DNA from: an uncultured Truepera sp.
GTDB taxonomy: Bacteria; Deinococcota; Deinococci; Deinococcales; Trueperaceae
NCBI GenBank assembly: GCA_902806425.1
Contig: CADCWP010000316.1
Coordinates: forward strand, 1 to 48,311
Direction of reading: 5' to 3'
DNA length: 48,311 bases
A program made the translations under genes and the position numbers. The notes beneath the pieces were generated by a model, which was given only the letters and a program-made list of their open reading frames with translations, searched no databases and had not been told where the DNA came from. Positions 1-48,311 of the stretch are shown piece after piece (position 1 is the first letter of the stretch; each line of letters starts with the position of its first letter).

Positions 1-82
1 AAAAACAAGGGCTAATGGCGACCGGTTCCTCTTAACTGAAAACGATGTGTCTAGCTTCGTAAATTAGTAAAAGGTATATTGC

Positions 83-469
83 TTGAAAACGCTGAACCGC
101 ATTTTCGTCTACGGCACCCTCAAACCGGGCGGACGCAACTATTTTCTGGCTAAGGGCGTTGTTCATACAGACACCGCCTACCTCGAGGGGTACGACCTCG
201 TGCACTTTGAACCCGAACGGTACCCAGCGATGGTTCCCGGTGCTGGGCGTGTTCACGGTGTCGTGCTGACGTTTAAGGACATAGAGGCGGCGCTTCCGGC
301 CTTGGACGCCCTCGAGGGCCTCCACCTAAGCCCACCCGAGTACGAGCGTGTGACGGTAACCGTTCATCCCTCAGCTCAGACGGTCTGGACCTATGTGTAC
401 GTCAACCAAACCCGTTTAGCTGCCGGAGGAGTTTCAGTCGTAGCTGGAGGCGACTGGTCGCTTCGGTAA
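83..469 (+). CDS. gamma-glutamylcyclotransferase (GGCT/AIG2)-like protein
   Basis: ORF with N-terminal FVYGTLKPGGRNY motif typical of GGCT-like family; TTG start. Confidence 0.75.
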   Translation: MKTLNRIFVYGTLKPGGRNYFLAKGVVHTDTAYLEGYDLVHFEPERYPAMVPGAGRVHGVVLTFKDIEAALPALDALEGLHLSPPEYERVTVTVHPSAQTVWTYVYVNQTRLAAGGVSVVAGGDWSLR

Positions 470-611
470 CGGCGATCATGTTTGTTTTGTTAAATTTGTA
501 TTTTACTTACGAAAGTAAAGCTCTGAGCAGCGTATCTTTAGACTTCCTTGTCACCGCTAACTTACACCTAAGAATACCAATAAAAGCTCGTTCCACACGC
601 GAAAAGCGTAT

Positions 612-640
612 TTGACAGACTACTGCCGGTGCCCTACTAT
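612..640 (+). promoter_or_regulatory. sigma70-type promoter for the homocitrate synthase operon
   Basis: TTGACA (612-617), 17 nt spacer, TACTAT (635-640), upstream of ATG at 690. Confidence 0.6.
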
Positions 641-665
641 GGCCTTTGCAAAGCTTCGGGTTTGA

Positions 666-3099
<2,434 letters not shown>

Positions 3100-3100
<1 letters not shown>

Positions 3101-3624
3101 TGCCGCGCGTCTGGCAGTTCGGCGACTCCATCAACACCGACGACATCCTGCCCGGGAAGTACGCGCCGTTTATGGTCGGTGAGGACGAGTTTCACCGCTA
3201 CGCCTTCGCGCACCTGCGCCCCGAGTTCGCCGCCGAGGTGAGACCCGGTGATCTGCTCGTCGGCGGGCGCAACTGGGGTCTCGGCTCGTCGCGCGAGTAC
3301 GCGCCTCAGGCGCTTAAAACGCTCCAGGTGGGCGCAGTTATCGCGGAGTCGTTTGCGCGCATCCACTTCCGCAACCTGCTCAACCTGGGCATTCCGGCGT
3401 TTACCTCGGAAACGGTGCCGGACGCGCTGCGAGATGGGGACACCGTTTCGTTCGACCTGGCAGCCGGAACTATAGCGCGCGGCGACGAGGTGTTTGGCCT
3501 CGAGCCGCCCCCCGCATTTCTCCAAGAAGCTCTCAAAGAAGGCTCGATCTTGGCCTTTTACCAAAAATACGGGCGTTTTCCGGGCGAAGGGGCCAAGCGA
3601 GCGCCGAACCGACAGCCATCTTGA
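3100..3624 (+). CDS. lysU: homoaconitase small subunit
   Basis: MPRVWQFGDSINTDDILPGKY and GGRNWGLGSSREYAPQALK motifs; ATG overlaps the lysT stop (TGATG). Confidence 0.9.
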
Positions 3625-3641
3625 TACTGAAAGGAACCACC

Positions 3642-3809
3642 ATGTTAGAAACCATCGAAACCCCTTACGGCAGCGTCGAAGTCGACACCCAGACCGCCGA
3701 ACTCGGTGAACTCCTGGTCACGGACGACGGCACCGAGCTTGAGGTGGTCGGGCTCGACCCGCTACGCCTCGAGCCCGCTCCAGAGGAAGATGAGGATTGG
3801 GGCGAATGA
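3642..3809 (+). CDS. lysW: LysW alpha-aminoadipate carrier protein, cysteine-less variant
   Basis: 55 aa; [26 protein letters not shown] is the LysW C-terminal signature; lies between lysU and lysX; no Cys codons. Confidence 0.9.
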
Positions 3810-4687
3810 CCCGAGTTTTAGAGCGTCCGCTAGACGTAGCGCCCCGTATCGCCATCGTCTACGACCGCTTGCGTCCGGAAGAGCGGCTGCTCTTCGAGGC
3901 GTTCGAGCGTCGGAATGTGCCGTTTGACAAGCTCTACGCCCCGAAGTTCACGTTCGATTTCAGTCAGCCGCAAGTGCCGCGCTACGATGTGGTGTTGGGG
4001 CGCTGCGTCTCACAGACGCGCGGGCTGGCGATAAGCCGCATTTTCAGCGCGCTCGGGGCGCGCGTCCTCAACGCGCCCGAGGTGATCGAGACCTGCGGTG
4101 ACAAGCTCGCCACCAATGCGGCGCTCGCCCGCGCGGGTGTCCCGACGCCGCGCACCGGCGTCGCCTTTGATACCGAGTCGGCGCTCTCGCTGGCCGAGCG
4201 CTTCGGTTACCCGGTCGTGCTCAAGCCCACCGTTGGCTCGTGGGGCCGGATGGTCTCGCGGCTCAACGATCAGGACGCGCTCGAGGCCGTTCTCGAGCAC
4301 AAGGAGACGCTTGGCGGGCCGCAACACAAGGTCTTTTATCTGCAAGAGTTCGTCCAGAAGCCCGGACGCGACATCCGCGCGTTTGTCGTCGGGGATGAGG
4401 TTGTGGCGGCGATTTACCGCACGTCGGCGCATTGGGTGACGAACACGGCGCGGGGCGCGGTGGCGTCGAACTGCCCGCTTTATGACGAACTTGCTGAGGT
4501 TTCTTTGCGGGCGGCTCGAGCCGTCGGCGGCGGGGTGCTGGCGGTCGATCTGCTCGAGAGCGAACGCGGTTTACTCGTCAACGAGGTCAACCACACGATG
4601 GAGTTTCGCAACTCGGTGACGACAACAGGGGTGGATATTCCGGCCTTAGTGGTGGGTTATGCTTCGTCGCTACTCGTGCCTTCTTGA
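3806..4687 (+). CDS. lysX: LysW-aminoadipate ligase LysX (ATP-grasp)
   Basis: [43 protein letters not shown] and [15 protein letters not shown] overlaps the lysW stop (ATGA). Confidence 0.92.
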
Positions 4688-4890
4688 TGGACCTCCTGTA
4701 ACCACCCCTCCTTGACAAGCTTTTCTTGAAGCGCTTCTTCGACAAACTTTGCTAGCGTTTTTTGCTCTTTCGCTGCACATGTTTTGGCTTCTTGATGAAG
4801 CCTGCGGTCGAGCCGGACAGTTACTCTTATAAACCCAGAATACAGAAAAATCGGGTCGCGGAGAACCAAGTTCGGCAGTAAGATGTTCAA
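4657..4890 (-). CDS. small ribbon-helix-helix-like protein (possible orphan antitoxin or regulator)
   Basis: [37 protein letters not shown] resembles an RHH fold; real start may be downstream of 4890; convergent overlap with lysX 3' end. Confidence 0.45.
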
Positions 4891-5401
4891 GGTGACTCAG
4901 GGTGTTAACGAAGAACTGCTCGACCAAGTTGATGACCATGATGTGGTTGTGGGCACAGTTTACAGAGGTGAAGCGTGGCACCGAAACGTTCGCTGGGTTC
5001 GTGTTGTCAACGCTTTTGTAAAAGACTCGCAAGGTGAACTCTGGATTCCTACACGTTCTCGGCAGAAGCGTATGTTTCCGCTATGTCTGGACATGAGCGT
5101 GGGAGGGCACGTCGGCGCAGGTGAAAGCTATGAGCAGGCGTTTCTCAGAGAGGCGCGAGAAGAACTCAATGTACCTGAGTTGTTAGTCTATAAAGAAGTG
5201 GGGTATCTGAATCCGACAAGGCACCACGTGTCTGCATTTATGAAGGTCTACGAAATTTGTTCGGACGAGACTCCCCTTTACAATCCGAATGATTTTGTGG
5301 GCGGCGAATGGCTGCGTCCAAGAAGGTTGCTTGAAAAGATTCGGCAGGGCGTTCCTGCCAAGGGCGACCTCGAGCAACTTATCTGCATTTTCTATACTTG
5401 A
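4883..5401 (+). CDS. NUDIX hydrolase
   Basis: GGHVGAGESYEQAFLREAREELNV is a NUDIX box; IPP-isomerase-like N-terminus. Confidence 0.85.
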   Translation: MFKVTQGVNEELLDQVDDHDVVVGTVYRGEAWHRNVRWVRVVNAFVKDSQGELWIPTRSRQKRMFPLCLDMSVGGHVGAGESYEQAFLREAREELNVPELLVYKEVGYLNPTRHHVSAFMKVYEICSDETPLYNPNDFVGGEWLRPRRLLEKIRQGVPAKGDLEQLICIFYT

Positions 5402-6457
<1,056 letters not shown>

Positions 6458-6489
6458 ACTAGGGCGTAACTTACCTCCAAAAGCTGCTC

Positions 6490-6930
6490 GTGGCCGACGG
6501 TGCCTTCGTAACGCCCGCGCACGTCCTCGAGCACCTCTCCGCAGCGCAGGCCAAAGCCAGTCCAGGCGGCGCACCTCACAACCTATACGAAGAGCTTTGG
6601 CATACAGACTTTTGGCAGCGCCTCATTCTCTCAGTCATCCACGGCGAGCCGGTCTCATTCCCCGAGCACGCGGCGGAGGGTTGGCCGAAAGACAATGAAA
6701 CACTGACGGAAGGGGCGTGGGAAGGGCTCGTCAGTCGGTTTTTGCTCGACTTGGAGGCAGCGGCGGCGGTGGCGGGCTCGGAGGACCTGGAGCGAATCGC
6801 AGGGGACAAAACCGTTCGAGAGCACCTGGAGAGCGTTGCCGGACACAACGCCTACCACTTCGGACGGATGGTTTTGCTGCGGCAGCTCTTGGGTCTCTGG
6901 CCACCACCGTCAGGCGGGGACACCTGGTAA
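6490..6930 (+). CDS. DinB-family protein (tandem copy 1)
   Basis: YEELWHTDFWQ and VAGHNAYHFGRMVLLRQLLG shared with the following copies. Confidence 0.8.
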   Translation: MADGAFVTPAHVLEHLSAAQAKASPGGAPHNLYEELWHTDFWQRLILSVIHGEPVSFPEHAAEGWPKDNETLTEGAWEGLVSRFLLDLEAAAAVAGSEDLERIAGDKTVREHLESVAGHNAYHFGRMVLLRQLLGLWPPPSGGDTW

Positions 6931-6993
6931 GACAGTTTTAGGACGGGTTGTGACCGCTTTCGGCGCTAGCATCCTTGTAGAGGAGGCGAAGCG

Positions 6994-7421
6994 ATGACCA
7001 TCTGGCAGCACCTCTTTATCGACGACCTCGAGTACGCGCCCGCGGCGGATATCCTTGCTGGTTTGACGCCCCTTCAGGCCGGGACGCGCCCCAAGGGAAT
7101 GCACAGCATCTTTGAGGAGCTTTTCCACGCGGCGGGCTGGCAGCAGGTGATGCTGGTGAGCGCGAAGGGCGGGGCGATGGGCGAACCCGATGCGACTGGC
7201 CCTCGACCCCCGGGCCGCCCAACGAGCGTGCCTGGAGGGATTTAGTAACGGGTTTTTTAGTGGGGTCTGAGGAAGCTGCGGTGCTCGGGAGCCAGACCGA
7301 ACGGCTGGGCGAGGTGCTGCCAGAGGGCCGCACCGCTCGGGAACGGCTACAGCTGCTCGCGGTGCATAACGCCTATCACATGGGTAAAATCGTCGCTCTG
7401 CGGCAGGTTTTAGGTTTCTAG
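6994..7421 (+). pseudogene. DinB-family protein (tandem copy 2), frameshifted
   Basis: MTIWQHLFIDDLEYAP...HSIFEELFHAAGWQ in one frame; NERAWRDLVTGFLVGSEEA...LLAVHNAYHMGKIVALRQVLGF in another; switch near the C-rich run at about 7205-7220. Confidence 0.75.
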
Positions 7422-7472
7422 AAACCCCCGCCCACTGACAGCGGCGCGTTATGAAGTTCTAGGGAGGCGAAG

Positions 7473-7943
7473 ATGAACAACTGGAGACATCTCTTTCTCA
7501 CCGGCGAGTTCGCGCCGCGCGCCCATATCTTAAGTGGGCTCACATTGGAGCAGGTCAGCACCCGCCCCACCGGAGCCCCACACAGCATCTTTGAGGAGCT
7601 GTGGCACGCCGCCGAGTGGCAGCGGCTCACGTTAGAACGCGACGAAGCGGCGCTCGAGCGTTGGGAGGGGGGCGTGCAATTTCCGCCCCGACCAGCCCCC
7701 GAGGATGAGGCGGTCTGGCAGGCGTTGGTACGCTCTTTTCTCTCCGATTCGGAACGCGCGGTCCGGCTCTCTCAGAACGAGGCTTGGCTCGAGTCGGATG
7801 AAACGGAATTATCGGGGTTTACCTGGGGCAACGCGCTCGAGTGTTTGGTTGTCCACAGCGCCTACCATATGGGCAAGATCGTCCTCTTGCGGCAGCTTTT
7901 GGGCGTCTGGAGCCCACCGCCTGAAAATGCTGAAGCCCCGTAG
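7473..7943 (+). CDS. DinB-family protein (tandem copy 3)
   Basis: HSIFEELWHAAEWQRL and VVHSAYHMGKIVLLRQLLGVW. Confidence 0.85.
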   Translation: MNNWRHLFLTGEFAPRAHILSGLTLEQVSTRPTGAPHSIFEELWHAAEWQRLTLERDEAALERWEGGVQFPPRPAPEDEAVWQALVRSFLSDSERAVRLSQNEAWLESDETELSGFTWGNALECLVVHSAYHMGKIVLLRQLLGVWSPPPENAEAP

Positions 7944-8014
7944 AGGAACTTTCCGCCCTGTCAGCGCGCGGACTGGTCCATACAGAGGTTCACCGCACCA
8001 CCTAAGATAAACGT

Positions 8015-8473
8015 ATGACGATCTTCCAACGGTTGTTTACCGATCTAGAGTTCGCGCCCCGCGATCACATCGTCACGGTGCCTTTTGCGTACGTCGGCGT
8101 GCAACCCGGAGCCGCCCATCACAGCATCTTTGAAGAGCTTTGGCATGTTACCAAGTGGCAGAGCTTCGTGCTGCGGATGGTCCGTGGGGAGGTCGTTCGC
8201 AGCGACTACGACGAAGAGGGGTTTCCTGACGAACAAGTCCCTGAGGGTGAGAACGCTTGGCTCGAGTTGGTATCGGAGTTTCTTGCCGGTTCCGCCGAAG
8301 CCGTCGCCCTTGCGGGGGATGAGGACGCTCTGGCCGTTTCGTTAGGCGACGGCCTTACGGTGCGGGAGCGGCTCGAGCTGCTCGCCGTCCACAACGCCTA
8401 TCACCTCGGTAAGATCGTTTTGCTGCGGCAACTGCTCGGCATCTGGGTCCCGCCTCTGGATGATGCTGCTTAG
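8015..8473 (+). CDS. DinB-family protein (tandem copy 4)
   Basis: HHSIFEELWHVTKWQ and LLAVHNAYHLGKIVLLRQLLGIW. Confidence 0.85.
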   Translation: MTIFQRLFTDLEFAPRDHIVTVPFAYVGVQPGAAHHSIFEELWHVTKWQSFVLRMVRGEVVRSDYDEEGFPDEQVPEGENAWLELVSEFLAGSAEAVALAGDEDALAVSLGDGLTVRERLELLAVHNAYHLGKIVLLRQLLGIWVPPLDDAA

Positions 8474-9644
8474 TCGGGCGGACGCGCGGCGCTTTCTGCT
8501 GGCGTATCACTTCGCACCCAAAACGGTGGCCGAGGTTTTCGCGCGCCTGGGCAGCGTGCAGGTCGACCCGCTGAACCCGCTCGGGCGCAATCACGACCTG
8601 GTCATGCAGGTGAGGGTTTCGGAGTATCGGCGTGGGGATTGGGAAGGGGCCGCCTACCGAGACCGCTTGGTCTACGACGCCTGGGACAAGCAGGCGTGTC
8701 TGGTGCCCGTGTCGGACTGGCCGCACCGCCGCCTCTATCACGGGCATTACCGGCCCTACTGGGCCGAAAGGGTGCTGACGCCGCACGCGGACGCGGTAGC
8801 CGACACGTTGGCCGAGCTGCGCGCCAAGGGGCCGCTGTCGTCGCTCGAGTTTGAAAACAAGGGGCGCGTCGAGGCGTGGGCGGGTTCATGGTATGGCCCG
8901 AAGCTCGTCAAGCAGACCTTGCGGGCGCTCTGGGACACCGGGCAGATCGTCACGCACCACCGCGCTGGGGGTCGACACGTCTACGACCTGCCGGAGAACG
9001 TCCTGCCCGCCGAGGTGGTCAACGCGCCGGTAGTAGCTCGAGACGACGCCCTCAAACACCTCATCTTGCGCCGTCATCAGAGCGTGGGGTTGCTGCGGCT
9101 GAACGCGGACGGGGCGCTCTGGAGTCTGCCTGCCACGTCAGCCGAGCGCAAAGTCCTGATTCAAGACCTCGTGACTGAAGGCGCGCTTGTTCCGGTGCAG
9201 ATAGAGGGGAGCGCGCAGCGTTATCACCTGCTGGCGGGGGCGCAGACTTATTTGGGTCAGGACGTTCGACCTGAAGTGCGGTTTCTGGCACCCTTGGACA
9301 GCCTCATGTGGGACCGGAAGATGGTCGCGGAGCTGTTCGGCTTCGACTATATCTGGGAGGTCTACAAGCCTCAGCCGCTGAGAAGGTGGGGATATTACGT
9401 GCTGCCGGTCTTGTATGGGGACCTGTTTGTGGGGAGGGTGGACTCGAGGCTCACCGGCGGGACGTGGCGCATCCTCAACTGGTGGTGGGAAGAGGGCGTC
9501 GCCGTTACGCCGGACTTGGTAGCAGCACTCGGGGAGGCCGTTACGCGCTTTCGGCGCTACCTGGGTGCCGAGCGTGTAGAACTGCCCGTGGGCCTAGACA
9601 GGCGCGTGCAGGCGGCTTTTCAAGACACTGTTGTGAATCCTTAA
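8460..9644 (+). CDS. winged-helix AlkZ/AlkX (YcaQ)-family DNA glycosylase-like protein
   Basis: LGSVQVDPLNPLGRNHDL (QxD motif region), DAWDKQACLVPVSDWPHRR and APLDSLMWDRKMVAELFGFDYIWEVYKP are characteristic of HTH_42/YcaQ proteins; overlaps copy 4 of the DinB genes. Confidence 0.85.
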   Translation: MMLLSRADARRFLLAYHFAPKTVAEVFARLGSVQVDPLNPLGRNHDLVMQVRVSEYRRGDWEGAAYRDRLVYDAWDKQACLVPVSDWPHRRLYHGHYRPYWAERVLTPHADAVADTLAELRAKGPLSSLEFENKGRVEAWAGSWYGPKLVKQTLRALWDTGQIVTHHRAGGRHVYDLPENVLPAEVVNAPVVARDDALKHLILRRHQSVGLLRLNADGALWSLPATSAERKVLIQDLVTEGALVPVQIEGSAQRYHLLAGAQTYLGQDVRPEVRFLAPLDSLMWDRKMVAELFGFDYIWEVYKPQPLRRWGYYVLPVLYGDLFVGRVDSRLTGGTWRILNWWWEEGVAVTPDLVAALGEAVTRFRRYLGAERVELPVGLDRRVQAAFQDTVVNP

Positions 9645-9814
9645 GCGCTCTCAAGACGTAGGCTCAGGCGTTTCCAACGCCACACGTTGAGACAGGACTA
9701 CACCGCAGTAACGAGACAGCAAAAAGTCTTGGAGGTGCGTGTTACATACAGCCTTTGTCTTGTAAGGTTGCAAAACTTTTGGACCAGCAGAACATTAGGG
9801 CACGTCTTACAACC

Positions 9815-9843
9815 TTGACAAGCGCCTCGTAACGTGCTTGAAT
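9815..9843 (+). promoter_or_regulatory. putative promoter of the TetR gene
   Basis: TTGACA (9815-9820), 17 nt spacer, TTGAAT (9838-9843). Confidence 0.45.
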
Positions 9844-9846
9844 AAA

Positions 9847-9861
9847 TCTAACGCTGTTAGA
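9847..9861. promoter_or_regulatory. putative TetR operator, site 1
   Basis: Perfect inverted repeat TCTAAC-GCT-GTTAGA just downstream of the putative -10. Confidence 0.65.
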
Positions 9862-9876
9862 AAAGAGGTGAGTTAG

Positions 9877-10485
9877 ATAGGTACCAGGGAGAGACGGCAA
9901 CGCCAAAAGCAGGCCACCCGCGACGGCATCTTGCAGGCAGCCAAAACAATAGCCCAAGCCGAGGGGTGGGGCGCGGTGACGGTCCGTAAACTGGCCGACG
10001 CTATCGAATACAGCCCACCAACTATCTATGAGTACTTCGACAACAAAGACGCGGTGCTAAGCGAGGTCGTGCAAAACGGGTTTACCGAGCTGACACGTGA
10101 GATGCAGAGTGCGGGAGGCCAGAGCACAGTACCGGAGGAACAGCTGTTGGCGGTTGGTCTCGCCTACTACCGTTTTGCCAAAGCGCAGCCCGAGCTGTAC
10201 CGGATCATGCACGGTATGGGCGGTGTGCCGCTCGACGCAAGGGTTGTCGCGGTGAACGCACAGCTTGCGGGGGCAGTGTCGCAAGGCGTGCTTCATAACT
10301 GGGCAGTAAAAAATGCCGTTCAGCTCGACGAACTCGAGGCCAGCGAACTGCTATGGAGCACCCTGCACGGGCTCACCATTCTCGGCGCGAGCAACCGGCT
10401 CGAAGGCGGTGACGAGCGTACGGAGCGGCTTATCGCCCGGGCAGTGCGGGATTTTCTTACCGCTTGGCGTGTGCAAGGAGTGTAG
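9877..10485 (+). CDS. TetR-family transcriptional regulator (start uncertain; first in-frame sense codon after the RBS is ATA)
   Basis: GTRERRQRQKQATRDGILQAAKTIAQAEGWGAVTVRKLADAIEYSPPTIYEYFDNKDAVL is TetR HTH; supplied ORF begins at TTG 9931, which truncates the domain. Confidence 0.8.
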   Translation: MGTRERRQRQKQATRDGILQAAKTIAQAEGWGAVTVRKLADAIEYSPPTIYEYFDNKDAVLSEVVQNGFTELTREMQSAGGQSTVPEEQLLAVGLAYYRFAKAQPELYRIMHGMGGVPLDARVVAVNAQLAGAVSQGVLHNWAVKNAVQLDELEASELLWSTLHGLTILGASNRLEGGDERTERLIARAVRDFLTAWRVQGV

Positions 10486-10507
10486 ACCTCTCCTTTTTTG
10501 ATCAATA

Positions 10508-10522
10508 GCTAACGTTGTTAGA
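10508..10522. promoter_or_regulatory. putative TetR operator, site 2
   Basis: GCTAACGTTGTTAGA; inner CTAAC-GTT-GTTAG is a perfect inverted repeat and matches site 1. Confidence 0.65.
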
Positions 10523-10651
10523 TATTTGTACGACTTTCACCTAAAAGCTTGGACATGACTAAGGACAGACCGCCAAATCATTTTCAGCGCAACTCGAACA
10601 AGCGCTGGTCAGCCCTCCATCAACCTCTTACAGCGCCACAAAGGAGCAATC

Positions 10652-11254
10652 ATGAACGCAACATCCACCCGCAAACGAGTCGGTACACCGGCCCTGTTCT
10701 TGACCGCTACGCTAGCGATGGCTACAGTTTTGGCCAGCTCAGTCAACAACGTGCCATCACCCGAACGCACCACCGCGCTGGATCGGACATTTAAGGGCAA
10801 CGCTATGGACATCGACCGAAACGCTCCCGCAATCACCCGTGACGAGATCTTCATCGCAGCGCCCCCAAGCATGGTCTGGGACCTGTTCACCGACATCCCC
10901 AGCTGGCCTGAGTGGCATAGCGACATAAGCAGCGCGAGCCTCGAGGGTCCCCTCACCGCCGGAACCGTCTTCCGCTGGAGCACCGCCGGTTTAGACAACA
11001 TCGCTTCTACCATCGGCGAGGTGGTCCCGGAGCAGCGCATCGCCTGGTCGGGCCCGGCCCAAGGGATTATGGGTATTCACGTTTGGACCTTTACAGCAGT
11101 CCAAAACGGGGTGCTCGTCGAGACCGAGGAGTCGTGGAGCGGAGAACCCGTGCTGCAACAGCTCGAGGTTGCGCAGCAGGGGTTAGACCAGTCCATCAGA
11201 TCGTGGCTTGAGAACTTGAAGCGTGAAGCTGAAGCTCGCGCTCAAAACCTTTAG
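10652..11254 (+). CDS. SRPBCC-family protein with N-terminal hydrophobic segment
   Basis: ITRDEIFIAAPPSMVWDLFTDIPSWPEWHSDI is a START/polyketide-cyclase-like signature. Confidence 0.8.
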   Translation: MNATSTRKRVGTPALFLTATLAMATVLASSVNNVPSPERTTALDRTFKGNAMDIDRNAPAITRDEIFIAAPPSMVWDLFTDIPSWPEWHSDISSASLEGPLTAGTVFRWSTAGLDNIASTIGEVVPEQRIAWSGPAQGIMGIHVWTFTAVQNGVLVETEESWSGEPVLQQLEVAQQGLDQSIRSWLENLKREAEARAQNL

Positions 11255-11382
11255 CCTAGCGCCACTTCGGTTACCCACAGCAACCCCTTGACACAGCCTA
11301 GAGCGTCGCTCTGTACTAAGCACCCGTTGTCCAGGCGCTGACCGAACATACACGCAGCACCGGAACTCTCCATCACCACTGC

Positions 11383-11395
11383 CTAACGACGCTAG
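11383..11395. promoter_or_regulatory. possible degenerate TetR operator, site 3
   Basis: CTAAC-GAC-GCTAG differs from the inner CTAAC-N3-GTTAG pattern at one half-site base. Confidence 0.4.
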
Positions 11396-11427
11396 CTTTC
11401 AGAACATAGTTCTACAAGGAGTTGAAG

Positions 11428-12423
11428 ATGACCGTGACGAACTCCCAACCCACGGACCCGACCACGACGGAACACGACCGCGACCTGCACCTCATCTTCG
11501 GTACCGGCCCGGCAGGAACAACCTTGAGCGAGGTGCTGCTGTCACAAAACAAACGCGTTCGCTGCATCAACCGTAGTGGCAAAGCCGACCTGCCGCCGGG
11601 CGTCGAAGTGCAAGCTGGCAACGCGCTCGACTCGGCGGCGGTACGTGAGCTTTGTAAAGATGCTGCGGTCGTCTACCACTGTGCCAACGTACCCTACCCC
11701 CAGCAAGTGGAGCTGATGCCCCGCTTTGGGGCCAACATCATCGAGGGTGCGGCCCGGGCGAACGCAAAGCTGATCGTGCTCGACACCCTGTACATGTACG
11801 GCCAAACGCACGGCTCGCCGATGACGGAAGAGACGCCCTACGCCGCCACTACACGTAAGGGTCGGATGCGCGCGCAGCTTGCGGAGGGCTACTTGGCGGC
11901 GCACAAGGCGGGAACGGTGCGCGTAGCCCTTGGTCGCGCCGCCGATTTCTTCGGACCACGGGTCCTGAACTCTGCCCTCGGCGACCGCGTTTTTCCCCCT
12001 GCGCTGGCGGGCAAGCCGATGCAACTGCTCGGCAACCTCGAGCTGCCGCACAGCTACGCTTACATCGGCGACGTCGCCCGTGGGTTAGGGGCGCTGGCTG
12101 AGCGCGATGAGGCGCTCGGTCGCGCCTGGCTGCTCCCGGTCGTTGCGCCGCCGCCCACGCAGCGGGAGATGGCGCAGAGGATTGCCGAGCAACTCGGGCA
12201 ACCCGTGCGGACGCAGGCACTGCCAAAAGTAGCGATCCGCGCCTTCGGCTTGGTCGATCCGTTTATGCGCGAGTTTGTCGAGATGTTCTACCAGTATACG
12301 GAGCCGCAGATCGTCGACTCACGGGCGTTTGAACAAGCACTTGGCCTCGAGGCAACGCCGCTCGCTGAGGCTCTGCGCGCAACGGTCTCCTGGTATCGGC
12401 GGAGGGCTGACGCCGCAGTTTAA
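11428..12423 (+). CDS. NAD-dependent epimerase/dehydratase family protein
   Basis: LIFGTGPAGTTLSEVLLSQ Rossmann motif; extended-SDR-like architecture. Confidence 0.8.
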   Translation: MTVTNSQPTDPTTTEHDRDLHLIFGTGPAGTTLSEVLLSQNKRVRCINRSGKADLPPGVEVQAGNALDSAAVRELCKDAAVVYHCANVPYPQQVELMPRFGANIIEGAARANAKLIVLDTLYMYGQTHGSPMTEETPYAATTRKGRMRAQLAEGYLAAHKAGTVRVALGRAADFFGPRVLNSALGDRVFPPALAGKPMQLLGNLELPHSYAYIGDVARGLGALAERDEALGRAWLLPVVAPPPTQREMAQRIAEQLGQPVRTQALPKVAIRAFGLVDPFMREFVEMFYQYTEPQIVDSRAFEQALGLEATPLAEALRATVSWYRRRADAAV

Positions 12424-12554
12424 ACGTCTCCACAACCTTGAAAGAGGTGATAGCGAGGCGGCCCTATGCAAACGTCGACGTTAGAGCGATAAGCTCACTA
12501 CGCTGACGTTCGGTGGAAATGGTGCTTGGTTTTGGGGTTTGAAGGGGGCTGGGT

Positions 12555-12779
12555 ATGGGGTTTACCAACAAGCAGGTGCGCGTTTGGTCGAGATGGATTC
12601 ACCTGATCGGGGCGTGGCTTATTGGTGCTTTTGTCTACTCACCGGGGCGTGACGAGGCCTGGTTCGTCCTGGTGATGCAGCTCGGGGTGATTCCCGTTCT
12701 CACCCTTACGGGTATAGCGATGTGGAAGCAGGCCCTCGTTGGGCGCTGGTTGGGCACAGGCCACCCAACTAAAATGTAA
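12555..12779 (+). CDS. small membrane protein
   Basis: 74 aa with two hydrophobic segments; directly precedes the GMC oxidoreductase. Confidence 0.6.
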   Translation: MGFTNKQVRVWSRWIHLIGAWLIGAFVYSPGRDEAWFVLVMQLGVIPVLTLTGIAMWKQALVGRWLGTGHPTKM

Positions 12780-12782
12780 GGG

Positions 12783-14477
12783 ATGAATCAAACGCACTTC
12801 GATACAGTGATCGTCGGCAGCGGTTTTGGCGGCTCGGTGATGGCCTACCGCCTCGCGGAAGCGGGCCGGGAGGTCTGTCTTCTCGAGAAGGGCAAAGCCT
12901 ACCCACCCGGTTCGTTTCCCCGCAGTCCGTATAACGCGCACGACAACTTCTGGGACCCCAAAGAGGGGCGCTACGGCCTGTTCGACCTCTGGTCGTTTCA
13001 CCGGATTCACGCCCTGGTCGCCAGCGGTTTGGGGGGTGGCTCGCTCGTCTACGCCAACGTGCTGGTCCGTAAAGACGAAGCGTGGTTCGTCAACGAGAAC
13101 CTTTCGCAAGGCGGCTACGAAAACTGGCCCGTCACCCGCGCCGACCTCGAGCCGCACTACGACCGGGTTGAACAGGTGCTCTCGCCCAAGCCCTATCCCT
13201 TTGAGTTTGCGCCCTACTCGGGTACGTCGAAGACCCAGGCCTTCTGGACGGCGACCAAACGAGCAGGGCTCGAGCCGTTTTTCCCCGGCTTAGCCGTGAC
13301 CTTCGCTAATGGCGACGCCGCCCCGGTTCCGGGCGAGCCGATCCACGAAGCCGAACCCAACCTGCATGGTCGCACGCGCCTGACCTGCCGCCTCTGCGGT
13401 GAGTGCGACGTGGGCTGTAACTACGGCTCCAAGAACACCCTCGACTACACCTACCTCTCGGCGGCCGCGCGCTGTGGTGCCGAGCTGCGTACAGGCTGTG
13501 AGGTCAAATCGTTTGCGCCGCGCGACGTGGGCGGCTACACCGTGACCTATGTGGAACATCCGCTGACTGCGGCTGGTCCTGCGGACGAGTCCGCTCCCAG
13601 CACGTCGCATACCGTGACCGCCGACCGGCTGGTGCTCTCAGCAGGCGCTCTCGGCTCGACCTACTTGCTGCTCAAAAACCGAATCGCCTTCCCGCGCCTT
13701 AGTCGGCGGCTCGGCACCTGCTTTTCCGGCAACGGCGACCTGCTCACCTTCGTTCGAAAGCGCCCGAACGCACAGGCTGACCCGGAGATGCCTGCGGTCA
13801 TCGACCCGACGTTCGGCCCCGTCATCACCAGTGCCGCGCGGGTCGGCGACGCGCTCGACGGTGACGGCTCGAGCGGGCGCGGCTTCTATCTCGAGGACGC
13901 CGGGTTTCCCGCTCACCTGGCCTGGGCTTTGCAGGTTATGGCTGCGCCGGGACCGCTCCTCACCCTGCTTAGCCAGCGGTTTTTATGGGACTGGACGGGC
14001 AAAGGCGCTGATCCCCGCCTCCCGTCACAGCTTGCACGTATGTTGAGCGGGAACACCCTAGCGGGGGGCGTGCTGCCGCTTTTAGGCATGGGGCATGACG
14101 TGCCCGACGGTCGGCTGAGGCTCCGGGCCGGGCGACTGGACGTCGATTGGAACCGGCGCGCGTCGAAAGACTATTTCAAACGTGCCAGGGCGACGTCACA
14201 GCGCGTCGCCCAGGAACTGGGCGCGACGTTCGCCGACAACCCCATCCGCTATCTCAACCGGCTCGTGACCGTTCACCCGCTGGGAGGCTGTCCGATGGGG
14301 CGCAACGAGGAGGAGGGCGTCGTCGACTCCTACGGCGAGGTCTTTAACTACCCGGACCTATGCGTCGTGGACGGCGCGATGATGCCGGGTCCGGTCGGCG
14401 CTAACCCGAGCCTCACGATAGCCGCCCTCGCCGACCGCTGCGCCGACCGTCTTTTAGAAAAAAGGAGGCGTGGATGA
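12783..14477 (+). CDS. GMC-family oxidoreductase (cholesterol-oxidase-like)
   Basis: DTVIVGSGFGGSVMAYRLAEAGREVCLLEKG FAD-binding motif; VHPLGGCPMG and GAMMPGPVGANPSLTIAALADR C-terminal GMC motifs. Confidence 0.9.
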   Translation: MNQTHFDTVIVGSGFGGSVMAYRLAEAGREVCLLEKGKAYPPGSFPRSPYNAHDNFWDPKEGRYGLFDLWSFHRIHALVASGLGGGSLVYANVLVRKDEAWFVNENLSQGGYENWPVTRADLEPHYDRVEQVLSPKPYPFEFAPYSGTSKTQAFWTATKRAGLEPFFPGLAVTFANGDAAPVPGEPIHEAEPNLHGRTRLTCRLCGECDVGCNYGSKNTLDYTYLSAAARCGAELRTGCEVKSFAPRDVGGYTVTYVEHPLTAAGPADESAPSTSHTVTADRLVLSAGALGSTYLLLKNRIAFPRLSRRLGTCFSGNGDLLTFVRKRPNAQADPEMPAVIDPTFGPVITSAARVGDALDGDGSSGRGFYLEDAGFPAHLAWALQVMAAPGPLLTLLSQRFLWDWTGKGADPRLPSQLARMLSGNTLAGGVLPLLGMGHDVPDGRLRLRAGRLDVDWNRRASKDYFKRARATSQRVAQELGATFADNPIRYLNRLVTVHPLGGCPMGRNEEEGVVDSYGEVFNYPDLCVVDGAMMPGPVGANPSLTIAALADRCADRLLEKRRRG

Positions 14478-15130
14478 AAGCGGGACTTACCTTTACCGAA
14501 ACGCTGCAAGGTCACCTCAGCTTTGGCGAGCACGACCCACAGAGGGGCGCACTCCGAGGTACCCAGGAGGGCAACAAGATTTTTTGTCACCTCGAGGTGA
14601 ACGTCGGCGACGTGGAGCGGTTCTATCTGCCGCCGCAGCCCGACAACGCCCTATCGGGCTGGGTGTACAGCAGTGCTCTCGGCAAAAGACTTCCGGTAGC
14701 GCGTGGCAACCTAAGGTTTTTCGTCAAGGACAAATCCGCAACGACCGGCGTGGTGACCTATCAGCTCCGCTACTGCCTGCTGCTTTTTGACGAGCTGGGT
14801 CATCCGCTCACCGTTGTGGGTGTCAAGACAATTGGGGGGAGCCACCTGGGTCGCCTGTGGAAAGACGCCACGACCGTCCGTATTCATCTCTATAAGGGCG
14901 ACAGGTTTGCGGACGTTGCAGGGGTGAGTGACGCTCATATAGGGCACGTACAAGGTTTAGAAACGCTAGCCGCAGGCGTCATCAGTGTCAGGCCGCTCGC
15001 TTTTTTACGGCAACTCACGACGCTTCGCGCCGCAGACCCTCGCAGCGTCGTGCGCTTCGGCGGCCTGTTCATGAAACGTTTGCTGGGAGCGTACGCTCTG
15101 GGTGCTCGAGCCGACCGAGGGGCGCGCTAG
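14474..15130 (+). CDS. conserved hypothetical protein translationally coupled to the GMC oxidoreductase
   Basis: ATGA overlap with preceding gene; LTFTETLQGHLSFGEHDPQRGA. Confidence 0.75.
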   Translation: MKAGLTFTETLQGHLSFGEHDPQRGALRGTQEGNKIFCHLEVNVGDVERFYLPPQPDNALSGWVYSSALGKRLPVARGNLRFFVKDKSATTGVVTYQLRYCLLLFDELGHPLTVVGVKTIGGSHLGRLWKDATTVRIHLYKGDRFADVAGVSDAHIGHVQGLETLAAGVISVRPLAFLRQLTTLRAADPRSVVRFGGLFMKRLLGAYALGARADRGAR

Positions 15131-15371
15131 AAAGGACCCCAACTCGGCTACGCGACTTTCTCTAGTTCAGCCGCTGGTTCATGGCGGATCACCTAGCTAG
15201 AGGATTAGGAAAGCAACCCCTCGAGACTGCACGAGGCCGTCCGGAGTTGCGTGCGTGCAGCTGGGCGTTATCTACTAAGGATGTGTACGCGCTTCACGTC
15301 CAATTCGGCCGCGAGCGCCCCGCTGCGCCCGAGCGGGCGACGCGCCGTAAGGGCGTCCTCACGGAGAAGGC

Positions 15372-16175
15372 ATGATCATCGTCAAGGTGGGTGGTTCACT
15401 TGGTATCGACTACGCCGCTCTCTGTGAAGACGTGGCCGCCCTCTATAAAGAGGGCCGAAAGCTCATCGTGGTTCACGGTGGCAGCGCTGAAACGAACCGC
15501 GTCGCCGCAGCGCTAGGCCATCCGCCCAAATTCGTCACCAGCCCGTCGGGGTACACAAGCCGCTTCACTGACCGAAAGACGCTCGAGATCTTCGAGATGG
15601 TCTACTGCGGTGTGCAGAACAAAGGTCTGGTGGAGCGGTTACAGCGTCTGGGGGTCAACGCCGTCGGGCTTTCCGGTCTGGACGGGCGCATCTTTGAAGG
15701 TAAACATAAAGATACCGTGCGGAGCGTTGAAGACGGCAAGGTCAAGGTGCTGCGTGGCGACCATACCGGCACCGTCGAGCGGGTCAACACCGGACTGTTG
15801 ACGCTGCTTTTAGATAACGGCTACCTGCCCGTGCTGACGCCACCCGGCTCGAGCTATGAGGGCGTCGCTGTCAACGTCGACGGTGACCGGGCGGCGGCGG
15901 CGTTGGCGGTCGCGTTTGGGGCCGAGGCGCTGCTCTTGCTGTCGAACGTCCCCGGACTGTTGCGCGATTTTCCCGATGAGGCGTCGCTTATCGCAGAGAT
16001 TCCGGCAGGGGAGGTTGAGGCGTATCTCGAGTTTGCCCACGACCGGATGAAGAAGAAGGTCTTGGGCGCTGCCGAAGCGGTGCGGGGCGGCGTCAAGCGG
16101 GTGGTGTTTGGGGACGCGCGCGTTTCAAAGCCGGTCACGGCGGCCCTCGCCGGACGCGGTACAGTAGTTCGGTAG
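15372..16175 (+). CDS. lysZ: LysW-aminoadipate kinase
   Basis: MIIVKVGGSLG, VVHGGSAETNRVA, NVDGDRAAAALAVAFGAEALLLLSNVPGLL are amino-acid kinase/LysZ motifs. Confidence 0.9.
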   Translation: MIIVKVGGSLGIDYAALCEDVAALYKEGRKLIVVHGGSAETNRVAAALGHPPKFVTSPSGYTSRFTDRKTLEIFEMVYCGVQNKGLVERLQRLGVNAVGLSGLDGRIFEGKHKDTVRSVEDGKVKVLRGDHTGTVERVNTGLLTLLLDNGYLPVLTPPGSSYEGVAVNVDGDRAAAALAVAFGAEALLLLSNVPGLLRDFPDEASLIAEIPAGEVEAYLEFAHDRMKKKVLGAAEAVRGGVKRVVFGDARVSKPVTAALAGRGTVVR

Positions 16176-16621
16176 TGCGCCGAGACATCTCCTTGGAGAT
16201 CGGCGCGCACCACTTCAACTACCGTGTGGCCGCGATTGTCCGCCGTGAGGACGCCTTTCTGGTATGCCGCTCCCGACGTGACAACTTTTGTTTTCTTCCG
16301 GGCGGCAGAGTGCAAGACGGTGAAGCCGCCTCGGACGCCCTGACGCGAGAGGAGCTTGGGCTCGAGGTGAGGGCTAAACGCGCCGTGTTCTTCACCGAGA
16401 ACTTTTTTAGTCTGCACGGGAGGCGGTTTCACGAGCTTTGCCTGTACTATGAGGTCGCTTTGCCTACCACCGGGTCGCTTCCGCGGGTCGCTGACGATGA
16501 TGAGCTGGTGTGGTTGAACGTGGCGGCTATAGCAGACGCCAACCTAAAACCCGGCTTTTTAGCAGCGCGCCTCGAAAACCTCCCTGAGACCCTGGAGCAT
16601 CTCGTGCTTTACGATAGCTAG
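16175..16621 (+). CDS. NUDIX hydrolase
   Basis: LPGGRVQDGEAASDALTREELGLEV NUDIX box; starts at the lysZ stop. Confidence 0.85.
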   Translation: MRRDISLEIGAHHFNYRVAAIVRREDAFLVCRSRRDNFCFLPGGRVQDGEAASDALTREELGLEVRAKRAVFFTENFFSLHGRRFHELCLYYEVALPTTGSLPRVADDDELVWLNVAAIADANLKPGFLAARLENLPETLEHLVLYDS

Positions 16622-16631
16622 AGGAGACCCC

Positions 16632-17831
16632 ATGTCGCAAACGCAGACGAGAACACAAGAAATTCTGGCTCGAGACGCCGAGCACCACACCGGCCTCTGG
16701 CACCCGGACATCGTCTTTACCCACGGTGACGGCGTCAAGCTCTACGACGCCGAGGGCAACGCGTACTTGGACTGTATGGCGGGAATCGCGGTCGCCAGCG
16801 TCGGTCACGGCAACAAACGCCTCGCCCGGGCGCTCGCCGAACAGGCCGAAAAGCTCATCATCGTCTCCCAAGCGCACGGTAACGACACGCGGGTGCGGTT
16901 CTACGAAAAACTCTTTGCGGCTCTTCCCGAGTCGCTCGGTCTGACGCGGGTCTTTATGGCGAACTCGGGCAGCGAGGTCAACGAGGCAGCCCTTAAATGG
17001 GCGCGGGTCGCTACCGGACGGGGCGGCTTCGTAGCGGCCAAACGCGGCTTTTCAGGCCGGACGCTCGGGGTGCTGGGGCTGACCTGGGAACCCAAATACC
17101 GCGAGCCGTTCGAGCCGCTGCCCTACGAAACGACCTTCATCGGTTTTAACAACATCGGCGAGCTGGACGCGGCGATTACCGAGGAGACGGCGGCGGTATT
17201 TTTGGAGCCCGTCCAGGGTGAGGGCGGGATGCACCCGGCGGACCCGGCGTTTTTAGAGGCAGCCAGGGCCTTGACCCGCGAACGCGGCGCGCTGCTCATC
17301 ATGGACGAGGTGCAGTCCGGCGTCGGGCGCACCGGTAAATTTCTGGCTTCGGAGCACTTCGGTGTAGCGCCCGATATGGTGACGCTCGCCAAAGGTCTGG
17401 GTGGCGGCGTCCCTATCGGCGCGCTGCTGATGACGGACGAGGTGGCCGCGAAGATGCCTGCGGGCGGCCACGGTACGACCTTCGGCGGGAACGCCCTGGC
17501 GTCGGCGGCTGCGGTGGCGGTTTTGGAGGAGTTCGAGGCGCGCAATCTCGTTCAGAACGCCGCCGAAGTCGGAGCGTACTTTCAGGAGCGGTTGCGCGCG
17601 CTAAACGCCCCGCAGATTCGCTCCGTGCGGGGCATGGGCCTGATGATCGGCGTCGAGTTTAGGGGCAAGGTCGCGCCTATTGTCGCCGGGTTACGTGACG
17701 CTCGCGTGCTGGTCATCAACGCCGGGGCGACGGTCATCCGCTTTGTGCCGCCACTGATCATCACCAAAGGGGAGGTGGATGAGGTGGTGAGGCGGCTTGG
17801 GGTGGTGCTCGAGCGCAACAAGCCGAGCTAA
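16632..17831 (+). CDS. lysJ: LysW-aminoadipate semialdehyde/acetylornithine-type aminotransferase
   Basis: [65 protein letters not shown] motifs. Confidence 0.9.
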
Positions 17832-17862
17832 GATATACACGCGTTTTTGAGAGGAGCGTCCC

Positions 17863-18288
17863 GTGCTCACGGCTTTCCTTGAAGACCTTAAAAAGTGGGT
17901 GGCGACGCAACTTGATGTCGTCGGGGCTGCACTTGTAGGCTCCTACGCGCGCAACGCTGCCACAGAAGCGTCCGACATCGACGTGATTATTTTGACGACG
18001 GCTGTAGAGAAGTATTTTTTAGGCGAGCAGTGGGCGTCGCTGTTTGGGCAGGTTCAAAAAGCGGGTGTCGAAGATTGGGGTGCCGTCAGGACGTTGCGCG
18101 TCTCTTACCGGGACGGGCTCGAGGTCGAGTTCAACTTTTCCTCACCCGCTTGGGCCAGCGTTCCGGTCGATTTTGGCACCCACCAGGTTGTTTCGGATGG
18201 AATGAAGATTGTTTTTGACCCGCAAGGGACGCTCGGGTCCCTTCAGCGGGCGGTACTGAGTACATCAGCACACGCAAGCGGCGTGTAA
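17863..18288 (+). CDS. nucleotidyltransferase-domain protein (MNT-like)
   Basis: ALVGSYARNAATEASDIDVIIL active-site signature. Confidence 0.7.
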   Translation: MLTAFLEDLKKWVATQLDVVGAALVGSYARNAATEASDIDVIILTTAVEKYFLGEQWASLFGQVQKAGVEDWGAVRTLRVSYRDGLEVEFNFSSPAWASVPVDFGTHQVVSDGMKIVFDPQGTLGSLQRAVLSTSAHASGV

Positions 18289-18312
18289 CCAACGTTGTAA
18301 AGGAGCCCCACC

Positions 18313-18579
18313 ATGAGCCAACCCCTGCGCGAACCCCTCGAGCACCTCCACCGCGAACTGGACGAGGCAAACGCTAAAGAAGCACACCCCCCTTTGTCCG
18401 AGCTGCAACGCGACACCAAAACCACCTTGGAACACCCCGACCACCACGCCGCGCTCGAGGCCGACGTCAGCTTTCGGGGTCGGCTCGAGGAGGCTGTCAG
18501 GCGTTACGAAGCGTCGCATCCGAACGTCACCCGCGCCGCTCAAAACGTGCTTGACGTGCTGACTGCCAACGGCCTCTAA
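18313..18579 (+). CDS. DUF4404-like protein
   Basis: LREPLEHLHRELDEA...LNVLDVLTANGL-type architecture, 88 aa. Confidence 0.65.
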   Translation: MSQPLREPLEHLHRELDEANAKEAHPPLSELQRDTKTTLEHPDHHAALEADVSFRGRLEEAVRRYEASHPNVTRAAQNVLDVLTANGL

Positions 18580-18602
18580 GGTGAAGCCGACTACCCTTTA
18601 AG

Positions 18603-19196
18603 GTGACGGTTCTCTCCGCCGCAACACTCCTATTTCTGGTGATGGACCCGTTTGGAAACATCCCCATCTTCTTGTCGATTCTGGAGCCCTACAGCGCGGC
18701 GCGGCGTCTGCGGATCATCGCCAGGGAGATGCTGATCGCGCTCGCCGTGCTGATGACGTTTCTTTTCGCGGGGCAGTACATACTGGACGCCCTCGGTATC
18801 TCCGAGCCGTCGCTGACGGCGGCTGGTGGCGTGGTCCTCTTTTTGATCGCGCTCAGGATGATTTTCCCCCGTGCGGGTGGGGTGATGGAGCATAGCGCCG
18901 AGGACGATGGGGAGCCTTTGGTGGTGCCGCTCGCCATACCGCTGATTGCGGGGCCATCAGCAATGGCGTCGGTGATGCTCATCATGGGCAGCGACCCCGC
19001 GAGGGCCGGTGTCTGGGCCGGAGCGGTCTTTTCGGCGTGGCTTTTGACCGGGAGCGTCCTCATGCTGGCGGTGCGGTTTTCACGCTTCTTGGGGCGGCGG
19101 GGGTTGACCGCCATTCAGCGGCTTATGGGCATGATCCTGACGGCGATAGCCATCAACATGATGCTGACGGGGATTCGTGAGTTTTTCGCGCTTTAA
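18603..19196 (+). CDS. MarC-family integral membrane protein
   Basis: LVMDPFGNIPIFLSIL and VPLAIPLIAGPSAMASVML motifs. Confidence 0.88.
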   Translation: MTVLSAATLLFLVMDPFGNIPIFLSILEPYSAARRLRIIAREMLIALAVLMTFLFAGQYILDALGISEPSLTAAGGVVLFLIALRMIFPRAGGVMEHSAEDDGEPLVVPLAIPLIAGPSAMASVMLIMGSDPARAGVWAGAVFSAWLLTGSVLMLAVRFSRFLGRRGLTAIQRLMGMILTAIAINMMLTGIREFFAL

Positions 19197-19307
19197 GTCT
19201 CGCCCTGTCGGCAGCTATCGGCGCAATTGACCAACCCCTGAGCTGCGTCGGGGCAGCGGATGTGTCCTTGAGCTTGACGGGGCCACCGCGCCGTCTATGG
19301 TGAGGGT

Positions 19308-20486
19308 ATGTACACCGCTACAAAGCGTCCACGGTTGGGGTTCCTCGAGGGCATCCGGGGTTTGTGCGCGCTCTACGTGGCGCTCCTTCACACGCTGCTC
19401 TTTACCGGGCACGGCTTAGCCGCCGAAACGTACTCACCCGTATTTAGGGCACTCGCCTACGTCTTGTCGTTCGGTCATTATGCGGTCGCGGTATTTATCG
19501 TGTTGTCCGGATTTTGTCTGACGATTCCCGTCGCGCTGGCCCCGACGCGCACCCTGCGGGGCGGTTTCCGCGACTATATCGTCCGCCGCGCGCGGCGCAT
19601 TTTGCCCCCTTACTACGCCGCGCTGGCGCTTTTTGTCACGCTGATCGTTCTTGTGCCGGTTCTGAGCACGCCCGCGGGCACCGCGTGGGACTCGAAGCTT
19701 CCGCTGACCTGGGACGCTCTGGTGTCGCACCTACTGCTCATTCACAACATCTATCCCGGCTGGATGTTTAAGATCGACGGGCCGATGTGGACGGTGGCCA
19801 CCGAGTGGCAGATTTACTTTCTCTTCCCGCTCCTCCTGCTGGTGTGGCGGCGGCTGAACTTGGCCGCCACGGTCGCCTTCGCGCTCTCTCTAAGCATCGT
19901 GCCGCAGCTTCTGCTGCCGTCGCAGCTGAGTTTGCGCTGGCTGCACCCCTGGTATTTCGGGTTGTTCGCCCTGGGTATGGCGGGCGCAGTTGTGGCGTTT
20001 TCGCCGTCGCCGTTTTGGGAGCGGGTGCGGCGGTTGCCGTGGCGTCCTCTGGCGGGGTTTGGAACCGCTTTGGTGCTCGCAACCTTGGTCGTCGGCGACA
20101 CCTATCTCCGGCTCCCGACCTACCTGAACGAGACCCTGATAGGTTTCGGCGTGGGCCTAATCTTGGTCCACTACACGCTTACGGAGCGTGCGGGGCGTGC
20201 GTCACCGCGTCTGAACTTTTTGGGTTGCCGCCCCATCGTTCTGCTAGGAACCTTTTCGTACAGCATCTACCTCGTTCACAGCCCGCTGTTAGGACTGTTT
20301 AACCTGCTCACGCTTCATCTGACGCTCTCCTCGGACGTGCGGTTTTTGATGATGCTGTTCGTGGCGCTACCCGTCGTGCTCGGGTGCTCGTACCTGTTTT
20401 ACCGGGTCGTCGAACGCCGCTTTCTGCCCGGTCATCTGCGGGCACCGAAGCCGCGTCCCATACCGCTCACTACCGCGCGCAGCTGA
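19308..20486 (+). CDS. acyltransferase family (OafA/YrhL-like) membrane protein
   Basis: FLEGIRGLCALYVALLHT and SYSIYLVHSPLL motifs; multiple hydrophobic helices. Confidence 0.88.
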   Translation: MYTATKRPRLGFLEGIRGLCALYVALLHTLLFTGHGLAAETYSPVFRALAYVLSFGHYAVAVFIVLSGFCLTIPVALAPTRTLRGGFRDYIVRRARRILPPYYAALALFVTLIVLVPVLSTPAGTAWDSKLPLTWDALVSHLLLIHNIYPGWMFKIDGPMWTVATEWQIYFLFPLLLLVWRRLNLAATVAFALSLSIVPQLLLPSQLSLRWLHPWYFGLFALGMAGAVVAFSPSPFWERVRRLPWRPLAGFGTALVLATLVVGDTYLRLPTYLNETLIGFGVGLILVHYTLTERAGRASPRLNFLGCRPIVLLGTFSYSIYLVHSPLLGLFNLLTLHLTLSSDVRFLMMLFVALPVVLGCSYLFYRVVERRFLPGHLRAPKPRPIPLTTARS

Positions 20487-20537
20487 GGTTGGGGTCTAGG
20501 TTAAAGTATGGGACCGCCTGCCCGCTAGAATTGGGGG

Positions 20538-21623
20538 GTGATCGACGCCGCTACCCTCCTCGAGCGCACCCTAACCATCTCCAGCCCGTCGGGTTCCGAA
20601 GTCGGGGTCGCCCACTTTTTGGTCTCGCAGATGGGGGCCTTTTGCGACGAAGCCTTCGTCGACGCCGCGGGAAACGCGGTCGGGCGCATTGGCACGGGGC
20701 CGGTGGGCGTCTACGTTTTGGGTCATATCGACACGGTTCCGGGCGATATTCCGGTGCGGGTGGAGGGCGGCGCCCTCTACGGGCGCGGTGCGGTCGATGC
20801 CAAGGGGCCGTTCTGCGCGGCGGTAGCGGCTGCGGCGTCGCTTTCCGATGCCGTAAAGGACGCGCTTACCCTGACCCTGATCGGCGCGGTTGAGGAGGAA
20901 GCGCCCACGAGCAAGGGTGCTCGCTACGCGCTGCTAACGTACCCCAAGCCCGATTTTGTCATCGTTGGCGAACCCTCCGGTTGGGACGCCCTGACCTTAG
21001 GCTATAAGGGGCGCTTGGTTCTAAAGCTGAGCCTCGAGAAACCCAACTTCCACAGCGCCGGAGACGACACGACCGCCGCCGAAGACGCCGTGACCTGCTG
21101 GGGGCGGGTCAAAGCTTGGGCTGAAGGCGTTTCGGGTACGGGCTTCGACCGGGTGCAGGCGGCGCTGCAAAGCTTGAACACCGACTCCGACGGCCTCACG
21201 CAGAGGGCGCAAGCCGTGATCGGGCTGCGTTTGCCGCCCGCGTGGCCGCCCGAGCGGGCCGAAGGGGAGCTGCTCGCGGCGCTGGGCTCCGGGTTCCCCG
21301 GTCTGAGAGCAGAGGTTCTCGGGCGCGAGCAGCCCTACCGCGGCCCTAAAGACACCGCGCTCACGCGGGCCTTTCGCGTCGCCATACGCGCAGCGGGAGG
21401 CGTTCCCCGCTTTAAACTCAAAACCGGCACGGCGGATATGAACGTGGTCGCGCCGCATTGGAACGTGCCGATGCTGGCCTACGGCCCCGGCGATTCGGCC
21501 CTGGACCACACGCCCCATGAGCACGTCGAACTCGCTGAACTCGAGCGGGCCGTGGGGGTGCTCGCCGCCACTTTCGAGGGGCTTGCTTTTGCACCGCACG
21601 TCAGGGCCAACCGAAGCGGATAA
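20538..21623 (+). CDS. lysK: LysW-lysine hydrolase (M20 family)
   Basis: VLGHIDTVPGDIPVRVEGGALYGRGAVDAKGP, VEEEAPTSKGAR, KTGTADMNV; GTG start. Confidence 0.88.
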   Translation: MIDAATLLERTLTISSPSGSEVGVAHFLVSQMGAFCDEAFVDAAGNAVGRIGTGPVGVYVLGHIDTVPGDIPVRVEGGALYGRGAVDAKGPFCAAVAAAASLSDAVKDALTLTLIGAVEEEAPTSKGARYALLTYPKPDFVIVGEPSGWDALTLGYKGRLVLKLSLEKPNFHSAGDDTTAAEDAVTCWGRVKAWAEGVSGTGFDRVQAALQSLNTDSDGLTQRAQAVIGLRLPPAWPPERAEGELLAALGSGFPGLRAEVLGREQPYRGPKDTALTRAFRVAIRAAGGVPRFKLKTGTADMNVVAPHWNVPMLAYGPGDSALDHTPHEHVELAELERAVGVLAATFEGLAFAPHVRANRSG

Positions 21624-22425
21624 ACGCCCCTACCGCGCGCTCCAAACTGAGCGCGCCGCCCGCCGACCAGCGCGCGTAACCGCGTAGAAACGGGATGAGC
21701 TGCGGCGTGGCGTGGGCGACTTCACGGTAGAAAAGACGCGCCATCGGTCCCGCTTCCTCGAGGTAGCCCGACGCCCCAAAACGGCTCAGCGTCGCCTCGA
21801 CGTCGTAGGGCACTGAGTAAAAGTCAGGCTGCCAGCCGTCTTTGTGGCGAGTGAGCACCGCGTACTGCGCTTCGGGGAGGCCGCTCAGCGGAATCCCGAC
21901 CGAGCCGTTCGTGATGAGCTGGTGCGTCCGCCAGAGGCGGGTAGCCGCCACATGGTCGTGTCCACGGACGACGTAACGCGCCCTCAGGTTCGGAAACATC
22001 TCCGTGAGTACTTCTTCCGAGGTATAAGCGTTTAAGTTGTCGTGGTCGCTGCGGAGCGAAGCGTGAACGAACAGCAGGTCGGGCGCTCCCGGCAGGCCGA
22101 GGCTCGGGGGCAACCGTCCGAGCGTCCGGCGCACCGCCTCACCCAACTGCCGCACCGCCCAAGCGACCGGCGCGAACTGCGGCGTCGCCCAGGCCGGGGG
22201 TGCCGCCGCCGTGCCGAACGTCGCTACATACGCTTCGTGATTGCCGCGCAGGATGGGGCACCCCAGCGCTTTGGCGCGCTCCCAACAGGCCAGCGAGTCG
22301 GCTGCACCGACGACGATATCGCCGACTACGACGAAACCGTCCGGGTTCAAACGGTAGGCGTGCTCCAGGACGGCCTCGAGCGCCGCTAAGTTGCCGTGAA
22401 TATCACCCAGAACAGCGAGCCTCAT
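21601..22425 (-). CDS. metallophosphoesterase
   Basis: LAVLGDIHGNLAALEAVL, VVGDIVVG, LRGNHEAYV, VRGHDHVA motifs. Confidence 0.88.
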   Translation of the reverse strand: MRLAVLGDIHGNLAALEAVLEHAYRLNPDGFVVVGDIVVGAADSLACWERAKALGCPILRGNHEAYVATFGTAAAPPAWATPQFAPVAWAVRQLGEAVRRTLGRLPPSLGLPGAPDLLFVHASLRSDHDNLNAYTSEEVLTEMFPNLRARYVVRGHDHVAATRLWRTHQLITNGSVGIPLSGLPEAQYAVLTRHKDGWQPDFYSVPYDVEATLSRFGASGYLEEAGPMARLFYREVAHATPQLIPFLRGYARWSAGGALSLERAVGAFIRFGWP

Positions 22426-22591
22426 CGTCTACTACCTTACACGCAGCGTGAGCATTGACCAAGAAGGTGTCACGGTGCCTGACGGGTGAGAGCTCGAGAC
22501 CAACGCTTCACCGTGGGTCGGGAGTTTGCTGGCATGTCCACCTGTACCGCTCGGACATCTCGCTTAGCTATACCCACTCCACCACACAACC

Positions 22592-23398
22592 TTAATACCC
22601 GCCCCCCGACGTTGCCCCGCCGGACACACTGCCGCCCGACCCTGTGCCTCCTGATACCGTGCCTCCTGATACCGTGCCGCCTGACATACTGCCCCCCGAC
22701 ATGCTCCCGATGCCCGGTGCCCCACCCGTTTCGGGAGGCGTTTCGGCGGGTGCGCCGAAAGTGTAGGCGTCGCGCAAGCGGTCTAGGTCGGCGCGGTTGA
22801 CCACGCCGTTGTCGTCGATGTCGGCGGGCAAACTGACGCCGGTCTCACCGAACGCCGTGCTGAAGTCGGCCAGATCGTAAAAGTCCACCACGCCGTCCTG
22901 ATTGATGTCCTCGGCAACAAACGCCGCGAGCGCCCGGAGCGCCGCCTCGTCGGCGGGGGTCAGCTCGGCGTCCGCCTCCTGCGGGATCGCTGGGTTCATC
23001 ACGCTGCGCGTTCCGGGAGCCGCGCTGAGACCGCCGAGCAGCCCGAGTTCATGCGTCAAGGCCCGGTCACTCGGTTCGGCGGGGTTTAGAAGAACTTCGG
23101 TCGTCGGGTTCGGGGTGCGCTGAACGGTCAGTGAAAAGGTGTCGCTGCCGAAGCGCTCGCCGTCGCCGTAGCGGATGACGTTGGGCGCGTCCTCGGTCTC
23201 GCTGGCCTCGAACTCGCTGCCCTCCACCCCGCTCCAGCGGGCACCGGCACGCTCGACGCGTTCGCTTAACCCCTCAGGGCCGCCTTCAGCGTCAATGCGG
23301 TAGTCGAAAGCGAAGGCTAAACCACCCAAGACGAGCGCGGTGAAAAGGGGCCATTTGAGGAGGCGGCTCCCAACCCGACCTACCTGAAACCGACTCAC
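22592..23398 (-). CDS. dockerin-domain membrane/secreted protein with degenerate metzincin-like motif and Gly/Ser-repeat tail
   Basis: N-terminal hydrophobic segment; THELGLLGGLSAAPGTRSVMNPAI; DINQDGVVDFYDLADFSTAFG and DIDDNGVVNRADLDRLRDAY; SGGSMSGGTVSGG tail. Confidence 0.75.
   Translation of the reverse strand: MSRFQVGRVGSRLLKWPLFTALVLGGLAFAFDYRIDAEGGPEGLSERVERAGARWSGVEGSEFEASETEDAPNVIRYGDGERFGSDTFSLTVQRTPNPTTEVLLNPAEPSDRALTHELGLLGGLSAAPGTRSVMNPAIPQEADAELTPADEAALRALAAFVAEDINQDGVVDFYDLADFSTAFGETGVSLPADIDDNGVVNRADLDRLRDAYTFGAPAETPPETGGAPGIGSMSGGSMSGGTVSGGTVSGGTGSGGSVSGGATSGGGY
22595..22720 (-). repeat. tandem 15-nt (pentapeptide) repeat coding Gly/Ser-rich tail
   Basis: Units encoding GSMSG/GTVSG/GSVSG; + strand shows tandem gtgcctcctgatacc copies. 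Confidence 0.75.
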
Positions 23399-23919
23399 TG
23401 GGCCGCCTCGAGCCGTGCGGCGAGGGCGTCCAAGACCGCCGTCTGGTCGGCTCCTTCACCGTCACGGAGGATTCGGCCCGCGTCGTCTAGGCTCAGGAGT
23501 CGCCCCGTCAGGTCCTCGAAACCGCCTGGCGTCGCGCGCCAGAGTCCCTGCGAAAAGCCCACGATGGGCGAGTAGAAGGGGGCGTCGTAGGCCAGCACGA
23601 GTACCTCGTCGCCGCGCCTGAACTCGGGCATTCCCTCGACCTCCACGCTCCGGCCGTCCGGCAGGGTGCCGCCGTAAAAAGAGAGCGTCACGGTCTCCTC
23701 CAGCTCACCCGTGAGCGGCCTCGAGACCGTGAACGTCACCTGCGTATACGGCTCGCCCTCTCTGGGTTCGACACTGACCTCCGACACCGTGCCCGAAAAC
23801 CCCAGCTCGGCGCGGGCAATAAGTTCGTCCAAACTCAGCTCCCGGTAGGTCGTCGCCGAGGCGAAGCTGAGCATAAGAAGTGCCGTCAGCAAAGCGTTTT
23901 TCACAGGTTTAAAGGCCAT
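23395..23919 (-). CDS. secreted hypothetical protein
   Basis: MAFKPVKNALLTALLMLSFASATTYRELSLDELIARAELGFSG signal peptide followed by beta-rich sequence; supplied ORF extends further upstream but MAFKP is the likely start. Confidence 0.7.
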   Translation of the reverse strand: MAFKPVKNALLTALLMLSFASATTYRELSLDELIARAELGFSGTVSEVSVEPREGEPYTQVTFTVSRPLTGELEETVTLSFYGGTLPDGRSVEVEGMPEFRRGDEVLVLAYDAPFYSPIVGFSQGLWRATPGGFEDLTGRLLSLDDAGRILRDGEGADQTAVLDALAARLEAAQ

Positions 23920-24760
23920 CGGTGTCCCCTGGATCGTCCGTCTCCTCTTGGCTGTCGGGTATCCCATTGTCATTCAAATCATCCTCGTCTATCCCGCTGC
24001 CATCCGTCTCACCCGTTCCCTCGGTCTGCTCGTCCCCTGAGTCGGCGCTGTCCTGAGTGCTCGAGAAACCGTGCTCGCCCTCGCGCGACCTGTACTCGGT
24101 GCGGGCCTCGAGCGTCAGGGTGTTGGGCTCGACGGGGCGCAGCTCGAACGAGAACAGTTCGGCGTCCCCGTTTAAGCTCGGCCCTAAAAAGGCTAGGTCG
24201 ACACTCAGCTGCCCCTCGCGGGCGCTCTGCAACACCGTCAGGCTGCCCTGCGCGGCGCGCACGCTGCCGCCGACGAAGGTAAACAGCGTCTCGTCCCACG
24301 TCACCTGCGTCCGTAGCGCCTGCAAACTCCGCGCCTCGCGCACGCTGATAGGAATCCGCACCGCGCTGCTGACCGTCGTCGCCGGAACGTTTAAGACCAG
24401 TTCGGCGGGGGGCGCGGTCGTTACAGAAACGGTGTAGTCCTCGACCGCCTGCGAGAGGTTGGCGTCCGAGACCTGAAGCGAGAAGTCGAAGCTGCCCACC
24501 TCGGTTGGCGTCCCGCTCAGCGAGCCGTTCTCGAGGGTCAGGCCCGGCGGCAAACGCCCGCTCCGCACCTCGAAATTGTAGGGGGCGAGCCCGCCGGTCA
24601 CCACGAAGTCGAAGGTGTAGTCCTCACCGATATAGGCCGGGTCGATAGTCGAGCTGAACAGGCTCAGCGCCTCACCGTTACCGGGCGCGTCGAGTTCGCC
24701 GCACCCGGCGCTCAGCACGAGCAGGAGCGGAAGCAGGGGACGAGAAAGCTTCATAGGCAA
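23909..24760 (-). CDS. lipoprotein with He_PIG-type Ig domain and cohesin-like domain
   Basis: LLLVLSAGCGEL lipobox; APYNFEVRSGRLPPGLTLENGSLSGTPTEVGSFDFSLQVSD (putative Ig); VPISVREARSLQALRTQVTWDETLFTFVGG...LFSFELRP cohesin-like. Confidence 0.75.
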   Translation of the reverse strand: MPMKLSRPLLPLLLVLSAGCGELDAPGNGEALSLFSSTIDPAYIGEDYTFDFVVTGGLAPYNFEVRSGRLPPGLTLENGSLSGTPTEVGSFDFSLQVSDANLSQAVEDYTVSVTTAPPAELVLNVPATTVSSAVRIPISVREARSLQALRTQVTWDETLFTFVGGSVRAAQGSLTVLQSAREGQLSVDLAFLGPSLNGDAELFSFELRPVEPNTLTLEARTEYRSREGEHGFSSTQDSADSGDEQTEGTGETDGSGIDEDDLNDNGIPDSQEETDDPGDTDGL

Positions 24761-24810
24761 GAGCCTATCACCTTGTAGATTAGAAGCCCTCCGCAGCGTA
24801 CCCTTGGGGC

Positions 24811-25380
24811 GTGACGCAAACCCTGGAAGCTGTTCGCGCCGTGGCCGAGCGGGCGTGCGCGGCCCCCACCAACGCTTTTGGTTACGGCATCTGGACGCAC
24901 CATATCGTTTTCGTGGTGAGCTTTGGCCGTGAGCTGAGCCTTGTGTTAGGGGCCGACGCCGAGATCGTCGAACTCGCCGCGCTTTTGCACGACTACGCCG
25001 GTATCAAAGACGTGCGCCTCGAGCCTGAGCACCACCGCCACGGCACCGACGAAGCGCGGCGGCTTTTGGGCGCGTTGAACTATCCGCCGGAGCGGACCGA
25101 ATGGGTCGCGGCCTGCATCCTCACGCACCGGGCGAGTCGGGGGCTGGAGCCGGAGACGCTCGAGGCTCGCTGTGTGGCGTCCGCCGACGGGATGGCGCAC
25201 ATCGCGCAGGTACCGTCGTTGCTGAGGCTCGCCTACGTCGAGAAGGGTCTGAGCGTTGGAGCAGGCGCCGCCTGGGTCGCCGCCAAGCTGAGGCGCTCCT
25301 ACGGCAAGCTCTGCCCGGAGGCGAAGGGAATTATAGAGGCGCGGTATCACGCCGCTTTGGAAACGTTAGAGACCGCTTGA
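24811..25380 (+). CDS. HD-domain protein
   Basis: HHIVFVVSFGRELS and ELAALLHDYAGIKD. Confidence 0.78.
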   Translation: MTQTLEAVRAVAERACAAPTNAFGYGIWTHHIVFVVSFGRELSLVLGADAEIVELAALLHDYAGIKDVRLEPEHHRHGTDEARRLLGALNYPPERTEWVAACILTHRASRGLEPETLEARCVASADGMAHIAQVPSLLRLAYVEKGLSVGAGAAWVAAKLRRSYGKLCPEAKGIIEARYHAALETLETA

Positions 25381-25401
25381 GGTGCCCTGCTACAATGGGC
25401 T

Positions 25402-26889
25402 ATGAAAAAACGTATGCTCGTGCTGCTGGCGCTTTTCGGTGTGGCAGCGGCCCAACCCGCCGACGGAACGGTCTTTTACGAAATCTTTTTGCGTTCGTTC
25501 CAAGACTCTGACGGCGACGGCGTCGGCGACCTGAAGGGTGCGACCGAACGTCTGGATTACCTCCAAGACTTAGGCGTCGGCGGGATTTGGCTCATGCCGC
25601 TCCACGCGAGCCCGAGCTACCACGGCTACGACGTGACGGACTACAAAAGTGTCAACCCCGACTACGGCACGCTTGAAGCCCTCAAGGCGTTTCTGGCCGC
25701 CGCTCACGAACGTGGCATGGATGTGATTTTGGATTTGGTCGTCAACCACACGTCGTCCGAGCATCCGTGGTTCGTGCAGGCCGAGGCGGGTGGTTCGCGT
25801 TACCGAAACTTTTACAGCTTCCGCAATGAGGACCCCGGCTGGAGAGGTTTGGGCGGCCCCGCTTGGCATCCGTCCGACGACGCCTACTACCTGGGCCTTT
25901 TTTGGAGTGAGATGCCTGACCTGAATTACCGCAACCCGGCGGTGCTAAAAGAAATGCAAGGCGTTGCCCGCTACTGGCTGAATATGGGCGTGGACGGCTT
26001 CCGGGTCGACGCCATCCAGCACATACTTGAGAACGAGGGCATCATCGCCAACACGCCGGAGAACGTCGCCTGGGTCGGCGACTTCGAGGCGTTTATCAAG
26101 TCGGTGAACGAAGACGCGTACCTTGTAGGTGAGACCTGGACCGACACTGAGACCATCGTTCGCTATCACGAGCGGGCGCAGCTCGACGTGTCGTTTAACT
26201 ACCCGCTCTTCACGGCGCTCATCGCCTCGGTGCAAGACCGCAACCCGGCGGGGCTGGCCTATGTTTTGGGTGAGGACAGGCAGCTCTATCCTGAAAACGC
26301 GCGCTCCGCGACGTTCATCTCCAACCACGATCAAATTCGGCCCGGTACGGCTCTTGGTTTTTTGCGGCGCGACGAGGCGCGGCTGAAGCTGGCGGCGGGG
26401 CTGCTGCTGACGCTGCCGGGTGTGCCCTTTATCTACTACGGTGAGGAACTGGGCCTGCCCAACGGCCCCGGCGACGCCGACGAGGAGAAGCGCACGCCGA
26501 TGCCGTGGGATGCTTCTGAAAACGCAGGCTTTACCACCGGGACACCTTGGTACGCCCTCAGCAGCGACGACGCTGAGCTGACAGTGGCGGCGCAGGTGGC
26601 ACAGCCCGACTCGCTGCTAAACCACTACAAGGCGCTGGTTGCACTGCGTAAGGCGCACCCGGCACTGGCACAGGGGACGCTGATCTTGGAGTCTCAGGAG
26701 AACCCTGATGTTTTGGGATTCGTCCGCGAGTATGAGGGAGCGCGCGCCTTGGTGCTGGCGAACTTTGGCGACGAGACGCAGCTTGAGACCTCGGCGTATG
26801 CCGGAGCGACGGAGCTTCTAACAAAAAAAGAAGTAGGGGAGACGCTGACCTTAGGGGAGATGGGTATGGCGGTGCTCGAGCTGCCCTAA
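25402..26889 (+). CDS. secreted GH13-family alpha-amylase/glucosidase
   Basis: Signal peptide; FYEIFLRSFQDSDGDGVGDLKG, DLVVNHTSSEHPWF, DGFRVDAIQHI, FISNHDQ motifs. Confidence 0.92.
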   Translation: MKKRMLVLLALFGVAAAQPADGTVFYEIFLRSFQDSDGDGVGDLKGATERLDYLQDLGVGGIWLMPLHASPSYHGYDVTDYKSVNPDYGTLEALKAFLAAAHERGMDVILDLVVNHTSSEHPWFVQAEAGGSRYRNFYSFRNEDPGWRGLGGPAWHPSDDAYYLGLFWSEMPDLNYRNPAVLKEMQGVARYWLNMGVDGFRVDAIQHILENEGIIANTPENVAWVGDFEAFIKSVNEDAYLVGETWTDTETIVRYHERAQLDVSFNYPLFTALIASVQDRNPAGLAYVLGEDRQLYPENARSATFISNHDQIRPGTALGFLRRDEARLKLAAGLLLTLPGVPFIYYGEELGLPNGPGDADEEKRTPMPWDASENAGFTTGTPWYALSSDDAELTVAAQVAQPDSLLNHYKALVALRKAHPALAQGTLILESQENPDVLGFVREYEGARALVLANFGDETQLETSAYAGATELLTKKEVGETLTLGEMGMAVLELP

Positions 26890-26937
26890 CGGGCTACTTG
26901 GCTGACCGTAAGCGGGCTCGAGCCCACACGCTTGGCT

Positions 26938-26963
26938 AAAAAACACCTTGCGACAGGGTGTTT
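26938..26963 (-). terminator. putative Rho-independent terminator for mnmE
   Basis: On the minus strand AAACACC...GGTGTTT stem followed by T run. Confidence 0.5.
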
Positions 26964-27029
26964 ACGAATAGTGACGCCACGACCGCGTGGGGGACAAAAG
27001 AAGTGCCTGCGTCTCTTAGCGGAGGCAAG

Positions 27030-28376
27030 CTATTTACCGACACAAAAGTTTTTGAAAATGTGCTCTAGAGTCTCCTCGGCGATGTCGCCTCGGCCTGTCA
27101 GCTCGGCGAGCGTCCGGAGCGCGTCCTCCAAGTCTAGTGCGGCGAGGTCATCGGGCGCGGCTTGAGCGCGCAGCAGGTTTTCGCGCACCGTCTCCAGCGC
27201 ACTGACCTGTCGTTCACCGCCGAGCCACAGTTCGGTGCCCCCGGCGTCGCCAATGAGCCGTTCGCGCACCGTCTGCCGGAGCGTCTCCAAGCCTTCACCT
27301 GTGGTTGCGGAAACGTTCAGCGTAGCGATTCCGTGGGTCTGAGGCCCCCACACGGCGCTCAGGTCGGTCTTGCTGGCGACTACGAGCAGGCGGGCGGGGT
27401 CCAGCTCGGCGATCAAGGCCAGATCTTCCGGCTCTAGCGGCGTGCTCGTGTCGAGCAGCAGCAAGCTCAGGTCGGCGTTACGTGCGATGCTTTTCGCGAG
27501 TTCGACACCGGATGCTTCGATGGCGTCCCCAGTATCGCGGATGCCCGCCGTGTCGACTGCCGTCACAGGCACGCCTAGGATGTCCAGGGGTGCCTCGAGA
27601 TAGTCACGCGTCGTTCCCGGCACGTCCGACACCAACGAGCGCCGGTAGCCTAGAAGCGCGTTCAGCAGGCTTGATTTGCCCGCGTTGGGTTTGCCGATGA
27701 GCGCCAGCCGCGCCCCCCGCTGCGCGATCCGGCCCGCTTTGGCGGTCGCCAACAGCTTGTCGATGCGGCCTACGGCCCTGCCCAACGGCTCTATAAAGTC
27801 CGCGTCCGGCACGCCCTCATCCGGATAGTCGAAGACGGCTTGAAGGTTTCCGTACACCCTCGTCACGTCGCTCTGGATGAGGTCGAGTTGCTCGGTGAGC
27901 GCTTTAGAAAGCCCCAACGCGGCGCTTCGTCTGGCGCTATCGCTCTGAGCGTTGACGAGGTCCAAAACCGCCTCGGCCTGCACCAGGTCGAGCCGCCCGG
28001 AGAGGTAAGCGCGGAGCGTGAACTCGCCGGGTTGCGCGAGGCGCGCGCCATGTCTTAAACAAAGCTCGAGCGCGCGACGCAAGACCGCTGGGCCGCCATG
28101 CGTTTGCAGTTCTAAAACGTCCTCGCCAGTATATGAGTGCGGCGTGCGGAAAGTCAGGAGCAGCGCCTCGTCGACGAGTTCTTCGCCGTCCGTAACGCGC
28201 CCGTACACGATCCGGCCCGCCGGAAGGTCCGTTACACAACGGCCACTATGGGGCGCAAAGAGTCTTGCACCGACCGTGTAGCTCTCCGGCCCCGACAGCC
28301 GCACGATGCCGACCGCCCCGACGCCGGGGGCGGTGGCGATAGCGGCGATGGTATCTCCTTGGGGGGGCAGCGGCAT
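27030..28376 (-). CDS. mnmE: tRNA modification GTPase MnmE
   Basis: DTIAAIATAPGVGAVGIVRLSG, GKPNAGKSSLLNALL, DVPGTTRDYLE, C-terminal NFCVGK. Confidence 0.95.
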   Translation of the reverse strand: MPLPPQGDTIAAIATAPGVGAVGIVRLSGPESYTVGARLFAPHSGRCVTDLPAGRIVYGRVTDGEELVDEALLLTFRTPHSYTGEDVLELQTHGGPAVLRRALELCLRHGARLAQPGEFTLRAYLSGRLDLVQAEAVLDLVNAQSDSARRSAALGLSKALTEQLDLIQSDVTRVYGNLQAVFDYPDEGVPDADFIEPLGRAVGRIDKLLATAKAGRIAQRGARLALIGKPNAGKSSLLNALLGYRRSLVSDVPGTTRDYLEAPLDILGVPVTAVDTAGIRDTGDAIEASGVELAKSIARNADLSLLLLDTSTPLEPEDLALIAELDPARLLVVASKTDLSAVWGPQTHGIATLNVSATTGEGLETLRQTVRERLIGDAGGTELWLGGERQVSALETVRENLLRAQAAPDDLAALDLEDALRTLAELTGRGDIAEETLEHIFKNFCVGK

Positions 28377-28449
28377 AGTTACATTCCACCGCTTGGGCTT
28401 CTCAAACTACGTCGTGAGCATGACTTGAAGCTGTTAAGGTCCACCGACG

Positions 28450-29349
28450 TTACTCTCTCACACGTACGAGCGCCACAACGTAGTCAGGTTTGGCTTCTCC
28501 AAACGCTTGTTGACATCTGAACCCGCCTTCACGTTTTCTACAGGGGTCCTCATTGCCAGGTCCGAGCACTATCGCCGTGTCGCGCCCTCCAAGTGTGACG
28601 CCGCCATCCTTGAAAACAAGCGTAAAAAAGCCTTGTTGCCCTTGCGGGATGGGTGGGCCAGAAATCTGCTTTAAGTCAAGTGCGATATGTAGAGACCCCG
28701 GCCCTCCCCGTGCGCCATCTTCGAGCACGCGGCGCACGGTCACGTTTCGGGGGATAAGGTGTTCTGCCTCTACGTAACCTGACGGTATCCATCCTCCCGC
28801 GCTCTCGTAACCTTCAAGTAGAGCGAAGTATCCCGCTGTCGCAAGACTAGCCAGTGGAAGGATATAGTCATCATGCGTCTCTCTTGTTTCTATGCCAAAG
28901 GTTTCTAAGAGTGGATCAAGGGGTACGATCAGCTCGCCTGACGCTTCCATCCAGTATGGTGTAGAGGCGACCTCTAAGGTGTTTTGGTCTACCTGAACGG
29001 TTGAAGAGTCGGCTTTGAATTCGATTTTGTGGTTGGTGTTGTTATAGCGCTTACCGACGATAAGGCCGGACTTCTGTGATGTATCAAGGTACATCTGTGC
29101 GCCCAAAAGTTCCCCCACCACGCGCAGAGGCACCATCCCGTCACCCCGCTCGTTTCTGTACGGCGTGACGGGATGAGCTTGTAGGAGATACCACTCGTTT
29201 ATCTTGAGGAGCACCGGGGTGCCCTGCTGCGGTGGAGTGAAGACCTCGAGCACCTCGCTCACAGGTGTGTTGAATGCGGGTGCTTGGGCGTGGACGCCAC
29301 CCCAAACGAGCGCGGTAACTAAAAGCAGGAATAGATGACGGTGTTTCAC
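28450..29349 (-). CDS. secreted protein with copper-amine-oxidase-N-like (stalk) domain
   Basis: Signal peptide; MVPLRVVGELLGAQMYLDTSQKSGLIV and VPLDPLLETFGIE. Confidence 0.65.
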   Translation of the reverse strand: MKHRHLFLLLVTALVWGGVHAQAPAFNTPVSEVLEVFTPPQQGTPVLLKINEWYLLQAHPVTPYRNERGDGMVPLRVVGELLGAQMYLDTSQKSGLIVGKRYNNTNHKIEFKADSSTVQVDQNTLEVASTPYWMEASGELIVPLDPLLETFGIETRETHDDYILPLASLATAGYFALLEGYESAGGWIPSGYVEAEHLIPRNVTVRRVLEDGARGGPGSLHIALDLKQISGPPIPQGQQGFFTLVFKDGGVTLGGRDTAIVLGPGNEDPCRKREGGFRCQQAFGEAKPDYVVALVRVRE

Positions 29350-29359
29350 CCTCAGCCTC

Positions 29360-30664
29360 TTAAACAGCTACAGCCGACGCTACGCCTTGAAACGCTTCTG
29401 TTCCTGCTCGAATCATCCTCTCGATGTCGGCTTCCGTATGCGCGTACGACAAAAACGCCGCCTCATAAGCGCTCGCGGGCCAGTAGACGCCGCGCTCCAG
29501 CAGACCGTGAAACCACCTCTTAAACTGTTCCGTATCCGTCGTGCTAGCGCTCTCAAAATCCGTCACCGGCCCCTCGGTAAAGAAGACTGTGATCATCGAG
29601 CCGACGCGGTTGACTGTGACGGGGACGCCGTGCCGCTCGGCCCCGGCGCGGAGGCCCGCCCCCAACTGCGCCCCTCGCGCCTCTAAGACCTCGTACAAGT
29701 CAGGTGCCTCAGCCATCGCCTCGAACGTTGCAATCCCCGCCGCCATCGCCAGAGGATTGCCCGAGAGTGTCCCGGCCTGGTAGACCTTGCCGACCGGCGA
29801 GACGTTGTTCATAACGTCTGCCTTGCCGCCATACGCCCCGACCGGCAGCCCGCCGCCGATGATCTTGCCCCAGCACACCAGGTCGGCGTCGATACCGTAG
29901 TGCTCAACCGCGCCGCCGGGGGCGAGCCTGAACCCGGTCATCACCTCGTCGGCGATCAGCAGCGCGCCGTAGTGACGAGTCAACCCGCGCAAGCCGCTTA
30001 AAAACTCTTGGGTTGGAGTGACGACGCCCATGTTGCCGACGACGGGCTCAAAGATAACCGCGGCGATCTCGTCCGGGCGCGCCTCGAACAGCTCGCGCAC
30101 CGAGTCCAGATCGTTGTACCGCGCGACAAGCGTCGTTTTGGCCGTATCCGCCGGGACGCCCGCCGACGAGGGAACGCCTGTCGTCAGCGCCCCCGATCCG
30201 GCGGCCACGAGAAGCGCGTCGGCGTGGCCGTGGTAGTTCCCGGCGAACTTGATGATGAAGTCGCGCCCGGTCGCCCCTCGCGCCACTCTAAGTGCGCTCA
30301 TAGTCGCTTCGGTGCCAGAGTTGACGAAGCGAACGCGCTCACAGCCGGGGTAGTGTGCCAAGACCTGCTCGGCCAGCTCGACCTCACGGCCTGTGGGCGC
30401 TCCGAATGAGGTGCCGTGCTGCGCCGCTGCCTGAACTGCGGCAACCACTTTCGGATGCGCGTGGCCCAAGATCATCGGTCCCCACGACCCGACCGCGTCG
30501 AGATACGCGTTGCCGTCGGCGTCAGTGAGGGTGACGCCGCTAGCTTGTGTGATAAACCTGGGGTTGCCGCCGACCGAGCCGAAGGCCCGAACGGGCGAGT
30601 TGACGCCGCCCGGAATGAGCTCGGTGGCGCGGGCAAAAAGCGCTTCAGAGGCCGTTGTCTTCAT
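29360..30664 (-). CDS. hemL: glutamate-1-semialdehyde 2,1-aminomutase
   Basis: IPGGVNSPVRAFGSVGG, RFVNSGTEATMSALRVARG, FAGNYHGHADALLV, CWGKIIGGGLPVGAYGG. Confidence 0.95.
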   Translation of the reverse strand: MKTTASEALFARATELIPGGVNSPVRAFGSVGGNPRFITQASGVTLTDADGNAYLDAVGSWGPMILGHAHPKVVAAVQAAAQHGTSFGAPTGREVELAEQVLAHYPGCERVRFVNSGTEATMSALRVARGATGRDFIIKFAGNYHGHADALLVAAGSGALTTGVPSSAGVPADTAKTTLVARYNDLDSVRELFEARPDEIAAVIFEPVVGNMGVVTPTQEFLSGLRGLTRHYGALLIADEVMTGFRLAPGGAVEHYGIDADLVCWGKIIGGGLPVGAYGGKADVMNNVSPVGKVYQAGTLSGNPLAMAAGIATFEAMAEAPDLYEVLEARGAQLGAGLRAGAERHGVPVTVNRVGSMITVFFTEGPVTDFESASTTDTEQFKRWFHGLLERGVYWPASAYEAAFLSYAHTEADIERMIRAGTEAFQGVASAVAV

Positions 30665-30727
30665 CTCTCTATGCTGTCACGGCGACGGCGTGGAGAGGGC
30701 TCACTGGCCTACGCGAACCCTGTCAGG

Positions 30728-31258
30728 TCACGCCTGCTCGTAGTCGACGGCGACAACTTCGAGGGTCTGCTTGCCGCGAGGGGTTTGCATATGCGCTTTT
30801 TCCCCGACCTTTGGGCCACTGGGCGCGCGGGCGATGGGCGCGGTGAAGGCTACGCGGTTCTCATCGGTGGCCGCCTCGTCAACCCCAACAACCGTAAAAC
30901 GGCGTTCCTCACCGGCGAATCTGCCTGAAAGCGTCCGCACGGTGACGGTCGCGCCGAAGCCGACTTCGCCTTGCAGTGCTGTTTGCACGACTTGGACGCT
31001 CGAGAGACGGCCCTCGAGCCCCTCTAGGCGCTCGCGCAGCGCCGCAAGTTGCCGCGCCCGCTCTGCGTCGTCATTCGCGCCGTCATCTTTACCGTCCCCG
31101 AGCCGCGCACGTTCGGCGATCAGTGCGGCACGTTCGGTCTGGAGCAGTTGCAACCCTCTAGGCGTGACGTAGTTGGGGGTGCCGGGGGGCAGCGGCGGGC
31201 GGGCCGCGACGATGATCCGTTCGCCTTGAGCGTCGTCTTTAAGAAACGCCTTACTCAT
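30728..31258 (-). CDS. GreA/GreB-family-like transcription factor with atypical coiled-coil tip
   Basis: NYVTPRGLQLLQTERAAL N-terminus; FTVVGVDEAATDENRVAFTAPIARAPSGPKVGEKAHMQTPRGKQTLEVVAV C-terminal Gre domain. Confidence 0.78.
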   Translation of the reverse strand: MSKAFLKDDAQGERIIVAARPPLPPGTPNYVTPRGLQLLQTERAALIAERARLGDGKDDGANDDAERARQLAALRERLEGLEGRLSSVQVVQTALQGEVGFGATVTVRTLSGRFAGEERRFTVVGVDEAATDENRVAFTAPIARAPSGPKVGEKAHMQTPRGKQTLEVVAVDYEQA

Positions 31259-31541
31259 AAAAACCCTTTCTTAGCTGGGGAGCTGTGGCTTCGATTATAG
31301 AGTGCTCAACTCTTGACACGCGTCGGCCAAAGTTTTTGCTCGCGTATACCCGCTTCATGTTTCTAAAGGCGTGCTTGAGCAGAAGCCGTAGCTCGGTCCA
31401 ACATCCGGCGCTCCCCGATTCGCTCAACCTCTCCGAATCGGCTTCAGCCGGGCTCCGGACAACGCCGTGCGGGTAGGGGCTGCGAGAACCCGGACCGCGT
31501 GGGTATTCGGCTGACCAGGGCTTGCTAAACTACCCTTAAAG

Positions 31542-32420
31542 ATGCAGACCATCACCTTTGTCCAACAGTTCGCCTCGCCGACCCTCGACCATTTTTTTCG
31601 CCTTATGAGCGACTTGGGCAGCACAGAGGCGTACATTATCTTTTTGCTCGGTACCTATCTGGCTTTAGACGCGCGCCTCGGGCAGCGGTTGGGCCTCTTT
31701 GTCCTCTTCGGGTTTTATCTAAATTTCCACCTTAAAGGCTTGATCGGGACGGAGCGACCGTTTCTTATCGATCCTGCGGTAGCGCGCACACCTGAAGCGA
31801 TCCCGACGAGCGGGCCGGGGTTCCCAAGCGGCCACGCGCAGATGAGCCTGACGTTCTGGGGATACGCCGCGAGTTGGCTTAAACGTCCCTGGTTCTGGGC
31901 TGTAGCGGTGCTGCTCGTCGCTTTGATCTCGCTTTCCCGGCTCTATCTGGGGATGCATTTTTTGGTCGATGTTGTCGGTGGGCTCCTTATCGGCGCGTTT
32001 TATACGGTGGTGGTGGCCTTTGCCGAACCGGTATGGGCGAGTCTCAAGGGCGTTCCGAGACCGATGAGGGCGCTTGCAGGCTTTCTGATACCGCTCTTTT
32101 TGCTGCTCGTGCTGCCGCCGCCCGGCCTCGAGTCGAGCCTTATCATGGGGGCGATGGCGGCCTTTGGCAGCGCGCCTCTGCTGCTGCCCTACAAACCCCC
32201 CGCACGGCTCGGCCCGCGCCTGCTGGTGGCTTTTGTCGGCATCGTGTTCGTCTTCGCGGCGCTTACGGCCTCGAGTCTGCTGCTACCCGAAGACTTCAAG
32301 CGCAACCCTTTAGGTGGTTTTATCCGCTACTTCGCGGTCGCCTATATCGGCCTCTACCTGACGCCGTGGCTCGCGCAGCGGCTTGGAATCGCACCCCGCA
32401 AAACTCGTGCGGCGCATTAA
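31542..32420 (+). CDS. PAP2-family phosphatase (membrane)
   Basis: KGLIGTERPF, PSGHAQMSLTFWG, SRLYLGMHFLVDVVGG. Confidence 0.9.
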   Translation: MQTITFVQQFASPTLDHFFRLMSDLGSTEAYIIFLLGTYLALDARLGQRLGLFVLFGFYLNFHLKGLIGTERPFLIDPAVARTPEAIPTSGPGFPSGHAQMSLTFWGYAASWLKRPWFWAVAVLLVALISLSRLYLGMHFLVDVVGGLLIGAFYTVVVAFAEPVWASLKGVPRPMRALAGFLIPLFLLLVLPPPGLESSLIMGAMAAFGSAPLLLPYKPPARLGPRLLVAFVGIVFVFAALTASSLLLPEDFKRNPLGGFIRYFAVAYIGLYLTPWLAQRLGIAPRKTRAAH

Positions 32421-33177
32421 ACTCACGCTCGAGTACGACGGCAGCTCCTTTTACGGCTGGCAGGTACAGGCCAAAACCGGGGAGCGGACGGTTCAGGGCG
32501 TCGTTGAGTCTGCCCTGGCCGACGTTCCCGGCGCAGTTCCCAGGGTCATGGCCGCAGGCCGCACCGACGCCGGGGTTCACGCCCTCGCCATGACGGCGCA
32601 CTACAACACCGACGACGGCATTCCGGTAGCCAACATTCCGGCGGCCCTCAACGCCCGCCTGCCGGGTGACGTTCGCGTATTGGACGCTGAGGAGGTCGGC
32701 CCGGACTTCGAGGCGCAGTTCGGGTGCCGCTATCGCCGCTACATGTACCGGCTGCGCTCGCTTCGGGGTGGGGTGACGGGGTCGGCCTTGGACCGGCAGC
32801 GGGTGCTCTTTTTGCCGCAGCGCCTCGACACCCCCGCCATGCAGCGGGCTGCCCCACAGTTTGAGGGCACACGCGACTTCGCCGCACTCGCTACCCAAGA
32901 GGTGCGCCCGACGGTCCGGACGGTGTTTTTGTGCCGCCTGCACGTCTCAGGAGCCGACCTCACGCTGCACGTCGCCGCCGACGGCTTTTTGCGAAATATG
33001 GTGCGGGCGCTTGTCGGCACGCTTGTGTGGGTCGGGGAGGGGAAGCTGACGCCGGAGCGTATTCCGGAACTCCTAGCCGCTAAAGACCGCCGCCGTATGG
33101 GGCCGAACGTACCGCCGCATGGCCTCTATTTCGCCGAGGCCGGGTATACGCCGTGGACCGGGTTCGACCTGGTTTAG
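32407..33177 (+). CDS. truA: tRNA pseudouridine synthase A
   Basis: LTLEYDGSSFYGWQ, AAGRTDAGVHAL, FLRNMVRALVGTLV; GTG start inferred. Confidence 0.92.
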   Translation: MRRIKLTLEYDGSSFYGWQVQAKTGERTVQGVVESALADVPGAVPRVMAAGRTDAGVHALAMTAHYNTDDGIPVANIPAALNARLPGDVRVLDAEEVGPDFEAQFGCRYRRYMYRLRSLRGGVTGSALDRQRVLFLPQRLDTPAMQRAAPQFEGTRDFAALATQEVRPTVRTVFLCRLHVSGADLTLHVAADGFLRNMVRALVGTLVWVGEGKLTPERIPELLAAKDRRRMGPNVPPHGLYFAEAGYTPWTGFDLV

Positions 33178-33225
33178 GGGTCTTCAGGCAGCTAAGAGAT
33201 CAAAAAGCTGAGTCCGTTCGGCCCG

Positions 33226-33927
33226 TTAACTGCTTGCGCTATCGGTACGTCCCCTCAACCCTTCCTTGCGCGCTCGCCCCGCCCACAGGTGCGCCTGACG
33301 TAGCGGCTCCGGCAGCTTTGTGCGCCCCGGCAGCGCCCGGACGAACGCCAGCCCCGCGTCAAACCCGACCCGGTGCCCCGGCGAGAGGTAGAGCGCCTTG
33401 ACGTTCGTACGGGAACGGTAGACCCAACCGACCTGTGCGCCCTTGGCGATGAGCGGCACGGCGTTCCCGGCTTCATTAGAGAGCTCCGCCGCCGGTTTGC
33501 CGTACAGGAGACTTTTGGCGACGCCGAGACTCGGTAGGTCCAGATGTACCCCCAAGTGCGCGGCGATGCCGAGGCCGCGCGGGTGCGCGACGCCCTGACC
33601 GTCGACTAGAAGTAGGTCGGGCGGTGCGGAGAGGTTAGCAAGCGCCTCCAGGTAGGCCGGGGCTTCACGAAACGATAGATAACCCGGCACGTAGGGAAAA
33701 ACGCCATCGGGGTCTACCGCGCCGAAACCAACCTCACGCACCTCTTGGGACTCACAGTCCCACAAGACTGCCGCTGCTACGAGCGCCTCATCGCGTTTAT
33801 ATGAGGCGTCGAGTGCCGCCAGGGTACGCACGTGCGAAAGGTCGCCCGTAAGACTGACGCGGGCGGCGAGGTCGCGCTGAATGGCGGTAGCTTCCTGAAG
33901 GGTGCGGGGTGTAGGAAAGGCGATCAC
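33226..33927 (-). CDS. nfi: endonuclease V
   Basis: ALDASYK, PYVPGYLSFREAP, LLVDGQGVAHPRGLGIAAHLG, SLGVAKSLL. Confidence 0.9.
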   Translation of the reverse strand: MIAFPTPRTLQEATAIQRDLAARVSLTGDLSHVRTLAALDASYKRDEALVAAAVLWDCESQEVREVGFGAVDPDGVFPYVPGYLSFREAPAYLEALANLSAPPDLLLVDGQGVAHPRGLGIAAHLGVHLDLPSLGVAKSLLYGKPAAELSNEAGNAVPLIAKGAQVGWVYRSRTNVKALYLSPGHRVGFDAGLAFVRALPGRTKLPEPLRQAHLWAGRARKEGLRGRTDSASS

Positions 33928-33964
33928 AACCGATTTTACCTGTTTGCGAAGGTGACTTTTTAGC

Positions 33965-34363
33965 TCAGGGAAGAAGTTTAAGGGGTTTTATCGTCCTTAC
34001 AACGGTAAAGTGTCGTCGGTCAGTCGTAGCTACCCTGCCTGAACCGCCCTCACCCAGCGCAATCACCGCTGCGTCGGCAAACCCCAGCGGCAAGTCGGCA
34101 TACTTCCGCATCAGCTCCTGTATTCGGGGTACGTCAGCCTCTTGTTAGACGAGGCTGAAACCGCCGTTCTGACAATCGTCTAAAAACGCTGCCATAGCGT
34201 GATGTCCGACTTTGGTCTCAACCATCCAAGCGAGTTCGCTGAGAACAGCGACCGGCACGATGATTGGAGGAGTTTCCGATAAAAAGAGCCTGACGACGGC
34301 TTTGTTGTTGTGGTCGCGGCGGTTGAGAAAAGCAAAGAGCGCCGACGTGTCAGCGACGAGCAC
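33965..34363 (-). pseudogene. VapC-like PIN-domain toxin with one in-frame TAA stop (34145-34147)
   Basis: MLVADTSALFAFLNRRD...GFSLV*QEADVPRIQELMRKYADLPLGFADAAVIALGEGGSGRVATTDRRHFTVV..., same frame before and after the stop. Confidence 0.8.
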
Positions 34364-34771
34364 GCGCTACATCTTTTAAGCTTTCACTTTGAGTATCAGA
34401 AGCTATGATGCCCATTGACGAGAAACGTGGATTCCTCCGATGCCAGGCATCCAAAATCACTTCCTCAATGGCTTCTTGAAGCACCGAAATCTGTAGCCTG
34501 TAAGCTTCGCTTTCATCTAAAAGAGTTACAAGCTCAGCCCCAAGTGGAAGTTCTAGCAACACTTCACGGTCTTGCTCAGTATAGAAACGAGTAACCCCCG
34601 TAAAAAGCCGGTAGTTGTGGTGGTTATATGCTGTCCAAGGTTCTGTGCTAGCTTGTATGGCCTCAGCAAATGCTTGAAGTGCTTCGGCTCGCTTTGCCAA
34701 ACTCTCGAAAATACCAACTAGCGCCTTCCAAATCTCTAGCGCTTCTTCAAAACGCTCATCGTAAGTTGATT

Positions 34772-35641
34772 ACGTCGTTTGCTATCTAGTTTAAGGGCAG
34801 GAGAAGGGGGATGGTGGGATTACCATGGCCCCTCATCCCCGTTATCAGCGTAGCCTCGACGAGCTGTTCTTGCACGTCTACGTTTACATCGACGACTGGC
34901 TCGAGCCCTACCAAGCGCAACTCCCCAAACACAGCAGGCAAAAAGCCAGCATCAGTGAGTTGTTGACTATTGCAGTGATGGGCGAGCTGTTGGCACAACC
35001 GTATGAGAGCACGTGGTACTGGATTGTCAAGCAGCGGTTTGGCGATCTCTTTCCAAGCCTGCCCGAGTACAGCCGCTACCACCGCGTGCTCAGGAACGCT
35101 GAGCCACTATTGGCGGCGCTGGCGCTCTCAGTAGTCGCTGGGCAGTCGCGGCTGCACCTAATCGACAGCAAGCCCTTGCCGATAGCTAAGGGGAAACGAG
35201 CGGCGTGGGCGAAGCTGCCCGAAGCCGCTAAAGGCTTCTCAACCATGGGGATGGTTTACGGCTTCAAACTCCACGCCCTGACCGACGAACGAGGACTGTT
35301 CGAGAGGTGGACCTTTGCTCCGGCCAACCACAGCGATGTGACGCTAGCAGGTGAGCTTTTGGAGGGTCTAGAAGCGCATCTCATCCTTGGCGACAAAGCT
35401 TATATCGGCTCTACGGCCTGCACGCCGAAGCGCAAGAACATGGCTCAAAAGGACGATTGGAAGGGCTGGATGAGCAACGCTCGCAAACGCATTGAGTCGA
35501 GCTTTAGCTCCCTAGTCCGCTCCCTGACGCTTCATGCGGCTCAAGTTAAGACCTTCGCCTCGCTTAAAACCCGCGTCAACCTCAAGATCGCCGCCTTCAA
35601 TCTGCTCTACTCAGGCGTGCTCTTCAAATAGCAAACGACGT
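34772..35641 (+). mobile_element. IS982-like insertion sequence, 870 bp
   Basis: Identical 14-bp terminal inverted repeats ACGTCGTTTGCTAT at 34772-34785 and 35628-35641 (inverted), flanked by GATT direct repeats (34768-34771, 35642-35645). Confidence 0.85.
34825..35631 (+). CDS. IS982-like DDE transposase
   Basis: LIDSKPLPIAKGKRAAW, GMVYGFKLHALTDERG, ILGDKAYIG, RKRIESSFSSL. Confidence 0.85.
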   Translation: MAPHPRYQRSLDELFLHVYVYIDDWLEPYQAQLPKHSRQKASISELLTIAVMGELLAQPYESTWYWIVKQRFGDLFPSLPEYSRYHRVLRNAEPLLAALALSVVAGQSRLHLIDSKPLPIAKGKRAAWAKLPEAAKGFSTMGMVYGFKLHALTDERGLFERWTFAPANHSDVTLAGELLEGLEAHLILGDKAYIGSTACTPKRKNMAQKDDWKGWMSNARKRIESSFSSLVRSLTLHAAQVKTFASLKTRVNLKIAAFNLLYSGVLFK

Positions 35642-35766
35642 GATTTGGAAAGTAAACTTTGAAATCGCTCTCGGTAAGTTTCGTAGGAATTAGCAAACGG
35701 GTCCATAGAAGATTATAGACAGGAGCTTTGACTGAAGAGGTTAAACGCTTGACCTATAATTACTCT

Positions 35767-36225
35767 ATGACCCACTTTGAAAACGGCAAAGCCGTCATGG
35801 TTGACGTGTCGGAAAAAGCTGACACGTTCCGTGAGGCGACGGCGCGCTCGAGCGTCCTCCTCACCCCTGAGGTTTTAGCGGCGCTGAACGCTGGCCCTGA
35901 AAAGGGCGACCCTATCGCAGTCGCCGAACTCGCGGGCATCATGGCCGCTAAACGCACGAGTGAACTCATACCGCTCTGTCACCCATTGCCGCTCACCAAG
36001 GTCTCGGTGCGGGGTGAACTTGACGAAGCCTCGGCGCAGGTTCACTTCACCGCGACCTGCCGCGTGACCGGCAAGACGGGCGTCGAGATGGAGGCGTTAG
36101 TCGCCGCGAGCGTCGCCGCCCTGACGCTCTACGACATGCTTAAAGCACACGGCAAGGGGATGGTGATTCAGGACGTTCGGCTTCTCAGCAAGACCGGCGG
36201 CAAGTCGGGCAGTTGGACAGGCTAG
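35767..36225 (+). CDS. moaC: cyclic pyranopterin monophosphate synthase MoaC
   Basis: [68 protein letters not shown]. Confidence 0.93.
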
Positions 36226-36226
36226 G

Positions 36227-36673
36227 GTGGCGACGCTGACGTTTGCCCGCCCGCTGAGCCCGGACGACCAAGAGGCGCTCGAGCCCCTAGACGCAAGCTA
36301 CGCCGAGCACTTCGGTTTGGAACCCGTGCTCACGAAAAGCAGCGTCAGCTTCTACGTCCGTACCGGGCACGCCTTTGTCGCGGAACGTGAGGGCGAAACG
36401 GTCGGCTTCGTCCTCGCTCAAGCCGTCTGGAACGGAACGCGGCCCACCGTCTATGTAAACCGTTTGAGCGTGTCCGATGTGACCGATTCCGGAGCGCGTG
36501 AAGCGCTTTTAGAGGCCGTCACCAAGAGCGCCTACGACGCCGCCGTGTACGACTTGCAGGTACAGGTGCCGGAAGCCGACGACGGTGCGGCTCGGGCGCT
36601 CGCCGCCAAAAGTTACGCGCTCACGCCCGAGCGCGTCTACGGGCGGGTGCTGGGCTCGAGGGGCCGCAGGTGA
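36227..36673 (+). CDS. DUF1999-like GNAT-fold protein
   Basis: Length and FVAEREGETVGFVLAQAVWNGTRPTVYVNRLSV; GTG start. Confidence 0.65.
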   Translation: MATLTFARPLSPDDQEALEPLDASYAEHFGLEPVLTKSSVSFYVRTGHAFVAEREGETVGFVLAQAVWNGTRPTVYVNRLSVSDVTDSGAREALLEAVTKSAYDAAVYDLQVQVPEADDGAARALAAKSYALTPERVYGRVLGSRGRR

Positions 36674-37017
36674 GGGGGGCCAACACCTACATCGGCGTCT
36701 ACCAGGCACGCCTCGAGATGCCCTGGGTGGGGTCCCTCAAAGAGAAGCGGGCGCTTGTAAAACCCGTGGTCGAACGGCTCAAGGTGCGCTTTGCGGTGGC
36801 GGTGGCCCGTCTCGACGGGCTGAATGAGCACAGCTGGGAGACGCTCGGCGTCACGGCCATCAGCAGCGACCGGGTGGGGCTCGAAGGACTTTTGCACAAG
36901 GTCGAAGCGTTCGTCGTGGCGGGAGGCGAGTACCGCGTCACCGCGAGCAGTTTAGACATTGAGGTGTGGGAGCCGCTCTCGCGCTCGGGTCCTGTTACGG
37001 GTTTTTCACAGCTTTAG
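36670..37017 (+). CDS. DUF503-family protein
   Basis: SLKEKRALVKPVVERLKVRFAVAVARLDGLNEH. Confidence 0.82.
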   Translation: MRGANTYIGVYQARLEMPWVGSLKEKRALVKPVVERLKVRFAVAVARLDGLNEHSWETLGVTAISSDRVGLEGLLHKVEAFVVAGGEYRVTASSLDIEVWEPLSRSGPVTGFSQL

Positions 37018-37034
37018 GGTAAGATTGCCGCACA

Positions 37035-37129
37035 TATAGCAGGTATCATCTGGTTTGAGCCAAAATCAGCCTACGCTAAACTACCTGCAACGTACTTTAG
37101 GTGATGATAGCTGCGTTCCACCGGCTCAG
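37035..37129 (+). repeat. diverged intergenic repeat, copy A
   Basis: Colinear blocks TATAGCAGGTA, CTGGTTT, ACGTACTTT, CCGGCTCAG shared with 41777-41882 (its A copy has CAACGTACTTTAGG). Confidence 0.45.
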
Positions 37130-37185
37130 TATCTATGAAAAACGCTATAGTAGCCCAAGCAACCCACTTGGCCTCAGGGAGAGAC

Positions 37186-37614
37186 ATGGCAGATAAAACG
37201 CGGTCTGAAGTGCCTAAAGAGGTGCCCTCGAAAGTTCCCCAGAAGGGTCGCGGCGCGCCGCTCCAAACGAAAGACCGCGTTACGGTCACCGACGAGGCGC
37301 TCGCCACCCTTATCGGCCTCGCCGCGCACGAGGTTCCCGGCATCATCGGGATGTCCCCGGCAAACCTCCGCGAGGGTATCAAACGCATTCTCGGCGCGCA
37401 ACAGGCCGACGAAGGGGTCGAGATTTCGCGCAGCGCCGAGGGTGACGAAAGGGCGGCCGTCGACCTCTACGTCGCGGTCGCCTACGGCGTCAACATTCCG
37501 GCGGTCGCCGAGTCGGTCCGCGAGCGGGTGCTCTACGCCGCCAAGACATTCGCCGGGGTCGTGATCACGCGGGTCGGCGTTCACGTCGCGGGGGTGGGCC
37601 GTGCTGGACGTTAA
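37186..37614 (+). CDS. Asp23/Gls24-family protein
   Basis: VTVTDEALATLIGLAAHEVPGIIGMSPANLREGIKRILG and VDLYVAVAYGVNIPAVAESVRERV. Confidence 0.82.
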   Translation: MADKTRSEVPKEVPSKVPQKGRGAPLQTKDRVTVTDEALATLIGLAAHEVPGIIGMSPANLREGIKRILGAQQADEGVEISRSAEGDERAAVDLYVAVAYGVNIPAVAESVRERVLYAAKTFAGVVITRVGVHVAGVGRAGR

Positions 37615-39202
37615 GGCCGATCACGTCCGGCTCGAGGCCCGCGATCTCGCCACCGCTTTCGCCTTTGCGACCGACTGGCTCGGCGTCTACGTCGACGAGG
37701 TCAACGCGCTCAACGTCTATCCCGTTCCCGACGGCGACACCGGTACCAACATGCACCTCACCATGCAGTCGGTGCGGCGGCAGCTCAGCGACGAGCGTCC
37801 CAAAACGATGGCGGCCCTTGCCCACGCGCTCTCGTACGGGTCGCTCCTAGGCGCGCGCGGCAACTCGGGCGTCATCTTAAGTCAGGTGCTCAAGGGTTTT
37901 TCGGAATCCATCAAGGGCCAGAGCACGCTCGGCGCGAAAGCGGTGATCGAGGCCCTTAAGAGCGCCTCTAAAAGCGCCTACGCCGCCGTCATGAAACCGG
38001 TTGAAGGAACCATCCTGACGGTCGTTCGCTCCGCCGCCGAAGGGGCCGAAAAGGCGGCCTCGGGCTCCCCCTTGGACGTCCTCCGCGACGCCTGGAAAGC
38101 GGGCGACGACGCCCTGAAAAAGACGCCCGAGATGCTCCCGCTGCTCAAGCAGGCGGGCGTCGTTGACTCCGGCGGGTTGGGTTTTTTGCGCGTTTTAGAG
38201 GGCATCATCGCCTCGTTTGAAGGCCGTGATCTGCCGCCGCCGCCGAACGTCACCGCGCGCGCGCAAGAGGGTTTTGAAGAGCAGGAATTCGGCTTCTGCA
38301 CCGAGTTCTTGCTCTCTAATGTGACGGTGCCTACCAAGGAGATTCAGGAGCAGGTCAAGGCGTACGGCGACTCGCTTTTAGTCGTCGGCGCGGAGGGCTT
38401 TGTAAAGGGGCACATCCACACCGAAGAACCCGAACAGCTCTTGGCCCTCGTCGCCCGCTACGGCACCATGGTGCGCTCCAAAGTCGAGGACATGAGCGAG
38501 CAGCACCAGGAGATTTTAGCAGGTGCGAACCTGAGCGAGGTCGCGCCGCCCAAAACGGCCTTGGTCGCGGTCAGCGCGGGCTTCGGCGTCACCAAGGTGT
38601 TTCGGAGTCTCGGCGCGCGCGTCGTCGGGGGTGGGCAGACGAACAACCCGAGCGTGCAGGACATCGCCGACGCGGTGAGAAGCGTCGGCGCGCTGGATGT
38701 CATCATCATGCCCAACAACAAAAACATCATCATGGCTGCCGAGCGGGTCGCCGAGCTGGTTCCGGAAAAACGGGTGTGGGTCCTCCCGACCCGCACGCTG
38801 GGGCAGGGGTTGGCGGCGGCAGTTCTTTTCAGCGAAAGTGGTGACGTGAGCGCGCTGTTCGCGGAGATGCAGGGAGCCGCCGAGCACGCCTGCACCCTGG
38901 AGGTCACGACCGCAAGCCGCACGGCAGCAGTGGACGGGGTCGCGGTCAGCGAAGGCGATTTTATCGGCCTTAAGGACGGTAAACTTATGGTCGCCGCCGA
39001 CTTGCCCGAGGGGTGCTTGACGGAGCTTGTGGAGCCTGTTGCCGGAGACTATGAGATTGGCGCACTGTTCTATAGCGCTGCGATAGGCCGGGAGCGGGCG
39101 GAGGCGCTGCACGGCGCGCTCACGGCGCGTTTTGCGGGCTTAGAGCTCGAGCTTCACCCCGGCAGCCCCGACCTGTACGCGTTCGTGCTGGCGCTCGAGT
39201 AG
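37601..39202 (+). CDS. DAK2-domain fatty-acid kinase-like protein
   Basis: VDEVNALNVYPVPDGDTGTNMHLTM, GSLLGARGNSGVILSQ, VVDSGGLGFL. Confidence 0.88.
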   Translation: MLDVKADHVRLEARDLATAFAFATDWLGVYVDEVNALNVYPVPDGDTGTNMHLTMQSVRRQLSDERPKTMAALAHALSYGSLLGARGNSGVILSQVLKGFSESIKGQSTLGAKAVIEALKSASKSAYAAVMKPVEGTILTVVRSAAEGAEKAASGSPLDVLRDAWKAGDDALKKTPEMLPLLKQAGVVDSGGLGFLRVLEGIIASFEGRDLPPPPNVTARAQEGFEEQEFGFCTEFLLSNVTVPTKEIQEQVKAYGDSLLVVGAEGFVKGHIHTEEPEQLLALVARYGTMVRSKVEDMSEQHQEILAGANLSEVAPPKTALVAVSAGFGVTKVFRSLGARVVGGGQTNNPSVQDIADAVRSVGALDVIIMPNNKNIIMAAERVAELVPEKRVWVLPTRTLGQGLAAAVLFSESGDVSALFAEMQGAAEHACTLEVTTASRTAAVDGVAVSEGDFIGLKDGKLMVAADLPEGCLTELVEPVAGDYEIGALFYSAAIGRERAEALHGALTARFAGLELELHPGSPDLYAFVLALE

Positions 39203-39284
39203 GCCGGTGCGTCGCCGTGTGGGCCTCACCCGCTCTTCAACCCCTTCACACACGCCCGCAGCTTCTGTAAGCTAGACTCGCCAA

Positions 39285-40226
39285 ATGATCAGGCGTTCTC
39301 TAGCCCTCCTGGTGCTGACCCTGCTTTTCAGCACCTTAGCTAGCACTGGGCTCGCGCAGCGCTGCTACGATGAAGTTCGCGCGGGGCTGAGTATCAATGA
39401 GCTGTCGCAACCGGCAACCGGGCGCAGCGCAGCGCGGCTCTTTAGGCGCGCCGTCGAGCTGCTCGAGCCCTCGCTGCCGCCCTTGCAACGGGTCGTCGAC
39501 CTGCCCGTCACCGCCGACGACCCTGACCGCGAGGCGTTTTCATACCTCGCTGACCGCCAACTTCTAGAACCGATGTGGCTGCCCGGGGAGTTCTCCGCCG
39601 ACGCCTGGCACGCCGCCCTGAGCAAAGTCGCGGGGTGGTACGCGCTGCCGGTCCCGGTCTTAGACGAGACCCGGCCCTCGAATAACGAGCTGTTAGATTC
39701 CTTTGCGCCCATTTTCGACGCCGCCGGGGAGGTGCTGAACCCGGTTGCGCTCTTTGCCTTCGACCCGGCGGCGGACCAGCGCATCGCGTTTTGGGCGACG
39801 CTGCGTAACGGGGTCTACCCGCGCATGATCGTGGTGCGCCCACCCGGTGAGCCCATAGACGTGCAGGGCGACACCGCCGGGGCGCTCGCGCACCTCGGCG
39901 ACTGCGTGGTGACGCCCCAAAACTACGTCTATACGCGGGCCGATACCGCCGAGCGGCTTTTTCTGGCAACCAACGAGTCGCGGATGGTGCTGCTCGAAAC
40001 CGTGCCGCCTTCGCCGCAATTATTGCTCGAGGCTCCTGTCGGTCAGGAGGCGTCGTACCTGACCTTTACGGCCCCGGAGGTCGCTGACAAGGTGCGGTAT
40101 ACGGCGCTGTTTCTAGGACCGAGCGTGGGATTTGGGGCGCTGCTACGGCTGTTGCCCCAGCTCCGTACAAACATGAGCCCGCAGGAGATCGTGTCCTTTC
40201 TGAACGGCGCGCGTAACGGGCTTTAA
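39285..40226 (+). CDS. secreted hypothetical protein
   Basis: Signal peptide MIRRSLALLVLTLLFSTLASTGLAQ; intact ORF. Confidence 0.65.
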   Translation: MIRRSLALLVLTLLFSTLASTGLAQRCYDEVRAGLSINELSQPATGRSAARLFRRAVELLEPSLPPLQRVVDLPVTADDPDREAFSYLADRQLLEPMWLPGEFSADAWHAALSKVAGWYALPVPVLDETRPSNNELLDSFAPIFDAAGEVLNPVALFAFDPAADQRIAFWATLRNGVYPRMIVVRPPGEPIDVQGDTAGALAHLGDCVVTPQNYVYTRADTAERLFLATNESRMVLLETVPPSPQLLLEAPVGQEASYLTFTAPEVADKVRYTALFLGPSVGFGALLRLLPQLRTNMSPQEIVSFLNGARNGL

Positions 40227-40434
40227 GGTCTGCGCTCCCTTACCGACAGTTATCATGGCCAGTGCTCTGCGAGGCCGTGATGACGGGTAGGGGTTTGTAT
40301 CGTGAACCGGACGGTACTCTAAAAGTCCATTGAGAAAATCTTGCGGCCTAATCGGTGGTTGCTTATTGGGCTTTGCTCGTAGCGCGAAGTGATTGCAGGG
40401 CACTACGAGGGTTTGACCGGGCGGGTTGCTCCAC

Positions 40435-41310
40435 TCATCCCAGCGCGGCGCTGATGGCACCGTTCATCTCCACGGCGGCTTCACGTGCCCGCTCGGCGAA
40501 GTCGGCCCCCTGAGTTACGTAGGTCAGCGCGCGGCTCGAGCTGACCACCGCCCCCAGCCCCTCCTCGTCGAACGCCGCCGCGACGTCCTCGGCCCCGCCG
40601 CCCTGCGCCCCGTACCCCGGCACAAGCAGCACGCTGTAGGGAAGACGTTCGCGTAGAGCCTTCAAAGCGTCCGGATGTGTCGCTCCCACAACCGCCCCGA
40701 CCGGCGCGTATCCGGACCCGCCCCGGTGCGGCCCGGCGAGGCGGGTGACGAGGTCGGCTACGTGTTCAAACAGCTGCGCTCCGCCCTCGAGCTTTACATC
40801 TTGGACGTCCCCACCGCCCGGATTCGACGTTTTGACCAAGACGAATAGACCACGGTCGGCCCTCACCGCTTGGGTGACGAACGGCTCCAGGCTGTCCGCG
40901 CCCAGATACGGGTTTATGGTCAGTGCGTCCGACGCGAAAACCCCTCCCGCCAGATAGCTCCGCGCGTAAGCCTCCGCGCTCACACCGATGTCACCGCGTT
41001 TGGCGTCTAAAATGACCGGGATGCCCCGCGCCCGCACGTCGGCGGTAAGCTGCGCGAGCGCGATGAGTCCGGGGATACCGAGTGCCTCGAAAAAGGCCGA
41101 CTGAAGTTTGTAGCAGGCCACGACGCCCTGCGTCGCCTGAATAATGGCCTGAAAGTAGTAGACGACCGCCCGGGCGACCTGTGCGGGATCGCCGTTAAAA
41201 CGCTCCGGGTGCGTCGAGGGGTGCCCTTCGGGGCGCGGGTCGATACCTAGGCAGATGCGTGAGTCCGTCGTCCGGATGCGGCTGAAAAGTCTGTCGGCAA
41301 ACGTTGGCAT
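40435..41310 (-). CDS. pyrF: orotidine 5'-phosphate decarboxylase
   Basis: LCLGIDPRPE-like start, VILDAKRGDIGVSAEAYA, VPGYGAQGGGAEDV. Confidence 0.93.
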   Translation of the reverse strand: MPTFADRLFSRIRTTDSRICLGIDPRPEGHPSTHPERFNGDPAQVARAVVYYFQAIIQATQGVVACYKLQSAFFEALGIPGLIALAQLTADVRARGIPVILDAKRGDIGVSAEAYARSYLAGGVFASDALTINPYLGADSLEPFVTQAVRADRGLFVLVKTSNPGGGDVQDVKLEGGAQLFEHVADLVTRLAGPHRGGSGYAPVGAVVGATHPDALKALRERLPYSVLLVPGYGAQGGGAEDVAAAFDEEGLGAVVSSSRALTYVTQGADFAERAREAAVEMNGAISAALG

Positions 41311-41404
41311 GAGGCTAGGCTAACAGATACGTTCCGCCGCCGAGGCAGGCGTTTTGTCCCTGTCGCAACCTAGGGTTAGCTGGTAATTTGAAGCGGAGGT
41401 TCAG

Positions 41405-41707
41405 ATGGTGTCAACTCATATTGGGCGAATGCGCCTGATCAGCCTCATCGAAGGGGTGTCGTTTTTGGTCCTGCTGGGCGTCGCCATGCCGCTCAAGTAT
41501 CTGGCCGGGGTGCCGGAGGTCGTTACCGTGGTAGGCGCGGCGCACGGCGTTCTTTTCATCCTCTACGCGCTGGCGGCGGCTGCACTGACCCTGGCGCTGA
41601 GATGGTCGCCGCTCTGGTTTATCGGGGCGATGGTGGCGTCGGTGGTTCCGTTCGGCACCTTTTACCTGGACGCGCGGCTTAAAAAGGTTCAGGCCGGAGC
41701 AACTTAG
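41405..41707 (+). CDS. DUF3817-family membrane protein
   Basis: LISLIEGVSFLVLLGVAMPLKYLAG and AHGVLFILYALAA. Confidence 0.8.
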   Translation: MVSTHIGRMRLISLIEGVSFLVLLGVAMPLKYLAGVPEVVTVVGAAHGVLFILYALAAAALTLALRWSPLWFIGAMVASVVPFGTFYLDARLKKVQAGAT

Positions 41708-41776
41708 TTTGCTCTAACTTAATTCCAGCCAATAGGGGTTTGCGGCGCTCGAGAGCTGCGGCGGCTTCTCGCTACC

Positions 41777-41882
41777 TATAGCAGGTAATACCCTGGTTTT
41801 AGATGCAATCGGTTTGTAAAGCCCCGACTGCCACGTACTTTCAGGGATGGAATCCAGCTGTCTACAGGTGGGTCCGGCTCAG
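41777..41882 (+). repeat. diverged intergenic repeat, copy B
   Basis: See copy A at 37035-37129. Confidence 0.45.
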
Positions 41883-41929
41883 GATGATGTGGAGCTGCCA
41901 ACAAACTAATCTGGCGTGCGAAAAATTCT

Positions 41930-42703
41930 TTACCCGCGTTTACGGGCCGACACGAGTACGCTTTCGTAAAGCCGTTCGACCTCGACCCCGTGCGCGTCGA
42001 TAATTCCGGCTATCTCGGCCAGGAAGTGCGCCCTAGCCTCTGCCGTTAGTGCCTGCACGTTACTGTATGTCAGGAGCAGGTCGAGATAACGCGCTTTGCT
42101 GTAGCGGTAGCTCCACGCAAAGCGCGATGTAGGGAGACTCTCGAAAAAGGGCGAGGCTGCAAGGGCGCTGCTAAACCGGTCCGGTGCAAAGTCAGGTACT
42201 GGACGCTTAAGCTCCAAAGGGTTTTCAAAACGCCTATGGATAGGATCGGTGGCCCTGTAAAAAGCCGTGTCCTGCGAACGCTCCTGATGCCAAGCCAGGA
42301 GCAGCGCCCCACCCGAACGCAGAAGCGACGCGGCGTGCGCGAGTCCGGTTTCCGGCGCAATCCAGTGAAACCCCTGCACCGAGACGAGCGCGTCGAAGGG
42401 CGTGTCCGAACGGTAATCTTCAAACGCGACTGTCTGAACAGTGACGTTCGGATGGTGGGCCAGGTTGGAGCGGGCAAGCTCGGCGAGCGCGGGGCCAAGC
42501 TCGAGCGCGTGAACCCGCAGGCCAGCCTGAGCGAGGGGAAGGGTGGCCTGACCCGTACCGCAGCCGACCTCTAAAACGCGTTCGCCGGGTCGAAGGTCTC
42601 TAAGCATAGCGTCCAGCATGGCTTTGGGCGGTGCAGGCCGGGCGCGCCCGTAGCGCGCGGCCTCCCGGTCGAAGGTCGCTCTCAGCGTCAGGTCGTTGTC
42701 CAC
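41930..42703 (-). CDS. class I SAM-dependent methyltransferase
   Basis: VLEVGCGTGQATLPLAQ. Confidence 0.88.
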   Translation of the reverse strand: MDNDLTLRATFDREAARYGRARPAPPKAMLDAMLRDLRPGERVLEVGCGTGQATLPLAQAGLRVHALELGPALAELARSNLAHHPNVTVQTVAFEDYRSDTPFDALVSVQGFHWIAPETGLAHAASLLRSGGALLLAWHQERSQDTAFYRATDPIHRRFENPLELKRPVPDFAPDRFSSALAASPFFESLPTSRFAWSYRYSKARYLDLLLTYSNVQALTAEARAHFLAEIAGIIDAHGVEVERLYESVLVSARKRG

Positions 42704-42744
42704 GCACCTTTTGTAACATGTAGGTGTAACGCCTAAACAGCACG

Positions 42745-42770
42745 AAAAAGGGCCGGATATAAACCGGCCC
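42745..42770 (-). terminator. Rho-independent terminator of secA
   Basis: Minus-strand GGGCCGG-TTTATAT-CCGGCCC followed by TTTTT. Confidence 0.85.
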
Positions 42771-42789
42771 TAATCTGATTGCGTAACCC

Positions 42790-45732
<2,943 letters not shown>

Positions 45733-45952
45733 GCCGTCTCCTTCTAGGCAGAAAAACCTGATAAACGTTCCCAGCTTATCACGTGACCCTAAAGAGACCC
45801 CGAAAGGGCCGACTTAAGCCTCTTCACATCTTGCGTTCAGATTCTGCGTTGCAGATTGCCCCCGCTTTTCTCAGACAGTTTGACTCTAGGCCCGAACCGA
45901 CCTAAATGCAGTGAGGTCTTTGCTACCTGATACAGATAAAAAATGCGACCCT

Positions 45953-46459
45953 TCATCCTTGCTTGATAAATGTCAGCGTGTTGCTGCCGTACACGCGCCT
46001 GTCGCCTACAAGCTCGAGCGTGGTCGGATGCTGAAAGATGTACACCGAAGCGACCTCGGCCTCTAGAATCGTTCCGAAAACCTTTTCGAGTTTGAGCGGA
46101 TAGGGTGGCGCTGCAAAAACGACGTCAAAGGCTCGCGGGTGCCCCTTTGCGTAGGCGAGCGCGTCGCCTTGAACGACCACGGTGTCCAGATGGAGCGCGT
46201 GCGCGTTTTTGCGGATGACCGCCGCAGCTTCTTTCGAGAGATCGACGCAGGTCGCGCGCCAGCCGCGCGAGGCAGCCTCGAGGCCCACCGCGCCCGAGCC
46301 GCTGTAGAGGTCTAAAAATGTTCCTCTGGGCCGAAAGCCGATGATGTTAAACAGCGCCTCACGCAGACGGCTCGGGCTCGGACGGGTGCCGCTTCTGGGA
46401 ACGTCTAAGCTGCGCCCTTTGGCCGTCCCGCCGATGATGCGTGGTCTACTCATCTTCAC
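45953..46459 (-). CDS. rsmD: 16S rRNA (guanine966-N2)-methyltransferase RsmD-like
   Basis: RIIGGTAKGRSLDVP, RPSPSRLREALFNI, FLDLYSGSGAVGLEAASRG. Confidence 0.88.
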   Translation of the reverse strand: MKMSRPRIIGGTAKGRSLDVPRSGTRPSPSRLREALFNIIGFRPRGTFLDLYSGSGAVGLEAASRGWRATCVDLSKEAAAVIRKNAHALHLDTVVVQGDALAYAKGHPRAFDVVFAAPPYPLKLEKVFGTILEAEVASVYIFQHPTTLELVGDRRVYGSNTLTFIKQG

Positions 46460-46528
46460 CTACGGTTCTGGGAACGCGCTCACACGGTCTCATCGCCTCA
46501 GAGCTTACCCTTTAGCGTGGAGGTTTCG

Positions 46529-47152
46529 ATGACCCTACATCCGACGGCGCGTCGTCTCATCTTGCTGGGCACGCCCCTGCTGCTGGCGCTTCTAATGCTC
46601 TACCACTCCTATGGTGGCGTGAGTTCGCGCACCACGCCGCTGCCCTTTATGGCTCTGCATCTGCTGCTGCTGCCGCTGTTTATGCTCCTCGCTTGGGGTG
46701 TCTGGCTGCTGCTAGGCGGGGTGCGCGGGACGGCTGCGTGGGTCTCGAGGCTGAGTCTGGGGCTGTTCGTGCCCCTCTACTCGGCTTACGACGCGGTCTT
46801 CGGCCTAGCGAGAAGCATGATGTACGACTACGCCGTTCGCTACGCCGAAACGCCCGAGCAGGGTGCGGCGATTGCGCAGGCGGCGGGATCGTTCTGGCGT
46901 TACCCGGCGGCGGATATGGTGCGCTACGGTGGCGCGGCCTGTTGGTGTTTGGGACTTTTAGCGGCGGTGTGGGCACTCGCCCGTGCGGGCCGTCCTCGGT
47001 GGCCGCTCTTTTTTCTGACGCTCTCGGCCGTCGCGCTGCTGTTCGACCATCCGGCCCCACCCGGCACGGTGGCCTTCGGGGCGTTTTTCTTGGCGGCGTG
47101 GGGGTTGGAGGGGAGGGCTTCAGAAAGGGCTTTAGTAAGCACCTCTGGGTAG
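46529..47152 (+). CDS. integral membrane hypothetical protein
   Basis: Several hydrophobic segments; intact ORF after an RBS-like GGAGG. Confidence 0.65.
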   Translation: MTLHPTARRLILLGTPLLLALLMLYHSYGGVSSRTTPLPFMALHLLLLPLFMLLAWGVWLLLGGVRGTAAWVSRLSLGLFVPLYSAYDAVFGLARSMMYDYAVRYAETPEQGAAIAQAAGSFWRYPAADMVRYGGAACWCLGLLAAVWALARAGRPRWPLFFLTLSAVALLFDHPAPPGTVAFGAFFLAAWGLEGRASERALVSTSG

Positions 47153-47168
47153 GGTAAAGTGCCGGATA

Positions 47169-48059
47169 GTGATTCGCTCCATCGCCCCCGACGAACTCGA
47201 GTGGTTTTTGGCCTCGTCCTATGATTTTCTCGGTCACAGCGACCCGCGCGCCTTCGCGCGGCGGAGTATGCGAGCTGTTCACGACCCGTTAGCCGAAGCC
47301 GACCGCTGCTTTATCCTCTTTGCCGAAGGGGACGTGCCGCTCGCCGGTGCCTACGTGCTCGCGCCGGAACCCGAAGACGATGACCAAAACTTGTATCTGA
47401 GCAACCTCTGGTTCAAGGGTGCCGCCACCGACCTCAGCAAACTGCTGAGTCACCTGCTGCACAAGTTCGACCACGAGGCGGTGCACTGCCCGCTCTACAA
47501 CGTGTCTCCCGGTCGCCTCGAGGCGCTGGCCCCGGCTCTCTTAGGGCTCGGTTTCGAGGGACGGCAGGCGGTCGACCTCGAGTTCAGCCTCTCCGACCTG
47601 CCGCCTCTCGGGCTCCCGCTTGTTCTAGAAGCGTGGAGTGAGGAGAACGACGCACTGTTTCAGGGGGTCTTCGAGCAGGGCGAAGGCTACAGGCCGTCCG
47701 AGGCGTTCTGGGCTTGGCTCAAGCGGTGGCGCGGGCCGTTTCATCCGAACCTGTGGTTCGTGGCCTCGGAAGCGCTCGATCAGGAGCCGGTCGGTTACGC
47801 GTTCTACGGACCCCTGCAAGAAGGTATCGACGGGGTGTACTACCTGACGGCGGCGGGGGTGCTCGCCGAGCACCGCGACTCCAGTGAGATGCTCCGGCGA
47901 CTTTTAATCTCGAGTATGCAAGAGCTCGCCGCCATAAGCCCCTTTGCCCGCATCCAGACCCTCGTCACCCAGCGCGACCCTAAACTCGTCGACATCTTGG
48001 AATCGTTGGGGTTCGAGCGCAGGGGCAAGTATCCGGTATTCGTCAAACAGCCGCGGTAG
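47169..48059 (+). CDS. GNAT-family N-acetyltransferase
   Basis: YYLTAAGVLAEHRDSSEMLRRLLISSMQELAA and VTQRDPKLVDILESLGFERRGKYPVFVK. Confidence 0.72.
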   Translation: MIRSIAPDELEWFLASSYDFLGHSDPRAFARRSMRAVHDPLAEADRCFILFAEGDVPLAGAYVLAPEPEDDDQNLYLSNLWFKGAATDLSKLLSHLLHKFDHEAVHCPLYNVSPGRLEALAPALLGLGFEGRQAVDLEFSLSDLPPLGLPLVLEAWSEENDALFQGVFEQGEGYRPSEAFWAWLKRWRGPFHPNLWFVASEALDQEPVGYAFYGPLQEGIDGVYYLTAAGVLAEHRDSSEMLRRLLISSMQELAAISPFARIQTLVTQRDPKLVDILESLGFERRGKYPVFVKQPR

Positions 48060-48311
48060 AGGGTGCGCGGGACGATTTACGCAAAGGTCTCGTAACAACG
48101 GTGACGACGCTTATTCATCAGCGGGTGGGGGCGGCGAGGCGAGAATCCTACAGTCATCTGTAAAGTCTTATCGGGTTGGATAGTGCTGAGAGATGCCCAG
48201 TTTCTTCGTGGTCACTGTCTTTTACTGGCCGACCCCGCAGTTGCCGACCTCAACGAGCTTGGCGGAAGCACAGCGCCGGTAGGTTCTCAAATATAGTCGT
48301 CGCTGGTAACG

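Follow-up and report, generated by a model that had tools for sequence, protein, structure and literature searches.

LysW is a model amino-group carrier protein, and a zinc-ribbon core is taken to be one of its defining traits; the canonical protein has four zinc-binding cysteines, arranged in two Cys-x-x-Cys knuckles. A lysW gene in the DNA of an uncultured Truepera sp. encodes a protein with no cysteine at all, raising the question of whether a LysW stripped of its zinc site can still serve as the carrier for lysine synthesis. We analysed this gene within the window, by which we mean the whole stretch of 48,311 nucleotides (contig CADCWP010000316.1), and compared it with its relatives. In the literature open without subscription, we found no statement that LysW can lack cysteines, and LysW is not among the proteins analysed in a 2012 survey of lysine genes in Deinococcus-Thermus, Truepera included (PMC3356886).

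The lysW locus and its partner genes

Read directly from the sequence, lysW begins with ATG at 3642 and ends with TGA at 3807-3809. A Shine-Dalgarno-like GAAAGGA lies immediately 5' of the gene, which is flanked by lysU and lysX, and the stop codon overlaps the lysX start codon as ATGA at 3806-3809. The open reading frame and its translation bear out the initial annotation of this DNA, which had noted a LysW without a single Cys codon in its 55 residues. That annotation had also aligned the two knuckles with ETPYG and TDDG; the loss of the cysteines stands, but the replacements are better written as CPECG to TPYG and CEDCG to TDDG (Thermus to window), with each knuckle also giving up one residue. 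The partner genes that it described as kept (lysX, lysY, lysZ, lysJ and lysK) are all present by profile score, together with lysS, lysT and lysU. The features of the locus, all on the forward strand, are as follows (profile scores in bits, against cut-offs).

690..1835, +: lysS, homocitrate synthase (TIGR02146, 447.7 vs 413.6)
1832..3100, +: lysT, homoaconitase large subunit (TIGR01343, 535.9 vs 385.7)
3100..3624, +: lysU, homoaconitase small subunit (NF010629, 291 vs 229)
3642..3809, +: lysW, stop included, predicted 55-residue cysteine-free alpha-aminoadipate carrier of type A, defined below (TIGR01206, 60.8 vs 53.2; PF21344, 34.1 vs 27)
3660..3671, +: lysW codons 7-10, TPYG, aligned with the first zinc knuckle of Thermus LysW (CPECG), here lost and shortened by one residue
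3720..3731, +: lysW codons 27-30, TDDG, aligned with the second zinc knuckle of Thermus LysW (CEDCG), likewise lost and shortened by one residue
3792..3806, +: EDWGE tail of LysW (E51, D52, W53, G54, E55), invariant in type A
3806..4687, +: lysX, alpha-aminoadipate-LysW ligase (TIGR02144, 374.5 vs 275.6), with the GSWGR motif present
5420..6457, +: lysY, ArgC-family reductase (TIGR01850, 367.6 vs 233.6), also downstream of lysX in relatives
15372..16175, +: lysZ, [LysW]-aminoadipate kinase (NF010659, 466.9 vs 223)
16632..17831, +: lysJ, [LysW]-aminoadipate semialdehyde transaminase of the ArgD family (TIGR00707, 428.1 vs 410; top match NF042418 LysJ at 469, under its strict cut-off of 700)
20538..21623, +: lysK, [LysW]-lysine hydrolase (NF003367, 428 vs 363)

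The order lysW-lysX-lysY is common to genomes with cysteine-free and with four-cysteine LysW. Between lysX and lysY, the window holds a short HicB-like open reading frame (4660-4890, reverse strand) and a NUDIX/IPP-isomerase-like gene (4883-5401, forward strand). Between lysY and the remaining lys genes lie DinB_2-like genes in tandem (6490-8473, forward strand), three of which were scored by Pfam; a further copy at about 6994-7421 on the same strand appears frameshifted, with the frame switching near 7230.

Family membership and spread in Trueperaceae

The window protein passes both the equivalog cut-off of TIGR01206 (NCBIfam) and the gathering cut-off of PF21344 (Zn_ribbon_LysW), the latter match starting past the first knuckle. 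It ends in EDWGE, lies with lysX and the other carrier-dependent lys genes, and is predicted to adopt the LysW beta-hairpin fold. The four zinc ligands expected of a zinc ribbon with CxxC pairs are absent, and we therefore class the protein as a LysW carrier and not as a zinc-binding ribbon. Nor does it belong to a Zur-regulated C+/C- pair, as LysW occurs in a single copy both in the window's genome (G000, an assembly 92% complete) and in a second genome of the same genus (G037, complete in a single contig of 3,260,398 bases). A canonical, cysteine-containing LysW elsewhere in the genome was the circumstance that, according to the initial annotation, would overturn its reading; searches of G000 and G037 with the protein, TIGR01206 and PF21344 returned no second LysW, and the only copy in G037 is likewise cysteine-free.

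Across 39 Trueperaceae genomes, 27 encode a cysteine-free LysW of the kind found in the window, which we call type A, five encode a four-cysteine LysW and seven have none detectable. All 27 cysteine-free orthologues sit in a lysW-lysX context, so the lack of cysteines is neither chance nor sequencing error. A complete LysX was found in none of the seven LysW-less genomes (a partial LysX of 315.8 bits in G005, a fragment at a contig edge in G006 and weak ATP-grasp matches only in the other five), so these represent assembly gaps or loss of the pathway. Relatives of the window protein score 50-59 bits on TIGR01206, some type A ones falling just below the cut-off, at 50-53 bits. The first knuckle of type A proteins reads T-[PD]-x-G and their second [TS]-D-[DE]-[GS], each one residue below zinc-knuckle length. 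Residues T7, G10, D15, D28 and the EDWGE tail are invariant in 25 aligned type A sequences; P8 occurs in 24, residue 27 is always T or S, residue 29 is always D or E, and 23 of the 25 have Tyr or His at position 9.

Two further open reading frames in type A genomes, L062 (G010 C97:38367-38489) and L069 (G012 C1:1807046-1807171), were considered as substitute LysW proteins and rejected for want of EDWGE. Both encode 66-aa Cys4 zinc ribbons that resemble LysW, with the ends DDYGES and DEWPR, perhaps acting as other carriers. A weak second LysW-like match in another genome (G029 C41:29579-29737; 49% identity, one in-frame TGA) is possibly a decayed copy.

The lysW codons are under purifying selection, with a median pN/pS of 0.31 over 300 gene pairs (pN 0.107 and pS 0.539 between G000 and G037). 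Neither G000 nor G037 has dapB, a gene of the alternative DAP pathway, and most genomes with cysteine-free LysW lack it too. In an earlier survey that covered Truepera radiovictrix, Nishida and Nishiyama recorded dihydrodipicolinate reductase in D. proteolyticus only among the Deinococcus-Thermus examined (PMC3356886). We did find dapB in G010 and in genus g9 (G018, G019-G022); some Trueperaceae may thus have the DAP pathway alongside LysW, or instead of it (G018). The window LysX is 72-77% identical to the LysX of the five four-cysteine relatives and 57-77% identical to that of cysteine-free genomes outside the genus. It is thus as close to the former as to most of the latter, or closer, which indicates that the partner enzymes do not sort according to the form of LysW.

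A second cysteine-free type in other Deinococcota

Whether the loss of cysteines is specific to a clade was a check that the initial annotation had proposed. The loss is family-wide in Trueperaceae, and a second cysteine-free type occurs in other Deinococcota; ribosomal protein L31, described below, shows the same loss. This second type, type B, was found in seven Deinococcota genomes outside Trueperaceae: in family f3, in genus g27 of Thermaceae (G061, G062) and in two genomes of the Meiothermus group (G066, which is M. granaticius, and G072). Type B proteins (L136, L141, L160-L162, L167, L168, L172 and L178) resemble type A in having no cysteine, an EDWGE tail and a place in the lys operon; they differ in their full-length knuckles, NPE[TS]G and DDETG, and have 57 aa. 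Residues shared among them, EFEV and PP, mark type B as a separate lineage on sequence grounds. The Deinococcus LysW has been reported as 57 residues long (PMC2669436), a match to type B compared by length alone.

Four-cysteine LysW proteins occur in Thermus, Calidithermus, other Meiothermus and families f2 and f4. The LysW relatives of Chloroflexota, Armatimonadota and archaea have four or five cysteines, as do all non-Deinococcota proteins among the best 80 matches in the genome collection. No LysW relatives were found in viral contigs; in the plasmid collection, the type A query gave two weak Streptomyces matches only and the type B query none. On TIGR01206, a type B protein scores 99.3 bits, against 82.6 for a four-cysteine Trueperaceae LysW. 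Cysteines are therefore not a defining property of the LysW equivalog as modelled, and the NCBIfam model probably already includes sequences like type B. The phenomenon is thus broader than the Truepera case and to some extent already implicit in the family model.

In the RpoB tree, four-cysteine genomes G002, G025 and G026 lie at the base of Trueperaceae, and G024 and G028 lie near Truepera; both the LysX and the RpoB tree place some four-cysteine genomes within type A. Multiple origins of type A were considered and set aside, as monophyly of type A is not rejected (AU p 0.145 for the LysX tree and 0.173 for the RpoB tree). On the simplest reading, the cysteines were lost once within Trueperaceae, and type B arose separately. 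Type B itself falls at three places on the RpoB tree, and the LysX of the Meiothermus type B genomes groups with other Meiothermus LysX. The LysX of M. granaticius is 98.6% identical to that of G073 (four positions differ) and 98.9% identical to that of G081, both Meiothermus genomes with a four-cysteine LysW, whereas the lysW genes are just 64-65% identical in DNA. Near-identical LysX enzymes are therefore paired with either carrier, in effect a natural swap experiment, although one that concerns type B and not type A. In DNA, lysX of M. granaticius (L172) is 95.6% identical to that of G073 and G081 (L179, L187) and the neighbouring lysU 83-84%, which points to recombination at lysX.

We think it probable that the zinc site of LysW is dispensable and was discarded in Deinococcota by two structural routes, through shortened turns in Trueperaceae and through full-length NPETG and DDETG segments in f3 and some Thermaceae, with type B lysW passing on its own from lineage to lineage and the enzymes left in place. 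Such an exchange would show that the zinc site lies outside what the enzymes recognize.

An open reading frame at the LysV position, just 5' of lysW (L172, L179, L032, L160, L156), encodes two Cys4 ribbons, the first of them LysW-like. It was seen in Thermaceae, f2 and f3, and is absent next to lysW in the Trueperaceae genomes looked at.

Fold, carrier function and the cause of the loss

The closest characterized system is the LysW of Thermus thermophilus (PDB 3wwl, 3wwn, 5ein, 5eio), which the window protein resembles in gene neighbourhood, length class, EDWGE tail, sequence (about 62% identity) and predicted fold. It differs from the Thermus protein, with its four zinc-binding cysteines, in having knuckles that are free of cysteine and one residue shorter. 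Structure prediction, another check proposed in the initial annotation, returned a fold like that of zinc-bound LysW: AlphaFold2 gave the same five strands with a mixed alignment (pLDDT 90) and with type A rows only (pLDDT 88). Confidence is lower for the tail (block means of 60-63), as expected of a flexible segment. By Foldseek against the PDB, both models match LysW structures best (3wwn, 3wwl, 5eio, 5k2m, 3vpb), with TM values of about 0.6-0.7; AlphaFold2 may nevertheless recall the LysW fold from knowledge of the family, even when given type A rows alone. We found no cysteine-free LysW in the PDB, where all solved LysW structures that we located contain cysteines.

Taking these data together, we consider it very likely that the window protein is a working LysW whose zinc knuckles are replaced by tight, metal-free hairpin turns; its metal-free state, mode of recognition and carrier activity are what we infer. 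In characterized LysW proteins, the substrate is conjugated to the last Glu of EDWGE (PMC10433800). In the window's pathway, LysX would join alpha-aminoadipate to the gamma-carboxyl of this C-terminal Glu, LysZ, LysY and LysJ would modify the LysW-bound substrate, and LysK would free lysine. The globular part would retain its beta-hairpin fold, with TPYG and TDDG forming metal-free turns, each shortened by one residue, so that strand packing rather than zinc would provide stability. The enzymes would read the tail and other LysW surfaces, not the zinc site, and so would need no change. The zinc-independent fold, still docking with its enzymes, that the initial annotation put forward is thus supported as a prediction by the EDWGE tail, the operon, selection, the predicted fold, the lack of another LysW or of dapB, the similarity of LysX and the Meiothermus swap.

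Zinc therefore appears, from sequence and modelling, not to be needed for the carrier's job. Because a whole clade has cleanly lost the site and retained the pathway, natural proteins can be used to test directly what zinc does. The questions are which contacts are recognized by the five enzymes, whether zinc contributes stability only, as would be useful in thermophiles, and whether Cys4 sites are being shed across the small proteins of Deinococcota. The predicted carrier would be metal-free and insensitive to redox state, which may ease enzyme work.

The last of these questions bears on a tentative account of the cause, which is compatible with a working, metal-free carrier: the loss may have been selected, for zinc economy or for protection of Cys4 sites, in mesophilic or oxidatively stressed Deinococcota and in several small proteins at once. 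L31 lacks its Cys4 site in all 15 cysteine-free-LysW genomes in which it was found, against 8 of 13 four-cysteine genomes, and all five genomes with a Cys4 L31 keep a Cys4 LysW (hypergeometric 0.013, phylogeny ignored). In the cysteine-free-LysW genomes tested, the first knuckle of L31 shows the same one-residue shortening as LysW, with CGCGN becoming CDGE in Truepera, and L33 has three of its four cysteines or none; the Thermus and f4 genomes tested retain all three sites. Zinc-saving C+/C- switches are established for ribosomal proteins (PMC9825181). The coupling is not strict, however, as G002, G025, G026, f2 and some Meiothermus lack the L31 site yet have a Cys4 LysW, and the comparison is based on two control proteins with relatedness ignored. 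Moreover, a type B genome (L160) retains the eight cysteines of LysV, the double zinc ribbon adjoining lysW; the loss of Cys sites is therefore selective.

We regard as unlikely a re-ligated site, with a metal held by Asp, Glu, Thr, His or Tyr residues of TPYG, DxD and TD[DE]G. The invariance of T7, D15 and D28, the acidic residue always found at position 29 and the Tyr or His at position 9 would suit such ligands, and the type B knuckles also bear Asp, Glu and Thr. The loss of one residue per knuckle, however, breaks the CxxC-like spacing; no His is conserved, LysW is acidic throughout, and beta turns typically have Asp and Gly at positions like these. That the gene is decaying or has a new function, with lysine made in another way, is very improbable: the disappearance of a structural metal site often signals decay, and a few related genomes have dapB (G010, genus g9), but lysW is under purifying selection with EDWGE invariant and the operon intact across many genera, and G000 and G037 offer neither another LysW nor dapB.

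Loss of metal ligands from a zinc ribbon has precedents. The archaeal chromosomal proteins Cren7 and Sul7 are zinc ribbons that have lost metal chelation and are stabilized by hydrophobic packing, and a zinc-bearing relative of Cren7 matches LysW chain 5k2m_E (PMC5906684); unlike LysW, they bind DNA, and their function has changed. The window LysW is also akin to the zinc-free C- ribosomal proteins (L31, L33 and L36), which are orthologues or paralogues of zinc ribbons that have lost their Cys ligands and kept their function. They differ in being parts of the ribosome, often as a regulated C+/C- pair, whereas LysW is an enzyme-substrate carrier present here as the sole copy. For L33, a cysteine-free form stands alongside a three-cysteine form in G037, G029 and G066, and in the window's genome only the cysteine-free form was found.
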